Shown: positions 1 to 64,000 of the stretch, one piece after another
Position numbering within the stretch: the stretch's first letter is position 1
How the letters are laid out: every line of letters begins with the position of its first letter
Assembly: GCA_933822405.4 (NCBI GenBank)
Contig: CAKOGP040001714.1
Span: 310,001 to 374,000 of the forward strand
Source: Cylindrotheca closterium
Lineage: Eukaryota > Bacillariophyta > Bacillariophyceae > Bacillariales > Bacillariaceae
Direction of reading: 5' to 3'
DNA: 64,000 nt
Notes under the pieces: model-generated
Told to the model about the DNA's origin: nothing
Seen by the model: the letters and a program-made list of their open reading frames with translations, nothing else
The model's database searches: none
Program-made: the position numbers and the translations under genes

Positions 1-314
1 ATGCTTCCAGAATGGAACTAGAACGCCGCCGAATCATGGCAGAAGAGCGATTGGCCAAATCGAAACGAATGTCCCAACGAGTATCCATGCAAGCCAAACG
101 AAAAAAGGCAAAGCAACGACTGGAGGAATCCAAGAAGCGCCTTCGAGGTTTTTTGGCAGCCGAGGATTCTTCCAGTTCGTTGGATACTCGAATTCGAGAC
201 GATGAGAGCTACCACGAATCTAGTACGAGCTTGAGATCTCCTGATTCGGTGGCCGGTTTTCCATACCCTATCCCCACTACTCCTGAGGCAGAATTGAGGA
301 AGGAGGAGGGCTAG
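1..314 (+). CDS. C-terminal part of a charged coiled-coil protein (5' end outside window)
   Basis: The frame is open from the first base of the window to a TAG stop at 312-314, so this is the 3' end of a gene that begins upstream. An internal ATG lies at 12. The visible part is rich in Lys/Arg/Glu with a helical, coiled-coil-like stretch (AKQRLEESKKRLRG), then a Ser/Asp-rich tail. The same pattern of a basic helix containing RLAxSK followed by Ser/Asp-rich sequence occurs near the C-terminus of the next gene (774-1967), so the two may be tandem paralogues. Function unknown. Confidence 0.55.
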   Translation, partial: ASRMELERRRIMAEERLAKSKRMSQRVSMQAKRKKAKQRLEESKKRLRGFLAAEDSSSSLDTRIRDDESYHESSTSLRSPDSVAGFPYPIPTTPEAELRKEEG

Positions 315-773
315 TAGCTCTTGGTGGTGGCTTGGTGCATACCTGAGGGCTGTTCAGAGACATTTATGCGTGGTTTTTCTGGCGTTTACGTCTACCTTAC
401 AGGCGCCAAAGAAGGGATTTGACTATCATATTTGTGGAATCTATCTACCTTCATCGTACTGGTAGGTAGTGTGTTAGCCGTCCAAAATTAGCCGTCGAGG
501 TGCAGATAGTTTCCAGTTTCCGGTTTCAAACAATAAATGTCAACTTTTGATGTATCTGATTGGTCCTAGCCGTTACTTTCCAATTAATGACGTTGCAAAA
601 TTTCCGCCCAATTTTATCTTGTAGCGATTTGCTTGGGGCGGTACTGGGGTGCGGAAAAATAGAAGGGCCGTCACTATTCCGTCTCTGGCACATGTATCGC
701 CGTCACCCAACAAGGAACCTCATTTCAACAGCAGCAGCAGCAAGTCGAAGACAAACAAAGACTTATATACCCA
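315..773. other. Intergenic, no gene seen
   Basis: An AT-rich spacer between two same-strand genes. It has short antisense and sense ORFs without coding character. A CAG run near 730-742 lies just upstream of the next ATG, probably in its 5' UTR. Confidence 0.6.
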
Positions 774-1967
774 ATGCCATTCCTAGAAGGCCTTTTGATA
801 AGCACTCGCAATCTCATCAGTGACATTGGCCGCAGAGAGGGTGTAGGTTCAGATGCAAAAGATGATGACGGTCTTTCACCGATTCATGAAGGTTTAGGAG
901 AAGACAAAGAGGCGGAAGCCGCACCTCAAACGATTGAGCAACTGGAAACTGCCATATCCAGAACAAAGGCCAAGTTTCAGGAAGTAAAAATAGCAGGGAG
1001 ACAAGCAATGGCTGATCAGAGAAAGGAGATTCGTACATTGAAGGCCGGTATGAATCAGTGGGAAGTGAAGCTAAAAAAGCGACAACGAGCGGCATACGAT
1101 GTCCCATATGATCATTATGGCGAGTATATGCGGCGCGAATCTCCCGAAGAAGCACTCGAAGCCACAGAGGAGGACGACGATCTATCACCACCAGCTGCAC
1201 ATCAATCCAATTCAGATCCTACTGCTGCACCAACAATGTCCGAATCAATGGAAAAAAGGCTTTCCAAAATGCTAGAAGCGCAGGTGCTCAAGCACTTGCA
1301 CCTCCTAATGGTGGCAGAGCAACAACTGCACATCCAATCAAACATATGGAATGATATCGTTCTCACACTGCACGAGAAACCAGGCTCTTTGGATCAAGAT
1401 TTTATGGGAGCCAAGCTACGAATTCTAACAGAAATATCCACCAGCGAAAAGACCAAGACGCAATTGGAAAAACAGGGCGAGGCGCAAGTTCGCAAGCAAG
1501 TACTATCCATGTGCAAGCTCAAGCGGGAGGTCGCACAAGAAGTGAAGAAGAAAACATCTCAGTTGGAAGACAAAGTATTCAAAAACGGTGAGGAGGAAAC
1601 TGCAACCATGCAATTGATACGATCTCTGTCTTCGGATACATTCGACAGCGCTGATTTGGGTCCGATCGAAGAAGCCAAAACTGCAAGCCCAGTGGATGCA
1701 CGTCCTAAAATATCACTGTCCCGACAGACTTCTTCTCTCAAGCTCCGATTGGCTCGAGAAAAAGCTGCTGCCCGATTGGCAGAATCCAAGCAACGATTCA
1801 CCTCGACTTCCTCCATTTCCATCAATTCCGATCTCATCAGTTTGGATTCCATCAGTGAACACAATGAGCGATCGGGAATTCCAGTGGAAACGAAACTCGA
1901 CGATGACGACGATAACAAAAGGCTGTCACCCTCAGGCGTGAACGAGTTTCCAAGTCCAGTTGTGTGA
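774..1967 (+). CDS. Hypothetical coiled-coil protein, 397 aa
   Basis: Single uninterrupted frame from ATG 774 to TGA. I recognise no named domain. About residues 55-100 and 155-270 are predicted by eye as long charged helices, such as EQLETAISRTKAKFQE and the Lys/Glu-rich SEKTKTQLEKQGEAQVRKQV. They are separated by acidic linkers (EEDDD). The C-terminal 80 residues contain a basic helix (LREKAAARLAESKQR type) followed by Ser/Ile/Asp-rich sequence and an acidic DDDDD run. No signal peptide or membrane segment is visible. The resemblance to the partial gene at the window start suggests tandem duplication. A scaffold or cytoskeletal role is possible but not shown. Confidence 0.75.
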   Translation: MPFLEGLLISTRNLISDIGRREGVGSDAKDDDGLSPIHEGLGEDKEAEAAPQTIEQLETAISRTKAKFQEVKIAGRQAMADQRKEIRTLKAGMNQWEVKLKKRQRAAYDVPYDHYGEYMRRESPEEALEATEEDDDLSPPAAHQSNSDPTAAPTMSESMEKRLSKMLEAQVLKHLHLLMVAEQQLHIQSNIWNDIVLTLHEKPGSLDQDFMGAKLRILTEISTSEKTKTQLEKQGEAQVRKQVLSMCKLKREVAQEVKKKTSQLEDKVFKNGEEETATMQLIRSLSSDTFDSADLGPIEEAKTASPVDARPKISLSRQTSSLKLRLAREKAAARLAESKQRFTSTSSISINSDLISLDSISEHNERSGIPVETKLDDDDDNKRLSPSGVNEFPSPVV

Positions 1968-2093
1968 GATGGACACATGGTGACAGATCATTGCTCAAGT
2001 TCCTCCTCTTTGTGGCTGCACCAGATCTACAATTCACAAAGCTAGACTTTTAGAATAATAGGCTATCAACTACTACCCTATATATATCTACTG

Positions 2094-3962
2094 CTACTGG
2101 TACATAGCAGAAGTTTGACTCGTTTTGCGAAACAGTGCTTCTGTTGCCTTGGCGTCTGGAATCGACTGATAGGAAAAGTATTGCATTCGTCGCTTCTTAT
2201 ATGCCGAAAGGCCCAACACGATAAAGCAAATGAAAAATGCCACTACCAGTGGCCTTTCTTCTGGCGGCGGCTCATCCGATTCGATTGGTGGTGGCGGTGG
2301 GGGGTCGATTATTTCCAATATCGACTCTGACTTTTTGCACTTCCAGTTTGCTTCTATGTAGTCCTTCCAGAGATCGGTCGTCGATTCGTTCAGTTTAGGA
2401 TTGTCTGCCTTTTTGACTGTGATCGAATCAATCGCTGGCGTACCAGTCACATTGGCGATTCGTCCTTTCAGGTAATCTGCATAGTAAAGAGGCGTCAACA
2501 CTCGATAGTGTTGATCCAAGTCCAGAATTCCAGTGTTCAACGTCGTTGCAATTGCCCAAGTAGGCAGTTGTTTACCTTCTGGCAAAATGGAGTTTGGTTT
2601 GAGTGCACCGTGCGAATGTGGAGGAACTTCAATACCCAGAGCCTCAAGTAGCTTTGTAGCTGGAACGTCTACCGCCACCTCAAGTATGGTTTGATTGAAC
2701 GGACATACGGATATCACATCGTCAATAAGAATTTTGCCATTCATCAGGTCATATCGCAAAGATCCTGTCCCTTCGACATATACTTTCCCCGGTGTCTGAA
2801 GCAGGCGCTCCGGAATGATTTGATGAATATACAGCCCCCATAAGGACAGCTTCTCGTTGATTGGAGTTGCGAGTTCATAGACATGGGGCGAACAACCAAC
2901 CGTTTTCAGTAGACCCATGTCACCTTGGGTTGTATGGATTTTGTCAGTCAGACGGATTCCTTCCATTGTTGGAAGGTTGTTTGTCGAGTTGTCAGTGGCA
3001 TGCAAGATTTCAGTCAATATATCTCGACTGGTGTCAATGAACAAATGCGGGAATTTCTCTTCCGGTGATAATGGCGAGTCGATAGCCGCATCGGCAGGAT
3101 TCCAACTCATAAAGCCAATGGTATCCAAAAACCTGCCAGCTTCAAAACTCACAGAATTCTCGTCCAAGACCTCGTACCTTCTTAGATGCGTATGCCCCGT
3201 CACAAATGCCACCGAGCAATTCGTGTGCTCTCGTATGGCATCAAGAATGATTTGCACCAAGGGGTCTGTCACATGCATGTGTGCCATGACCAGTATCGTG
3301 TCATATTCTTCGTTCACAAGTACATGCTGAAACCATGACTGTCGGACCACATCTTGCACATTCTCCACAATCGTATTCTTGGAATGCCCTTGAAAATTGA
3401 ACAGAAATCCAAAGGTAAGGGTTGTGGATGCCCTTCCTCTCAGTATGCAGTATTGACTTCCCAGAGTCTGTCGAGTTGGTTCATAGAGCGTGTTGGACGT
3501 CAAATAGTGCCCGTTCCAATCTGGAATGAACTCGTCCAAGATAAAGTCGATCGTAGCATTATCGTACAGTTCATGGTTCCCCAAGTTTATGACATCAAAG
3601 GGCATTTGTTTCAGCAACGGAGTCAAGTACCTTGGTGGCCTCGTGCTGAGTCCGGTTCCATCCATAAAATCTCCATTCATGACCAAATACAAATCCATAT
3701 CTTGTTCTTGTTGTGAGTCCACAAATTTGTGCAGACGTTGCACAAAGCTCAGAACATCCCCATAGTCTACATTCATATTGGATTCGTGTCGTTCATGTCC
3801 AGCAATCCAAGAATGAACGTCCGTCAAGACCAGCAAATTCACAGTTCCCCACGGAAGTCCTTCCAATGCTGCCGATGCTGACGATGATTCGTTCAAAGCT
3901 GCCCCCACTAACGTTAGCAGGAGCAACAGCGTAACAGCAATTATTCGATAAAGCTGTATCAT
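2094..3962 (-). CDS. 5'-nucleotidase / UshA-type metallophosphoesterase, membrane-anchored, 622 aa
   Basis: Hydrolase of the calcineurin-like two-metal family, probably acting on extracellular nucleotides or other phosphoesters. Residues 1-21 form a signal peptide. The metal-site motifs appear in order: TDVHSW (Asp48, His50), NGDFMDG (Asp98), NLGNHELY (Asn129, His130), VMAHMH, and GHTHLR. After about residue 350 comes the substrate-binding C-terminal domain of 5'-nucleotidases, ending near the ITVKKADNP region. Unlike many eukaryotic ecto-5'-nucleotidases with a GPI tail, this one has an acidic/proline linker (DPPPPPP), one transmembrane helix (about 576-595, LVVAFFICFIVLGLS) and a short basic/tyrosine-containing cytosolic tail. 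Single exon. In diatoms such enzymes commonly serve phosphate scavenging; that role is inference here. Confidence 0.85.
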   Translation of the reverse strand: MIQLYRIIAVTLLLLLTLVGAALNESSSASAALEGLPWGTVNLLVLTDVHSWIAGHERHESNMNVDYGDVLSFVQRLHKFVDSQQEQDMDLYLVMNGDFMDGTGLSTRPPRYLTPLLKQMPFDVINLGNHELYDNATIDFILDEFIPDWNGHYLTSNTLYEPTRQTLGSQYCILRGRASTTLTFGFLFNFQGHSKNTIVENVQDVVRQSWFQHVLVNEEYDTILVMAHMHVTDPLVQIILDAIREHTNCSVAFVTGHTHLRRYEVLDENSVSFEAGRFLDTIGFMSWNPADAAIDSPLSPEEKFPHLFIDTSRDILTEILHATDNSTNNLPTMEGIRLTDKIHTTQGDMGLLKTVGCSPHVYELATPINEKLSLWGLYIHQIIPERLLQTPGKVYVEGTGSLRYDLMNGKILIDDVISVCPFNQTILEVAVDVPATKLLEALGIEVPPHSHGALKPNSILPEGKQLPTWAIATTLNTGILDLDQHYRVLTPLYYADYLKGRIANVTGTPAIDSITVKKADNPKLNESTTDLWKDYIEANWKCKKSESILEIIDPPPPPPIESDEPPPEERPLVVAFFICFIVLGLSAYKKRRMQYFSYQSIPDAKATEALFRKTSQTSAMYQ

Positions 3963-5050
3963 TGTGACAGCAATGTATTATTTATTGATTGGATGGTATC
4001 ATACAAAAAAAGGGAGCTTTATATGAGGAAAAGAGAGGTCGATGTTGAGAATTCCAATATTTTATAGAAGCGTGTTCAAAATAACGTCGTATTGTCAAAC
4101 AAACGAAAGAAAATCATCACGATCGGATACGCGCATGTTGGTACAGTATGCGCGCATTTCCAACAACGTAGGTTGGACGGACGTACAGCTACAGTCTATT
4201 TGGTCGGAAAAGTAAGACACAGATGCAATAGCGCAATGAAAGAATGCTACCACCATCGTCATGGATACTTTCCGATGATACCCACCTTTTTAGAACCACT
4301 TTAAAAAATTGGAATTCCGCCTACCTCTTAGATTCCCGCTAGTGGCATGCAATTAATGCACATATTTGTGAGCATTCACTCACCACAACAACAGAACAAT
4401 GATCAGAACCACCCACAAGCTCCTGTGGATACTATCGGAATGAATGAATCAAGCATTGATTCATATCATTAAAAAGTGGAAGTAGGGAAAAAATGAAACA
4501 TCAATCGGAGGTGACAAAATCTTCTCTATTTCGTATCGATTTAGAGCATACTGTATTAATAAAGCGTTTTTGTTTTAGCTGCTGCACGATTCATTCATCG
4601 TTCAAGCACAGGGAATAATAGACCTCTTTAGCTAGTAGCTACAGCCGCATAACGAAGCGAACCAATCATACTGTAGGTGCTGTAGAAAGACGCGGTGCAT
4701 TTCCGTCACCTTTTGAGAAATGAGAAGAAATTTTAAAAGCGATCCAATTGCACCTGGGACAGCTGTCTTTGCAGTTGTTTCTTATCTCACCTGGCACAAA
4801 TCCGTCGCTTCTGCCTCAGAATGAGTGAGTCAGTCAATCCCCTCCTTCTACTTTTCGTAAAGCAGTCGTTAAATACGTCGACAATTTTCCATTGGCCTCC
4901 ATTGCACCGAACGTCAAATACAGCTGTTTTTGTCAGCTGTCGTTAAATCAATTGACGTGGTGTGTCGCACAGTTGGCGCATTTCACAGTTGGCGTGGGCA
5001 ACAATTCACAAACCCACAGGATAGACCCCAAAAAAAAATTGCCATCATTG
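3963..5050. other. Divergent intergenic region, possible 5' exon of the next gene
   Basis: This 1.1-kb spacer separates two divergently transcribed genes. It is AT-rich and holds no convincing ORF. The frame of the downstream gene stays open back to about 4892 but begins there with TTG, not ATG. A CACAG|G acceptor-like site near 5020 leaves room for an upstream coding exon that I cannot define. Confidence 0.4.
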
Positions 5051-6572
5051 ATGCAAATGTGCCAGGATTTTCTTGATGAAGATGAAAGACGGAGAGCTTC
5101 ACAGATGAATGAACTGATAATAAGTGAAAGCTCTACGTTGTCTCCTATAGACCGGCATCGGGTGTTGCTGGAAGTTCATGGCTTTCATCCTCGAACAACC
5201 GAGCCCAGTGGCCCCATCGTCGACACCTTGCTAGATCGGATACGGAAACAAGCCTCGATGGTCCGGAATAGGAAAGCCTACAACAAAGCCCTCTTCCTCA
5301 ATCCTAGTTACACCGATAGTCCATCCTTCCTTATGATGTTCCTCCGTTCCGAAAACTTTAATCCAATCAAGGCCGCTCATCGGATTGTCCTCCATTTTGA
5401 AACCAAGCTGTCTCTTTTTGGAATGGACAAGCTAGCAACAAAAATAACACACGATGACCTGTCCGGTGACGATAAGCTCGCTTTATCAACGGGGGCGATA
5501 CAGGTTTTACCAGTAAAAGACCGGTCCGGTCGAACAATCCTCTACGAAACCGCAAGATCTCTTGGGTATCGGAGCATCCAAAGTCAGGTATGTGCAGACA
5601 TGCTGTAAGAGCTGCCTTTTTTTTTGCATTTGTATCGCATTTGTATTGCAAATCAGTTTTAAAAAAAGCTGAACGATGCTGACTTTATTTGTCTTTTTTA
5701 ATTTCATTGCACAGCTCCGGGTGCATTGGTACATGCTGATGTCTGTCATCGAAACCAGTGATCCGGATGCACAAAAGGAGGGGGTAGTTCGAGTATTTTA
5801 CAATCTCGACTCGAAAGCTCACAACATACTATCACACAACGAATTCATACAAAAGGGATCTATCTTTTCAAGGGCTTTGCCCATCAAGAATATGGGGCTG
5901 CACTTTTGTTACAACAGTGGTTCCTTGGTGCCGATGCTTTCAGCTGTACAATTGGCAGTTGGAGTAGATGGCCGATCGCGATTGCGAGATCACTTTGGTA
6001 AATACAAGAACAACAAAAACAAGACATGTTTGTGCCTGATAAATCAACCGGCGTCTAACTATCATTGTTGATGCCTCTTTTCTTTCTGTCTTCTCTCAGG
6101 AAACGAAGTACAAGTCAAGCAAAAGCTTGAAGATTTCAATATACCAGCATCAGCCCTCCCATCAGTTTCCCACGATGCTGTTTCCACTGACTACCTAGAT
6201 CAATACCTCCTACGAATAAAACAGGCGGAGGAAAAAGAAAGGAGTATGACAAATGGCGAAATAATGCAACCCCTTTCTCCCGACGTCATTCTGGGAAGGG
6301 GTCGCCATCAACAGGAACACCCAGGAAACCTACGATTGGCACAGCTTGTAGACTCAAAGCGACAAGAATATTCCAAGCTTCGAAAACTAGAAAAGAGTCG
6401 CATTATCCGAGAGATAGTGGAGCGATACGAATCTTCTGGTGGCCGCTTTGTGGAGCGATATGAGGAAAAAGGGACCATGCAGTGGCGCGAATCCAGCAGC
6501 GATGCTCGGCGCGAAAAAGTCAGCCAACTATTTAGAACAAAGACAACGCGCAATAGCGAGTTCTTTGCATAG
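5051..6572 (+). CDS. CRAL-TRIO-like domain fused to diatom DUF6824 domain, about 430 aa
   Basis: Inferred exons 5051-5587, 5715-5997, 6100-6572, with donors gtatgt and gtaaat, acceptors cacag and ctcag, and continuous frame. The first half resembles the CRAL-TRIO/Sec14 lipid-binding fold: an N-terminal helical FLMMFLRSENFNPIKAAHR stretch (as in LRFLRARKF.. of Sec14), then PVKDRSGRTILYE, which matches the D.xGRpvly strand. The C-terminal 100 residues carry PDVILGRGRHQQEHPGN followed by a basic helix region (KSRIIREIVERYESSGGRF). This is the pattern of the stramenopile domain DUF6824, often found in putative regulators. The start is the first ATG in the open frame; an upstream exon is possible. 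The combination suggests a lipid-responsive regulator, which is inference. Confidence 0.7.
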
Positions 6573-6695
6573 ACTAACAAACACAAAAACACAATATAGA
6601 AACACATGATAGAAGAAGTTTTGCGTGTTTTTGTGTTATGTATTTCATTGTATTCTTGACTTCTGCCATGGCCCATTGCACGCACCATGTCATTT

Positions 6696-8243
6696 TTAAT
6701 CCAGCGCCTTCTTCAGAGAATCACCAATCCGCGACCTTAGTTCCTCACTCTCTTCAAGTGACAGACCGACATCCATACTCTTCCGGCGATATCGTGGACG
6801 ATTCGGTGCCGGACGTTGCCGAGTTGCTGCCTTATCGTCGGGAGAATTCAGAGATGAACTAATCCGCTGCCTTAGTTCTTCACTTTCTTGCGCTGACAAT
6901 CTGACATCCATACTCTTCCGACGAACTCGTGGACGATTCGCTGCCTTTCCATCCGTGATTGCATCAAATCGAGACTTTGCCCGTTCTCGGGCTGTTGCTG
7001 GTGCTTCGTCTCCGCCAACAATACCGATACTGGACCTCCGAATCGCTCGTCGTGCAGCCCTGTCAACTCTAGAATCCCCCATTTTGGCGTCGAGGGATAA
7101 TCCTTGACCCAGTCCACTTTCCGCAGGTGCAGGATTGAGTCTTGCCAGAGTCCGACGAGCCCTAGCATTTGCTAAGACTTCTTCAGACGCAGCAGCACTA
7201 GTCCCATTGGGCTCGTCAAGAGAAAGGTCGTTGACAGGAGGTGGAGGAATTGGTTGTGATTTGAAGTCTTCCTCATCAAGCGCCTTAAGGACGTCTGTTG
7301 ACTCGGGGGACACCATGCCAAGAAGATCAGAGGTGGTGATGGCATCCTCGCCATCATCTACCTTCTTCTTTTTCTTCTTCACCTTTTTCTTCTTTTTCTT
7401 GGACATGACAGACCTCTCGTCACTAGACTTCTTCTTCGATTTCTTTGATAGAACTGATCCATCATCTCGCTTTATCTTCTTCACCTTTTTCTTCGTTTTC
7501 TTCACTGGTTCTCCTTCGGTGGGTTCTTCTTCCGGTTCCTCCTTAGTATCGTCTTCCTGCTTCTCCTTGTCAAGGAACTTGAAAAAAGAATCGTAGTCGT
7601 CGACACCTTCTTCACTACTGCTTTCACCAGTAGCTTCACCTTTGCTAGTATCATCGCCATCATCATCCGATTCGCCTTCATCAGATTCAGCTTCGTTCAG
7701 CGTCATCATCTGCGGTATCTTTTTCTTCACCTGTTTGGTGTTTGACTTCGACTTTTGTCCCTTTCGTAGAGCTGACATTGGTGAGAGTAGTTGTTCTGCA
7801 AATGCAGCCTTAGCGTCAGAATCATCCTCTAGATAAGTGTCACATCTGCTTGCATCAACGCTGATATCGTCCTGTCCGTAATTCACGGACATGTCATCAA
7901 AACCTCCACCGGCAAATGGATCTTCGTAAGCCGCGTCATCATCGTCAGCATCCTGAGTGGCGCCTGTATTCTTCTTTTTCTTCCATTCCTTCACAATTTT
8001 TCCTGCTATACTTCCCCGCCTAACACTTTTTTTGTTGTTGGACGCATTGGGATCTTGTTGCCAGTCTCCAAAGCTATCATCTGCTGTATTGCCTGATGTC
8101 GTGGACCCAGAGTTCTTTTCACCATAGTGCTCGTATTCCAAATCATCTTCAGTATCAGCAAGGCTGGTTCCTTTTTTCTTTTTCTTTTTCTTCAGAAAAT
8201 TAATATTGCCAATATCTGGCTTTATGGTCGACAACCGTTGCAT
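6696..8243 (-). CDS. Lys/Ser/Asp-rich protein with repeated RRKSMDV motifs, 515 aa
   Basis: Single exon from ATG 8243. Low-complexity, apparently disordered protein. It has an N-terminal KKKKKKKG run, acidic segments, several KKKKKKVKKKKKK-type lysine blocks in the middle, and a C-terminal part with two tandem 40-residue units. Each unit contains RRKSMDV, LSxxESEELR and RI..SL. A related RRSSIGI site precedes them. RRxS matches the basic-residue consensus for AGC-type kinases, so these are candidate phosphosites. No enzymatic domain seen. The lysine-rich/acid-rich style resembles the gene at 35046-36879 but without clear homology. Confidence 0.75.
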   Translation of the reverse strand: MQRLSTIKPDIGNINFLKKKKKKKGTSLADTEDDLEYEHYGEKNSGSTTSGNTADDSFGDWQQDPNASNNKKSVRRGSIAGKIVKEWKKKKNTGATQDADDDDAAYEDPFAGGGFDDMSVNYGQDDISVDASRCDTYLEDDSDAKAAFAEQLLSPMSALRKGQKSKSNTKQVKKKIPQMMTLNEAESDEGESDDDGDDTSKGEATGESSSEEGVDDYDSFFKFLDKEKQEDDTKEEPEEEPTEGEPVKKTKKKVKKIKRDDGSVLSKKSKKKSSDERSVMSKKKKKKVKKKKKKVDDGEDAITTSDLLGMVSPESTDVLKALDEEDFKSQPIPPPPVNDLSLDEPNGTSAAASEEVLANARARRTLARLNPAPAESGLGQGLSLDAKMGDSRVDRAARRAIRRSSIGIVGGDEAPATARERAKSRFDAITDGKAANRPRVRRKSMDVRLSAQESEELRQRISSSLNSPDDKAATRQRPAPNRPRYRRKSMDVGLSLEESEELRSRIGDSLKKALD

Positions 8244-8737
8244 AGCTCGACTGTACTAGCAATGCTTGTTGCCTCGTTGCTGTGACTCTAGCACCTCTTG
8301 GTTTCAAAGTAATGCTTTGATTTCTGTTAAGGCTCTTTGTCTTGAAATCATCATCAAGAGACACACAAGGAAAACTCCCAACGGTACAGCAGTAGAGAAC
8401 GTACTACCTTCTACGCGCTCTTTTGTTAGGAATGACCCTTGACCGCGCGAGTCGTGCATGAAGAATCAAATACAGGCGAATCATAAAGTCTCAAGGACCG
8501 CAGGGGGAAATCTGATCGAAAAGTGGTACCAGGGATTAGGGGTACCGGTGCTTTCGGAGTAGACATGACACAGTAATACGTTGTACGTGTACTTTGTCTT
8601 TCAAAATAATCTTCCCTTGAAATATTGTGTTGCTAAATTACACTTGGTACCTAGAGAACTCTTGTTGGTATATTGGTTCTATCCCAAAAAATACCAGAAA
8701 GCTCAACCTCCCACATGCACAGTAAGCGAAAATAATA
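8244..8737. other. Intergenic, GTACC-containing spacer
   Basis: Nearly 500 bp between two minus-strand genes, no gene seen. Contains GGGGTACCGGTGC and GGTACC palindromic words that recur elsewhere in the window. Confidence 0.5.
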
Positions 8738-11268
8738 TCAGAAACTGGGTGCCTGATCATTGAATACTGGGTCGGGCACAGGAGCACCTCCTGGTCCAAT
8801 ACCAGAAACAGATACCGTCCGACGGATGTTAGCATCAGATCGAACGTTTTTGGTGCGAACATTACGCCTGCCCAAGGGTGGCAGAATCGCACCAGGGACC
8901 TCCAGCTGCGTGCTGCTATAAACCCTCGATGGCATGGTCGCTGACTCTTGATGCTGCACATGCAGTGCCTCCATTGGAGGTTCGCTCCCTGAGAATTCAG
9001 AATTGCCAGGGTCCATTGTTTTATTCAAGCACATGTACTCCGAGACAAGAAGACGCGCAAGTTCTGACTGACTCCTCGTGTTGTCCTTGGCGTATGCGTT
9101 GTAGCTTCCTTCCAGGATTTCAACCAACTCTTTCTCTTTCTCTGATCGGTTGGAAGGACGTTTCAGCAACAAGATTCGCATTCCCATCATTTGCAAAGAC
9201 ATATCTTGTTGTGGAGGACGATCCGAGTTCGAAGCAGAGGCCAATTCATTTCCAAGCAAGGATATCATCTGGTCGACAACGACAGATTTACCAGTGTGCT
9301 CAGAAGTACCGGTACACACTTCAGTGATCGCTGGGTGGCCTTCTTGATTCAATTCTTTAGGCCGGGGGTTTCCCATTTCAATAACTAGCTTCCATTTGGG
9401 TGTTGGCACGTAGCTAACAAGTTCGCTGGTGCATCGGGATACCAAGGATTCGTCTTCCTCAAGTTTCGACGAACTGTAGAACACCACAACTATTCGACCT
9501 ACACCAGGAGTGCTGATGGGAATTCCAATTGCCGTACGGAGACCGTACGCTTCTGCACCCTTGGATCTTGCAAAAAATGCTGGGTTGGATAGATGGGAAT
9601 CCCATTGAGCTTTACCAGTTGTGTAAGCTCTTCCTGGAAGCCCTTGGTTCGGACGAAATGTGAAAGTCTTGGAAAACTCTCCAAATGTCTTCAGAGTATC
9701 AAATAATATCCCACCTTGGTCGCGTCTGGTGGCATGCCCCGCATGAAGCAGCTGAACTTCCTCGCCGCTTCCATGGGCAAATGATGGTACCCACACGTCA
9801 GCATGTTGAAAGGGAAGCTTCCTGTCTTCCATGAAACGAGAAATTTCCGCCAAGAAGGGATCATCCGAAGAGGGTAGAGCTTGCGGAACGGGCAGTGCAA
9901 CGTCGTCTTCGTCGAAAGGACTGCTGAAATTGTTTTCATCTTGATCATACAAAGACAGAATGGCACTGTCGAGATCCTCGCAATGTGCCCGTTGATGGAT
10001 TGGAGGGCCGGGACTAGAGGACTTCACAGTCAGCTCCATGCCAAAGGCGGACATAGAAGATGAGGTGGGCATGGGCTTTGAAGCAATCTCTTGAAGCATG
10101 GGCTCGCTTCGTGCTTGCTTCAATGGACGATGCTGCCCTGTGCTGCAGCCACCCAATCCCATTCGCTTTCGGCGAACGATGCGCATTTGCTCTTCGGTCT
10201 TGGAAGCCATGCACTCAAATTCATCCACACTAGATATCCAGTCGTTGGCGTCTAGTCCTTTGAATCCAGTTTCGATGCATAGATTTGAAAAGTAAGCTCG
10301 CCATTGCTTGATAAGGTTAAACTTGAGTTCCAACTGCGCAACCTTGGTCGGCATGCTGGAAATGAAGCGATCCTGGAGAGCACCAAAGACTTCATAATCC
10401 TCTTTTGTCGGTACTGAAACTTGCGTTTGTTTGACTTCAAAAGATCGTGTGCTGAGCCTGGCGTTTTTCATCTTCTTGGTCAATCGACTGGCTTTACACA
10501 AGAGAACGTCGCCCAAGAAGGTAGACAGCTTGACTCCTTGTGGCAGTGGAAGTACGCCCTTATCAAACGCCTGGACCAAATGATCCACAAAAGCAACTTC
10601 TCCTTCGGTCCATCGTCCAGTGCGTGCATTGTCCGTATCGGAAAGTGTACTACTGACTGTGTTTCGTCCCTGGGAAAACACTAGATATCTGGCTTCAACA
10701 TCCGCATCATCATCATTGTAGACCTTGCTCTTGCTCTTCTTCAGCACATCCGCCTTGCGCAGACGGACAGAATCTTCCAAGTCATGGAAGGAAAGGGGCT
10801 TCAAGTACAATCCAGTGACAGCTGTGTTGCAGCAAGGACAACCTTGTCCATCCCCGTTTTCCTTGGTAATCCCATTAATTACGAAATTCCGGGGGAGACA
10901 TCTCTGTTTAGAACACAATCGCGAACAAAATAATGTGTCAGATGGGGATATTTGGGGATTACTGTTAATTAAAAAACTGCGAATTCGCGGTATTTCACGC
11001 CTTAAAATACCAACGATGAGTCCCGATTTGGGGAGAGATGGGGAGAACCGCTGCACACGTTCAAACGATAGAAATTCTGGGTTGGAGAACGAATGAATCG
11101 ATTACCACGGATGCTCAATGTTGCAACGACGATGTTCAAAGCCTCGAAACAGATAAGGTAACAAATTGAACTCACTGAATGGATATGACAGCCGCACCTA
11201 TTGATGCGAATGTCTGCTCCCCAGTAGCCACATGTCCTGCAAGCTGCAGGATCTTTCATTTCAGCCAT
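8738..11268 (-). CDS. Putative regulator: split RING-like finger, Myb/SANT-like segment, GAF-like region, about 752 aa (copy 1)
   Basis: Two inferred exons: 11268-11176 (donor gtgagt) and 10903-8738 (acceptor aacag). The intron interrupts a zinc-finger-like motif: CRTC and CGCHIHS in exon 1, RCLP and CPCC in exon 2, together C-x2-C..C-x-C-x2-H-x2-C..C-x2-C. Next comes a segment TGRWTEGEVAFVDHLV..KLSTFLGDVLLCKASRLTKK, whose spacing of W and basic residues resembles a Myb/SANT helix bundle. Around residues 400-560 lies a GAF-like region (HADVWVPSF, GLPGRAYTTGKAQW, RTAIGIPISTPGVGRIVVVFYS) similar in layout to sensory/GAF domains of plant regulators. A paralogue with the same intron lies just upstream at 12064-14726. 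A DNA-binding or signalling regulator is the likely role; the ligand is unknown. Confidence 0.7.
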
Positions 11269-11612
11269 CACGATCGATTTCGTCGTTGGCCAGTGTTGTT
11301 GGCAATCGAAAAAGCTTTGTCAAGTTTCACAATTTTTGCCCGTAGTGCAAATCGATTCATTCCGTCGGCGTTTCAGTAATTTAACATAAAAACCTTCGTA
11401 TCGGGGGACGCTTCCGATCGAAAACAGCCCCCAAGGGAGTCCCCAAAATCCCCAACTCATCGGGCCGACTTCGTATCAAGAACCTTCCGATGAGCCGGGC
11501 CGAACATCACACACAAATTTGCTACCAAAGAAATGATTGCCGTCCAGACGACAGGTTGCAGCACCACCATCCGACTTCTTACCACGCACACACGACAGGC
11601 AGGCCTTCAAAG

Positions 11613-11775
11613 CCTACTGTACGTCACTCTATAGCCATCGTCTGTAGTTCATCATATAGAGTCTGTCAGTCGCACGTAAACAAGCGAGAGACCCTTCGCT
11701 CGTTTACGTGCGACTCACAGACGGTGTGAATCGACTGCAAGACGATGGCTGTAGTGACCAACAGTGACTGTAGGT
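11613..11775. repeat. Imperfect foldback / long hairpin
   Basis: The centre is an inverted repeat of 26 bp with two mismatches (11661-11686 against 11697-11722) and a 10-bp loop. The pairing resumes outside it: AGCCATCGTC at 11633-11642 pairs with GACGATGGCT at 11741-11750, and CCTAC.GT..GTCACT-like sequence pairs with AGTGAC..AC.GTAGG. The whole structure spans about 160 bp in an otherwise gene-free spacer. It could be a miniature inverted-repeat element or a hairpin RNA locus. Confidence 0.65.
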
Positions 11776-11806
11776 ACCGGTACTGGTACCAGTACCAGTA
11801 CCGTAA
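11771..11806. repeat. GGTACC/GTACCGGTAC palindromic cluster
   Basis: A run of overlapping GGTACCGGTAC, TGGTACC and AGTACC words next to the foldback. The same words recur at 8530, 20538-20555 and across 46400-47400, so this is a dispersed simple motif rather than a gene-specific site. Confidence 0.5.
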
Positions 11807-12063
11807 ATAAGTTTCGGTTGACTGACTCTCCATGATACAATTTCAACTTCGTGTGGACCAAAGGAAGCAATGGGGCAATAGTACTGTACCGGTAGATAGA
11901 TTGTAGGTTTCAAAAGTATTTACATGTATTCTTATTGTGTTTAAAAAAAGTATAAATGAAAGAGATCCAAAGGCTATATCAGCTTGATTGCGCAATGTTT
12001 GTTCATGATCAAAATGGTACACGTATTAATAGGGGCACTCGTCATTACAGTGCATCATCATGG

Positions 12064-14726
12064 TTAGCTGCAACCTTGAAACACATCTTCGACTGATATC
12101 CGTCTGCTTTTTGCTTCCATAGATTCCATACTCCGTGTAGCAGCAGGTTTGCAAAGGTTCTTTTGTTTTGTTTGCAGCATGCTGAGTTTCTTCCCTGCTG
12201 GGACAGCAGCATGTGCTGGTGGTCCTAGTAGCGAAACACCGCTTTTGGATTCCAAGTCGCAGTTTTGCATACTCGGGCTACCAATAGAAAACGATCCGTC
12301 ATGAAACTTCATGCAGACCCAGTCTCGAACCAACAATTTCGCAAGTTCGCCACTGTTTCGACGAGTACTGCCCTTCATGTAGGCAAGATAGCTACTCTTC
12401 AATACCTCCAAGATTTCGTTTTCTTGTGATGTCCGACGCGATGCTGGGCGAAGCAAAAGAAGTCGAATCGTCATGTAGTGAGGGACCATTTTTTCCGTAT
12501 CCAATGATGCAGACGAAGTAGTAGAAGAAGACGCCGCCCCATTCAACTCGGTCGTTTCATTCCCCAACAGTGAAATGATTTCGCTTTCGATCGAGTCCTC
12601 AATCACACTGGATACTTCGAGAGGGCTCGTCGGCCTTGTTGGTTCTTTTTGAGAGGACAAGGAAGGGGACACGATACCAGATTGGCTTATCAACTCTTCT
12701 TCAAGATCGGTATGGAAGTCATTTTGTGGACAGGCTTGGTTGGCAGAGGATTGGTGTGGTTGCATGTTTTGATTGATGTCAATCACAAGCTTCCATTTCG
12801 GTTGGGGTGCGTACTTGGTAAGCTCTCTAGCAAGCTGATCGGCCAAAGATTTGTCCTCGGCGATCTCGTGGCAGCTGTAGAAAACAACCACCATTCTCCC
12901 AACTCCTGGGGTATTCAGTGAGATTCCGGTGGCAGTCTTCAAGCCATAATTGCTGGCCCCAGAAGCACGAGTGAAGCTGTGGTGGTCGAGATCTTGAAGC
13001 TCAAAGATCCACAAGGACTTTCCTGTCGAGAAGACACGACCTGGAAGACCTTGCTCAGGCTTGAAGGTGAAAGACTTGCTGTATTCCCCAAAGGCATTCA
13101 TGGAGCTGAAGATTGCTTCTGGGACGTTTCTTCGTGTTGCGTATCCAGCATGAAGCAACTGAATATTCTCGCCGCCCTCGTTTACAAAAGAAGGCACCCA
13201 AATGTCTGCATGGTGGTAAGGACTGGTTGGGGCCTCCATCAATAGACGAAGCAGGTCTTGGAAGGTGCTTGGGACTGCCGTGTTGGCATTGATATCTTTT
13301 GATGAAGACTGGTGGTTTGGAACTGTCACATCCGGAAGAGACAGAGGCATCATACCCTCTCCTGTGCCTCCACATGCAAGGTCTTCGAGGACATTGTCGA
13401 AATCTTCGCTGAATGTTCGAGGTCGACGACCAACGCTTTCTGCTTCTTCCACTTCATCAAAGACAGACATTAAGGAAGGTGTTGGAGACTCTTCTTCTTG
13501 GGGGGCAGCAGATGGAACGGATTTTGGTGGTGAAGGCGGCGTTGGGAGAGATTCTTTCACCGCTTTTGTGGCAGTTGTCTTCGGCTTTTTGCTCTCCGAG
13601 TTTAGAGCCTTGGACATGCTCCTTCGTTTGACCTTTCGGAATTTCTCTTCCACGGTGGAGGCCCTTTGTTCAAGATCTTCGATACTCGACATCCAATCAT
13701 TGGAATCGAGGAACATGTAGCCAGCTTGCATGCAAAAGTTGGAAAAGTATGATCGCCATTGCTGCACAAAGTTGAATTCGAGTTCCAAAGTAGCGGCCTC
13801 GGTAGGACGCCCACTGAGGAATTTTTCCTGCAGAGCTGAAAGTACCTGACAGTCTTCACGGTTCACCACTCCAGGTGCTTCTGGGGCAGCCTTGAATGCA
13901 CGCGTACTGAGCTTGGCGTTCTTCATTTTCTTGGTCAATCGACTGGACTTGCATTGTAGTAAATCACAGAGCAAAGTATTCAGCTTGACACCTTCTGCAA
14001 TGGATAACTTTCCTTCATCAAAGGAAGTCACAATGTGGTCGACGAAGGCCATTTCAGAATCGGTCCATCGTCCAGTTCGGTGTTGGTCACTGTCCGCAAG
14101 CATACCACGTGTGCCCGTTCGCCACTTGGAATAGACGCTGAAAGCAACTTCATCCGCATTAGAACCGTCGTGCTTTCGTTTGCTTCCTGCAAGGTGGCTG
14201 GACGATTGGTGGCTGGACGATTTCGTTTTCAGATTAATCGCCTTTTCGAGTTTGTCGAATGGGAGGGGAAATAGATATATCCCTGATACGTCATCGTTGC
14301 AAAAGGGACAGGTGAAGTCTTGGCGACATTCCTGTTGCTCCTTTTTGTCGTTGGCTTTTGACGAGGAGCGCACTGCAGATCTAATGACGCTTGGTGGAAG
14401 GCATCTCTGAAATAGATAGATGGAATAGAATAGAATGAATGAATGAATGAGAACCAGGCTCAAGAGAGGCAACGGTGGATGGTTGCAACTTGATTGTGGC
14501 TTTCCATGGCGTCAGTGAAGGACTTGATCGCCAATGGGAGCAACAAGAACACCGATGACCCTTTGCAGGGTGAAGATCCTGTTTCTGGATCCAACTTTAT
14601 GCTCAATGGCACATATAAACTTACAACATGAAAGGTGCATCCGCATCCTGTGAAACTGCCATCGCTTCCTTCCGTTTGGCAGCATTTGCAAGCTACCTTC
14701 TGTTGTTGGGATTTCGTTGTTGCCAT
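12064..14726 (-). CDS. Putative regulator: split RING-like finger, Myb/SANT-like segment, GAF-like region, about 814 aa (copy 2)
   Basis: Tandem paralogue of the gene at 8738-11268. Exons 14726-14625 (donor gtaagt) and 14406-12064 (acceptor ttcag). ATG 14726 is chosen because the upstream extension begins only with GTG. The zinc-finger-like motif is again split at the same place: CKCC and CGCTFHV, then RCLP and CPFCN. The central TGRWTDSEMAFVDHIV / CKSSRLTKKMKNAKLSTR block and the GAF-like region (HADIWVPSF, GLPGRVFSTGKSLW, KTATGISLNTPGVGRMVVVFYS) are strongly conserved with copy 1. The Ser/Pro/Glu-rich linkers between them have diverged. Conservation of the three blocks but not of the linkers supports three functional domains. 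Likely nuclear regulator; target unknown. Confidence 0.7.
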
Positions 14727-15715
14727 GATTTTCAATTGTGTGATGACCACAAATTTTTAGGTCGAGTGCGAAAAACAGCGAAGTTCCCGGGGCTTGACTA
14801 CTTTTTGCAATTTCCACAACTTCGTAGGGAACGATCCTGACAAAATACTTAGCAAATCTTTGTCCGACTGACAAAAAAGCGTCGATCAGAATTCTGGAGA
14901 CATAATTCATAAGAAGATCAGAAGGAAAATGACATACGTATGTTCTTAACAACCAATAACTTGGCAGTTCAACTGAAAATATCAATCACAATCAGAACTC
15001 AACTTGCGGAGAATCCAGCAGGCCGAATCTCAGAGAAGATGAGTGGTGCGGATAAAAACCGGTATCACACAGACTCCTTCCGTAGACTAACTTGCAACGA
15101 TCGATTGTTTGTGAATGGTGACGCCAAATTCATTTGTCGAACAGTGATGAATTGTCCCTAGATAAGAAGGTAAAGTGATAAAGTGAGTTTTTCCATTTGG
15201 CTTCTGATTGATCCCACCTAAGCGCAAGCAATGATGATTTCTATCCTACAGTACCACCGGTACTTCTATTCCACTAGCTACTAGAGGATGTTTCGTGGAG
15301 GCCTTTGACCAAATCCGAACATCTGATCGAATTTGCCGTCATCGAACCAATGATACTAGTTCAGTAGAAGAATACCACAGAGCAGATCGATCAGATGTTT
15401 CATTGGCAACAGAATATTCAAGAGATTCGTGAGAACTGGTTCGTGCGAAAAAAAAGAAGAACCAAAGATCCATTTTGTTGACGGTTCGAATGAAATTACG
15501 AACCATGAAGCAACAAACTGATCAGAAACAATGAATCATCATCGATCTAGTTCCAGTTCGCTGGCTGGTTCGTCGTTTCCAAGTACAAGAAAAAGATAGC
15601 TTCGTTTCGAAGAACTGCACCACAAACGCAAGAGTGTAAATGAAAAATGTAGCATTTAAGTGTTTTGAAAAACAATCCTGTAGTGTAGTAAATGAATTGA
15701 GACACACAACATCAT
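14727..15715. other. Intergenic, no gene seen
   Basis: Nearly 1 kb between two minus-strand genes. I looked here specifically for an ABC nucleotide-binding domain continuing the transporter gene and found no Walker or LSGGQ motif in any frame. Confidence 0.65.
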
Positions 15716-18700
15716 CTATTCCAACTTCTTCCCTTCCTCGCTGAGAGGGTCAATGGAACTCTTGCGATCAATCAAATAAAAGATACGACCTGCACTCTTC
15801 TCAGCTTCCTTTCGGTCCGAAACATCTTGGAAGGCAGCTCCGAGTCCAAAGAGCGAAAACATGAGAGCAAAGTTGGACACCAAAAAGTCCCGGAATTCGT
15901 AGGTATCCGGGTTGTTGAATAAGACCCATGCGCCAAACCAAAGCTGCAAGGCATTGATAAACTGTTGAATGAGCATGGACAGACCACTCAAGGCACCCTG
16001 CATGATACCGTCACGAAGGGCATGTGGCTCGGCAGCCTCCAAAGCATTTTCGTAGTCCGCAAATCGTTCCGTTTCCATGGTGAGGGCAGATACAGTGGTA
16101 ATGTTGAGGAGGGTTTCCACAACAATTCCACCCGGAGAATCCTTTCCCTCGTTTGCATCACCATCGTTAGTGTCCTCTCCCATCATTTGCTTCATCTCCA
16201 TAGACGTAGCAAAGGCCATGAAAGGAATGCAGAAAACAGCGAGTAGTGCAAATTGCCACATGAACTGCAAATAAAGAATAAAAACGAGAAAACAACAAGT
16301 TAGAGCACAAAATTGAAATGAAACAAAAAGCCTCCACTGACGTGTAACGTACGTAAAACGAAAGCGCAAGACCAACAAGAATCGATGAAGCTGCAATCAA
16401 AAAGACACGAACTGGTTCTCCCGTGAATGTATGAAGCCGTGCGGCATCCTCTTGAAGTTGAGCAGTAACCTTGCCCACGCTGCGTTTGTCGAAATAAGCC
16501 ACCTCTTGACGAACCAGTGAAGTAAAGGCAGAGTCACGAACTCGCTTGTTCATTCTTTCACTTGCCCAGCCGAAACCGTAGAATGCAGCCATGTTTCCAA
16601 AGATACTTGCAGCAGCCACAAGCGCCCAGTAGATCGAAACAACATAAGAATCTTCACGAAGACTATCTGCAAGGTCGTCCCAATACGCTTGGCAGTTTGG
16701 ATAACCTCCCAAGTCAGCAAGAATCTGGGCGTTACCGTCTTCGCAGGTGAAGGTGGGTCGAAACAAGAGATCAATCGTCTCGGCGAATAGCAAACCCCAC
16801 ATTGGGAATACGCAACCGGCCGCGATCATTCCAATGGAGCCAATCAAAATGTAACCAACATCTGGAGCAGCGAGCTTTCTCGCTCTGGACACATTGAAAG
16901 CACCCTTCTCCTCCTCTTCAACCTCCTTCTCCCAGTCAGGTTGATCATCTTCCGCTTCTTTCTCGCTATCCTTTTCCGTCTTTTTGATGCCAAGAGCAGC
17001 AGAAGAGGCATCTCGGGTTTGAGAGTCTATGAGGCGCTTGTATCTGCCTTTTTGCTTGCTCATGAGCTCATCGTGCGTTCCACATTCCTTCACCTTGCCA
17101 GAATCAATCAAAGCAATGCGATCAGCGTTGCGAATGGTGGTCAACCGGTGAGCAATCACAATACAGGTTTGGTTCTTAAGAGTCATGAGATTGTCCAATG
17201 CTTTTTGGACAATTGCTTCAGATTCGTTGTCAAGAGCTGAGGTAGCTTCGTCAAGAAGTAGAACTTCGGGCTTCTTCACCAAGGCGCGAGCAATCTAGAC
17301 GAACAGTACAATTCCAAAGTGAGCCATATATCGAATGGATAATTCAAGTCGACTACAATAAATGCACTTACCGCAATCCGTTGCTTTTGTCCACCAGAAA
17401 GCTGGGTTCCTCGTTCTCCAACTGGAGTGTCAAAACCTTCTGGGAAAGCCATGATGTAATCGTATGCGTTGGCAGCCTTGGCAGCTTCGATAACATCATC
17501 AAGCGATGCATCGGGAGCACCGTACTTGATATTATTCGCGATTGTTTCGTTGAACAAAGTTGGTTCCTGGCCAACGTATCCGATTTGGTCTCTGTACCAA
17601 TGGACATTGAGATTCTTGATATCTTCGCCAAGATATTCCAAGCTTCCTGCCGTTGGGTCTGGGGGAAATATTGGCGTCAGACAATTGTAAAAAGCAAGCA
17701 AAACAAAACAATACAGGTCCAGTCCAATCCTTACCATAGAAACGTTCCAATAAGGCTACAGTTGTCGATTTACCTCCACCACTATTGTTTTCACGCATCA
17801 CACAAAGTCGTTTAGTGTTCAGTCGCACACAATCAAAAACCGCTACCGATTCATTCATTCGGCAGATTCTTACCTTGGTCCCACCAATGCAACAGTTTCT
17901 CCCTTGTTCACCGTCAAGTTGAATCCACCCAAGACTTGCTTGTTCGGGCGCGTGGGGTAGGAAAATGATACATCCTTGAACTCCAGAACAGCACCTTTTC
18001 CTACCGTTTCAGTATTATCCAGTCCCGCAAGATCCTTGTCACTTCCAAAAGAAGAAGAAACTCCACTGTCGAGTCGAGAAGCGGAAGCCTTGCTCTGCTT
18101 TTCGACCAAGCTGCGGTAATAACCAGTATCCGCAACCATGAGTTCATCATGGGTTCCTGTTTCAACAATCTCTCCGCCCATTACTACCGCAATAATATCG
18201 GCATTGCGAATAGTGGAAAGCCGGTGAGCAATGATCACAGTCGTTCGCTTTTGTGCTGCTAAGACATTATCCAAAGCTTCCTGAACAACAAGTTCGGATT
18301 CGCTATCAAGTGCACTTGTGGCTTCATCCAGTAGCAAAATCTTGGGCTTGGCAACCAGCACGCGAGCAATGGCAATGCGCTGCTTTTGCCCACCCGACAA
18401 TTGGGTTCCCTTGTCTCCAACTTGCGTCTGGTAACCTTCGTTGAAGGACGAGATGAAATCGTGAGCATTGGCCAAACGGGCAGCTTCTTGAATTTCTTCT
18501 AGGCTGGCGGATGGATTTCCATAACGAATATTCTTTTCAATAGTGGTGGCAAACAAAGTTGGCTCCTGTCCAACATATCCAATCATACTTCGCAAATGCT
18601 TGACATTGATGTCCTTGAGATTGACACCATCCAGAGAGACGCTTCCACCGGTGGGATCATAGAATCGTTCCAACATTTTCACCACAGTACTCTTTCCTCC

Positions 18701-20333
18701 GCCACTATGAGAAAAAAATAGAAATAGAAATAGAAATGAAACGAACACAGGATCAGCATTATTCAGCAAGATTGAATAGCGTTCCGAATTCCAACACAAA
18801 GATTCTTACCTTGGACCAACAAAAGCAATAGTCTTTCCAGCTGCAATATCAATAGAAAAGTCATTCAAGATTTGTTGTCCTGGACGAGTAGGATAATGGA
18901 AGCGGACCTTGTCAAAGGTCAATCGTCCATCCACGTTTTCGGGCTTTTTCCCTTCTTCCGAAGTAGCATCAATCAAATACTGGGGAAGTACCGCCTTGAT
19001 GCGTTGCTCGGGAGCTGTTTCACCAACTGGTTGCTCCGAACCCTTTCCAGTAGTGGCACTTTTGGTCGAATCATCAATGGACTTTTTCTTTTCTTCGTGA
19101 TAGATGGTTTCTTCGGGAGCGCCTGGCTTGCGATTGATGGCGGTCAAGGCTTCAAAGGCAGCGACCCGTGCCGCAGCAAAGCATTCCACAAAGGATCCAA
19201 CTTGTGTAATTCCTTGTGCCGCAAAGGCGACACCCAACATGGCCCCAAAGACATCCGGACCGGAATTGCTGCAAGTGTCGACAGCGGGATTTCCAGCACT
19301 TGGATCGCAACCATTATCTTGAATATCATTGTAGAGGAGGTAGGAGCCAAAGATGCATAGGACACAGTACAGGAGAATAAAGGATCCAAGCATGCCGCCA
19401 TTGAAAAAGCCCATCTTCCACAAAGTACCGGTAGCAATTTGCATGGCTTCTTGAGTGGCATCCTTATACTTCTTGATCATGGTTTGCATGGCATTGAGAG
19501 ACAGGACAGTCTTGATCCCCGAGACCGTAGAATACGCCACACTTCCAGCGCTGGTGTTGGAGCGAGAAGAAGGATATAGAGTACAAGAGTTAGAGAATGA
19601 ACAACTGAAAAAAGAAATATATTTCTAACAGCCAGTTCCAACAGAATACGTACTTGCTGTAGGCTTTTGTCGATTCTTTGGTCTTGTTCTGATTCAACAC
19701 CATGACCATGTATCCCATGAAAGAGATGACAGGTGTCAACCCCAAGACCACACATGCAACCTTCCAACTGGCGTACATGGCATAGCCAACGCCTCCCACA
19801 CCAGTGGTAAAGAATTGAATACCTTCCCCAAACTTGCGGCCCACCCCACGGCGGTACCGATTGGCAGCGGGCGAGACATTGGAAGCAATGCCCCCCACAT
19901 CGTGGACGTCAAAAAAGGCAGGATCCTGTCTCAACAGAGCCGAGAACCATTGGAGTTTCATATTGTGTGTCGCACGGTAGGCGACGGTTTCGAAGCAACC
20001 AGTTTGGATCGTCGCCATGACGAGGGCATAGACACCCACAATCAAAAAGGTATAGGCGAGTTCACGGACTTGAGCCAAACCATTATTGGCCGCAGATGAA
20101 ATATCAGAGAAGGAGTTGGAGAAAAGGTAGGCCAAAATGGGATAGACGACGCCATTTCCCATGGCTCCAACGATCCCGACAAAGAGTAGAATGGTAGTTT
20201 GAGTGCCTGATTGAAAGACAAAGCTCATGGTTTCCGAAGCAGAAGCTTGTTGCTTCTTTTTGGCTTTGACCTTTTCATCGTTATCGCTGCGAACCGAGTT
20301 GGTATCGTCGTCTTTCTTGGAAGAACCTGCCAT
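15716..20333 (-). CDS. ABCB/MDR-type ABC transporter with TMD-NBD-NBD-TMD order, about 1358 aa
   Basis: Seven inferred exons: 20333-19654, 19550-18810, 18704-17874, 17781-17735, 17658-17372, 17294-16353, 16264-15716, all GT-AG with continuous frame. TMD1 is within residues 50-380 ([10 protein letters not shown] loop typical of P-glycoproteins). NBD1 has Walker A GPSGGGKST (about 472-480), LSGGQ 576-580, Walker B LLLDE 597-601 and H-loop His634. NBD2 follows after only a short linker: Walker A about 749-757, LSGGQ 853-857, Walker B VLLLDE 873-878, His911. TMD2 is within about 975-1340. The protein stops at [14 protein letters not shown], exactly where an NBD would normally start. Usual full-length ABCB proteins run TMD-NBD-TMD-NBD. 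Both NBDs look catalytically complete. Probable ATP-driven exporter; substrate unknown. Confidence 0.85.
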
Positions 20334-21623
20334 GATGATATCCTAATGTCTGATGTCTGATGTCTGATATCTAGTGTTTTATGCCTGACGTTTGACCTTT
20401 GTTTGTGATGGATTAGAAGTCAGTGTGACCTTCTTGTTGTATCCAAGTTTTGTTTCAGTTATCTTGTGAGATCCTTCGTGTGGGCTTGCAAAAGATCTTG
20501 AGGCGGCGATAATACAAGGCACGTTTGTGAGTTGTACTGGTACATGTACCTGGTACCGTTTGGAACGAATGCTACTTTCCTGCAGTGGTTTCATGCGTTT
20601 TTCCGTCAGAATTTCGCATTTCGACACCTCTACGACAAAGGATACGAAGGTTTTTGTACTGGGAACTGTGACCATCATTTTTTCGTAACGTTTTGAGACG
20701 TATTTCAAGTCCTGGGAATCCAAAGGAACAACGCGATTTATTTGAAACGGATCGTGAGTTTGAGCACACAAAATTCAAACTGTCTGGTTTCTGGCTTCAT
20801 GCCAGTTTGAATTGTCTCTTGATTAATATCAATACTTAGCTAACGCTACTGCACCCACGGCGATCGCAACGAATCTAGAATTGGGAATCTCCGTGAATCA
20901 ATCAATCGATCAACAACGAAACAACATTATGATGAGGATCATGATATCATTGATGATTTGAACTAGCTACTACTAGTGCTGCGGCCAGTAGTACCTAGTA
21001 TTTCAAAATGAGTGCTGAAATCAAATCCTACGAAATCACTATTTAGAATCCAACAGTCGTCGCATACACCTGCCCAATGCGAAGCTAAGATGTGGAGGAA
21101 TGAATAAAAGAATCAAGCAACACATGATCTCACTTGAAGAACTGAGCCAGGCAGGAAGAATACTAGGCTACTCCAAGGTGAGTAGTTGTAGTACTGTCAA
21201 CTCTTTTCAAAATGCTAGTAAATGAATCAAATGGTCGTCATAAACATATGCCAACCAAGTATGAATATGAGATCCCCTGATCGATAGTAATACAACCTTC
21301 ACCGCCATCTGTAGTACTATTCCGTTGCAATAGAACATGTTTCCACAATCAACAAAATCGAGCTGAGGCTGACTATAATAGTTCTATTAGTAAATCACAA
21401 AGCAACTAACGGAGAAATGTATAGCACCCAAGCATATCACATAATTATTTTAAAAATCAATGGTTGTTTTTCGTCCCAACATGTTACCGTGACCTTTTTC
21501 ACAATCTTATAATTATGTATAAACTATAATGTTTATTATCATCGTATACCCATTTCTATTGTTCTATCATTGTTTCCAAAATAGTAGGTAGTAACCCACA
21601 TCATACTGTACTTGCCTACCACA
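20334..21623. other. Intergenic region with short tandem repeat
   Basis: About 1.3 kb of AT-rich sequence with no supported gene. Directly upstream of the ABC transporter start there are four near-copies of TGTCTGA (about 20345-20375), presumably in its 5' UTR or promoter. A GTACATGTACCTGGTACC cluster lies at 20538-20555. Confidence 0.55.
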
Positions 21624-22136
21624 TTAGGCACTCTGAGCCGCCGCCATGTGCACCACTGGCGAACTAATGGTGCTGAGTTTCTTTTCGGACTTTTTCAAGT
21701 TGGACATGTCAATATCTTGGACCGAAGTGACGCAGTTGTCCATCTTGAAGAATTTCAAACCGGAATGTGCGTGCAAGGCTTGTTCCAATTGATCAAAGTC
21801 GACTTGAATCCCTTGCAAGACCATGTCGGACATGGTAAGTTCCAAAAGACCTGGAATTGACTTCAACATGGCAGCAATGTCCTTGGTAAAAATGAAGGAA
21901 TCCCCCAAATGAACAGTCCTGAGACAAGGAATGACAGCAATGGCCTCCAAGACTTGTCCTCGTTCCAACGAGGTGAGGTCATCCAAGAAGTCACCCTCGA
22001 AGCGAATGGCCACAATTTTCGTGTTGGATTTCAAGGCGTTGAGCAATCTGTGAAAGTCACTGGATACTTCTTCGGCAGAATCCTTAATGATAAGGTTCAT
22101 GGAGTTGTTGGCTTCAATGTCGGAAAGAGGGCTCAT
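21624..22136 (-). CDS. Small leucine-rich-repeat-like protein, 170 aa
   Basis: Single exon. Residues 25-140 show repeated leucine/isoleucine spacing typical of ribonuclease-inhibitor-like LRRs: IVAIRFEGDFLDDL, LRTVHLGDSFIF, LLELTMSDMVL, LKFFKMDNCV. About four irregular repeats are visible, each predicting strand-then-helix. There is no signal peptide or membrane segment. Short RNI-like LRR proteins are abundant in diatoms. The binding partner is unknown. Confidence 0.7.
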   Translation of the reverse strand: MSPLSDIEANNSMNLIIKDSAEEVSSDFHRLLNALKSNTKIVAIRFEGDFLDDLTSLERGQVLEAIAVIPCLRTVHLGDSFIFTKDIAAMLKSIPGLLELTMSDMVLQGIQVDFDQLEQALHAHSGLKFFKMDNCVTSVQDIDMSNLKKSEKKLSTISSPVVHMAAAQSA

Positions 22137-22809
22137 CGTATATATTTGTTATTGTTGAATCGTCGTTTGTACTGAAGTATGATCTTTCAAAAGTATTTTA
22201 TGATGCGTTGATGCTGGAGGTGTTGAATGTGCAGAGGAGGCGGAAGAACCAGCCAGGCAGGTTATGTTGAATGTCAAAAGGGCATAGATCTTGAAAGGCC
22301 CAATTCCACAAAAATGCCAGTTCTATGCATTTTGATAAGTGAATGACGGAGGCAGTTTACAGTCATTTAATGAAATATCAATTGTTGCGACACAGAAAGA
22401 ATCATGGACATTCATGGACACTCTGGTTTTGGTCGTATTCCGTCTGGCCTTCTATCTACCCAACTCGCGGTCGCCGAATTTGGAACTCTTAGAGAATACG
22501 AGAAGTAGTCATTGGTCATTTTGTAACACTTAGAAGAAAAGCTACCTGCCCAATTCCCCCCCCGCAATCATTCGGATGTCGAATACCAAAACACTTTCAA
22601 ATAAAATATATTCCAATTGATCATTGGATTATGGTTTTCAATTTCTTTCGTCTGTGGTGGGTGGGCCCAAATTGAAAATGAGAAACTCTGGACCACAGCG
22701 AGCAAGACCAACCTCATCCCTCACACACCATCCTTTTGTCCTGCAGTGGTAGGACGGTACATAGCTTTCGCCACCTGCGTTTAGTAACAACAACGACAAC
22801 GACAACAAA
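22137..22809. other. Divergent promoter region
   Basis: Lies between the LRR-like gene (-) and the PP4 gene (+). No ORF with coding character. ACAACGACAACGACAACAAA precedes the phosphatase ATG. Confidence 0.5.
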
Positions 22810-24009
22810 ATGGCAATGGTCAGCAATCCTGCCGATGTGGCAGCCACCATGCCTCACATGGACCCTGTGGCCAATGATAATCAGTCGGCACTTCCTGTTT
22901 GGGATAGGACACTCTCAGGCTCTACCAATACCGACTTGGACCATCAAATTGAAAAACTCCGAAAGTGTGAATGCTTGCAAGAGTCTGAAGTGAGAGACTT
23001 GTGTCTTCGTGCCAGAGAAATTCTTGCGCGAGAGAGCAATGTGCAACGAGTGGATGCTCCTGTTACAGTAAGTTAGCTGAGGAACGATGTATGAACATAG
23101 AATTGGAGAAAATTCAGTGATTGGATTTTGCCGATGCATGCATATCCTTCATTCGTCATTCAAAAAGTCTATCCTCCATCATCATCTCTCTCACCTATTC
23201 AATATCTCTCAATCACTATTATCCAATCTTCTCAGGTTTGTGGTGACATTCACGGGCAATTTTACGATCTAGTGGAACTCTTCAAAGTGGGTGGAGAATG
23301 TCCTCACAAGAACTATCTGTTTCTGGGAGATTTTGTCGACAGAGGTTATTACTCTGTGGAAACCTTGCTTTTGCTCTTGGCTCTCAAAGTAAGGTATCCC
23401 AGTCGCATTACTTTGATCAGAGGCAACCACGAAAGTCGGCAAATTACACAAGTTTATGGATTTTACGATGAATGTCTCCGAAAGTATGGTTCCGTCAACG
23501 TCTGGAGATACTGTACAGAGATTTTTGATTACATATCGTTGACCGCGGTCATTGAAGACAAAATCTTTTGCGTCCACGGAGGTCTGTCTCCGAGCATCAA
23601 CACCCTAGACGAAATTCGAGCCATCGATCGAAAGCAGGAAGTTCCTCACGAAGGAACCATGTGCGATCTGATGTGGAGTGATCCCGAAGAAATTGAGGGA
23701 TGGGGATTGTCACCCAGAGGTGCTGGTTACCTCTTTGGGGGAGACATTGTCACCATGTTCAACGAACGAAATGATCTAGAAATGATTGCACGAGCCCATC
23801 AGCTCGTCATGGAGGGGCACAAAATTATGTTCAATGGTTCTGTAGTCACTGTCTGGTCCGCACCCAACTACTGCTATCGGTGTGGAAATGTGGCTTCCAT
23901 CTTTGAAGTCGATGAGAATTTGCAACGAACCTTCCAAACCTTTGATGCGGCGCCAAAGGATGAGCGCAGAGTACCGGGAAGAAACCCAACACCCGACTAC
24001 TTTTTGTAG
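22810..24009 (+). CDS. PPP4C: Serine/threonine protein phosphatase 4 catalytic subunit, 343 aa
   Basis: Exons 22810-23067 (donor gtaagt) and 23236-24009 (acceptor ctcag), phase 0. PPP-family metallophosphatase. The metal and phosphate motifs are all intact: [31 protein letters not shown], the RAHQLVMEG helix and [11 protein letters not shown]. The segment [30 protein letters not shown] and the C-terminal YFL ending (the carboxymethylated leucine of PP2A-like enzymes) place it in the PP2A/PP4/PP6 group. The match is closest to PP4, which acts in DNA-damage recovery, centrosome and nuclear signalling. The N-terminus has about 35 extra residues compared with animal PP4. Only about 27 bases follow the stop before the assembly gap. 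Confidence 0.9.
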
Positions 24010-24036
24010 AAAAAAATGTTATTATCATATCATCAT

Positions 24037-24525
24037 NNNNNNNNNNNNNNNNNNNNNNNNNNNNNNNNNNNNNNNNNNNNNNNNNNNNNNNNNNNNNNNN
24101 NNNNNNNNNNNNNNNNNNNNNNNNNNNNNNNNNNNNNNNNNNNNNNNNNNNNNNNNNNNNNNNNNNNNNNNNNNNNNNNNNNNNNNNNNNNNNNNNNNNN
24201 NNNNNNNNNNNNNNNNNNNNNNNNNNNNNNNNNNNNNNNNNNNNNNNNNNNNNNNNNNNNNNNNNNNNNNNNNNNNNNNNNNNNNNNNNNNNNNNNNNNN
24301 NNNNNNNNNNNNNNNNNNNNNNNNNNNNNNNNNNNNNNNNNNNNNNNNNNNNNNNNNNNNNNNNNNNNNNNNNNNNNNNNNNNNNNNNNNNNNNNNNNNN
24401 NNNNNNNNNNNNNNNNNNNNNNNNNNNNNNNNNNNNNNNNNNNNNNNNNNNNNNNNNNNNNNNNNNNNNNNNNNNNNNNNNNNNNNNNNNNNNNNNNNNN
24501 NNNNNNNNNNNNNNNNNNNNNNNNN
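24037..24525. other. Assembly gap (489 N)
   Basis: A run of N directly preceded by ATTATCATATCATCAT. The short ATC-type repeat suggests a simple-sequence tract that broke the assembly. All frames appear open across it artificially. Confidence 0.99.
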
Positions 24526-24688
24526 GCAGTCCATTCACGAGCAGCGAGGTGCCATTCTGGACTGAAGTAATCACTGCATTGCGCATTGGCAGGGATACAG
24601 TAATATGGCCGATTCCTTGAGACACAAGTCGCCAAGACTCAATATGCTCCATTTTGCCCCACGGTATACTCGGTATCCATAAATTCAT
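24526..24688 (-). CDS. N-terminal fragment of an unknown gene running into the gap
   Basis: From ATG 24688 the minus strand is open for 54 codons to the gap edge. The residues look like real protein (WGKMEHIESWRLVSQG, HITVSLPMRNAVI, NGTSLLVNGL). They faintly resemble the start of DUF4336/metallo-hydrolase-like proteins, whose opening strands also read as a 'sets conditions, then value display' motif, but this is weak. The rest would lie in the N run and would have to end before the PP4 stop. Confidence 0.3.
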
Positions 24689-25573
24689 TTCTTATACTGT
24701 CGTCATTGCTTCTGACTAGAAAATTGAATAGAAACTCTCAATTGCTTCGAATAATAGTAGATTTTTCTTTCCCTCTTTTCATTGCCACGTTATGATGGAT
24801 GAGCACCATCTCCGAATCCTTAGTAATAGTAGTAGTAGTAGTAGTTGTAGTTGTAGTATATTGATGATGTATCATCGGGATCAACAAAGAACTGGTGAGG
24901 CGAAAAATTTGCAGGTTTTTCATTGATTTCAGCCCTTTGCAATTTGACGATGAAAGTGATTTGGGTGATTGATATCGCCTTGTCGGCGATGGGTCCCAAA
25001 CCACAAGCTTCGATCTTTCCCCATTCCCAATTTCGAATTCACACGGGGGAAAAAAGTGAACTAAAACGTAAAGGAAGGGAATCGGGGATTGATTCATTCG
25101 ATGGGAGTCAAAGCTGGCGTATGCTGAATGTATCAGCAAATCCAAGCTACTTGAGACGAGCGGTAAACTTACATCATGGCGGCTCGCATCCTGCACTCAT
25201 CATCATGTTTTCAGTCTGGTCTTATTGTCATTCATTCATTATCTATGATGAGATGGTGAAGGTTGATGGTTGATGGTGTTTGGAATTTTGGAATTTTGGA
25301 CGCAGCAAATGGAAATTCCAAATTCCAGAAATGTCGAGCCGGACAACTCCAAAACTTGCCAACCGTTGGCTATTTCCGCAAACACCAATTGTCGCTGCGA
25401 TAAATACTGGCCCATGTTTTAGCGACGATTTTTTTATGAGTTGAACACCATCACTGCACTGTGGTCTTGTGTAGCAAAGCCAAGGTTTGTGCAACCAAAT
25501 CATTAAAAGAACAAGACAAGAATCGCGGATAAGAAAGCAACAAGAGCATTACTATTCTACTCACAAGTGTACA
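24689..25573. other. Intergenic with AGT microsatellite
   Basis: No supported gene. Contains a (AGT/TGT)n trinucleotide tract at about 24826-24858. Antisense ORFs across it translate to poly-Thr and are artefacts of the repeat. TGGAATTTTGGAATTTTGGA at 25280-25300 is a short tandem duplication. Confidence 0.6.
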
Positions 25574-26137
25574 ATGAAGAGTCAAATAATATTCGCAGCG
25601 CTCCTTGCTGCCGCGGCTGTCGCAACTGAAGCGACGAATGACGAAAACACCGCTAAAGTCGAGGACACTCACAAGGTTCAACGGGAGCTAAGACCCGTTC
25701 GAATTTATGACAATCCTACGACAGAAGGATCCTGGGGCCACTGTGAAGGAGATTGTGACGTTGATGATGATTGCTACCATAATCTAATTTGCTTTCAGCG
25801 CCAAGAAAATGAAGCAACTCCTGTTCCAGGATGCAAGGGTGGGGACGAAGACTTTTCGGCAAACGACTATTGTGTATTCCCTGGTGACATTCCATTGTCT
25901 GGCAATCTGTTCGAGCAGCACACTGGGGATAACCTCAACGATGAGCCAGTAGATGATCTATCGCAGCCCACTGGTCAAACAACGATTTTGTCGGCGGAAA
26001 ACCCTGAAAATGAGACGGCAACTGATCCTCCGCTCAGTTTAGTGGGGCAGAGTGGTGTGTCATCACTGAGCCAGCAGTTCATATCGATGACTTTGATGTC
26101 TCTGGTTTCGGCGGCCGTCTTGACCATCCAAGCTTAG
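25574..26137 (+). CDS. Secreted, probably GPI-anchored cysteine-motif protein, 187 aa
   Basis: Residues 1-18 form a signal peptide (MKSQIIFAALLAAAAVATEA). A compact cysteine module follows at about 53-100: GHCEGDCDVDDDCYHNLICF, then PGCKGGDED and NDYCVFP. This six-to-seven-Cys pattern (C-x3-C-x5-C-x4-C...) recurs in many predicted secreted proteins of marine stramenopiles. The remainder is Asn/Thr/Ser/Pro-rich, and the last 25 residues are hydrophobic (ISMTLMSLVSAAVLTIQA), consistent with a GPI-attachment signal. Probable cell-surface or wall-associated protein; function unknown. Confidence 0.75.
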   Translation: MKSQIIFAALLAAAAVATEATNDENTAKVEDTHKVQRELRPVRIYDNPTTEGSWGHCEGDCDVDDDCYHNLICFQRQENEATPVPGCKGGDEDFSANDYCVFPGDIPLSGNLFEQHTGDNLNDEPVDDLSQPTGQTTILSAENPENETATDPPLSLVGQSGVSSLSQQFISMTLMSLVSAAVLTIQA

Positions 26138-26921
26138 TAGACTTGAGTGCTGTCATCATTGTTACAGCACCTCGTCTTGACACTCATTGAGAGTCGCGCC
26201 TGCTACAATTAGAGGTAACAGCTAGCAGCGCTCCAATGTTGTGCCATACGAGGTGCAAGTACTGCACGGTGGTATCTTTGAATATACCAGACATCTTCGA
26301 GGGGAACAATCATAATTCTATGTTAGTACGCGTTATGCATTATCAATATGGCACAGCCCAGTTATAATTCAGAAACATTGTTATCAATCTCAAAATATCT
26401 AGCTAGGCTACATTGGGTGTTTTGTATATATCGAAGCGACAACTTGTTGCATTTGGGGTTTGAAATCTGGGCTCATTCTGCAGATTTGATGTACAGTAAT
26501 AGGATGTGCCTCCTGCTTTTTCAGACCGTGCTCTCTCACTAGTTATTTTGGCCCAAACATCTGCCAGGTAGCTTTGTCGCGTAGAAAAGTGGCACAAAAG
26601 TTTCTTTCCGAATGAATCACCATCCCACGCGACATACCGTATAAACGAAACACGAGTGGGGTATTCGGGGTATTCTCTTGTTGTTTCTATCATCAACAAC
26701 ACTGCAAATAATCCACGAATCATTCATTATAAGAGAGATCAGGATAGGGAAACTACAAAGGGGTGTACTGCTGGTAATCTTGGCTTTTGCTTTCGCTGAA
26801 ATTTTTTCTGAATACCACCTAAAGAATCAACGGTTGACATCTCCTACTGCGATACAGTAATTGGAAGAACAACTGAGAGGAAAAGTCGTAGAATCACATT
26901 ACAGAATACCTACATAAAATT
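26138..26921. other. Intergenic, no gene seen
   Basis: AT-rich spacer between two plus-strand genes, presumably terminator of the first and promoter of the second. No ORF with coding character. Confidence 0.5.
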
Positions 26922-29900
26922 ATGAGGATTGGGGAACTCTCGATATGGACTCTATTTCTGGTATTATGCTTCCTTTGCGGCATACATGTGGTCGATTCAG
27001 ACAATGATATATTCAGACAGCAGCAAGTTTCAAATACGGGAGAAGAAAGCATGTTTTATTATTCCATTGATGGGTCCAACAACAATCGTAATAATCCTTC
27101 CTGGGGACAGAAGGAAACACCAAGGGTCCGGTACCTACCGCAGGCGTCTCGATACTATGATGAGACAGCACCCAACACTGGAGGTGGTATTCCAGTGGAT
27201 GAAACCAACTCCAATTTACCTTCGGCACGCCGCATTATGGAAGCCATCTTCTCGCAATCCACACCTCATGCTGACAAGGGGACGAATCATCTAATGTTGG
27301 AATTTGGGCACTTTATTGTGCAAGATGTCATTGGGCGTACGCTCTTGAATGAGACAGAACCCTTCCCCATGCCATGCGATGGTGAAGTAACAGATGTTGT
27401 CTTTTGTCCTGTGACTGGGCAGACTTACTCCATTCCGTTCGATCGGTCACAACATGCTACTTTTGCCAATAGAAATATTCCACGAGCATCTCTCAATGGT
27501 GAAACGGCCTTTATGGATATGAGCAACTTATACGGCAACACTCCCGAGGTACAAGAAGAGGTGCGAGAATTCGTAGGAGGACGCGTCAAGCTGGATGAAA
27601 TGGGATTGCCGCCGATTCTCAACAAGTACAATTCCTCCCCTGGAGTCTTTGCAATGTACTGTGTATTTCTACGGTATCACAACATTTTGGCAGCGGAATT
27701 CCAGGAAAAAAATCCTACTCTCAAGGAGGAAGAACTATTTCAAATGGCACGTCAAAAGAATATTGCCATCTATCAATTCAATGCTGAGGAAAAGTACATA
27801 CCCACGCTACTTGGATCCAAGCTGGAGCCTTATGTTGGCTACAACTCAAGCGTGGATCCAAGCATAGATGAATTCTTTGCGGCTGCCTCCTTTCGGTACG
27901 CTCACAGTAGTTTCTCTGGACTGGTTCGTTTGTTGGATGAGAATTTTGATCCCACTGGTTCGGATCCATTGATTTTGCGAGATGTCTTTCGACAGTCCTC
28001 ACCCAACAATGTCCCACGGGTGGTACGGAACCATGGAGGAATCGAGCCCTTTTTGCGAGGGCTTACAGTCACCAACGCCAAGGCTGTTGATGCCAGTCTT
28101 GTTCATGATATGAACTACTTTACCGAAGCTACCAGTTTGCTGGACGTCCAACGCGGACGTGATATGGGATTACCGTCGTACAATGATGCCCGAGAAGCCT
28201 TTGGCTTGGAAAGAGTTAAAGATTTTGAAAGTTTGGTCGGGTACGACTACCAAGGGATACTTGCTCCTCTGAAGGAGCTGTATAATGATGATATCGAAAA
28301 ACTCGACGCCTATGTAGGTGCTCTATTGGAAGCCAAGGATACTGGAGCCGAAATGGGACCCCTCTTTAGCCAATCCATTTTGAATCAGTTCCAGCGCATC
28401 CGTGATGGGGACCGACTGTGGTACCGCAATAATCAATACACTCAAGAGGAATGGGAACAATTTCCGTCCATGGCGGATTTGATTCGGGCAACTTGCACGG
28501 GGATGGACAATTTGCCTACTGAAAGTTTCTTAGCTTGGGATGGTGTGGCCGGCGAAGGCGCGGCAACTTGTGGAGCATCCGCGACGCAATTGTCGCTCAT
28601 CAAGTACGTTGATTCTTTGTTTTGGTCTGTTATTTCGGTTATCATGGACTGTCTATCTCATTTGGTCCTCTTCTCCTTTTATCCAGTGGAAAGTACAGTC
28701 TGGGGTGGCAGATCGACGTTCCATCAGCTGCAGATCTTCGGGACCAGCCAGATATGAAAAGCACCATTGAAGTTACAATGAATTTCAACGAGCGCATGAA
28801 TAATCCAGGGTTCCTGGGCGTCGGATGGCGCAGTCAACAAATGAGAGGAGCTGAAATTTGGTGGTGCACTGCCAACGCTGACATCTTTGCCACAGAAACA
28901 TTTCCTGACGCCTGTGATGCGAATAGTGATAAGGTGAACTTCGAAAAGAAACTATTTTCTTGCTGTGTGGCAGATGGAGGACTGCATGTTCAACCGGTAT
29001 GCTCCAGTCCTGATGCTTCCGTGTACTACGAGTTGACAATTGTTGACTGGTGTCTGACACCAGGAACGTCAAGAGTCACTGTCACAGCGCCAGTTTGTGA
29101 TGATAATGAACAGTTTACCAACGGAAAAGTAAACTGTTTCCGTAAGACATCTAGTGCCAATGGGGAAATGGATTTCATTGTCGCCTACAACCCCAACAGG
29201 ATTGGTAACCATGGGTATCAGATGCGTACCGCCGCGGCCGTGGATCTTTCTGTGGGTGTTTTAACACAATCCGAATCTGACACTGCAGACGTTGGACTGA
29301 TTGCTACTCATGCGATATTCATGCTTTTTGGATGGATGGTGTTGGCACCGATGGCCATTTTCGTGAGTTCGAATAGTGATATTATGTGACGATGACGGAC
29401 GGTCCATTATCCCTCCACTTACTCACTCGTTGTGTATACATTTCAGATTGTTCGATACATGAAAACAAAAGAGTGGCGCTTAGTGGCTCATGTTTCGTTA
29501 ATGGGTATTGTTGGTAGTATGATGGTCCCCTTGCTCATTGGAGTCGAGGCGTCGGTTGGGGCAACTGACAAGACAGAAGAACACAGTTTTGTCGGTTTGA
29601 GTCTTCTCGGAGTTTACTTTGTCATGGTATTTGCTGGAAGGGTCCGATATCTCAAGCTACAAGGTAAAAAAGTTGGCCGCAAGACTTACTTCTTCTCAGC
29701 AATTTTGCACAAATATGGTGGTGTTGTGATGGTGCTCTTGGCATGGTAGGTTTGCTGTTAGCAATACGTATCTCATCTCCTAGAACGGAACAACTACTCA
29801 CCGCAACTCTATCCCGATCCCGCAGGTGGAACTGTTACACTGGCCTCGTTAGAATTGGTCCTGAAGATTCCTATTTCCAAGTTCTTTTATTAAGGTAAGT

Positions 29901-32900
29901 ATAAATGTATAGCTCGTTTCATGTATCAGTAAAACTGGAAATCTCACACATCGTCTTTTGCAGTACATATAGTATGGGCTACGACCTTGATATTTTTGGC
30001 TCCATCCGGAAGTATATCTACTTTCCATACCTTGCTGTGGTCTGTCTCGCTTTTATTTTTGCGGAAGCACAGCGCTATCGACTGAACAGTTCTTCTCACG
30101 TATCAAAGTTGCAAGGTATTCTCGAAGGAAAAAACACAATATGGGAAGATGACGCCGACAAGTTCCTGGAAAAGATGACGATGGATGCCTTCATGGAGGC
30201 GACGAAGCTCGGGACTATGCTCTGCATTGTCGACGGGTATGTTCTCGACATAACATCCTTTGTTGAAAGTCACCCTGGCGGCCAACACTTACTACGTTAT
30301 GCTGCCGGTTCTGATATCACGGAAGAATTTGTTGGCAAGAGAGATGTCGATGGATTGCGAAATGTTCATAGTCATAGCGCAGTCGAATTGATGAAGACTT
30401 TTGTCAAAGCCGTCCTCGTTGACGAGAACAACCAGAAGCTATCGTTCCAGAAGGGAGCAAGTTCAAGAATGGCTCTGTCAAAATCTAAGAACGGAAAGGG
30501 CTTCGGACGAATGTCTTTGATGGAAACAATCGCACGTGTCCCGCAAACTCGTCGGGGCGCGTCGGTCTTCCGACGAGGAAGAGTGGTCGGACTGAGGTAT
30601 CTGACTCCCGAGATCGAAATCACGCACACTTCGAAGCCTGCAATCCTTCTGCAGTTGGCACTACCAAAAACGAGAAAAGATCTCCATGTGCAAAAGTTGA
30701 TCTCCCTTCCAAGTTGTGCATTCACTTTCCGTGGAATTGACAAGTATAATTCTGCTGTCGATCGACAGTATACTCCAGTGAAAATCCACAACGACTTTGC
30801 TAGCAGAACCAAGGATGATACTGACGAAGATATATTTGACTTTGTGATCAGTTTGGTACCTGGTGGCAAGATGACGAAAATTTTCCTCGATCTGAGAGTT
30901 GGCAAAGTACTTCTGGCCAAGGGGCCCACTGTGAATCAAGAAACGGTTGCAACATTTCGGACTGGAGAATGGAGATCGGTCGTAATGGTCGCAGCTGGAA
31001 CCGGAGTTTCTCCCATGCTTCAGGTCATAGATTATTACATCGGGAAATTGAGCTCAGAGTTCAAGGGGCTGGAATCAGTATTGGATGCTGAAGTTCCCAA
31101 TCTATATTTGATGTGGATTGTCAAGAGCCCAAAGTACAATTACGCCGAGACGCTTGCACTCGACTCGAGGGTGGCCCGGTCGAACGGCAAATTCAAGTAC
31201 ACGGTGATATATTCCACATCACATGGAAAGGAGTCGATAGAAAAACCTCGTCATCAGCTGCACCACCAGTGGACCTTCAAGGAGGTCGTCGACAAGACGA
31301 CACCCAGAAGAATTGGTTTGCCGGGCTTCAAGAAACCACAGAAAGTGAAGCGCGCTGTGGTTGACGCTGCATGGAAGTCAAAGAAGAACCTCTCAAAAAA
31401 AACTGATCTTTCTTCTCTTGCTGCACCTACCAACAAAACTATTCGGTCAAGCGAGTCGTCTTCCGATGAATTCAGTATCGAAAATGAAATTACAACGGCA
31501 ACGTGGAGAGACGACAAGGTGCAAACGTGCTATCGGTCATACAATAGGATGCTTCTTGAGGAGTTGCTCCTCTCCATCCCTGAAACGGATGGATCCTTCC
31601 GGACATCATCGAACCCAACGATGGGCCGGATTTCTCTGCCGTCGATAATTGAAGAGGGGTCGGAAGAAGATGAGAGTAGCGATGACGATCATAGCAGTTC
31701 ATACGATCAAGACGACAGGAACTCAGTCGACAGAGACAGTTCGTATGGATCGTACAGTTCGTACGATGAAGGCAGCAGGAGTTCGAAAGGCGACAGCAGC
31801 TCGTTCAAAGATTCATTCAAGGACGAAGGCTCCATTTCGCAAGAGAGCCGTTCAGAGTCTTCCTCGTCGTCGTCGTCTGGTCTCAGATCTGGTTTGAAAT
31901 TTATTCCTTCGTTAAGCTCGGACAAAGGCTCGCATGGAACCCATGAAAGCGCGAAGAGCCCTGATAATTGTTCGTTGGACGAGAAAGAAGAATCAAGCTC
32001 GCATGGTACCCGTGAAACCCCGAAGAACCCTGATAACGGTTCGTTGGACGAGAAAGAAGAATCAGGAACAGTTGCCACTGAGAGAAGTGGAAGCAGTCCC
32101 GAAAGCAACCAACAGGCAGATTTAGAATCGAACCTTTTGACTTCCTGGGTTCCGTCAAGACCCCTGGATCGATCATCTTGGATGCCTCCTACCGGTCTTG
32201 ATGCAGCCAAGAATGCTTCGTACGACAGCGACTATGTATCTTTTGATCATAATCAGCTGAAGAGAGGATTCTCGACAGCCAATAGTGGATCAGCAATACT
32301 CCGAAGTCCTACTTCGAAAACAAACCAAAGAAATCTCATTCCACCACGACTTGGTGGTCCTCCACTTGAACATGAGCCTTTTCACAAAGTACCGCCAAGA
32401 CTCGGAAGTCCTCCACCGGAAAAAGAGCCCTCGCGTTCCATACCGCCGTTAGTTCCTAAGAGCATTGCAGCGCCTTCGACAGAGCAGTCATCATCACAAC
32501 CGAAAGCTTCCGAGCCGCCTCCGAAAAGTAGCGCAGTACCATTCGCAAGAAATATTCCAGTCGTACAAAATAAGCCTCCTAAAAGAAACCAACCGGCGAG
32601 GGTGCCTTCTCTTGAGAATACGCCGCAGAGTCCAAAGAAGGATGCTGTAGACGAAGACCACAAAGAGAGATCATCCCTTGAAGAGAGAACACCAAGCAAG
32701 AATCTAGAGACTGCACATTCTGACAGTCGACGAGAAACCCGAGAGGAAGAGTTGCTAGATCAGTGGGAGATCGACGAAGAAGAGTACAGAGATCGAAAGA
32801 TCTTGGTGGCTATATCAGGAGCGCCCATGTTTGAATACAAGACCAGAATGAATCTTGGTGATTTGGGATTTCCACAAGAGAATATCGTCACCTTTCATGC

Positions 32901-32919
32901 TTCCGGACAACAGCTATAG
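26922..32919 (+). CDS. Haem peroxidase-DOMON-cytochrome b561-cytochrome b5-FNR fusion, about 1893 aa
   Basis: Five inferred exons: 26922-28603, 28687-29362, 29447-29745, 29826-29894, 29964-32919. Domains in order: signal peptide (1-26). Animal-type haem peroxidase about 60-555, with FRYAHSS proximal His328, FMDMSNLYGN and RGRDMGLPSYN. The usual distal GQxxDHD reads GHFIVQD, so Gln134 replaces the distal His. DOMON about 560-750 (SLGWQID, FLGVGW). Cytochrome b561 about 755-930, with histidines in THAIFMLFGW, AHVSLM, EHSFVGL and LHKYGG. Cytochrome b5 about 985-1045 (HPGG His1012, second ligand in VHSHSA). Ferredoxin-reductase module with RQYTPV (FAD), GKMTKIF..GP, AAGTGVSPM (NAD(P)) and a final ISGAPMFEY after a 450-residue Ser/Pro/Glu-rich insertion. 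Proposed role: electrons pass from cytosolic NAD(P)H through FAD, b5 and b561 to the outer face. Reaction product unknown. Confidence 0.85.
31927..32070 (+). repeat. Intragenic 69-bp tandem duplication
   Basis: Two adjacent units within the disordered insertion of the peroxidase-FNR gene. Each encodes SHGT-E--K-PDN-SLDEKEES. Both preserve the frame. Confidence 0.75.
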
Positions 32920-33559
32920 ATAGACCTAATACATGTACATGTACATATGTTGTTATATTGTTACATTGTTCAACTGTGTGTTGTCACACTTGTTCCACGG
33001 AAAGGTTGAGACGCTGTTCGTTCCCGAGGTTGGACACGTGGAATGAATGGAATCATCTTCACCTCTCATGGCACTGGTGGGAACTTGAATAATCCGGGTT
33101 CCTTTTAGTGCCTGACACCACGTAATTCCGGCACATCAGCCACCAAACTGGTGGCACCCGGCAAGTGAATGCATTCTGCAGTTTCGTTGATTGCCGCAAT
33201 GACGAGTACGTTTCCGTCTGTCATCAGCTACATCACTCGCACCGAATTCCATACAAATGCAAAGAATTCACCTGTTACTTTGGTTCGCTTTACTAAGAAC
33301 ATCGCCAAAGCCGGATCCCTTAGGTAGGAATGCCGGATCCTTTAAGTAAAATTTGTACGAGAACGGAAGAAATCGGCAAATTCCGTTCGTTTTGAAAAAA
33401 CACCGACCTCACGCTCACAAATGCCAAACTGAACCACGCAGGAAGGGCCACCACAAACACTTGGAAGTTCCCACTCCCCATTTTTCACGTTCACATACTC
33501 AAGCAACATTCTCATTTCTGATCCAAGAATTATTCTAATTCTCATCTCATAAAATCTTA
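32920..33559. other. Intergenic, no gene seen
   Basis: Begins with ACATGTACATGTACAT-type palindromic sequence at about 32931-32947. A short imperfect direct repeat GCCGGATCC(C/T)TTA(A/G)GTA occurs near 33312-33350. Confidence 0.5.
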
Positions 33560-34201
33560 ATGACCATCAGAGACATGATCTTCACACCTTCCTCCTCAGA
33601 TAGCTTTCCGCTGATCCCTGCAACCCCTATCTCATCAAACTGCGGGATAAACAATAACCTAATTATTCAGAGACCACCTTGCGAGGCCGCATCCATTGGA
33701 TGGTCGGACTTTGCCATCGTTGAAAACGACTCCTTCTTTCCCAAGATGAATGCCTACCAAACTGATTCTTCATCATCAGATACCTTGGATACCTACATGG
33801 AAGATTCCTCATCTACTTCCTCACAGGACACGGACATGTCCCTCAGTTCCACTGAAATCCGATCATCCGCATCATCTTCAGCTTCCCTAAACCAGAAGAG
33901 CGTCAAGTTCTCTCCCTTCTTGGAGGTCAGAACGCATTCTATTACACTTGGGGATCACCCCTGTTGCACCATCCTTCCAGTCGGACTTGATTGGGACTAT
34001 GCAGAAACTGAGAATGTGAGCTTGGAACTACATGAAATGAAGAAAGCCTACCGCGGAAAGGCACGAAAGCTGTCCTACATCGAACGCAAGCAGTTGCTAC
34101 AAGAATTTGTTGATAAAGAAAGCTTGCAATCGACAATGGAACAACAACCAATGATGAAAAAAGCAGGTTCTTCCTCCCGCCAACTCAAAGCTATGGCATG
34201 A
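33560..34201 (+). CDS. Hypothetical protein with KVxF..LGDxP motif, 213 aa (family member 1)
   Basis: Single exon. The N-terminal 110 residues are Ser/Thr/Asp-rich and probably disordered. Residues 112-185 form a compact block: KSVKFSPFLEVRTHSITLGD, HPCCTILPVGLDWDYAE, then a basic helix KAYRGKARKLSYIERKQLL. The same order (K-x-V-x-F, a short strand, GD-P, GL-W/L, basic helix ending in R-LL) occurs in the gene at 47820-48419, so both belong to one small family that is common in diatom proteomes. Function unknown. Confidence 0.65.
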   Translation: MTIRDMIFTPSSSDSFPLIPATPISSNCGINNNLIIQRPPCEAASIGWSDFAIVENDSFFPKMNAYQTDSSSSDTLDTYMEDSSSTSSQDTDMSLSSTEIRSSASSSASLNQKSVKFSPFLEVRTHSITLGDHPCCTILPVGLDWDYAETENVSLELHEMKKAYRGKARKLSYIERKQLLQEFVDKESLQSTMEQQPMMKKAGSSSRQLKAMA

Positions 34202-35045
34202 AGAACCAGGAACCTGAATCTATAGTACTATGCAACCTTCAGGGACTACCCTGCTACCATGTACAGCACAACAAAGCACTGAACAAAGATACCAAAACAT
34301 TAACCAAATAGAAGATATTATACAACATTACTACACTATTTACTTCCACCTTACCAAGCAACAACAAAACCAAAACATCCTCCTTTCTCGCCTGATATTT
34401 CTCGCCTGGTACATGCAACGCCTGTAGTTTCACCCGAAACCTGTACCTGGTAATGTCCGCGTTATTCCCGCTTTTCGTTCAACGCTTTCGAAATCGTTCC
34501 TCGTAGAAATGTATAGAACTTTTACAGGGTCGTTTCGCGCGGAGTTTCTTTTTTGAAAAGTTGTGGGACTCAATGGCCTACAGACAAAGCCTTTCGGTAA
34601 AAAAATGTCTCCACGCCATGTGGGGAAGTTGAATGGAAAAACCCAAAGCGCTGCTGACATTACAAGACCCGAACCCTGGAAATTAGGACGAATGGCAATG
34701 TACAACAATCGTGTTTGCAAACAAAACAGGTGATCAATTTTCCTTTACGAATAACATTACGACTAGCACATATGCCTGAAACTTCCCATGCAGTGATCGA
34801 AGCAAGATGCAAGCAAGAGTCGATAAAAGGAACACTAGAACGTGACAATCGAAAAAGTCACTTTGGATTAATAGTCATTATGGCGAATTCATAGTATTGA
34901 GCCAGACAAACAATCGGCATGTAACAGTCATCCCGGATCTCCCGGCCATCAATCATGCATGATTTGATCCCTGCCTACTTTCTGTTACACCAATTCGTCT
35001 CCCCCTAGCTAGAGTGTCTTGGATCCAACAGTAGTTGACTGTTTA
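34202..35045. other. Intergenic, no gene seen
   Basis: Convergent spacer between a plus and a minus gene. No supported coding sequence. Confidence 0.5.
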
Positions 35046-36879
35046 CTACCCCAAACTTCGTGCCGAGTGCCGAAAGAGACCACCCATCTTGAGCATTCGC
35101 TTTCGTCTTGATCTGGGTGTAGACGTGAAATCTTCATCGTCGTCTTCCATAGTTGCGTAGCTGGAATTCTTGGCGATAAAGTTTGTGAGCTTCTTTTTTC
35201 GGGACCTTGGGGTCATGTGAACATTGTCGTCACTATTGTCATCATCATCTAGCAAGTCATCTTGAAAAGAAGAATATGACATGAGTTTGGAAAGAGAAGC
35301 CGCCCTTACTAGACGTCTTGGGGAAGCAATTGCTTTCTCGGGGCGTGGTGATTGAACCTCCGAGTACATCGTGCTCATACTTCCGGTGCGACTGGAACTC
35401 TCTACTGGCTCTTTAGACTCTCCAGTTTCAGAGCCCAAGACAGAGGATAGTAATCGCGGCTTTGATGCTCCTGGCGATTCTTGTGCCTTGTCCCAGTTTG
35501 CAGACATTTGCTTTGTGAGGTCACTCATTGATCCGTATTGTCTCTTTATCAACTGTGACCGGTCACTGGCTTTTGATGATGCGTCGTCGTCTTCTCCCTC
35601 CAAAAGATGAATCTTGCTTCTACTCCTCCTTCGTCTGGTCGTTTTTTCTTTCGACTCTCGGCCACTGTGCTTTCCTGCCTCAAGATCCGACATGGATTGC
35701 ATTCGATCCATACTTGGACGCCCTCGTGGATCTGGAGCGACCACTATGGGACGCAACTCTTCCTTCAAAGACTCAAGTGGATCAGGAATATTCCGCATAG
35801 TAAAGAGGGAAATGCTTCGATTCAACTCTTCTTCCAACGCACTCAATTCTGCCATTGCTTGAGACCCCACATCATCCGAAACAACGACGCCTAGTTCCAT
35901 CTCATCCACGGATACTGATCTTTTTGGGCGTTTCTTATCCTTCTTTTTGGAATCATCATCTTTTCCAATTTTCGATTGACTCTTGGATCGACTCTTGGAT
36001 CTACTCTCGGATCTCGTACTGCTTTTCGACCGTGTGCTGCTCTTCGATCTGCTTGATCTTGTGCTGCCTTTCGATCTGGATGATCTGGTGCTGTTTTTCG
36101 ATGTGACTGACCTGGTGCTGGTCTTCGACCTCGATCGGTTTTTTTTCGATGACTCGGTCTCCTTTTCACTAAGATCAAGCGTACTAGATGCAGCCGACTT
36201 CTTTTTGCTCTTGGAAGATTTTTCCTTTTTCTTCAACCCTGATTTGGACCCTCCGCTTTTAGTTTTCTTAGACTTATGTTTCCTTTTCGTGTTCTTTTCT
36301 TCAGATGGTTCCTTTATGTCGGCTTGTGAGCGCTGCCGATTCGAAACATCGCTCTGTGTTGGGATATCGGAAGGATTAATAATGATGGGTCTGTTGGGAT
36401 CATAATCTCCCAAAGACGAGCCGCCGTCCGATATGTCATCTGAATCGCAATTTTCGGCAATGACTTCATTCCCCATATCATCCACCCAGACTTCCTCAAA
36501 TTCGTCTTCGTCGTCCTCGATAATTTCCTCCTTAATATCTTCTTCAATGTATTCCACGATAGTTTCCCTTGGCGATTTGCTATCCTTCGTCGCTTCCACT
36601 TCACTCTGAGAATCTGATGCCACTTCGAAATCATCGTCCGAAGCAACCTCATATTCCTCTTCGGAATCGGAGGCTACCTCATAATCGCCTGAATCCACGG
36701 ATTTGTCGAGTGATCTGCTATCCCCCAGCATTCCGTCGTGAGTTCCTGAACGAGTGAGTGATAGGAAGAGGCATTTTTCAGAATTTCGCCGATTTGCAAA
36801 AAAAAACGTGAAGAGAAACGCCGAAGTGACACTGAGATGCACCTTTTGCGCGTCGAACTGGCATAATTCCCTTGTCCAT
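35046..36879 (-). CDS. Acidic/SR-repeat-like disordered protein, about 578 aa
   Basis: Exon 1 is tiny (36879-36843, MDKGIMPVRRAKG; donor gtgcat). Exon 2 is 36745-35046 (acceptor ttcag), joined in frame to give AKGTHDGMLGDSRSLDKS. The frame also reads through the 97-bp intron, so an unspliced version starting with a hydrophobic stretch is formally open; I judge splicing more likely because the tiny exon has a clean ATG and keeps a charged, non-hydrophobic start. The body contains three EVASD repeats, acidic runs, a KKK-rich region, and an Arg/Ser repeat (STRSSRSKSSTRSKSSTRS) like SR splicing factors but without an RRM. The C-terminus has two SRRKR/SRKKK basic patches. Role unknown. Confidence 0.65.
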
Positions 36880-37425
36880 TTTATTAGATCTCCAACGAGG
36901 TGATATTAGAGTTGGAAACTGAAGCAACAGCTGATGATGTTCCAGATCTACTACACCTTACAGCTTTTCCACACCGCAGCATATTCAGCATGGAAGAAGG
37001 AATCAATCTGAAATCAATGAATAAACCAATCAAAGATAGATACCCAAGTCAGCAAGAATGTACTATAATTCTCTATAGAATGAGCATGACATATCCGCTT
37101 GCAACCACTGGGGCGATATTGGTACATGTAATAGTAAATGAAAGCATTGTTCTCTGAATCACTTACATTCCCTGACTTACACTTTCATGAGGTACCGTAG
37201 ACGGGGAAAGGTGATGATGAAAACCTCCACTATTTGGTCGAACTAGTCGATTTTGCTTTGATTGATTTGATTGGACTGTTTTGTTGAACGTACGAGAGGT
37301 GTCAGTCTGCGCTCCCCGCAAATCAACACAAATCGACCGTCTGATCGATCGTCGTATCCTTTGAGACAAATATAGGGTGCCATCGAATCATCGAATCTTG
37401 TCAACCAACACAATAAAAAAGCACC
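36880..37425. promoter_or_regulatory. Bidirectional promoter region
   Basis: About 550 bp between the divergent starts of the SR-like gene (-) and the trehalose synthase gene (+). No coding sequence. Specific sites not identified. Confidence 0.4.
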
Positions 37426-40400
37426 ATGAGTGCCACATCTGCCACATCCAAAGTTGTAACTGAAGGTGGAGCCTTGTCTCATGTCAATTTCCGAGTGCGT
37501 TGTGAAACGCTTGGTCATGGAGAAGCTGTCTATCTCGTGGAAGAAGGTGATGCCAGCATGCAAAAGGTAGGTCTCCCCAATTTTTGTTCGTGGATTCCAG
37601 TACTGACTCTGCGTAGAAACATGCATCCCTCACTTTTTTCTCTCTTCCACCCCAACGAAACATCAACCCGTTGCATGAATGAATCCAAAGATAATTCCAT
37701 TGTACACAACTGCGGCAGCTTATCCTTGGTACCATACGCTTCAGCCACTTACGATTGGATTGCCTCGAAACGAGCAAGATTTGAAGAATCCAAACAATCA
37801 CTACTTTCGTTATCGATATGCTGTTCATCGAGGAGGTAAATTCCATCGCTATGAAAATGAGTCAGATGCTCCGTCTCAGAAGGATGTTGGCGGAGATAGT
37901 GACACAGCAATGGATATTGGAAGCGAAGACGACGAAAAGAATGACGACCTCATAGTATACCACCAAATGCCATTGAGGCTCTTTGCTAATCGGGAATCCT
38001 ATGTGGTAAATGATGTTTTGGGAAAAACCACTGGTCCTCCGGATATTGATCACATTCGGCTGGAAACACATACTTCAGAAGGACGGACATCTTCTATTGC
38101 AAGTATGCACTCTAGGAATGCTTCCTTTGGACAAAGCACATCCTTTACTGGTATCAGTAACAAGGGAAGCACGTCAACATTGAAACCGGCATCGTCCGCC
38201 CGTAAAAAGGCAGTGGGATTTGCCCCTCCACCTCCACCATATCACCGTCCAAAGGCAGCAGCTGCATTACAAAACATTCATTTGAACAGCACAGACGGCT
38301 TGGTAGTTGTCTCGGCTTTTTTGCCAGTTGTTTTGCACCGAACTGATGCTGGAAAGTGGTCCGCAGATTGGGATTACGAGGCGCTGCTCAGTATGCAGAC
38401 GCATTTGCGAGTAACCCGAATTGGAGTTGTCAAGTGGCGAGGATGGCATGGAAACTTTGGTATGACGGACAAGAAACACGCGAGTCCAGAAGCCGCTGGA
38501 GTGCCAGTCAATGAGCGGCACTTGGTCGATGAATGTTTACGGCCCTTCAACTGCGTCCCCGTATGGATGGATACGAAAGTCTTTGGAGAAATGTAAGATT
38601 CGAATGTGCCAGATAGTATTGGTAGTTTTCCCCTCCACTCACAACAACCTCACAAATTAAAACAGGTACAATGGCTTTTGCAAGTCTGTTTTGTGGCCCG
38701 TTCTTCACAATGTAACATCAGTGTACTCTACTCAGAAAGATTTGAAAGAGAAGAATCCAGGCGGAGATTTCCAGAATTCGGATCAAGAACAATTCTCCGA
38801 AGTGTCCATGGATGATGTGGAAAAGGGGCCTATTCATGGTGGCCATGGCAGGGAGAGGGAACTGTGGTCGGCATACAATACTGTCAACCGAAAATTCGCC
38901 GAGGTTGTTGTACAACACTTCAATGAGGGAGACTTGGTCTGGATTAACGGGTTCCACTTGTTGATCCTACCATCCTACTTGACGAGACGAATCCCAATGG
39001 CCAAGGTTGGAATCTTCTTGCACACCCCCTTTCCAAGTTCCGAGATCTTCCGAACACTGTGGTGCAGGGAAGATCTTTTACGTGGAATGCTAAATGCCGA
39101 TCAAGTGGGATTTCACCTTTTTGAATACGCACGTCACTTTTTGACATGCTGTCGCCGTCTGCTCGGGTTGAACTATGGTATGATTCCAGATGCTTCGGGC
39201 GGGCATACGTTGGCAATTGATACCAATGGTCGGCACGTCGCTGTCACCAGTATCCATGCTGGTATCGAGCCCCATGTTTTGAACCAAGTTGTCGATCACG
39301 TGTCTACCAAGGCCGAAGCAGCCACCATCCGCAGCAGATTCCACGGCAAGACTGTCTTTTTGGCCATCGATCGATTGGAATCGCTCAAGGGAATACCGCT
39401 AAAACTGTTGGCGCTGCAGAATTTTCTCAAGCAGTATCCAGAATATGTAGGCAAGATCATTTTAATTCAAATTGGAATTTCTGCCTTTGAACGCGGCAGC
39501 GATTATGACCAAACAAAGAATGAAGTGGAGCAATTGGTCAAGAGAATTAATGACAAATGGCCAGGAAGTATTCAGTTCCAAGAATGTTCTGAATCTAACA
39601 TGCGGCTGCAACAAAGAATGGTACTGATGCGAGCTGCGGATGTGGTCGTTGTGACGCCTATTCGCGACGGATTGAATCTTCTTCCATTGGTACGTCATAT
39701 CTGTTGATGATTTCGTTGCTTTTGAATTGCGAGATGCTCACTCACCTTGTCAATCGTTTCTGTAGGAATTCACTATGGCCCACCATGATGCCTTGACACC
39801 TGCTGGTTTGGCTGACAAGCGTAAGCGTGGACTTTGTATCTTATCTGAATTCGCTAGTTGTACAAGAGTTATGCGAGGAGCCCTGCATGTCAATCCTTGG
39901 AAAGTATCGGAACTTGCGACTAGCTTCCATCAAGCACTTACGATGACCGATGACGAGAGGACGAGGAGAGTTCAGTGTTCAATAGAATTTGTTTCGCGAG
40001 TGACAACACAGCGATGGGCTCTGGCTGTTTTGATGGATCTGAAGGGTGTCCAGAAAAGCCACAACCCAATTCAATACTCGGGTGCAGGCTTGGGACTTGG
40101 GTACCGTATCCTTGGTATGGATGTTGGTTTTGTGTCATTAGACTTCAGCAAGGTGGCGAAAGCTTTCAAGAATGCCAGATCAAGGCTTATTTTGTTGGAT
40201 TACGGTGGTACAATAACAGCGAACGACAACGTAAGTGCTTCTACTCCCCTCCTGCAACCCCCACCATGCATCGTCCTCATCAACTGTTTTGCAGCTTGAT
40301 TCTCTCTATAGATTCAAAATGGTAAAGGAGCGAAAAACACATTCGAATCCCACTGGAGCAATGATCAATACGATAAAGGAACTCTGTGCTGACAAGAAAA

Positions 40401-41419
40401 ATACTGTGTTTGTCGTGAGTGGAAAAGAACGACATTCACTGACAAAGCTTTTGGGCGATATCCCACGACTTGGACTTGCAGCTGAACATGGAATGTTTAT
40501 TTCGTGGCCAACACCCAAGGCTTCGGAGAAAAGGCAGTGGGAAACGCTTGTGCCAATCACGGATACAACGTGGAGGGCACTGGCATCGGCTGTAATGGAA
40601 GTTTACACATCACGAACGCATGGAAGTTACATTGAAGAGACCGAAATGAAGGTCTTATGGCAATATCGTGATGCTGATCTTGAATTCGGATATGTCCAAG
40701 CTCGCGAACTCGAAGATCACCTGTCAAATGTGCTGAGGAGCTTCCCTGTAGACATTCTTCATGGTGGGGTGCAAGAAGGAGGGTACGTCGAAGTCAGACC
40801 CAAGGGGGTGAACAAGGGAATGCTGGCCATGAAGGTTATCAAGAACTTCCCCTCTCTTTCCCAAGTCAACAAGGTCGAGTTCGCCCTGGTACTCGGTGAT
40901 GACCACTGTGACGAGCCCATGCTTTCTGTCATGCGTCAAATTGGACGCCGTGTAACGGACGCACGGCTGTTGAAGAAAGGAGATGACCCATTGCCAGACC
41001 TTCCCGCTAGTTTGACACTGGTGGACGTTTCTGGATGCGATGATTACCTTGCACCAAACCTTGAGGTGTTCACATGTACTGTCGGAAAGAAGCCTAGTGC
41101 AGCTGCCAACTATTTGCGTGACGTGACCGAAGTTCAAGAGCTGCTGGACGCACTTAAGAAAGCAGCATCCAGAGACCAGAAATATTATTCGGCAGTGAAT
41201 CTACAAGACTTTTCACAAGAGAATACGGCAGTGCAGAATACTTTGCATCGCTTTGACAATACTCTTGCTGGAGCTTCCATCAAACGCCATTCGAGTCTGG
41301 GGAGTCTGAGTAGTGGTGTAGGAATGTACGGCAGTGATCAGAAAGTCAGTGCCAACTTGGGAGAATACCTCGGAGGATTCGACGACGTGGCCGAAGAAGA
41401 TGATAATATCTTCTTCTAA
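37426..41419 (+). CDS. TPS: CBM20-trehalose-6-phosphate synthase/phosphatase fusion, about 1218 aa
   Basis: Five inferred exons: 37426-37566, 37691-38592, 38666-39689, 39766-40230, 40295-41419. Residues 1-95 resemble a CBM20 starch-binding domain (VNFRVRCETLGHGEAVYLV, AAYPWYHTLQPL, FRYRYAVHRGGKF). A GT20 trehalose-phosphate synthase domain follows: YNGFCKSVLWPVLH, VWINGFHLLILP, FLHTPFPSSEIFR, and FLAIDRLESLKGIPLK, which keeps the Arg/Lys pair that binds UDP-glucose phosphates. The C-terminal HAD phosphatase domain starts at LLDYGGTI, where the usual DxDGT acid/base Asp is Gly836. SGKERHSL, the Lys of NKGMLAMK and GDDHCDEP are present. It may therefore make trehalose-6-phosphate but have impaired phosphatase activity. 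Cytosolic; links trehalose metabolism to glucan binding. Confidence 0.9.
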
Positions 41420-41487
41420 GGTCCTACTTGATGATTACAAGAGATATCAAATAGGACTATTCTATATAGAGCATTTTGGTTTGTTTA

Positions 41488-42675
41488 CTATGCACCAGCT
41501 TGAGAATTGATAATGTTTTGAGTCGCGCTCTTGCCAGTCACGATGAGCGTCGGCACTGGAACTTGCATAATGGATCGATTCATGGACCTAGTCTGGCTGG
41601 ATGACCCATCGCTTGAAAACGAAGAATCTGAAACTCGGGTGACTCGCGAGGAAGGAATGGATTGAGCTGGTCTCAGATTGGGCCTAAAATTTGTTCTTAT
41701 GCCGTCAATGGGAGCAGTCAAAAGAAGTTCAAAACTTCTTCTGTTGTGCAAACCAACACCAGGGACTCCGACGGATACCCATCCATTGCCCCACTTTTCT
41801 ACTGTACCAGTGCGGCCTTGCAAGGGACCAGTGGCTATGAGCACGGATCTATGCAGCCAGGTACCGGTCGGCAGAGAGCTTAGACTCGATTGCGAGGTCA
41901 AGGACGATGAAGGATTTGAACTGACGACACACATGTTGCACGAGTTTCTTCTTGATGCTGGGCGACTCTTATCATAGTGAGAATGCAGGTAGCAGAATTT
42001 TGTTTCGTTCACTGCAACATAAGCACAACGTCGACCTCTTGTAGTAGTAGCAGTGCAATTTACTTCTCCTGGGGCCTCTGTAAAACGTTTGTCTTGATGC
42101 AAAATGTTGGGTAGCATAGGCAACTCCGGACTTGTCTTTAGTAGAGCTACTGTATGCTGCGGAACAGTTTCAGCTTTGTTTCCATCAGTAGGACTACTAG
42201 GATCGTGCCTGAAAGCATTTGTACACTGCTGATAATGCAGCTTACAAAAGTTGCTACTATTGTAACAAGGTCGCCTTCGACAGTAGGACTTGTTTCTTGC
42301 AGTTCGCCAATGGCATCCATTCGGTAAGGGGGTTACCAATCGAGGGAGGTTTGTACTGGTGGTACCCATAATGGAATTCTCAGGAAACCTCCCTCTCACA
42401 GAGTTGGGGGAAGATGGCTCCGATGCTTGAGTAACACTCTTTGGAGTTTGTGGCAATGTGCACGAGAGTGAACTTTTGGGGGTGAACAGACTTGAGTTCC
42501 TGTCACTATTTTCATCATTCACATATGATGAATCTATGGCCACAATTTGAGAATCAGGAGCATCATCAATGAAATTCAACCGAAATCTTCTTTTCTTGAG
42601 AGGAAGGGACCCGCATCTCAAGCGACGAGATGCCTTGTCTGCTCTGGACTTGAAGACTAGCTTTTCTATGCCCAT
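41488..42675 (-). CDS. Zinc-knuckle and KOW-like protein, about 395 aa
   Basis: The frame opens at a GTG (42762); the first ATG is 42675, used here. Two related Cys/His modules are visible: CHWRTARNKSYCRRRPCYN..FCKLHYQQC and CTATTTRGRRCAYVAVNETKFCYLH. They follow a C-x(8)-C-x(9)-C-x2-H pattern like small zinc knuckles in plant and algal proteins. After them comes VLIATGPLQGRTGTVEKWGNGWVSV, a KOW-type strand-turn-strand used for RNA or ribosomal contacts. The rest is Ser/Pro-rich and probably disordered. A nucleic-acid-associated role is inference. An upstream exon before 42675 is possible. Confidence 0.55.
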   Translation of the reverse strand: MGIEKLVFKSRADKASRRLRCGSLPLKKRRFRLNFIDDAPDSQIVAIDSSYVNDENSDRNSSLFTPKSSLSCTLPQTPKSVTQASEPSSPNSVRGRFPENSIMGTTSTNLPRLVTPLPNGCHWRTARNKSYCRRRPCYNSSNFCKLHYQQCTNAFRHDPSSPTDGNKAETVPQHTVALLKTSPELPMLPNILHQDKRFTEAPGEVNCTATTTRGRRCAYVAVNETKFCYLHSHYDKSRPASRRNSCNMCVVSSNPSSSLTSQSSLSSLPTGTWLHRSVLIATGPLQGRTGTVEKWGNGWVSVGVPGVGLHNRRSFELLLTAPIDGIRTNFRPNLRPAQSIPSSRVTRVSDSSFSSDGSSSQTRSMNRSIMQVPVPTLIVTGKSATQNIINSQAGA

Positions 42676-43315
42676 GTTGAGTTCTGAGGTTTCTTCGTTT
42701 GATTCGATTTGTTCTTTCTGTGATTTCAGAAAGAATCTCAAGAATTCCTTGCGTATAGTCACAATCTACAATGGTACTGTTTGAAGCAAATGAAAGAGTA
42801 ACTAATCTTTTCAATATATAGAGGCTTCGGTAGAAAGTTTGGTGTAGGAAAGCAAGAGTTGGATGGTTTGTAGACGGTGTGAGAGTTGGGTCGTTGTGAT
42901 GTTTTGCAGATCTTGGGAATCTCGTCTGCCAACGTCTCTACCGGTAGAATGAAAAGAAACGATGGCGGATCGACTCCGAGCTGGGCTTACTTAACGACGG
43001 TACTCTTGCGCTGACGCGGCAGACCAATCAAATCGGTGAAATCTTAAAGTGGCTGTGCAAGATTCGAAATACCACGACTGGTTCAGTGCAGTGACAAATT
43101 GAAAATGCTGAGCACGTGCTCTGGGCAATTCGACAAAAGATACCAAATGAGTACCGTATGTAGCGCTTGTGGTGAAGGACGACAATGGTTAGAGATGATT
43201 GATATTAGTATATCTTATAAGACTCAAATCAATCAAGGCAAGAATGTATCTATGTATCAATGCATAAACCTGTCAATGCAATATCATAATTTACACTACA
43301 CTACCACTGTTGTCG
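42676..43315. other. Intergenic, no gene seen
   Basis: Includes the GTG-started extension of the preceding minus gene and a short spacer to the dioxygenase stop. Nothing else recognised. Confidence 0.4.
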
Positions 43316-44557
43316 TTAGTCCTCCAAACCTTTCTGGATGGATTTCATTTCGGATTTGAGAACCGATGGCCAAACTTGTGGATAATATGGAGAATCAAAT
43401 GTCTCTCCCGTAACTTGTGATGGGTGATGCCTACCCCATGCCTTTGCTTTTCCTGGAACATATCGAATGGTGTACCGCAATCGGTAGTCATCCCCATCTG
43501 CTCCTGCTGAAGGATCGTCACATTGGTGTTCCTCAGATCTCTCACCTTCTGGTACTGGTCGAAATGGCTCACTACGATGAAAGGTCCAACGATCCCAAAT
43601 CAATGCATCCCCTGGTTCCATATCGAAAACGACTGAAGCTTCCAACATTTTCTCATGGCATTCCGGCGAGACCTCTTCCATGTCGCAGGTGGGCGAATAT
43701 CCTCGTTCACCGACGTTGGTAATGGCCTGTCGACATTCTTCAAAAATGGGCTCCACTTTGGATTGATTGACGACACGGATTCCTCCACCTTCTTGTATTC
43801 TCATGGGTGACAGTGCAATCCAGAAATTGACTCCAGTTGTTTCGTACGATGCCGGCCTATTAGGTACGACGCAACAGCAGATGTCAAATTAGTGGAATTT
43901 CTTTCATTCGTTCATGCATTGGAATGACAGTAACATACGTCACATAACGTGCACCGACATATTCAGAGCACACTGATAACGATTCAGTTCAAGTCATCCA
44001 GAAACATACCAAAAGATTTTATCGTCCACGTGAAATCCACAGCCAGTATTGTTTTTTTGTTGGAATCCAAAAAAGCCATCCTTTAATATCCTGATCGTCT
44101 CTTCTTTCTCATGGGCATTATTGTTATTGTCCTCATTGTTGATCATTTCGTAAGCATCCCCAACTCCCAAGAACTCCGCAGCCACACTGGGCAAATTTTC
44201 AAAGGCCAATTGGGCAAATTCATCTTTGCGCCGCCATAAATCAAAGGTCAGTTTCTTGAAAAAGTTGGGAAGATTGGCATCCTTTTGGTGATTGGCAGTG
44301 GCGTAGATTTCCTCCGCAGAGTCCATGAGTTTGGAGAGTTCCTCTCCTTGCAAGAGACCCTTTTTCAACACAAAGCCGTCTCGATGATACTCTGTTAGTT
44401 CTGTCGGAGTAATGGTAACGGAAGGAAGAGGAGGTGTTTTGGGATGTTTGGCCCCACCACGAAATCGAATTGCATCTTGGCTTTGTGCCTTGGATTGATG
44501 CAATTGGACGACTTCCAGAATGACTGCTGCTGCGACAATGATTGCGGTTTGCCACAT
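43316..44557 (-). CDS. Phytanoyl-CoA dioxygenase (PhyH)-type Fe(II)/2-oxoglutarate oxygenase, about 362 aa
   Basis: Exons 44557-44010 (donor gtatgt) and 43856-43316 (acceptor aatag), joined in frame as FW|PASYETTGVNFWIALSP. Cupin-fold oxygenase. The two-His/one-carboxylate iron site is visible as HVDD (His and Asp two apart, in CGFHVDDKIF) and the distal His in DRWTFHRSEPF. An Arg for 2-oxoglutarate binding lies in YTIRYVPGKAK. Residues 1-25 form a signal anchor or signal peptide (WQTAIIVAAAVILEVV). Substrate not predictable; family members hydroxylate lipids or small metabolites. The upstream DNA carries a (TTTTG)5 tract. Confidence 0.85.
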
Positions 44558-45629
44558 TGTTCTTTTGTTCTTTGGAAATGCTTGTTTTGTTTTGTTTTGT
44601 TTTGTTTTGAATCGTATTTCTTTCGTCCTCCCTCCTGTTTGACGAAAAGATTGTGTGATGGATTATTGTGATGGATTATTGTGATGACTGACTTACTGAC
44701 TCACTCACTCTACCGGTATTAATAGCAGTCTTTTATTATAATCGCGAATGTTCAGAAAAAATCGTTTCTTCTTCTTGCTGACTCAATAAAACAAATTCAA
44801 AATGCTGCTAGACAAGAATTCGTTTGTTTCGTTGCATGATGATGATTTCATTGTAATAGGAGTTGCCGGATAATCATGCTGAGTTGTCGGATAATCATGC
44901 TGAGTTGTCTCATACGGCACTTGTATGGACCTGAGACCGGTACTACCGTATTACTGTACCGGAAGGAATTTTTGTCAGAAAAAAAGCAGAAAGGGAAGAA
45001 AACACGTCACAGCCAAGTTTGACCTGGCGAACGAATGAATGATAGATATATACCGGTATGTTTAAGTGCCAGGTGACAGGCTGGAAGGAAGGAAGGAAGG
45101 AATCAAACTATTTGGGGACAGTCGTCTGGGGAGCAACCGCAACTGTAGAAGCATGTCGGAAATGTATAGTATAGTAGCGGTATAGTACATTATCGTAGTG
45201 TATACGGTATATGATATAATAACAGAATTCATTCTAATTATATTTTACAGTACAGTAGCTCATGGTCCTAGTCCTACTGTAGTTCTGGCACAACAACGCA
45301 GAACGCACAGTGTAGAATTACTCAAACATGCAGTACAGTACAGTAAAGCGACCGCTTTTGTGACCGTGACGATCTCGTGTCGTGCCTGAAGGTATCAAAT
45401 TATTAATGCCTACTGTATGGACTGATTGAACGTAAATGTAAATGTAAATAGACAAGGCTACATTACTGCGTACTACACAAAAAGGTTTCCCCGGTTCCTC
45501 CATTCCACTGACAAGAGTGCAGTCAGTTGATATGATATTGAAACCTCCACAGAGGAAGTGCCCTTTGAAATCAAGTTGATGGAAGTCTCACCAACTTGCA
45601 TATTGATATCCATTCAGTCATCCATCTGT
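44558..45629. other. Intergenic with simple and tandem repeats
   Basis: No gene seen. Contains (TTTTG)5 at about 44584-44610, two copies of GATGGATTATTGT near 44657-44683, a 21-bp tandem repeat GAGTTG(C/T)CGGATAATCATGCT at 44860-44901, and (GAAG)n near 45083-45100. GTACCGG words are also present. Confidence 0.6.
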
Positions 45630-46141
45630 TTAATACTCTTGAGATGCACTCTTGGAGGCAACCTTGGACTTCTTGGGAAGCAGAACCGAGTGAATATTGG
45701 GCAAGACACCTCCAGAAGCGATAGTAACATCTCCCAAAAGCTTGTTTAGTTCTTCATCGTTCTTGACGGCAAGAGTAATGTGACGGGGAATGATACGAGA
45801 CTTCTTGTTGTCACGAGCGGCATTTCCAGCCAACTCCAAAATTTCAGCGCACAAGTACTCCAAGACGGCAGCGAGGTAAACAGGGGCTCCAGCACCCATA
45901 CGAGTAGCGTACTTTCCTTGACGAAGGTAACGACCGATACGACCGACGGGAAATTGAAGTCCAGCCTTGGCAGAAGACGAAGTGGATCCCTTTTTGGCTC
46001 CGCCACGGCCACCTTTTCCTTTTCCTGTTGGATTCGATTGGAGTGAAATGATTACGCCAGCGTTTAGAACCAGTGTTTCACCCAAACAGCACCATTAGTG
46101 TCTCCAAAAACTACTCTTTTCTTCTTACCTTTTCCAGTCAT
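45630..46141 (-). CDS. H2AX: Histone H2A.X-type, 135 aa
   Basis: Exon 1 is only 13 bp (46141-46129, MTGK; donor gtaaga). Exon 2 is 46024-45630 (acceptor aacag), giving [17 protein letters not shown]. The core is unmistakable H2[57 protein letters not shown] and [14 protein letters not shown]. The C-terminus ends SASQEY, the SQ(E/D)-aromatic motif phosphorylated by ATM/ATR-type kinases in DNA-damage signalling, so this gene encodes an H2A.X form rather than a plain H2A. Interruption by an intron is unusual for replication-dependent histone genes but normal for replacement types. Confidence 0.95.
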
Positions 46142-47819
46142 GTTGTTGTTGTTGTTGTTGTTATTGTTGTAATTGGTGATAGATTCCAAAAGTGATCGAT
46201 GATATCGTGGCCTCCGTTTTTCTTTTGCCCAATCGGTTCGATCAGTGTCGTAAGGTATGTACTGGATTCACATTTGGGGTGGCGTATGTACGTTTGTACC
46301 ACAATGGAGCGTTGAAATACGGGTGCAGTCCAGACACACCGCGCCGAAAAGGACGAAAAATCAATGACGGATGGCAGGACGGACAACAACCTTGTAGGCT
46401 ACTACCGGTACGAAGTACGAACCTGTACAAGGTTCTGGTACCGATTTGAATTCATCAAGATGGTGGCGAGGACCCACCTTGTTGAAAAACCTTTTCGGAT
46501 CACTTTCTAAAAAGATTGTATGGATTGAATAATGCGCAGTCCGCAATTGAATGGTTGACCGGGGTTGGCGCTAGATTTGGATTCACGATCCTACAGCAGC
46601 AGGGTACTAGTAGTAGTAGAGGCCAGGGAAGCGGGGGGTCCCTCCTACGGCAGATGTTACTCTTGATTGAGTGTAAGACTACTATACCTGTGCGAGTGCA
46701 TCAACAGCATTGCATTCTTTCAAAGATTACAAGATTCTTTGAATACGGTACAAGGATACCTATAGGAGAAGCAGAAATCACTCATCCACAGCATACAGAA
46801 GAACGCTTTCGTTGACCCTTGCGCAATGCAATGTTGGTTTGGTTGGTTCATGCCGGCGGCAGAAGGTGGTACTGGTACCAGGTACCACCACAGTCAGGTG
46901 GCGCGTTTGTTCTGGTACCTAACGGTACCTGGTGGTGTTGGTAAGATCCAATACATAATGAAAAATTAATCGATGAGAGCGAAAGTTCGGCTCTGATCAA
47001 CTGTGACCAACTAAGTACCGCTAAAACGAGACCACAAATATGTCGAATAAGTATTTTCAACATTTATCAACATACCATGAACGCAACGACCTTATCCTCT
47101 TTTCAATCGTTTCTGCTTGGGATTTGGACGCCCTTGGAACAACAATGATGAGGAAATGGCGTTCGGCTCAACTGACTCACTCTTTCCTATTCCTGGAGGA
47201 TGGGAAGAGGCAACCCCTCAACCCTGCTGTACAGTACATCGTATGTATCGTATCGTACCAGAACCGTATTTGTACCGGGCGGTACAGGAACTCTTATTAG
47301 GTCAGATATTGGCTGTGGATGGATCCTGGCTGTCTGATCGAAGAGGCACACAAAAGGTACTGTACAGTACCACTTGGTACTACCAGAACCGGTACGCTCT
47401 AGTCTTCGCGTTTCCCGTTTCGCGTAATATTTGGAACAAGCATGACATGCAGGAAGCGTTTCGCTTATCATGCCGCCATGCCATGAGCACGATATATGAT
47501 ACTGTCTACGCTTAGGCTAAACGAAATATACCATGACATCCCCTACCTAGTTCGGTGATGGATGCTCTTAGAGCTCGTCTGAGCCTAAGATGGCTATGTG
47601 AGCGTCGCATAGCCTACCAGCAGCTCTCCTATCTACCTTGCCTACCTAGTTTAAGACTTGTAAGCATTGAATGCAACAGGACAATTAGTATTTACAAGCA
47701 TAGGTTCTAATGTACATATTAAATCTTCTCATATGCGCTGTGAGTCGTTGTCCTTTCAAAATTGTGTGTCTTGGGGTCCCAACAAAGGGATCCAAAATCT
47801 TCCCGCTAAAATTGCCTTT
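46142..47819. repeat. GTACC-rich gene-free region
   Basis: About 1.7 kb with many GTAC-centred words: GGTACTGGTACCAGGTACC at 46868-46886, CGGTACCTGG near 46922-46932, and a perfect 16-bp palindrome GGTACTGTACAGTACC at 47356-47371. It also holds a (TTG)n tract upstream of H2A.X at 46143-46165. ORFs here (for example 47117-47515) lack coding character. No gene supported. Confidence 0.55.
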
Positions 47820-48419
47820 TTAGTGTCGACGAGCCGTCGTCAACAGTAGTGGCATTACCCTTGAAACTCGTGGTAGTTTCATACGACTGGAAAGGCGGCG
47901 GATCTTCTTGCTTCCTTTCCGTAGGAGTCCTGGTCGTTCTTGGATGGGCTTGTCTTGGTCCATGGCGCTATCCTTGCGGTGTGCTCGGACTGAATCAGCA
48001 TCAAAGGCTGCTTCTTGGATGGTCTCTGGGTCGTACCCTTGACGGTATAGCAAGCGCGTGCGCTCCCAAGGATCCAGTCGAAGTTCTTTTGGGCTTCGTC
48101 TCTTAGGACGGACCGCTTCGTAGTGGTTCACGGACCAGAGTTCGTCCTTGATGACTTCCAAGCCCAATCCAATGGGGGGGCCAAAGCAGGGAATGGAATC
48201 ACCAATTCGGATTCCGAATTCGACTACTGATAAAGCACCGAATCGCACTTTCTTGAGAGACTTCGTTTTGGGTGCTTCTTGCGTCATGGTGATATCATCG
48301 ACCAATGCGAAAAAGTCATCATCGCAATCGGATGATTGCGTAGAGGAGCGTGATGATAACGATTCACGACGCTTGTACAGTTCTGCTTTTGATGAGTAGC
48401 ACATGGTATTGTAATCCAT
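47820..48419 (-). CDS. Hypothetical protein with KVxF..GDxxP motif, 199 aa (family member 2)
   Basis: Single exon from ATG 48419. After a Ser-rich N-terminus, residues 55-125 carry KKVRFGALSVVEFGIRIGDS, FGPPIGLGLEV, YEAVRPKRRSPKEL and a basic helix WERTRLL. This is the same ordered block as in the gene at 33560-34201 (there with LGDHPCCTILPVGL), so both are one family. The C-terminus is strongly basic (RKGSKKIRRLSSRMKLPR). Location and function unknown. Confidence 0.7.
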   Translation of the reverse strand: MDYNTMCYSSKAELYKRRESLSSRSSTQSSDCDDDFFALVDDITMTQEAPKTKSLKKVRFGALSVVEFGIRIGDSIPCFGPPIGLGLEVIKDELWSVNHYEAVRPKRRSPKELRLDPWERTRLLYRQGYDPETIQEAAFDADSVRAHRKDSAMDQDKPIQERPGLLRKGSKKIRRLSSRMKLPRVSRVMPLLLTTARRH

Positions 48420-48815
48420 TGTAGTCGTTAGTTGTCGTGCTTTGTGTGTTATTGTGGATACAAACAGTGCAATGAAATGAAATGTTTGCGTGTTTGAGCC
48501 TTGCGAGTCAAGTTGTGGTAAAGTATAGTTTGTGGGAACTTTTCACTTCTTACTCACAAGTGCAGACGGTTCAAAAACTGCACACACGAAGTTTTTTTGT
48601 TCCTCGCCGGCACCATATGTAGTGCATTTGTAATTTGTACATTCCTCTGTGCAGTTTTTCATGCGCAGTACATAACGACATGATACGAATTCGTTCAAAC
48701 TGCGCAGAATCATTGGAGTCAGTCGTGCACAATGCTAGCTATTGTTCTCTCGCGAATAAATTGGTCTTTTCTACACGCGACCACTGGGACATGGATACAG
48801 GAAAGAACAAATGTA
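48420..48815. other. Intergenic, no gene seen
   Basis: Spacer between the minus-strand gene and the TRIM-like element. Repeated TTCATGCGCAG and TTTGTAC-like words, no ORF of note. Confidence 0.4.
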
Positions 48816-48820
48816 CCCGG

Positions 48821-48930
48821 TGTTAATCCCTGCGCGGAGGGACGCGCATGCCTATCTCCGACTGTCTCTATCGAGCATTCCGTAGCACCCATAACTTATG
48901 TAGAACATGGTTTTGAGCACTACTTCAATA
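48821..48930. repeat. Left 110-bp terminal direct repeat
   Basis: Identical to 49581-49690. Its TTATGTAGAAC pairs with GTTCTACATAA just inside the element (about 48895-48942), so the border can form a hairpin. Confidence 0.85.
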
Positions 48931-49427
48931 GTTCTACATAATTATCCCTTGACAAGAATGGTGTAGGTGATTCCCTCCAACGCAGAAGTGTCGACAATCA
49001 CTCCCCCTGACGGATACCAAACCCCGCCTCAGGACTCCCAAGGAGCCCGATGTTCAGCTCCTCAACGCGAGGACACACCACCACCATCGGCTTGTCATTG
49101 TATTTTTTCGGCTTCCCGACTCCCAAAAGTCGTCCACCGAAGCCCCTAATATTTCAGAAGTGCCTGTTCTATTATGGTTTATGGCTCATGTTTCCTCTCC
49201 AGGAGGTTGTTCATGAGCAAGTCTAACTGTTTCAATTTTTGCAACGGCAAAGAATCGGTCCAATCTATTCCCGGTTCTGACGCAAACTACCAGAAATTTG
49301 ACCAACAACGTTGGGCGCCGTCTCACATTCTACACTGTTCATGATGCTTCGCTACTGGTCCTTTATGCTGCCCACGATGAACCTGGCGCACCCCAAACCC
49401 AACACCAAAGCGGGTGTCGATCGACGA

Positions 49428-49500
49428 CTTCCAAGGTTGCTCGATTTCCAAGGTTGCTAGGCCGTGAAGTTCCAAGGTTGCCGGCCTTCCAAGGTTGCAG
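49428..49500. repeat. Four copies of TTCCAAGGTTGC inside the element
   Basis: TTCCAAGGTTGC occurs four times in about 75 bp, and GGCAAGGTTG adjoins the right terminal repeat. An internal tandem motif of the TRIM-like element. Confidence 0.75.
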
Positions 49501-49580
49501 GCCGGCACAACATTCGATTTCCAATCAATTATTTCGAATGAATAAAATTCAAAATGCTCCACAGAGCGTCGGCAAGGTTG

Positions 49581-49690
49581 TGTTAATCCCTGCGCGGAGG
49601 GACGCGCATGCCTATCTCCGACTGTCTCTATCGAGCATTCCGTAGCACCCATAACTTATGTAGAACATGGTTTTGAGCACTACTTCAATA
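49581..49690. repeat. Right 110-bp terminal direct repeat
   Basis: Identical to 48821-48930 over all 110 bases. Followed directly by CCCGG, which also precedes the left copy. Confidence 0.85.
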
Positions 49691-49861
49691 CCCGGTACCT
49701 GTATGCAGTTTCAAAGATGGAGCTTCAAAAAAGGACGCATGCCTATTGCACTGATTTCTGATTTGTTTTATTGCTCCACTATCCAACACGCTGTATATAT
49801 TGATTATTGACCAGTACCAGTGGAATATGGCGCAAGTGGCAATGAACGAATGAACGAGAAG

Positions 49862-50067
49862 GTGAACCACTGTAGCCGTTGTGCGACCGTCCACTATTAT
49901 TCACTGAAAGAATTACGTCGCCATGCTGCATGGCATGACCTAGTACTAGTCATAGTAATATCTTACAATAACATGCCGGTAAGCAAGAATGTGAACCAAC
50001 AGTATGGACCGTCCACACAATATTCTCCCGTGACATCATTGCGTCGTCATGCTGCAGCATGACATAG
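49862..50067. repeat. Diverged direct repeat pair
   Basis: Two diverged copies (about 49862-49943 and 49991-50067) share GTGAACCA, GACCGTCCAC.ATATTC and TTGCGTC(G)TCATGCTGC-GCATGACATAG in the same order. The remainder to 50762 is non-coding with GTACCGGT words. No gene seen. Confidence 0.5.
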
Positions 50068-50762
50068 GACTATCTATTGAGTTTCTGGTGGGCGGCTTTA
50101 AAAACACATGTATTTTAGGGCTCGGGCTCGCATGATCAACAATATGATGAGCGAGTGGTGGTAGCATGTCTTGAGTTTCTGATGGCTTGGGATGGGCTCG
50201 GATACTGGTACGGTAGGTACAGTATCAGTATGTGAAAGAAAGATTTCGCTGGATAGCGGACGAGAGCACTTTTTCATACTTCTCGTGCAGTCCTATAGTG
50301 TATGCAACAAGACGCATCAATGAACCAGTCAGAATCCAGCTCAGACTTCTTACAAGCAATGAATATCCCACTGAACTAGTTCCTATTAAGCCCTTACTGG
50401 TATAGTATACTGTTGCAAGAAGGACTTCACTGTTTCATACTGTACCGGTGGGAGAACCCTGCCATCGTTCATGCAGCATTTCCAAGGGCAAAGACATGAA
50501 GTCCGTTCCACAGTTGGTACGTTCCAGTCATCTCCATGGATAATCTCTAACGATTAGAGGACTAACAACTTCAGCAGCAAAAAAGAAAAGCTTTCGTGTT
50601 CTAAACCAATGAAATGCAGCTGGATAATTTAACCAATCCTCCCTGTTTTCAAATCTATCTCTTGGGGTGCCTGATCCAGCAATCAATCTCCCTTCCTTCC
50701 CTGGAAAGACTGATTTCTTTACTCATGACTGGATCAACAAACAGGGTTGGCCAACAACTCAA

Positions 50763-51890
50763 CTACTTCTTGTTCCAGTCACCCATAAAATCAACACCGC
50801 ACTTGTCATTGGCCCAATGATTGCCATTCAGCTTAACATCCACAGTGATCTTGCTAGCTTTATTTGTCTGTGGGTCCAACGAATTTGTTTCCAAAACACC
50901 ATAAACCAGGTCATTCAATCCATTCTTTTTCCATGTCTTTTCATGTTCTTCCAAAGCCTCCCATTTGACCATGCACTTCCATTGCTTGTTCTGTCGCAAG
51001 AATCCCAACTTTTCTGTCAAATTCATTTGTTCCAGATCCACCAAAGTACCACCATTTCGTGGCCAGTCCCAACTAAGACCAATGTTTTGGCATCGGAGCT
51101 GCAGTTCATCATCTTCGCCACCCCAACCCCAAAAAGTGTTGGGGTATCCGTTGATTCGCTTAAAATCAGAGGCACTGAAACTAACCACGCCTCCAAAATA
51201 CTTGGGGTTGTTCGAGTATCGATCCCAGACCCGTGCAATGTGATAGGGTGCCTTGGGAAACGTAGCATACGCGTCTCCCAAATCTGCCTGGGGAAGCAGA
51301 TCCACATCGTGGAAGATAAAGGCGTCGTGCTTTCGTTTTGCTTTTTTCGCCAAATCAAAACCAATGTTTAGCAGCTTGCCTCGATTGAACTTGCGATTGT
51401 CGTCAGACTGTTCTACAATGTAGACATGGAAATCAGAGACTTTGGATTTTCGTTGAAGATTCTTCAGAAATCGAACCATGTGTGGTACAAATTGCTCCAA
51501 ATGTTTCGCTCGGTTTTGTTCGGGGTGTAAATCTCTATAAGGAACAATGATTGCCACGTTGGTGGCATCCAATGCCAAGAAAGAATCTGCTTCAGTGGTA
51601 TTGGGTCTCGATCTCTTTTGTTTCTGATCAGTACTGCTGCTAGTTCCACCACCACTGGGTCCTTCAGCTGGTCGTTTGGCCTTGTTTTCTCGCATTTTTT
51701 GTTTTTCGCGTTCTCTAGCTTCTTCGGCACGCTTTTTCGCCATCCAAGGATCCGACGCTTCACTTGCTGTGGGAAAGTGCCATTGAGTATGTTTTGTGTC
51801 CTTGTGACTGTAAAAGTATCGTTTCTGAGAATTGGAAAAGGTTCGTACCCATCCCTTGGGCAGAGGCATTGCGTCTGTTTCGGAAGACAT
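50763..51890 (-). CDS. WW domain fused to beta-1,4-galactosyltransferase-type GT7 enzyme, 375 aa
   Basis: Residues 8-42 form a WW domain (LPKGWVRTF, KRYFYSHKDTKHTQWHFP; both tryptophans present). A Lys/Arg/Glu-rich linker leads to a GT7 beta4-galactosyltransferase fold: VPYRDLHPEQ, FNRGKLLNIGF, the metal-binding FHDVDLLP (DxD-like), and GGVVSFSASDFKRINGYP followed by FWGWGGEDDEL, the donor/acceptor-binding loop of the family. There is no signal peptide or transmembrane anchor at the N-terminus, unlike Golgi beta4GalTs, so the enzyme may work in the cytosol or nucleus. The WW domain would bind Pro-rich partners. Sugar donor and acceptor unknown. Confidence 0.85.
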   Translation of the reverse strand: MSSETDAMPLPKGWVRTFSNSQKRYFYSHKDTKHTQWHFPTASEASDPWMAKKRAEEAREREKQKMRENKAKRPAEGPSGGGTSSSTDQKQKRSRPNTTEADSFLALDATNVAIIVPYRDLHPEQNRAKHLEQFVPHMVRFLKNLQRKSKVSDFHVYIVEQSDDNRKFNRGKLLNIGFDLAKKAKRKHDAFIFHDVDLLPQADLGDAYATFPKAPYHIARVWDRYSNNPKYFGGVVSFSASDFKRINGYPNTFWGWGGEDDELQLRCQNIGLSWDWPRNGGTLVDLEQMNLTEKLGFLRQNKQWKCMVKWEALEEHEKTWKKNGLNDLVYGVLETNSLDPQTNKASKITVDVKLNGNHWANDKCGVDFMGDWNKK

Positions 51891-52394
51891 GGCTTGATTG
51901 ACCAGTACGATGATTCACTGAACAGATTATTGTTGGTGTGTTGTGTCTGCTGTTGATGCCAATGAGACGATGATAGCACAGCAGGTTTGAAGCAAAACTG
52001 CATGTTTGCCTGGCTGTCAACCGGTCCCGCGGCCGCTGCTTTTTCGTGTGATTGAATTCGACTACGTCATTCATTCGGGATTGCACCAGTCCTGTTTCCT
52101 GATCGGATGATTGAGTGAGGAGTATGAGTCGATTCAAGGCCGAAAACCTTGGCCACTATTTTGGCAAACGTCGCCAATACTGTTACTCTCCTATGCACAT
52201 GGCCTCGACTGGGCAAGACCGAAATTAATTTCTGTTCAAGGAAAAACCTTGAAGTAAATTTGTGGGGAAAATCGCCAATTCACCAATGCCTCACAAAATC
52301 AAACTCACATCATACAGTAACGACCTCCTCATCTTGCTGAAACAAGAAAGACACTTCGCACCTCCCTCACTCAAACTCACACGCTGTTGCCACA
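51891..52394. other. Divergent intergenic region
   Basis: About 500 bp between the GT7 gene (-) and a plus-strand small gene. No coding sequence seen. Confidence 0.4.
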
Positions 52395-52784
52395 ATGGAT
52401 TCTCTCATGAACGAAGTACCCAACTGCATCAAGGGTCAGTCCTACAACATGGGTAAAAGAGTGCTTGCCAAGCTCTCGAAAAAGAGCAAACCACGAAATG
52501 GCAAGGTGATTCAAGAAATGGTACAACAACAAGTCGACCATGGAATCGATGAAGACCGCAGTGCATTTGATGACATGACCATCATGTCACAAGAGTCGGG
52601 TAACTCTTCTTCTTTGCCACCACAATCTCGATCTTCATTCAGAAATGGAAACCTTGATTCCAATGAAGAGCCACCAGTCTGGGTAATGAACAGCCCAACC
52701 GGTCGTGGTCGTGAAGAGAGAGTTTGCTGGAACGATGTCTCGCAAAGGCAACGCGTGTTCGTGTTCGATGGGGTTTTTGCATGA
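52395..52784 (+). CDS. Hypothetical protein, 129 aa
   Basis: ATG 52395 to TGA, single exon. N-terminal basic helix (MGKRVLAKLSKKSK), acidic/Ser-rich middle, and a C-terminal segment with aromatic residues (PPVWVMNSP, RVCWNDVSQRQRVFVFDG). No recognised domain. AATAAA at about 52916 could be its polyadenylation signal. Function unknown. Confidence 0.55.
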   Translation: MDSLMNEVPNCIKGQSYNMGKRVLAKLSKKSKPRNGKVIQEMVQQQVDHGIDEDRSAFDDMTIMSQESGNSSSLPPQSRSSFRNGNLDSNEEPPVWVMNSPTGRGREERVCWNDVSQRQRVFVFDGVFA

Positions 52785-53087
52785 GCAGCTACTAAGAAGT
52801 CACAGAGCTTTTGAAAAAGGATTATGATGCTGCTGAAAAAGCGTCAATACTACATACTGCACAACTTCCGATAGAATTCTTCTCTCTACGTCTGCGATAG
52901 TTCGATATGGCGATTTAATAAAATAGAGTACTATAGTTTTCACGTTATGAGATGTACTATCTGTTAGTTCCTTGTTTATTGCAACGAATTCATTTTGATA
53001 CTGTATTATCGCATATACTGCAGGTTGTCATTTTCAGGTACTGAATCAGACTCTAATACTTGTTTTCAAGATATCTATAATAGGGAG

Positions 53088-53690
53088 ATGAAACAACCAA
53101 GACTATATAATAATAGTTATGCCCCAAGATCTCTTTTCAGCATAACCAACACTGGGAGTTGTCTTCCAAGATTCATAAATTCATCAGTAAGAATGCCCGA
53201 GTTAAAACGAAGATCGACTCCCATGCCAGGCACTATGAAGGCTGTGGAATATCATGCAAGAACCAACAGGAGTACTTCGTCACTGTGCACCAGAAGATAT
53301 CCTCGTTCGATGAACCGCAGACGCAGCAATGGGATCATGAACTGTATCGATCATGTCATGGAAAATGGCGTCCCAACTCCACAGCAGCAGCTAGGCTCAC
53401 ACGAAATCACCAAGCCATACACTCGACTATCCGACAGTCGTGGTGGTGGCAGCCCCAGCATTGCATCAACGACCGCGCCTTTGGAGGATTCACTGTCTTC
53501 CATAGAGTCTTTCAATGAACTGGAAGAAACTGGCGTACTGCCTTCCACTGACGGAACAGACAAGAAAGAAGATCAATCCCCGACTATTGCAATCTGGGCT
53601 TGGGACAGAGGACTCCTCGAGTCAAGGGATGACACGATTGACATCTGGGATGAGTTATTTCTTTCCAAATTTCACTCGCAGTCACCATGA
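53088..53690 (+). CDS. Hypothetical protein, about 200 aa
   Basis: First in-frame ATG is 53088; the earlier open frame begins with TTG. The N-terminal half is Arg/Ser/Asn-rich with RRR and RYPR clusters. The C-terminal half is acidic with an aromatic end (IAIWAWDRGLL, DIWDELFLSKF). No signal peptide or domain recognised. Strand, length and start are plausible but not firmly supported. Confidence 0.4.
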   Translation: MKQPRLYNNSYAPRSLFSITNTGSCLPRFINSSVRMPELKRRSTPMPGTMKAVEYHARTNRSTSSLCTRRYPRSMNRRRSNGIMNCIDHVMENGVPTPQQQLGSHEITKPYTRLSDSRGGGSPSIASTTAPLEDSLSSIESFNELEETGVLPSTDGTDKKEDQSPTIAIWAWDRGLLESRDDTIDIWDELFLSKFHSQSP

Positions 53691-53788
53691 TAAGATGTCA
53701 CTGATTTTCTGTTGGCCGGGACTCCTTTCATCACCGATTTGAACAGATGCAGCAATCCGGCCGTATAACTGGTTCTTGTTCATCACAA

Positions 53789-54265
53789 CTATGTGGTCAT
53801 AGCGACATTTCGTCTCAACAAATAGCTTTCATTATTATTGATCTTTACATATAGATCAACCCTTTTAATGGCACTAATCCTTTCACTGGGGTTGGTATTC
53901 ATCGTTGGGCGAGTCAGAGCTAGTGAGGTTGAACGGACACTGCAGCACGCTGATGGATGAGCCGCATATAATTGTTCAGATTTTGTGATGTCAAACGTGA
54001 AGCATTCGAAGTGGTCGTCTACAACAGACAAAACGCACCGCTCCCAGGTGAAAATTTGATCGTTGAGTATAGCACAAAATGTGGACAGGTCCGGCAACCA
54101 TTTCCTTCTCGGGTAAGGCTGCTCTAAAATGAGTTGCATACTGCAAATGGTCATTGTACTTGGGCAATACTCAAATTCTAGTAAACGAAAAACATGGTGG
54201 CTGGCTGGTTTCCGAAGAGCCGGGATGAATGTAAACAGAGATAGACACTGGATGTACCCCGTCAT
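53789..54265 (-). CDS. Possible protein of 158 aa
   Basis: Complete ATG-to-stop frame with a hydrophobic/aromatic middle (EQPYPRRKWLPDL, FTWERCVLSVVDDHFECFTFDI) that looks more protein-like than chance. No homology is recognised and a divergent reading on the other strand overlaps it. Could be a short gene, a pseudogene remnant or chance. Confidence 0.25.
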   Translation of the reverse strand: MTGYIQCLSLFTFIPALRKPASHHVFRLLEFEYCPSTMTICSMQLILEQPYPRRKWLPDLSTFCAILNDQIFTWERCVLSVVDDHFECFTFDITKSEQLYAAHPSACCSVRSTSLALTRPTMNTNPSERISAIKRVDLYVKINNNESYLLRRNVAMTT

Positions 54266-54679
54266 GACTAGGGCAAAGTGCTCTAGTGCCGTACCGGCAC
54301 CGTTTCAAGTGCGACTAAGCCACAAGTCACATCCCAGTACCGATTGTTGTTGTGATACCGATTGTTGTTATGAAACAACACAAGCTGTCAAAAATATTGT
54401 GAGGAGAGTCACACTGGCTGGCATAACAGTGGCCATTCTGACATTTCTCATTTAATAGGAGTATCTGGTGTCATTCTCTATATTAAGTAGCAATCTTTTC
54501 GGCGACTTTTCGAAATTCGACAATCGTTAATAATTATTGGAACCTTTGGCTCGGAGAAAAAGGTTCATTCGAGGTACAAAGCTCCCCTTACAAGTATTGA
54601 AAAGTTGTTTTGTCATAACCGTTCAGATTGCAACAACAATAACACAACACACAAAATAAATCCTTTTTCCAACTTCACG

Positions 54680-55069
54680 ATGGCACACGAAAAAGTAATT
54701 GAATACGGAAGCAAGAAGTCGTATCTTCTCAAGAGACGAAGTAGTGCAAGAAGAGTCGGCTCCTTTCGAAGATCAGTGATGGATTCCATCAACGACAATG
54801 TGGAGTCAAATCCACTTCACCGGTTTGCATCTTGTGGGGATATCCAAGCAGGGACCAAAGATGATAGCACGGCAGCGTCCTCTGTGACCTCCTCCTTCAG
54901 CTCCCTTCCTGGTGGTAGTAAGAGGGAGTCGGACGATAAGGATTCGAAGCAAAACGCAGAATGGGGATCGAACAGAAGTTCGTCAAACCGAATCAAGCTC
55001 ATGGACCGAGGCGAATTGCTTGTCGAAACTGATACACAGTCTTCCAGATTTTTACGACAAGACCTTTGA
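54680..55069 (+). CDS. Tandem small basic Ser-rich protein, copy A, 129 aa
   Basis: ATG 54680, single exon. Starts MAHEKVIEYGSKKSYLLKRR, then RVGSFRRSVMDSINDNV, an acid/Ser-rich centre (TAASSVTSSFSSLPG) and a C-terminal KLMDRGELLVETDTQSSR. The same order is found in the adjacent gene at 55489-55929, so these are recent tandem duplicates. Both copies keep the N-terminal YG-KKSYL-KRRSS block and the RGELL/RGQLL block. ATTGTGAGGAGAGT occurs upstream of both (about 54397 and 55273), a remnant of the duplicated promoter. Function unknown. Confidence 0.75.
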   Translation: MAHEKVIEYGSKKSYLLKRRSSARRVGSFRRSVMDSINDNVESNPLHRFASCGDIQAGTKDDSTAASSVTSSFSSLPGGSKRESDDKDSKQNAEWGSNRSSSNRIKLMDRGELLVETDTQSSRFLRQDL

Positions 55070-55488
55070 TTTGGAGCATAGGCTGAAAATTCCATTGAAA
55101 AATACGTAAATTTTTAAAACTAAAGATTTTGGCAGATATCATCATTGACGCGAGCTAGAGCTGCCTGTTACTCCTCCTGCCAGAGAGTTCTTCTACTATA
55201 TAAAACGCAGTTTCTAAATCGTTAAAAATCATTTTACATGTGGACTATGCGAAGAAATCGAAACGATGAAAAAGTATTGTGAGGAGAGTTTTTATTCGAA
55301 CCCTTTTGCCCACGAAATGCAATTTCAAATTAGCCCCTGCAGCGTTATAAAAGACTATATCGGAGAATTAAATGGTTTCGGACGTACACAAAGCCCAATC
55401 AATCGCTAATCAAAGCCGAAGTCACGATTTGCAACAATTTCAAATTGCAAATAGAAGACCACAAATTCACATTCCACCTTTTAAAAAG
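55070..55488. other. Spacer between duplicated genes
   Basis: Carries the second copy of ATTGTGAGGAGAGT near 55273. No coding sequence. Confidence 0.5.
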
Positions 55489-55929
55489 ATGGAAGACGAG
55501 AGAATAATTGAATACGGAGACAAAAGATCTTATCTTCGTAAGCGTCGAAGTAGTCACTATAGAGTCGGATCCTTTCGAAGGCAAGTGATGGATGCCATCA
55601 ACGACAATGTGGACCCAAATCCACTTTACCGATTTTCATCTTGTGGGGATCTCCCAGGAGGGACAAGGGATGATGACACGATTGCATCCTCTGTCACTTC
55701 CTCCTTCAGCTCGCTCCCTCGTAGCTCCTTCAGCTCCTTCAGCTCGCTCCCTGGGAGTAAGAGGGGGTCGGGCCATACGGGTTCCATGCAAAACGTGCAA
55801 TGGGAATCGAGCAGAAAATTGAACAGGAATTTGTCCAGCAGATACAAGCTCATGGACCGAGGTCAGTTGCTTGGCGAAATTGACAGGCAGTCTTCCAGAC
55901 TTTTACCACACGATACCTCTGATCTATAA
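55489..55929 (+). CDS. Tandem small basic Ser-rich protein, copy B, 146 aa
   Basis: Copy of the gene at 54680-55069. N-terminus MEDERIIEYGDKRSYLRKRR, then YRVGSFRRQVMDAINDNVDPNPLYRFSSCGDLPGGT. The Ser-rich centre is longer because SSFSSLP is repeated. It ends SRYKLMDRGQLLGEIDRQSSR and a short acidic tail. The residue-by-residue match through the first 75 positions shows a recent duplication. No domain recognised. Confidence 0.75.
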   Translation: MEDERIIEYGDKRSYLRKRRSSHYRVGSFRRQVMDAINDNVDPNPLYRFSSCGDLPGGTRDDDTIASSVTSSFSSLPRSSFSSFSSLPGSKRGSGHTGSMQNVQWESSRKLNRNLSSRYKLMDRGQLLGEIDRQSSRLLPHDTSDL

Positions 55930-56120
55930 CATCAGGAGGCTGAAGAATCCATTGGTATCGAGCGCTAGTTGTAGAATTACTAAATATTGTGAAAGATCTC
56001 ATTGACGCTAGCTGCCTCTCCTGCTTGCCCGTGTTATTTTTATGTATTGCTGAAATGGTATCCATTCAAGATGTGTTTCCGCTCCACTTGTTTGAACATA
56101 ACGACGGTGATCTGAAAGTA

Positions 56121-57197
56121 TCAAAAACTTGCGGTGGTACTTGTCGTCATGGTGGACAAGCTAACTGAATCATCCTCCAACGAAACACGGCTTTCGTCAT
56201 TCAGTATTGGCCTAGGGCTGTCGTCAGTCTCGAAGGCAAAGTTGAGCGGAGGGAGACCTTGCATGTCAATGTTCTCGATCTGTTGTTTGAGTCTGTCCAA
56301 GAAGCAAAAGACAGCTGGGTAGGAGAATTCTCGATCCAACCCCAAGTCTTCGGCGTCATTCTTCATCAACAAGTGCCTCCAATGTCTCGCCAGTGCTGAC
56401 AATATCTTCTCCCTCGAGCGCTTCCGTTCGTATTGATGCATCCATGCCGAGTACCGATGAATGGCATAGGAGAATCCAAACAATAGATCAAAGCGTTCGT
56501 CCAAAGAGCTGCAAGTTGCATATCGTCGCTGAAAACCTGCAAAGTGCTGCAAGACAGGTGCCAAGGATCGTTCCAAGGATATCACAAAGCTGGAAGTCTT
56601 GGAATTCTCTTTGTAATGATCCAAGCAAGAAACCAGTATTTCTTCTCGCCGATGAGGCAGGAGCATAACTCTTAGTCTTTGCACCTGGGATTCCTTCAAC
56701 TGTGACGCTCGTACTATAGGTGCAGCCAATTCCACAAACTCGGGATCACTTGGTTCCAATATTTCTCGAATGTACAGAATAGCAGTCTCTTGAGGGAATC
56801 GACTCGTCACTAGATTCAATTGTTTCATCATGACTTCAAATGGTGCTTTCCTCCTCCTTCGTTTCCGCTTGGCCAGCATTTTGCTGGTCAGCATCATTTT
56901 GCTCGTCTTGTTACTGCTGCAGTTGCTACTGCTTCGTGGAGACTTGATGATGTGATCAAAGCAAAAGATTTTGGCTGGAGAATGATGTTGCTCTTGATAC
57001 TGCTCCTGCTGATGTTCTCCAATGGAAGGAGAGGGCGATAATCTCGAAGTAATCGGCTTGTTCATTTCATATTCAATGCCAAAGGAGGACGCTGGTAACT
57101 CGACCCAATAGTATGATGGCCGAGTGGTGTACTTGTTGTTGTTGTTTGTTGTTGGAGACAGCAGTGCGGTAAGCGACAATGCCGTTGGACGACCCAT
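56121..57197 (-). CDS. Helical hypothetical protein, 358 aa
   Basis: Single exon from ATG 57197. The N-terminal 115 residues are low complexity (Ser, Asn, Gln, Pro) followed by a strongly basic AKRKRRRRK patch that could be a nuclear localisation signal. Residues 120-310 are dense in Leu/Arg/Glu and predicted helical (IVRASQLKESQVQRLRVMLL, EKILSALARHWRHLLM). The tail is acidic and Ser/Thr-rich. No known domain. The promoter is shared with nothing obvious. Confidence 0.6.
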   Translation of the reverse strand: MGRPTALSLTALLSPTTNNNNKYTTRPSYYWVELPASSFGIEYEMNKPITSRLSPSPSIGEHQQEQYQEQHHSPAKIFCFDHIIKSPRSSSNCSSNKTSKMMLTSKMLAKRKRRRRKAPFEVMMKQLNLVTSRFPQETAILYIREILEPSDPEFVELAAPIVRASQLKESQVQRLRVMLLPHRREEILVSCLDHYKENSKTSSFVISLERSLAPVLQHFAGFQRRYATCSSLDERFDLLFGFSYAIHRYSAWMHQYERKRSREKILSALARHWRHLLMKNDAEDLGLDREFSYPAVFCFLDRLKQQIENIDMQGLPPLNFAFETDDSPRPILNDESRVSLEDDSVSLSTMTTSTTASF

Positions 57198-58018
57198 ATC
57201 GAAATGATCGGAGGATAATAGATAGCACAGCTTGTTTTTCGTGTGTCCTTGTTTGTGTGTATGCTGAGTGTCGAGTGCTCTCGTGCCAGAATACCCAGAG
57301 GCGATAAAAATGTGGGCACTTTCATGTCAGTTGCTCTTGCTTGCTCTTGAGAATCTTCAACGGATAAACGGATACGACATCGTTACGGCAACGACTAACC
57401 GAAGGAAGATTCTCTCATCGCAGTGGTGTACTGTAGGTTAGGTTACACATACAAAAGCAAGTTCCAGAAACATTCGTCGTTACCATCATCAAGGTCCATC
57501 AAAACCTGAAAGCTGGTATCTTGATCAGAAATTCTTGTCCTGCGGTCGAAGGTTGGACCAACAGTTGGAAATAACGTGCTTCTTGTTTACGCGCGTAAAA
57601 CGGACAGAGAACCGCGTGTTTTTCTCGCGGCAAATCGTTGTACTGGAAACCCCAGTGAAAAGATTCGTTGGTATTAACGCATGGAAACGGTCGCGGCAGG
57701 TATGGTACATTTGCATCGTACATTCTACACAATCCAAATTCAAATCTCAAAGACCTCTAATTGCGCCACAGTTGGTTCCCGCCAAGGCATTGGTCGACTC
57801 TCCGCGTATTCTTCTCTACATACAGCTTCAGTACACGTTTTTCGCGTGTGTGTGCGCTATCTTTCTCCACGAGTTCCATATCGAAAAGGATAGCTTCCAA
57901 AAACCAAGTTTTACAGTCGATCGAAAGTTGAAACGTTTCATCATTGCTTCTATTACCATCTCTACTCTAGAGTTTTGGTATAAAAGGCATATCCGCTGAG
58001 AGGCTAAGACACAGCATA
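57198..58018. other. Divergent intergenic region upstream of HSF gene
   Basis: No gene seen. A TATAAAAGG-like box (GGTATAAAAGGC, about 57976-57987) lies about 30 bp upstream of the HSF ATG, which is unusual for this window. Confidence 0.45.
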
Positions 58019-59776
58019 ATGTCATCCAATACAACACTGAAGCAGCAGCAGGCACGCAAAAAGGAAATGAACTTTGCCGAAAGCGTTCATCAACTAGTGA
58101 CGGAAGTTTCGGAACGAGATCCAACAATGATGCAATGGACTTCTGATGGTGCTGCTTTCATTGTGAATCCTTCCCACCCAGAGCTTGGGGTGACGCTTGG
58201 CAAGTATTTTCAACGTAAGTCATTTGAGATGGTAAATGCCTCCTATTTCCTCTAGTCTGAGTCTCATTCGCCCTCCCTTTTTTTATTTGCTTCCAAAAAA
58301 TTCGCAGATTCCAAGTATTCTTCCTTTCAGCGTCAGGTAAGATTATGAAAGTAGATCACTCATGCATTCTAACCAACTCGAACTTGTTCACTGACATTTG
58401 TCCCACTTATTCTATTGCAGCTGAACCAATACGGATGGACAAAACCACGCAGTGGAAGGTAAGACAAGAAGTTCTGAATCATCACCTTGAAGTATCTTTG
58501 TTCCATTGAGACGTGTTGACGCTAAACTTCATTTTTGTTCTCAATCTTTTGTTCTTAAAAATGTGTATTAGGTATACTGGTACATTCTTCAACCCATTCT
58601 TTCGAAAGGATACAGAGCTTGAAGAAGTTCGCAAGATTGGTAGAGGTGGCTGCAAGAAGCACCTCCGAACTGTCGGATCCTCATCCGAAAACACCACTCC
58701 ATTCACTAGGAAAAAGTCACGCTATATGGCGTCGTCATCGAGAAGTCAACTTGGTCTTTTGACTCCTTCCCCACATCGCCGCCGCTCTCGGCTTCCACTT
58801 CAAAAGCGACCTGTGAACATCCCAGGAGCCAAAGCAGTTTCTCCTCTGACCCCCAAGTCCATCGAGAACCCAAGCGCAGATGATATCACTGCTGTTCAAG
58901 TCCTTTTGGGTATGGTCCAAAAGACAGCGGTACCAGAAGAATTGCGGCCCTCAGATTGCTCCATTGCATCTTCGTCCGAGATCACCCAAAGCCGCCGTTC
59001 CAAGAGTAGTAGAAACTTTGCCTTGGCCGTCCATGCCTTGGTGACCGAAACTCATGCCAACAATCCCAAAATTATTAAATGGGTAGAAGGTGGAACTGCC
59101 TTTGAAGTTGATGCATCTCATCCTAAACTTGGTGATGCATTGGGAAAATACTTTCAGCGTACGTATCCGATGTTGCTTCCATCTGAAACATCTCCATCAT
59201 CATCATTCCGCTCATGTTTTTCATCCATTGTTGCCTTGTCACAGACTCCAAGTATTCTTCCTTTCAGCGTCAACTCAATCAGTATGGGTGGTGCAAACTT
59301 CGAAATACTGGAAAGTAAGTGATGATGATTCGGGGATACAACATGTGTTCTTGACTTTTTTGGATCTCACATTGTGTTTTTTCTCCATTTGTGCGATTAG
59401 ATTTTTCAACCATCACTTCCATCAAGACAAGGAAAAGTCAAACTTTGACTTGATTCGGCGAAAGGACAAGGACAAAAAGGCTGACGCCAGTCTTGTGTCC
59501 AAGACAAGGGTTTCTAAGAGAGCCTCTGTTGCATCGGGTCCATCGGGATCGGACTCGAAGCGTATCCAATACATTTCTGTACCCTCGACCAAGCGAAGAA
59601 GGATGTCCTCAATCTCCGAGCCGAATCTCCAGCCTGTTTCAGACGAGGACACGATCAGCAGCTCGGAAGAAGGATCCATCCTTTCTCGTCCCATGTCGTT
59701 TGTCGACTTGACCCGTCCACCAAGCAACGTCACGGCATACTTGCCACAACAATCAAATTCACATTTACAGCATTAG
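58019..59776 (+). CDS. Heat-shock-factor-type protein with two DNA-binding domains, about 431 aa
   Basis: Six inferred exons: 58019-58214, 58308-58336, 58421-58458, 58572-59158, 59245-59314, 59401-59776. Two HSF-fold winged-helix DNA-binding domains are visible. DBD1: FAESVHQLVTEV, MMQWTSDGAAFIVN, LGKYFQHSKYSSFQRQLNQYGW and FFNPFFRKD. DBD2 (about 236-325): FALAVHALVTET, IIKWVEGGTAFEVD, LGKYFQHSKYSSFQRQLNQYGW and FFNHHFHQD. Both have an intron at the same codon in LGKYFQ|H, which indicates an internal duplication. DBD1 has an extra intron after QRQ. The linker is Ser/Arg-rich. No heptad HR-A/B region follows, so trimer formation as in classic HSFs is not obvious. Likely binds two nGAAn-type half-sites or bridges sites; nuclear. 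Confidence 0.85.
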
Positions 59777-60304
59777 GGACCACGCCATGGGGAGTCACAC
59801 AACATGTGTGTGACATTTGTTCATATCATTAGACTGACTGACTTAAAGGGAAAAAGTCAGGTCAAGTCAATTTCACCAAATCAAGTAATCTCGTAGTCAT
59901 GAATGAATGCAACCAGTACCGACAGGATTGCGACACTCTTGCGTTTTGAAGCACTCATGGGTTTTTGTATGAAACCACATCTTCGACATTGCCCATTCCT
60001 TAAAAGAAGGTAACTTCACACACACAATACATAGAACAAAAATATAACATGTTTTCTTTTGACATCATTTTGATTGCTTTCTGTTTGGAAATTAGGTCTT
60101 TGGCATGTATTTTTGGCCAGGATTTCCGTTCGAATTGAAAAAAGTGACTGACTCAGTACGTCGTACAACAAGAAGCAATATTATGAAATAGAAGCACTCC
60201 TGGAACCATCAACAACGAAAAAGAGATTAAGAGAAGCATGCTTTCACGTCCTAGGTGGCTTCAATCAACTTGATTCATTCCTTCAACACTCCGTTACAAC
60301 CAAA
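59777..60304. other. Intergenic, no gene seen
   Basis: AT-rich spacer between HSF and the cysteine-repeat gene. Short repeated AACATGTGTGTGACA words near 59800, nothing else supported. Confidence 0.45.
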
Positions 60305-61534
60305 ATGGGTTTCATAATACACATCTTCGTTGTCTGTCTCTGGCTGCAACTGATGATTCTTCCAGCAGTGCAGGCGCAAGAAGATGATGGTGATTTTTGT
60401 AATTTTGATGGAGAACGGATACCTCGGGGAGCGAGCGTGGGATCCAACTTTGAAACGCGATGTGGGCCTTGGGAAGAATGGCCCTGTTTCTGCAATCCAG
60501 ATGTTCCCTATCAAGTCGATTGTCCCTATTGTGGCTTTGCGACCAACACTCCCAATCTGGTGAAGTGTGCCAAGCATGACGAGACAGTTTCGTTGCTTGC
60601 GCTGTCAGATGACCTCGGAAAGAAATGCACTTGTGATGCAAGTGATCCAGCCTTCCCAGTGAGTAGCTGCGTTGGCGATTTCTTTGCGGATAAGTGTATG
60701 TTTGTCGTGGATGGGAAAACGTTCTGGTACGCAAATGGGGATATGGTCGATGTCGTAAATCCTTGCGGATCGGTGTCGGATTACCCTTGCTTTTGCAATC
60801 CCAATCTGCAAGATCAATTGTACTGTCCTTATTGTACGGTAACCACGCGGAGTGGTGCGGTCGAATGTCTAAAGGACGAAGAGGTCAAGCAATTCAATAT
60901 ATTCCGACAAGGAAGCCAGTCGTCGTGTGTTTGTGACTATTCATCTCGGGGCAACTTGAACTTCCCAGCCGAACCAAGATGCAATCTTCCGGATGGCTGT
61001 GCTGTAGCAGAAACAAATGGTGCTACTACATTCTACAGCGATGGGGAGGAAATTCGGAATCGCGAGGGTATCTGTGGAACAGGGTATCCCTTCATTTGCG
61101 ATGCGTCCGGCGCATCAATCGGCAGTGACAATCTCACGTACCCGTACTGCCAAATTATCGACCAATCCGGGGAAGTTCAATGTGTCAGAGATGGCGAGTC
61201 GATATCGTTGATTGATCGATTTGGAGAAAGCGTCCGTTGTACCTGTCGGTTTGGATCCTTGGGTCCAATTTCAGATTGTGTCGACTCGGACATATCAATA
61301 ACTACTCCGCCGACTAGAGCACCAGCTGATTCACCAACAAGGGCGCCAACAGTGTCGACACGACCACTATCAACAACACGACCCACAGTGATTCTTTCAC
61401 TGCCCCCACCAACACCGTCACCAGGACCTAGGCAGACGTCTTCGAACGCGGCAAGGCCGCGCATCACTACTGTTGCTTCCGTCGCCTCGGTAGTGGCAGC
61501 CGTCGTTGCAACATTTCAATTATTTTCACAATAG
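60305..61534 (+). CDS. Secreted triple cysteine-repeat protein, 409 aa
   Basis: Signal peptide at 1-24. Three about 90-residue cysteine modules run from 31 to 117, 125-212 and 225-325. The first two share CGxxxxxPCFCNP, CPYC, V.C.K..E and a final CxC. The third has lost several of these Cys (ICDAS, YPYC instead of CFCNP, CPYC), so it is a diverged copy. Then comes a Thr/Pro-rich stalk (TTPPTRAPADSPTRAPTVS) and a hydrophobic C-terminus (VASVVAAVVATFQLF), consistent with GPI anchoring. Probably a cell-surface glycoprotein. The order of cysteines does not match a named family I can identify. Confidence 0.8.
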   Translation: MGFIIHIFVVCLWLQLMILPAVQAQEDDGDFCNFDGERIPRGASVGSNFETRCGPWEEWPCFCNPDVPYQVDCPYCGFATNTPNLVKCAKHDETVSLLALSDDLGKKCTCDASDPAFPVSSCVGDFFADKCMFVVDGKTFWYANGDMVDVVNPCGSVSDYPCFCNPNLQDQLYCPYCTVTTRSGAVECLKDEEVKQFNIFRQGSQSSCVCDYSSRGNLNFPAEPRCNLPDGCAVAETNGATTFYSDGEEIRNREGICGTGYPFICDASGASIGSDNLTYPYCQIIDQSGEVQCVRDGESISLIDRFGESVRCTCRFGSLGPISDCVDSDISITTPPTRAPADSPTRAPTVSTRPLSTTRPTVILSLPPPTPSPGPRQTSSNAARPRITTVASVASVVAAVVATFQLFSQ

Positions 61535-61990
61535 TGGAATGCCAATCTTGATATCATTGAGGACAAAAAACAGCGCTGGGATGTGCTGAGTAGTGGGGAA
61601 TAATACTGCTCATGTCCTCGTCATCATGAAACTGTAGCTTGACGACATGCATTTCGTGGAAAGGTTCTTGTCATGTAGCGGTAGCTATTGGGGATAACCA
61701 TTGTTGACTGGGATATCTTTGGGATCGTGCAAGTGAAGACAAATGCCTTATATGATTAGCCATCGAAAGCAATAATGCAATCTTAATCTATACGGTGGAA
61801 CAATCTAGTGTTTTCACGAACTTCAATTTTCAGTTTATTAGCATCACCTGTCATGTTTTCAAATGAGATAAATCAGAGCATACCTTACTCTTTGTCCAGA
61901 GGAGGGGTACAATGGCAAGTAGAAAAGGGCTGGGATTCATCCAATGCTACTTTTGCAACTTCTTTGCACAGTGACTGTCAGTATGATCAA
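61535..61990. other. Convergent intergenic region
   Basis: No gene seen between the cysteine-repeat gene (+) and the likely plastid protein gene (-). Confidence 0.45.
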
Positions 61991-62461
61991 TTAGTTGTTC
62001 CAAGGTAGATACAGTTCTCCACGGGAGGCCAACCTCAACATTTCATAGCCGTAGGATCCAGAAAGACCAAGTAATGACACGATTGCGAAAATTGGAATGA
62101 AAAGATCTCGTTCACCTTCCGATGCACTTTGCGTTCTGCTTGCTGGAGGGGAGAGCTGTCGACTGTTTTGAAGTGCCCGTAGCTCTTTTGTTTTCTCATT
62201 AAAGTCATCCTTTGAACCAGTTCCCCAGCCATCATCATCATCCTCTACTGGGGTCGTTTCAGCTTCATTTTCAAAGCCTTCCATCTTGCTCGTTAGCTTC
62301 GTGGCAAAGGGGGTATCGCAAAAGAGAGGATGACGATGATTCACCACAGACTGTGCACTGTATGATTTCTGAACGGAAATTGGCCGAAACGCAACGCATG
62401 ATCCATTCAGGAATATGATAAGGACGATAGCAAGTGTGATAACCCGACTCCTTTGGTTCAT
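61991..62461 (-). CDS. Probable plastid-targeted single-span membrane protein, 156 aa
   Basis: Residues 1-24 are a signal peptide (VITLAIVLIIFLNGSCVAFRP) whose end, CVAFRP, resembles the ASAFAP cleavage site of diatom plastid precursors. A Ser/Asn-rich transit-like region follows. The mature part has an acidic linker (EDDDDGWGTGS) and one transmembrane helix (PIFAIVSLLGLSGSYGYEML) ending LYLPWNN. ERDLFIPIFA and a conserved Pro-Trp end suggest a thylakoid or envelope protein. The specific function is unknown. Confidence 0.6.
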   Translation of the reverse strand: MNQRSRVITLAIVLIIFLNGSCVAFRPISVQKSYSAQSVVNHRHPLFCDTPFATKLTSKMEGFENEAETTPVEDDDDGWGTGSKDDFNEKTKELRALQNSRQLSPPASRTQSASEGERDLFIPIFAIVSLLGLSGSYGYEMLRLASRGELYLPWNN

Positions 62462-63357
62462 TGTTGCAATAGATACTGTGTTGTAGCAGGCAGTATAATA
62501 ATAATGCCTGGGGTTGGATGATATTATTGTCAGATGCCAAATGCCAAATCCTTCTAGAGCTGTGTTAGTTTTGGTTTGGCACTACTGTAGCTCTCCGGAT
62601 CTCACAGTATATGGCATACCGTATTATACCGGTACACCCATCTACTGGTATATTCTACCACAAGCACCCAAACCCATCGATCAAAATGACGTTGATAGGC
62701 TTCAAAGTGAAATGATGCAGCGTTAGAAGCGAGTCCATGTCGGGACCTTTACAAGTTCGGTAATAACAAGCAGATGACCTTTTCGGCAGCGGAAATTGGG
62801 TTCCACGAAATTCTCCGGAACATGGTGCGGTCCTCCTTTTGTCATGTCGCGGCAAGCACGGTCACACGCAACATTAGATTCCAACGTGAAACCAGCACTA
62901 CTGTAGCTAGCTCCTTTGCGTATCTTTTGTTAGACTGTATTTCTATAAATCTTATTTGTCTATAGATATCCAGTATGGGAGGACGTTCTTGCTCAGAAGT
63001 CTGTCAATAGGGCATCCTGAGGGTTAGTGGTAATCGTATGCTTTGTTGATGACTACGTTATCCATACAAAATAATGGATTCGTCTTTTTGTCCCCAAATG
63101 AATTCGTGTCTTACTGTGCGATCCTTCGTTTGCCAAGTTTCGTCTGTCGAATGGTGGAATCCAAATAAACATAGTCGCCGTCACATGGAAAGAGGAGTGA
63201 AGTCAATCGAAAGTTGCCTGATGACTGCGTTGTCCATACACAATAATGGACGCGTCTGTTTATCCCCAAGTGAATACCTGTATTTCTCTGTCACGGGCTG
63301 ATCCCTCGTTTGCAAGGTTTCTGTAGAAAGAAATCCGACCAAGCATATTCAGGAAAA
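62462..63357. other. Intergenic with diverged direct repeat
   Basis: No gene seen. About 63047-63146 and 63219-63325 are diverged direct copies: TGATGACT.CGTT.TCCATACA.AATAATGGA..CGTCT.TT.TCCCCAA.TGAAT, then ATCC.TCGTTTGC.A.GTTTC. Confidence 0.5.
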
Positions 63358-63774
63358 CTAATTGAACCCCCATCGACCCCAAGGTGTCGCCTCGAAAGAT
63401 TGTTGCTCCTCTGCATCACACGCTACAACACTTGTAGACATGGAAAGCGGAGTAAAGATCGAAGCAAAGCGTTGCACAAGGTCGCTTTGTGTTGGATGCG
63501 AACGAATGGTGATGGTTGGGTCACGGGAGCGTTGCGCTGTCATCATGATGCCCTCAGATTCTTGATCTTCTTGTTTCATAGGCTGCATATAATCAATCTT
63601 CTGCCACGAGCTCAGAAAACTATTCGAAGCGGACACCTTGGTAGGACCAAAGTTCTGTGGCAGTCCACGGTTCTGCCTCCCCTGTGAATGCTTCGATGAA
63701 TCTTGGAGTAGACATTGCTCGTTTGCAGCAATGATGATGGTGGGCACAACAACTGTAGAATAGAACAACATCAT
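63358..63774 (-). CDS. Possible small secreted protein, 138 aa
   Basis: First ATG in the open frame is 63774 (the frame also opens earlier with GTG). N-terminus MMLFYSTVVVPTIIIAANEQ resembles a signal peptide. The rest is polar, with Ser/Gln and Arg/Asp-rich parts, and no domain is recognised. The reading frame stays open but codon usage gives no strong support. Confidence 0.3.
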   Translation of the reverse strand: MMLFYSTVVVPTIIIAANEQCLLQDSSKHSQGRQNRGLPQNFGPTKVSASNSFLSSWQKIDYMQPMKQEDQESEGIMMTAQRSRDPTITIRSHPTQSDLVQRFASIFTPLSMSTSVVACDAEEQQSFEATPWGRWGFN

Positions 63775-64000
63775 AGGGAATGACTGGCTCCAGGCCACTC
63801 CAGCGACAGAAAGAAACAGAATTGGGAAGTAGATGGAAGAAGAATCGTGAACTGGACTGGTACACGTACTGCTCGCTCGAACTATTCGTTGTGACGAATC
63901 TTCTTCCGCCTCGTCTTAGTGAAAATTGAAACTTGAACTTGAACTACCTGTACGTAGAACTACAGTAGACCAAACGCTTGTCACCGTATCATTGGTATGA

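Follow-up and report, generated by a model that had tools for sequence, protein, structure and literature searches.

A single gene of the diatom Cylindrotheca closterium encodes, on one 1893-aa polypeptide, an animal-type heme peroxidase fold, a DOMON domain, a cytochrome b561-like membrane core, a cytochrome b5, and a ferredoxin-reductase-type FAD/NAD(P) module (peroxidase-DOMON-b561-b5-FNR). The gene lies at 26922-32919 of the window, by which we mean the whole 64,000-nucleotide stretch analyzed, and its product is referred to below as the window protein. A Pfam search of the 47.6-Mb genome places An_peroxidase matches at four loci, and at all four of them DOMON-b561-b5-FNR sequences lie downstream; with every An_peroxidase locus found in the genome showing the architecture, and other species as well, it exceeds chance. 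We consider the polypeptide to be, probably, an outward-facing trans-membrane NAD(P)H oxidoreductase that in diatoms carries a pseudo-peroxidase cap. Its modules are known and its type of task is known, and we rate the architecture itself as one not found described: among the matches listed from the open-access literature, no title or abstract opening describes such a fusion.

Domain organization of the window protein

The initial annotation had proposed this domain order, and Pfam, hhalign, hydropathy, and four histidines in the membrane core bear it out. The features of the protein are as follows, with the evidence for each in parentheses.

26937..26993, + strand: N-terminal hydrophobic segment, aa 6-24, a probable signal sequence (hydropathy only)
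27057..28520, + strand: animal-type heme peroxidase fold, aa 46-533 (An_peroxidase, PF03098, E 1.9e-92)
27321..27323, + strand: position of the distal heme His, here Gln134 (peroxidase alignments)
27903..27905, + strand: proximal heme ligand His328, kept (peroxidase alignments)
28687..29248, + strand: DOMON, aa ~561-748, predicted ligands Met613 and His736 (hhalign probability 96.7; ligands in 23/23 rows)
29309..30087, + strand: b561-like core, five predicted helices, His769/801/832/874, a span that includes introns 2-4 (hydropathy, ligand columns, Pfam 21.5 bits, below the cut-off of 23)
30190..30423, + strand: cytochrome b5, aa 985-1062, His1012 and His1044 (Pfam, profile comparison, ligand columns)
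30550..30942, + strand: FAD-binding module, aa 1105-1235, with RQYTPV and GGKMTK (Pfam, profile comparison)
30970..31272, + strand: NAD(P)-binding module, first part, with AAGTGVSPM (Pfam, profile comparison)
31273..32787, + strand: insert of ~505 aa, rich in Ser/Glu/Pro/Asp, splitting the NAD(P) module (composition)
32788..32916, + strand: NAD(P) module, last part, with SGAPMF, CGSP in the other three copies (profile comparison)

In the Pfam searches that the initial annotation had suggested, An_peroxidase, Cyt-b5 (E 1.8e-10, aa 990-1056), and FAD_binding_6 (22.3 bits against a cut-off of 21.1) pass, and Cytochrom_B561 (21.5 bits; cut-off 23) and NAD_binding_6 (20.5 bits; cut-off 22.2) fall just short. 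DOMON is absent from the Pfam match list of the window protein, and its assignment comes from one-to-one hhalign comparison with relatives whose own Pfam DOMON match passes the cut-off (probability 96.7, E 3.6e-10); an HMM built from eight non-diatom DOMONs scores the window protein at only 7.8 bits. Of the 21 proteins scanned, including 17 expected to contain the membrane part, not one reached the Cytochrom_B561 cut-off (best scores: window protein 21.5, P0136 21.0, P0013 18.1), and the b561 assignment accordingly depends on the four His and the five helices. The corresponding five hydropathy peaks span aa 770-944, and an extra weak peak at 991-1009 falls in the b5 domain. None of the four fusion loci is among the matches of the genome-wide DOMON and b561 searches.

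Loop charges follow the positive-inside pattern and predict an N-out/C-in orientation, in agreement with the earlier proposal of an outer ectodomain and an inner reductase; the signal peptide proposed with it is likewise matched, by hydropathy only, by the hydrophobic N terminus. For the plastid membrane, named in the initial annotation as an alternative site to the surface, the window protein shows a hydrophobic N terminus and no positive sign. The paralog C403 carries AQAF after its hydrophobic stretch, which we take to resemble a diatom plastid cleavage motif. An Arg of the FAD motif is Ala in the other three genome copies, and a Cys of the NAD motif is Ser in the window copy, so that flavin and nucleotide use could differ. 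The full-length structure predicted for one relative places its domains with low confidence against one another (pTM 0.48). P0004 has a DEP domain (aa 1592-1659) within the insert that interrupts its NAD(P) module, and one is precomputed for P0006 too, hinting at a regulatory role for the insert.

Heme ligands and the peroxidase pocket

Of the 23 rows of an alignment that omits P0021, P0067, and P0097, which end before b561, and does not include P0003, P0006, or P0134, 22 retain all nine heme ligands: the proximal His of the peroxidase part, Met and His of DOMON, the four His of the b561 core, and the His pair of b5. The sole exception, P0136, lacks b5 and is therefore gapped at one b5 column.

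The pocket of the peroxidase part tells a more divided story. Where the initial annotation had seen an animal-type heme-peroxidase domain, the fold and the proximal His stand, but the distal catalytic residues are lost in the diatom clade. The window protein retains none of the distal Gln, His, and Arg: the distal motif GQxxDHD reads GHFIVQD, with only the G and the last (Ca) Asp left, and the RxxE motif reads KYNS or, by another alignment, has a gap at Arg and Ser at Glu. Across the diatom clade the distal His is present in 1 of 12 sequences (P0005), the catalytic Arg in at most 1 of 12, and the proximal His in all 12. The other fused or DOMON-bearing members that cover the sites have the distal His in 6 of 8 (P0014 and P0015 being one species, and P0016-P0020 and P0135 not reaching this site), the Arg in 13 of 13, and the proximal His in 13 of 14, with Asn in P0021. 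Outside the diatom clade the distal His is lost in P0021 and in P0136, where it is Val, and the distal Gln, His, and Arg are all retained in P0007, P0013, P0014, P0015, P0067, and P0097. Among the 105 relatives without DOMON that were listed, the distal His is found in 102 and the catalytic Arg in 104. Ordinary peroxide chemistry thus appears unlikely in the diatom members, whose distal pocket side is degenerate.

The Asp that in the peroxidase-cyclooxygenase superfamily ties the heme by an ester has given way to another residue in every one of the 20 fused or DOMON-bearing rows covering the position; the apparent Asp of P0135 is a misplacement, as this fragment starts later. Next to the proximal His, the partner residue, usually Asn, is Asp in all but P0067, P0135, and P0136, which is no private mark, since 18 of the 105 other relatives have Asp too. 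Between the paralogs C262 and C24, dN is 0.232 in the peroxidase part, 0.239 in DOMON, 0.299 in the reductase, 0.194 in b561, and 0.154 in b5 (paralog dS exceeds 2 where computable, in 9 of 30 comparisons). The similar values for peroxidase, DOMON, and reductase suggest that the peroxidase-like domain is constrained in the paralogs and not decaying.

A proposed electron path and its alternatives

Heme loading and pairing, electron direction, acceptor, and location we infer from the parts of the protein. In the plant CYBDOM protein HYP1, electrons from cytosolic ascorbate pass through two b561 hemes and a DOMON heme to acceptors in the apoplast (PMC10784544). The window protein shares with the CYBDOM proteins (plant HYP1/CRR, animal SDR2/FRRS1, insect CG8399) the DOMON Met/His pair, the four-His b561, and a probable N-terminal targeting sequence. 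As reported for CG8399, where the four b561 His lie in TM1-TM4 (PMC10691727), its four heme His fall in TM1-TM4 of five predicted helices. In contrast to CYBDOM proteins, it adds a peroxidase part outside and a b5-reductase inside, and the HYP1 ascorbate residues are absent at the same offsets. These residues, Arg307 and Asn311 (H4-7 and H4-3), come from a docking model (PMC10784544); compared by offset and not by structure, Arg is found at H4-7 in 1 of 23 rows (P0013) and Asn at H4-3 in none. With these residues not kept and a b5-reductase built into the protein, NAD(P)H probably serves as donor, fitting a putative switch of donor from ascorbate to the fused b5-reductase.

Along the proposed path, cytosolic NAD(P)H would reduce the FAD, whose electrons would be handed to the cytochrome b5 of the same polypeptide and from there to the inner b561 heme (His801/His874), the outer b561 heme (His769/His832), and finally the external DOMON heme (Met613/His736). 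The extracellular final acceptor could be O2, yielding superoxide or H2O2, or ferric or cupric ions. The diatom peroxidase-like cap would probably play a docking, regulatory, or alternative O2-reducing role, and its proximal His could still hold a heme open to O2. Those relatives whose pocket is intact may use the chain to feed a working peroxidase or to quench it.

It is possible, if on balance unlikely, that the protein is instead a cell-surface metalloreductase, its DOMON-b561 part reducing Fe(III) or Cu(II) so that the cell can take them up, with the peroxidase part serving only as a binding or protective cap. HYP1 is reported to mediate ferric and cupric reduction (PMC10784544), and DOMON-b561 proteins are described as candidate ferric reductases (PMC10691727). 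Such a role leaves unexplained why the peroxidase fold is kept, with a dN similar to that of its neighbors, in all four copies, and the genome has nine Ferric_reduct matches besides. We judge improbable an outward NAD(P)H:peroxide reductase, in which a peroxidase heme fed by the DOMON heme would destroy external H2O2: the pockets of the six relatives with a full set of distal residues look competent for this reaction, but the changed distal positions of the window protein and the near-complete loss of the distal His in the diatom clade speak against it.

Gene structure

The initial annotation had taken the five exons as one gene, and they indeed form a single 1893-aa frame, with the same exons and introns recovered from relatives and the same order at all four genome loci.

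26922..32919, + strand: whole gene, five exons, 1893 aa plus stop, single open frame (GT-AG introns)
26922..28603, + strand: exon 1, hydrophobic N terminus and peroxidase-like ectodomain (spliced model; An_peroxidase E 1.9e-92)
28604..28686, + strand: intron 1, phase 2, at the peroxidase/DOMON boundary (same alignment column and phase in 4/4 paralogs)
28687..29362, + strand: exon 2, DOMON and first membrane helix (spliced model)
29447..29745, + strand: exon 3 (spliced model)
29826..29894, + strand: exon 4 (spliced model)
29964..32919, + strand: exon 5, last helix, b5, reductase, and stop (spliced model)

The four introns measure 83, 84, 80, and 69 bp, and every one is GT-AG. Spliced alignment of the relative P0001 (1899 aa, 86% identity to the window protein, longest contig 6057 bases, whole query region covered) reproduced all five exons; that P0001 is the product of a transcript is only a guess. 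P0002, P0005, and P0131 reproduced all four introns, with further gaps falling in the variable insert; P0002 also left one stray 5' piece. The spliced models of the other three paralogs contain zero internal stops, and that of C403 is identical to the C. closterium protein P0132 in NCBI ("unnamed protein product").

That a peroxidase gene and a neighboring DOMON-b561 reductase gene were wrongly joined is a reading we reject as highly improbable. An intron does fall exactly on the joint between the two parts, and P0003 (contig of 3761 bases) and P0134 of C. fusiformis start at the DOMON part and lack the peroxidase part, although both may be partial entries. Against a wrong joint, it occupies the same column and phase in all four paralogs, our spliced model of C403 agrees with that of NCBI, and the identical domain order recurs in Cafeteria and others. 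The MMETSP entries P0005 and P0131, marked "type:complete," span the joint and carry the whole order through the reductase, which argues against a joining error; a third entry so marked, P0129, has the domain order with a short C terminus.

Just upstream, at 25574-26134 (+ strand) of the window, lies a small protein with a hydrophobic start and a sub-threshold Pfam match only, and 489 bases read N at about 24.0-24.5 kb.

Distribution and phylogeny

The peroxidase-DOMON-b561-b5-FNR order defines a family, neither one odd gene nor one confined to diatoms; where the initial annotation had described one gene, the order is shared by the four genome loci, Seminavis, Cafeteria, P0013, and metagenomic proteins. 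A first search outside the genome gave nine proteins, P0001-P0009, comprising P0001, P0002 of Seminavis robusta (labeled "Dual oxidase 1" in NCBI), P0004, the MMETSP entry P0005, the partial P0003 and P0006, the distant P0007, and two further An_peroxidase proteins, P0008 (Devosia) and P0009. A search with the paralog C24 gave ten, including P0129 and P0131 from MMETSP and P0134 of C. fusiformis. A profile search gave 189 matches, of which the best 120 were examined. The same order is present in P0014 and P0015, both of Cafeteria roenbergensis (the reductase of P0015 is incomplete), in the eukprot entry P0013, which from the style of its name we take to be the glaucophyte Cyanophora paradoxa, and in P0016-P0020, several of which are cut N-terminally; our Pfam scan of distant members covered P0013-P0017 and P0019. 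Seminavis and Cafeteria supply the other stramenopiles in which the initial annotation had suggested looking for the order.

A peroxidase followed by DOMON occurs in P0067 (from the chytrid Nowakowskiella, partial), P0021, and P0097. In P0136 (Prymnesium parvum), a peroxidase-DOMON-b561 protein whose DOMON scores 31.3 bits, just below the cut-off of 32.7, a TIR domain (aa 910-995) replaces b5 and reductase. P0010 has two An_peroxidase matches and a type-9 secretion tail, and P0011 and P0012 have the same Pfam domains.

In a 36-row tree of the peroxidase part, 23 fused or DOMON-bearing proteins stand apart (94/84) from 12 relatives without DOMON, which were hand-chosen from the 105 listed and of which 8 are bacterial by name. 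The 12 diatom-type sequences cluster together as a single clade (100/100), and the stem leading to them is long, at 1.53 changes per column. Long branches of one fly protein and of P0136 make the rooting provisional. Among the proteins retrieved, the nearest relatives without DOMON are bacterial where named. The window protein has its fold and proximal His in common with the peroxidase-cyclooxygenase superfamily and bacterial peroxidases, whereas the precomputed Pfam domains of the 105 relatives include no membrane electron chain.

Comparison with dual oxidases and significance

Judged by its sequence the window protein is not a dual oxidase (DUOX), yet on paper it would work like one. The analogy drawn in the initial annotation, of a DUOX made from different parts, holds: like animal DUOX1/2 the protein has an N-terminal peroxidase-like ectodomain, but a b561-like core with DOMON stands where DUOX has its NOX core, and b5 where DUOX has EF hands. 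True membership of the NOX/DUOX family can be dismissed almost outright in spite of the NCBI label on P0002, as neither Ferric_reduct (PF01794) nor any EF-hand family matches the window protein up to E 1 (HMMER filters drop most matches above 0.1), none of the genome's nine Ferric_reduct matches lies at this locus, and the peroxidase part scores 161 bits against the cyanobacterial peroxidase 8s6c and 128 bits against DUOX1 (6wxr). With no NOX core and no EF hand, that label misleads about the family. Animal DUOX offers a parallel to the diatom cap in its own degenerate peroxidase domain, which, however, is said to be without the proximal His (PMC4420034) that the window protein keeps. Fusions of DOMON to a membrane reductase also occur in stramenopiles as FRE-DOMON proteins, but these have a ferric-reductase core, and the account of them in PMC3591440 that we draw on mentions neither peroxidase nor b561.

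A bolder reading, which we offer tentatively and with more doubt than conviction, is that the family represents a second, independent eukaryotic "dual oxidase": an ancient peroxidase-DOMON-b561-b5-FNR protein of diatoms, bicosoecids, and (if P0013 is Cyanophora) glaucophytes, related to proteins of haptophytes and chytrids. It would export electrons as surface reactive oxygen, and its diatom peroxidase site would have decayed with the fold kept, parallel to animal DUOX. The family may also be a second instance, after DUOX, in which a peroxidase joined to trans-membrane electron transport lost catalytic residues and kept its fold, so that what the peroxidase domain does in DUOX can be studied by comparison. 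For extracellular superoxide of phytoplankton, NOX homologs are suspected, and glutathione reductase has been proposed for Thalassiosira oceanica (PMC9519596). The fusion family adds a specific, knock-out-ready candidate, one that surveys for ferric-reductase or NOX domains would miss. A Seminavis "heme peroxidase," Sro1252_g256250, is reported to be strongly induced by sex pheromone (PMC8027222).

Elsewhere the genome holds nine Ferric_reduct, 13 DOMON (10 above the cut-off), and five b561 matches, so the fusion is an additional system. A fifth locus beside the four fusion loci, L020 (G000:C278, about 311265-312007), is a broken DOMON-b561 copy, C262-like by eye and without an An_peroxidase match. 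On the minus strand of G000:C536, at about 7-18 kb, clustered DOMON matches and one b561 match perhaps represent a tandem array of ordinary DOMON-b561 genes.
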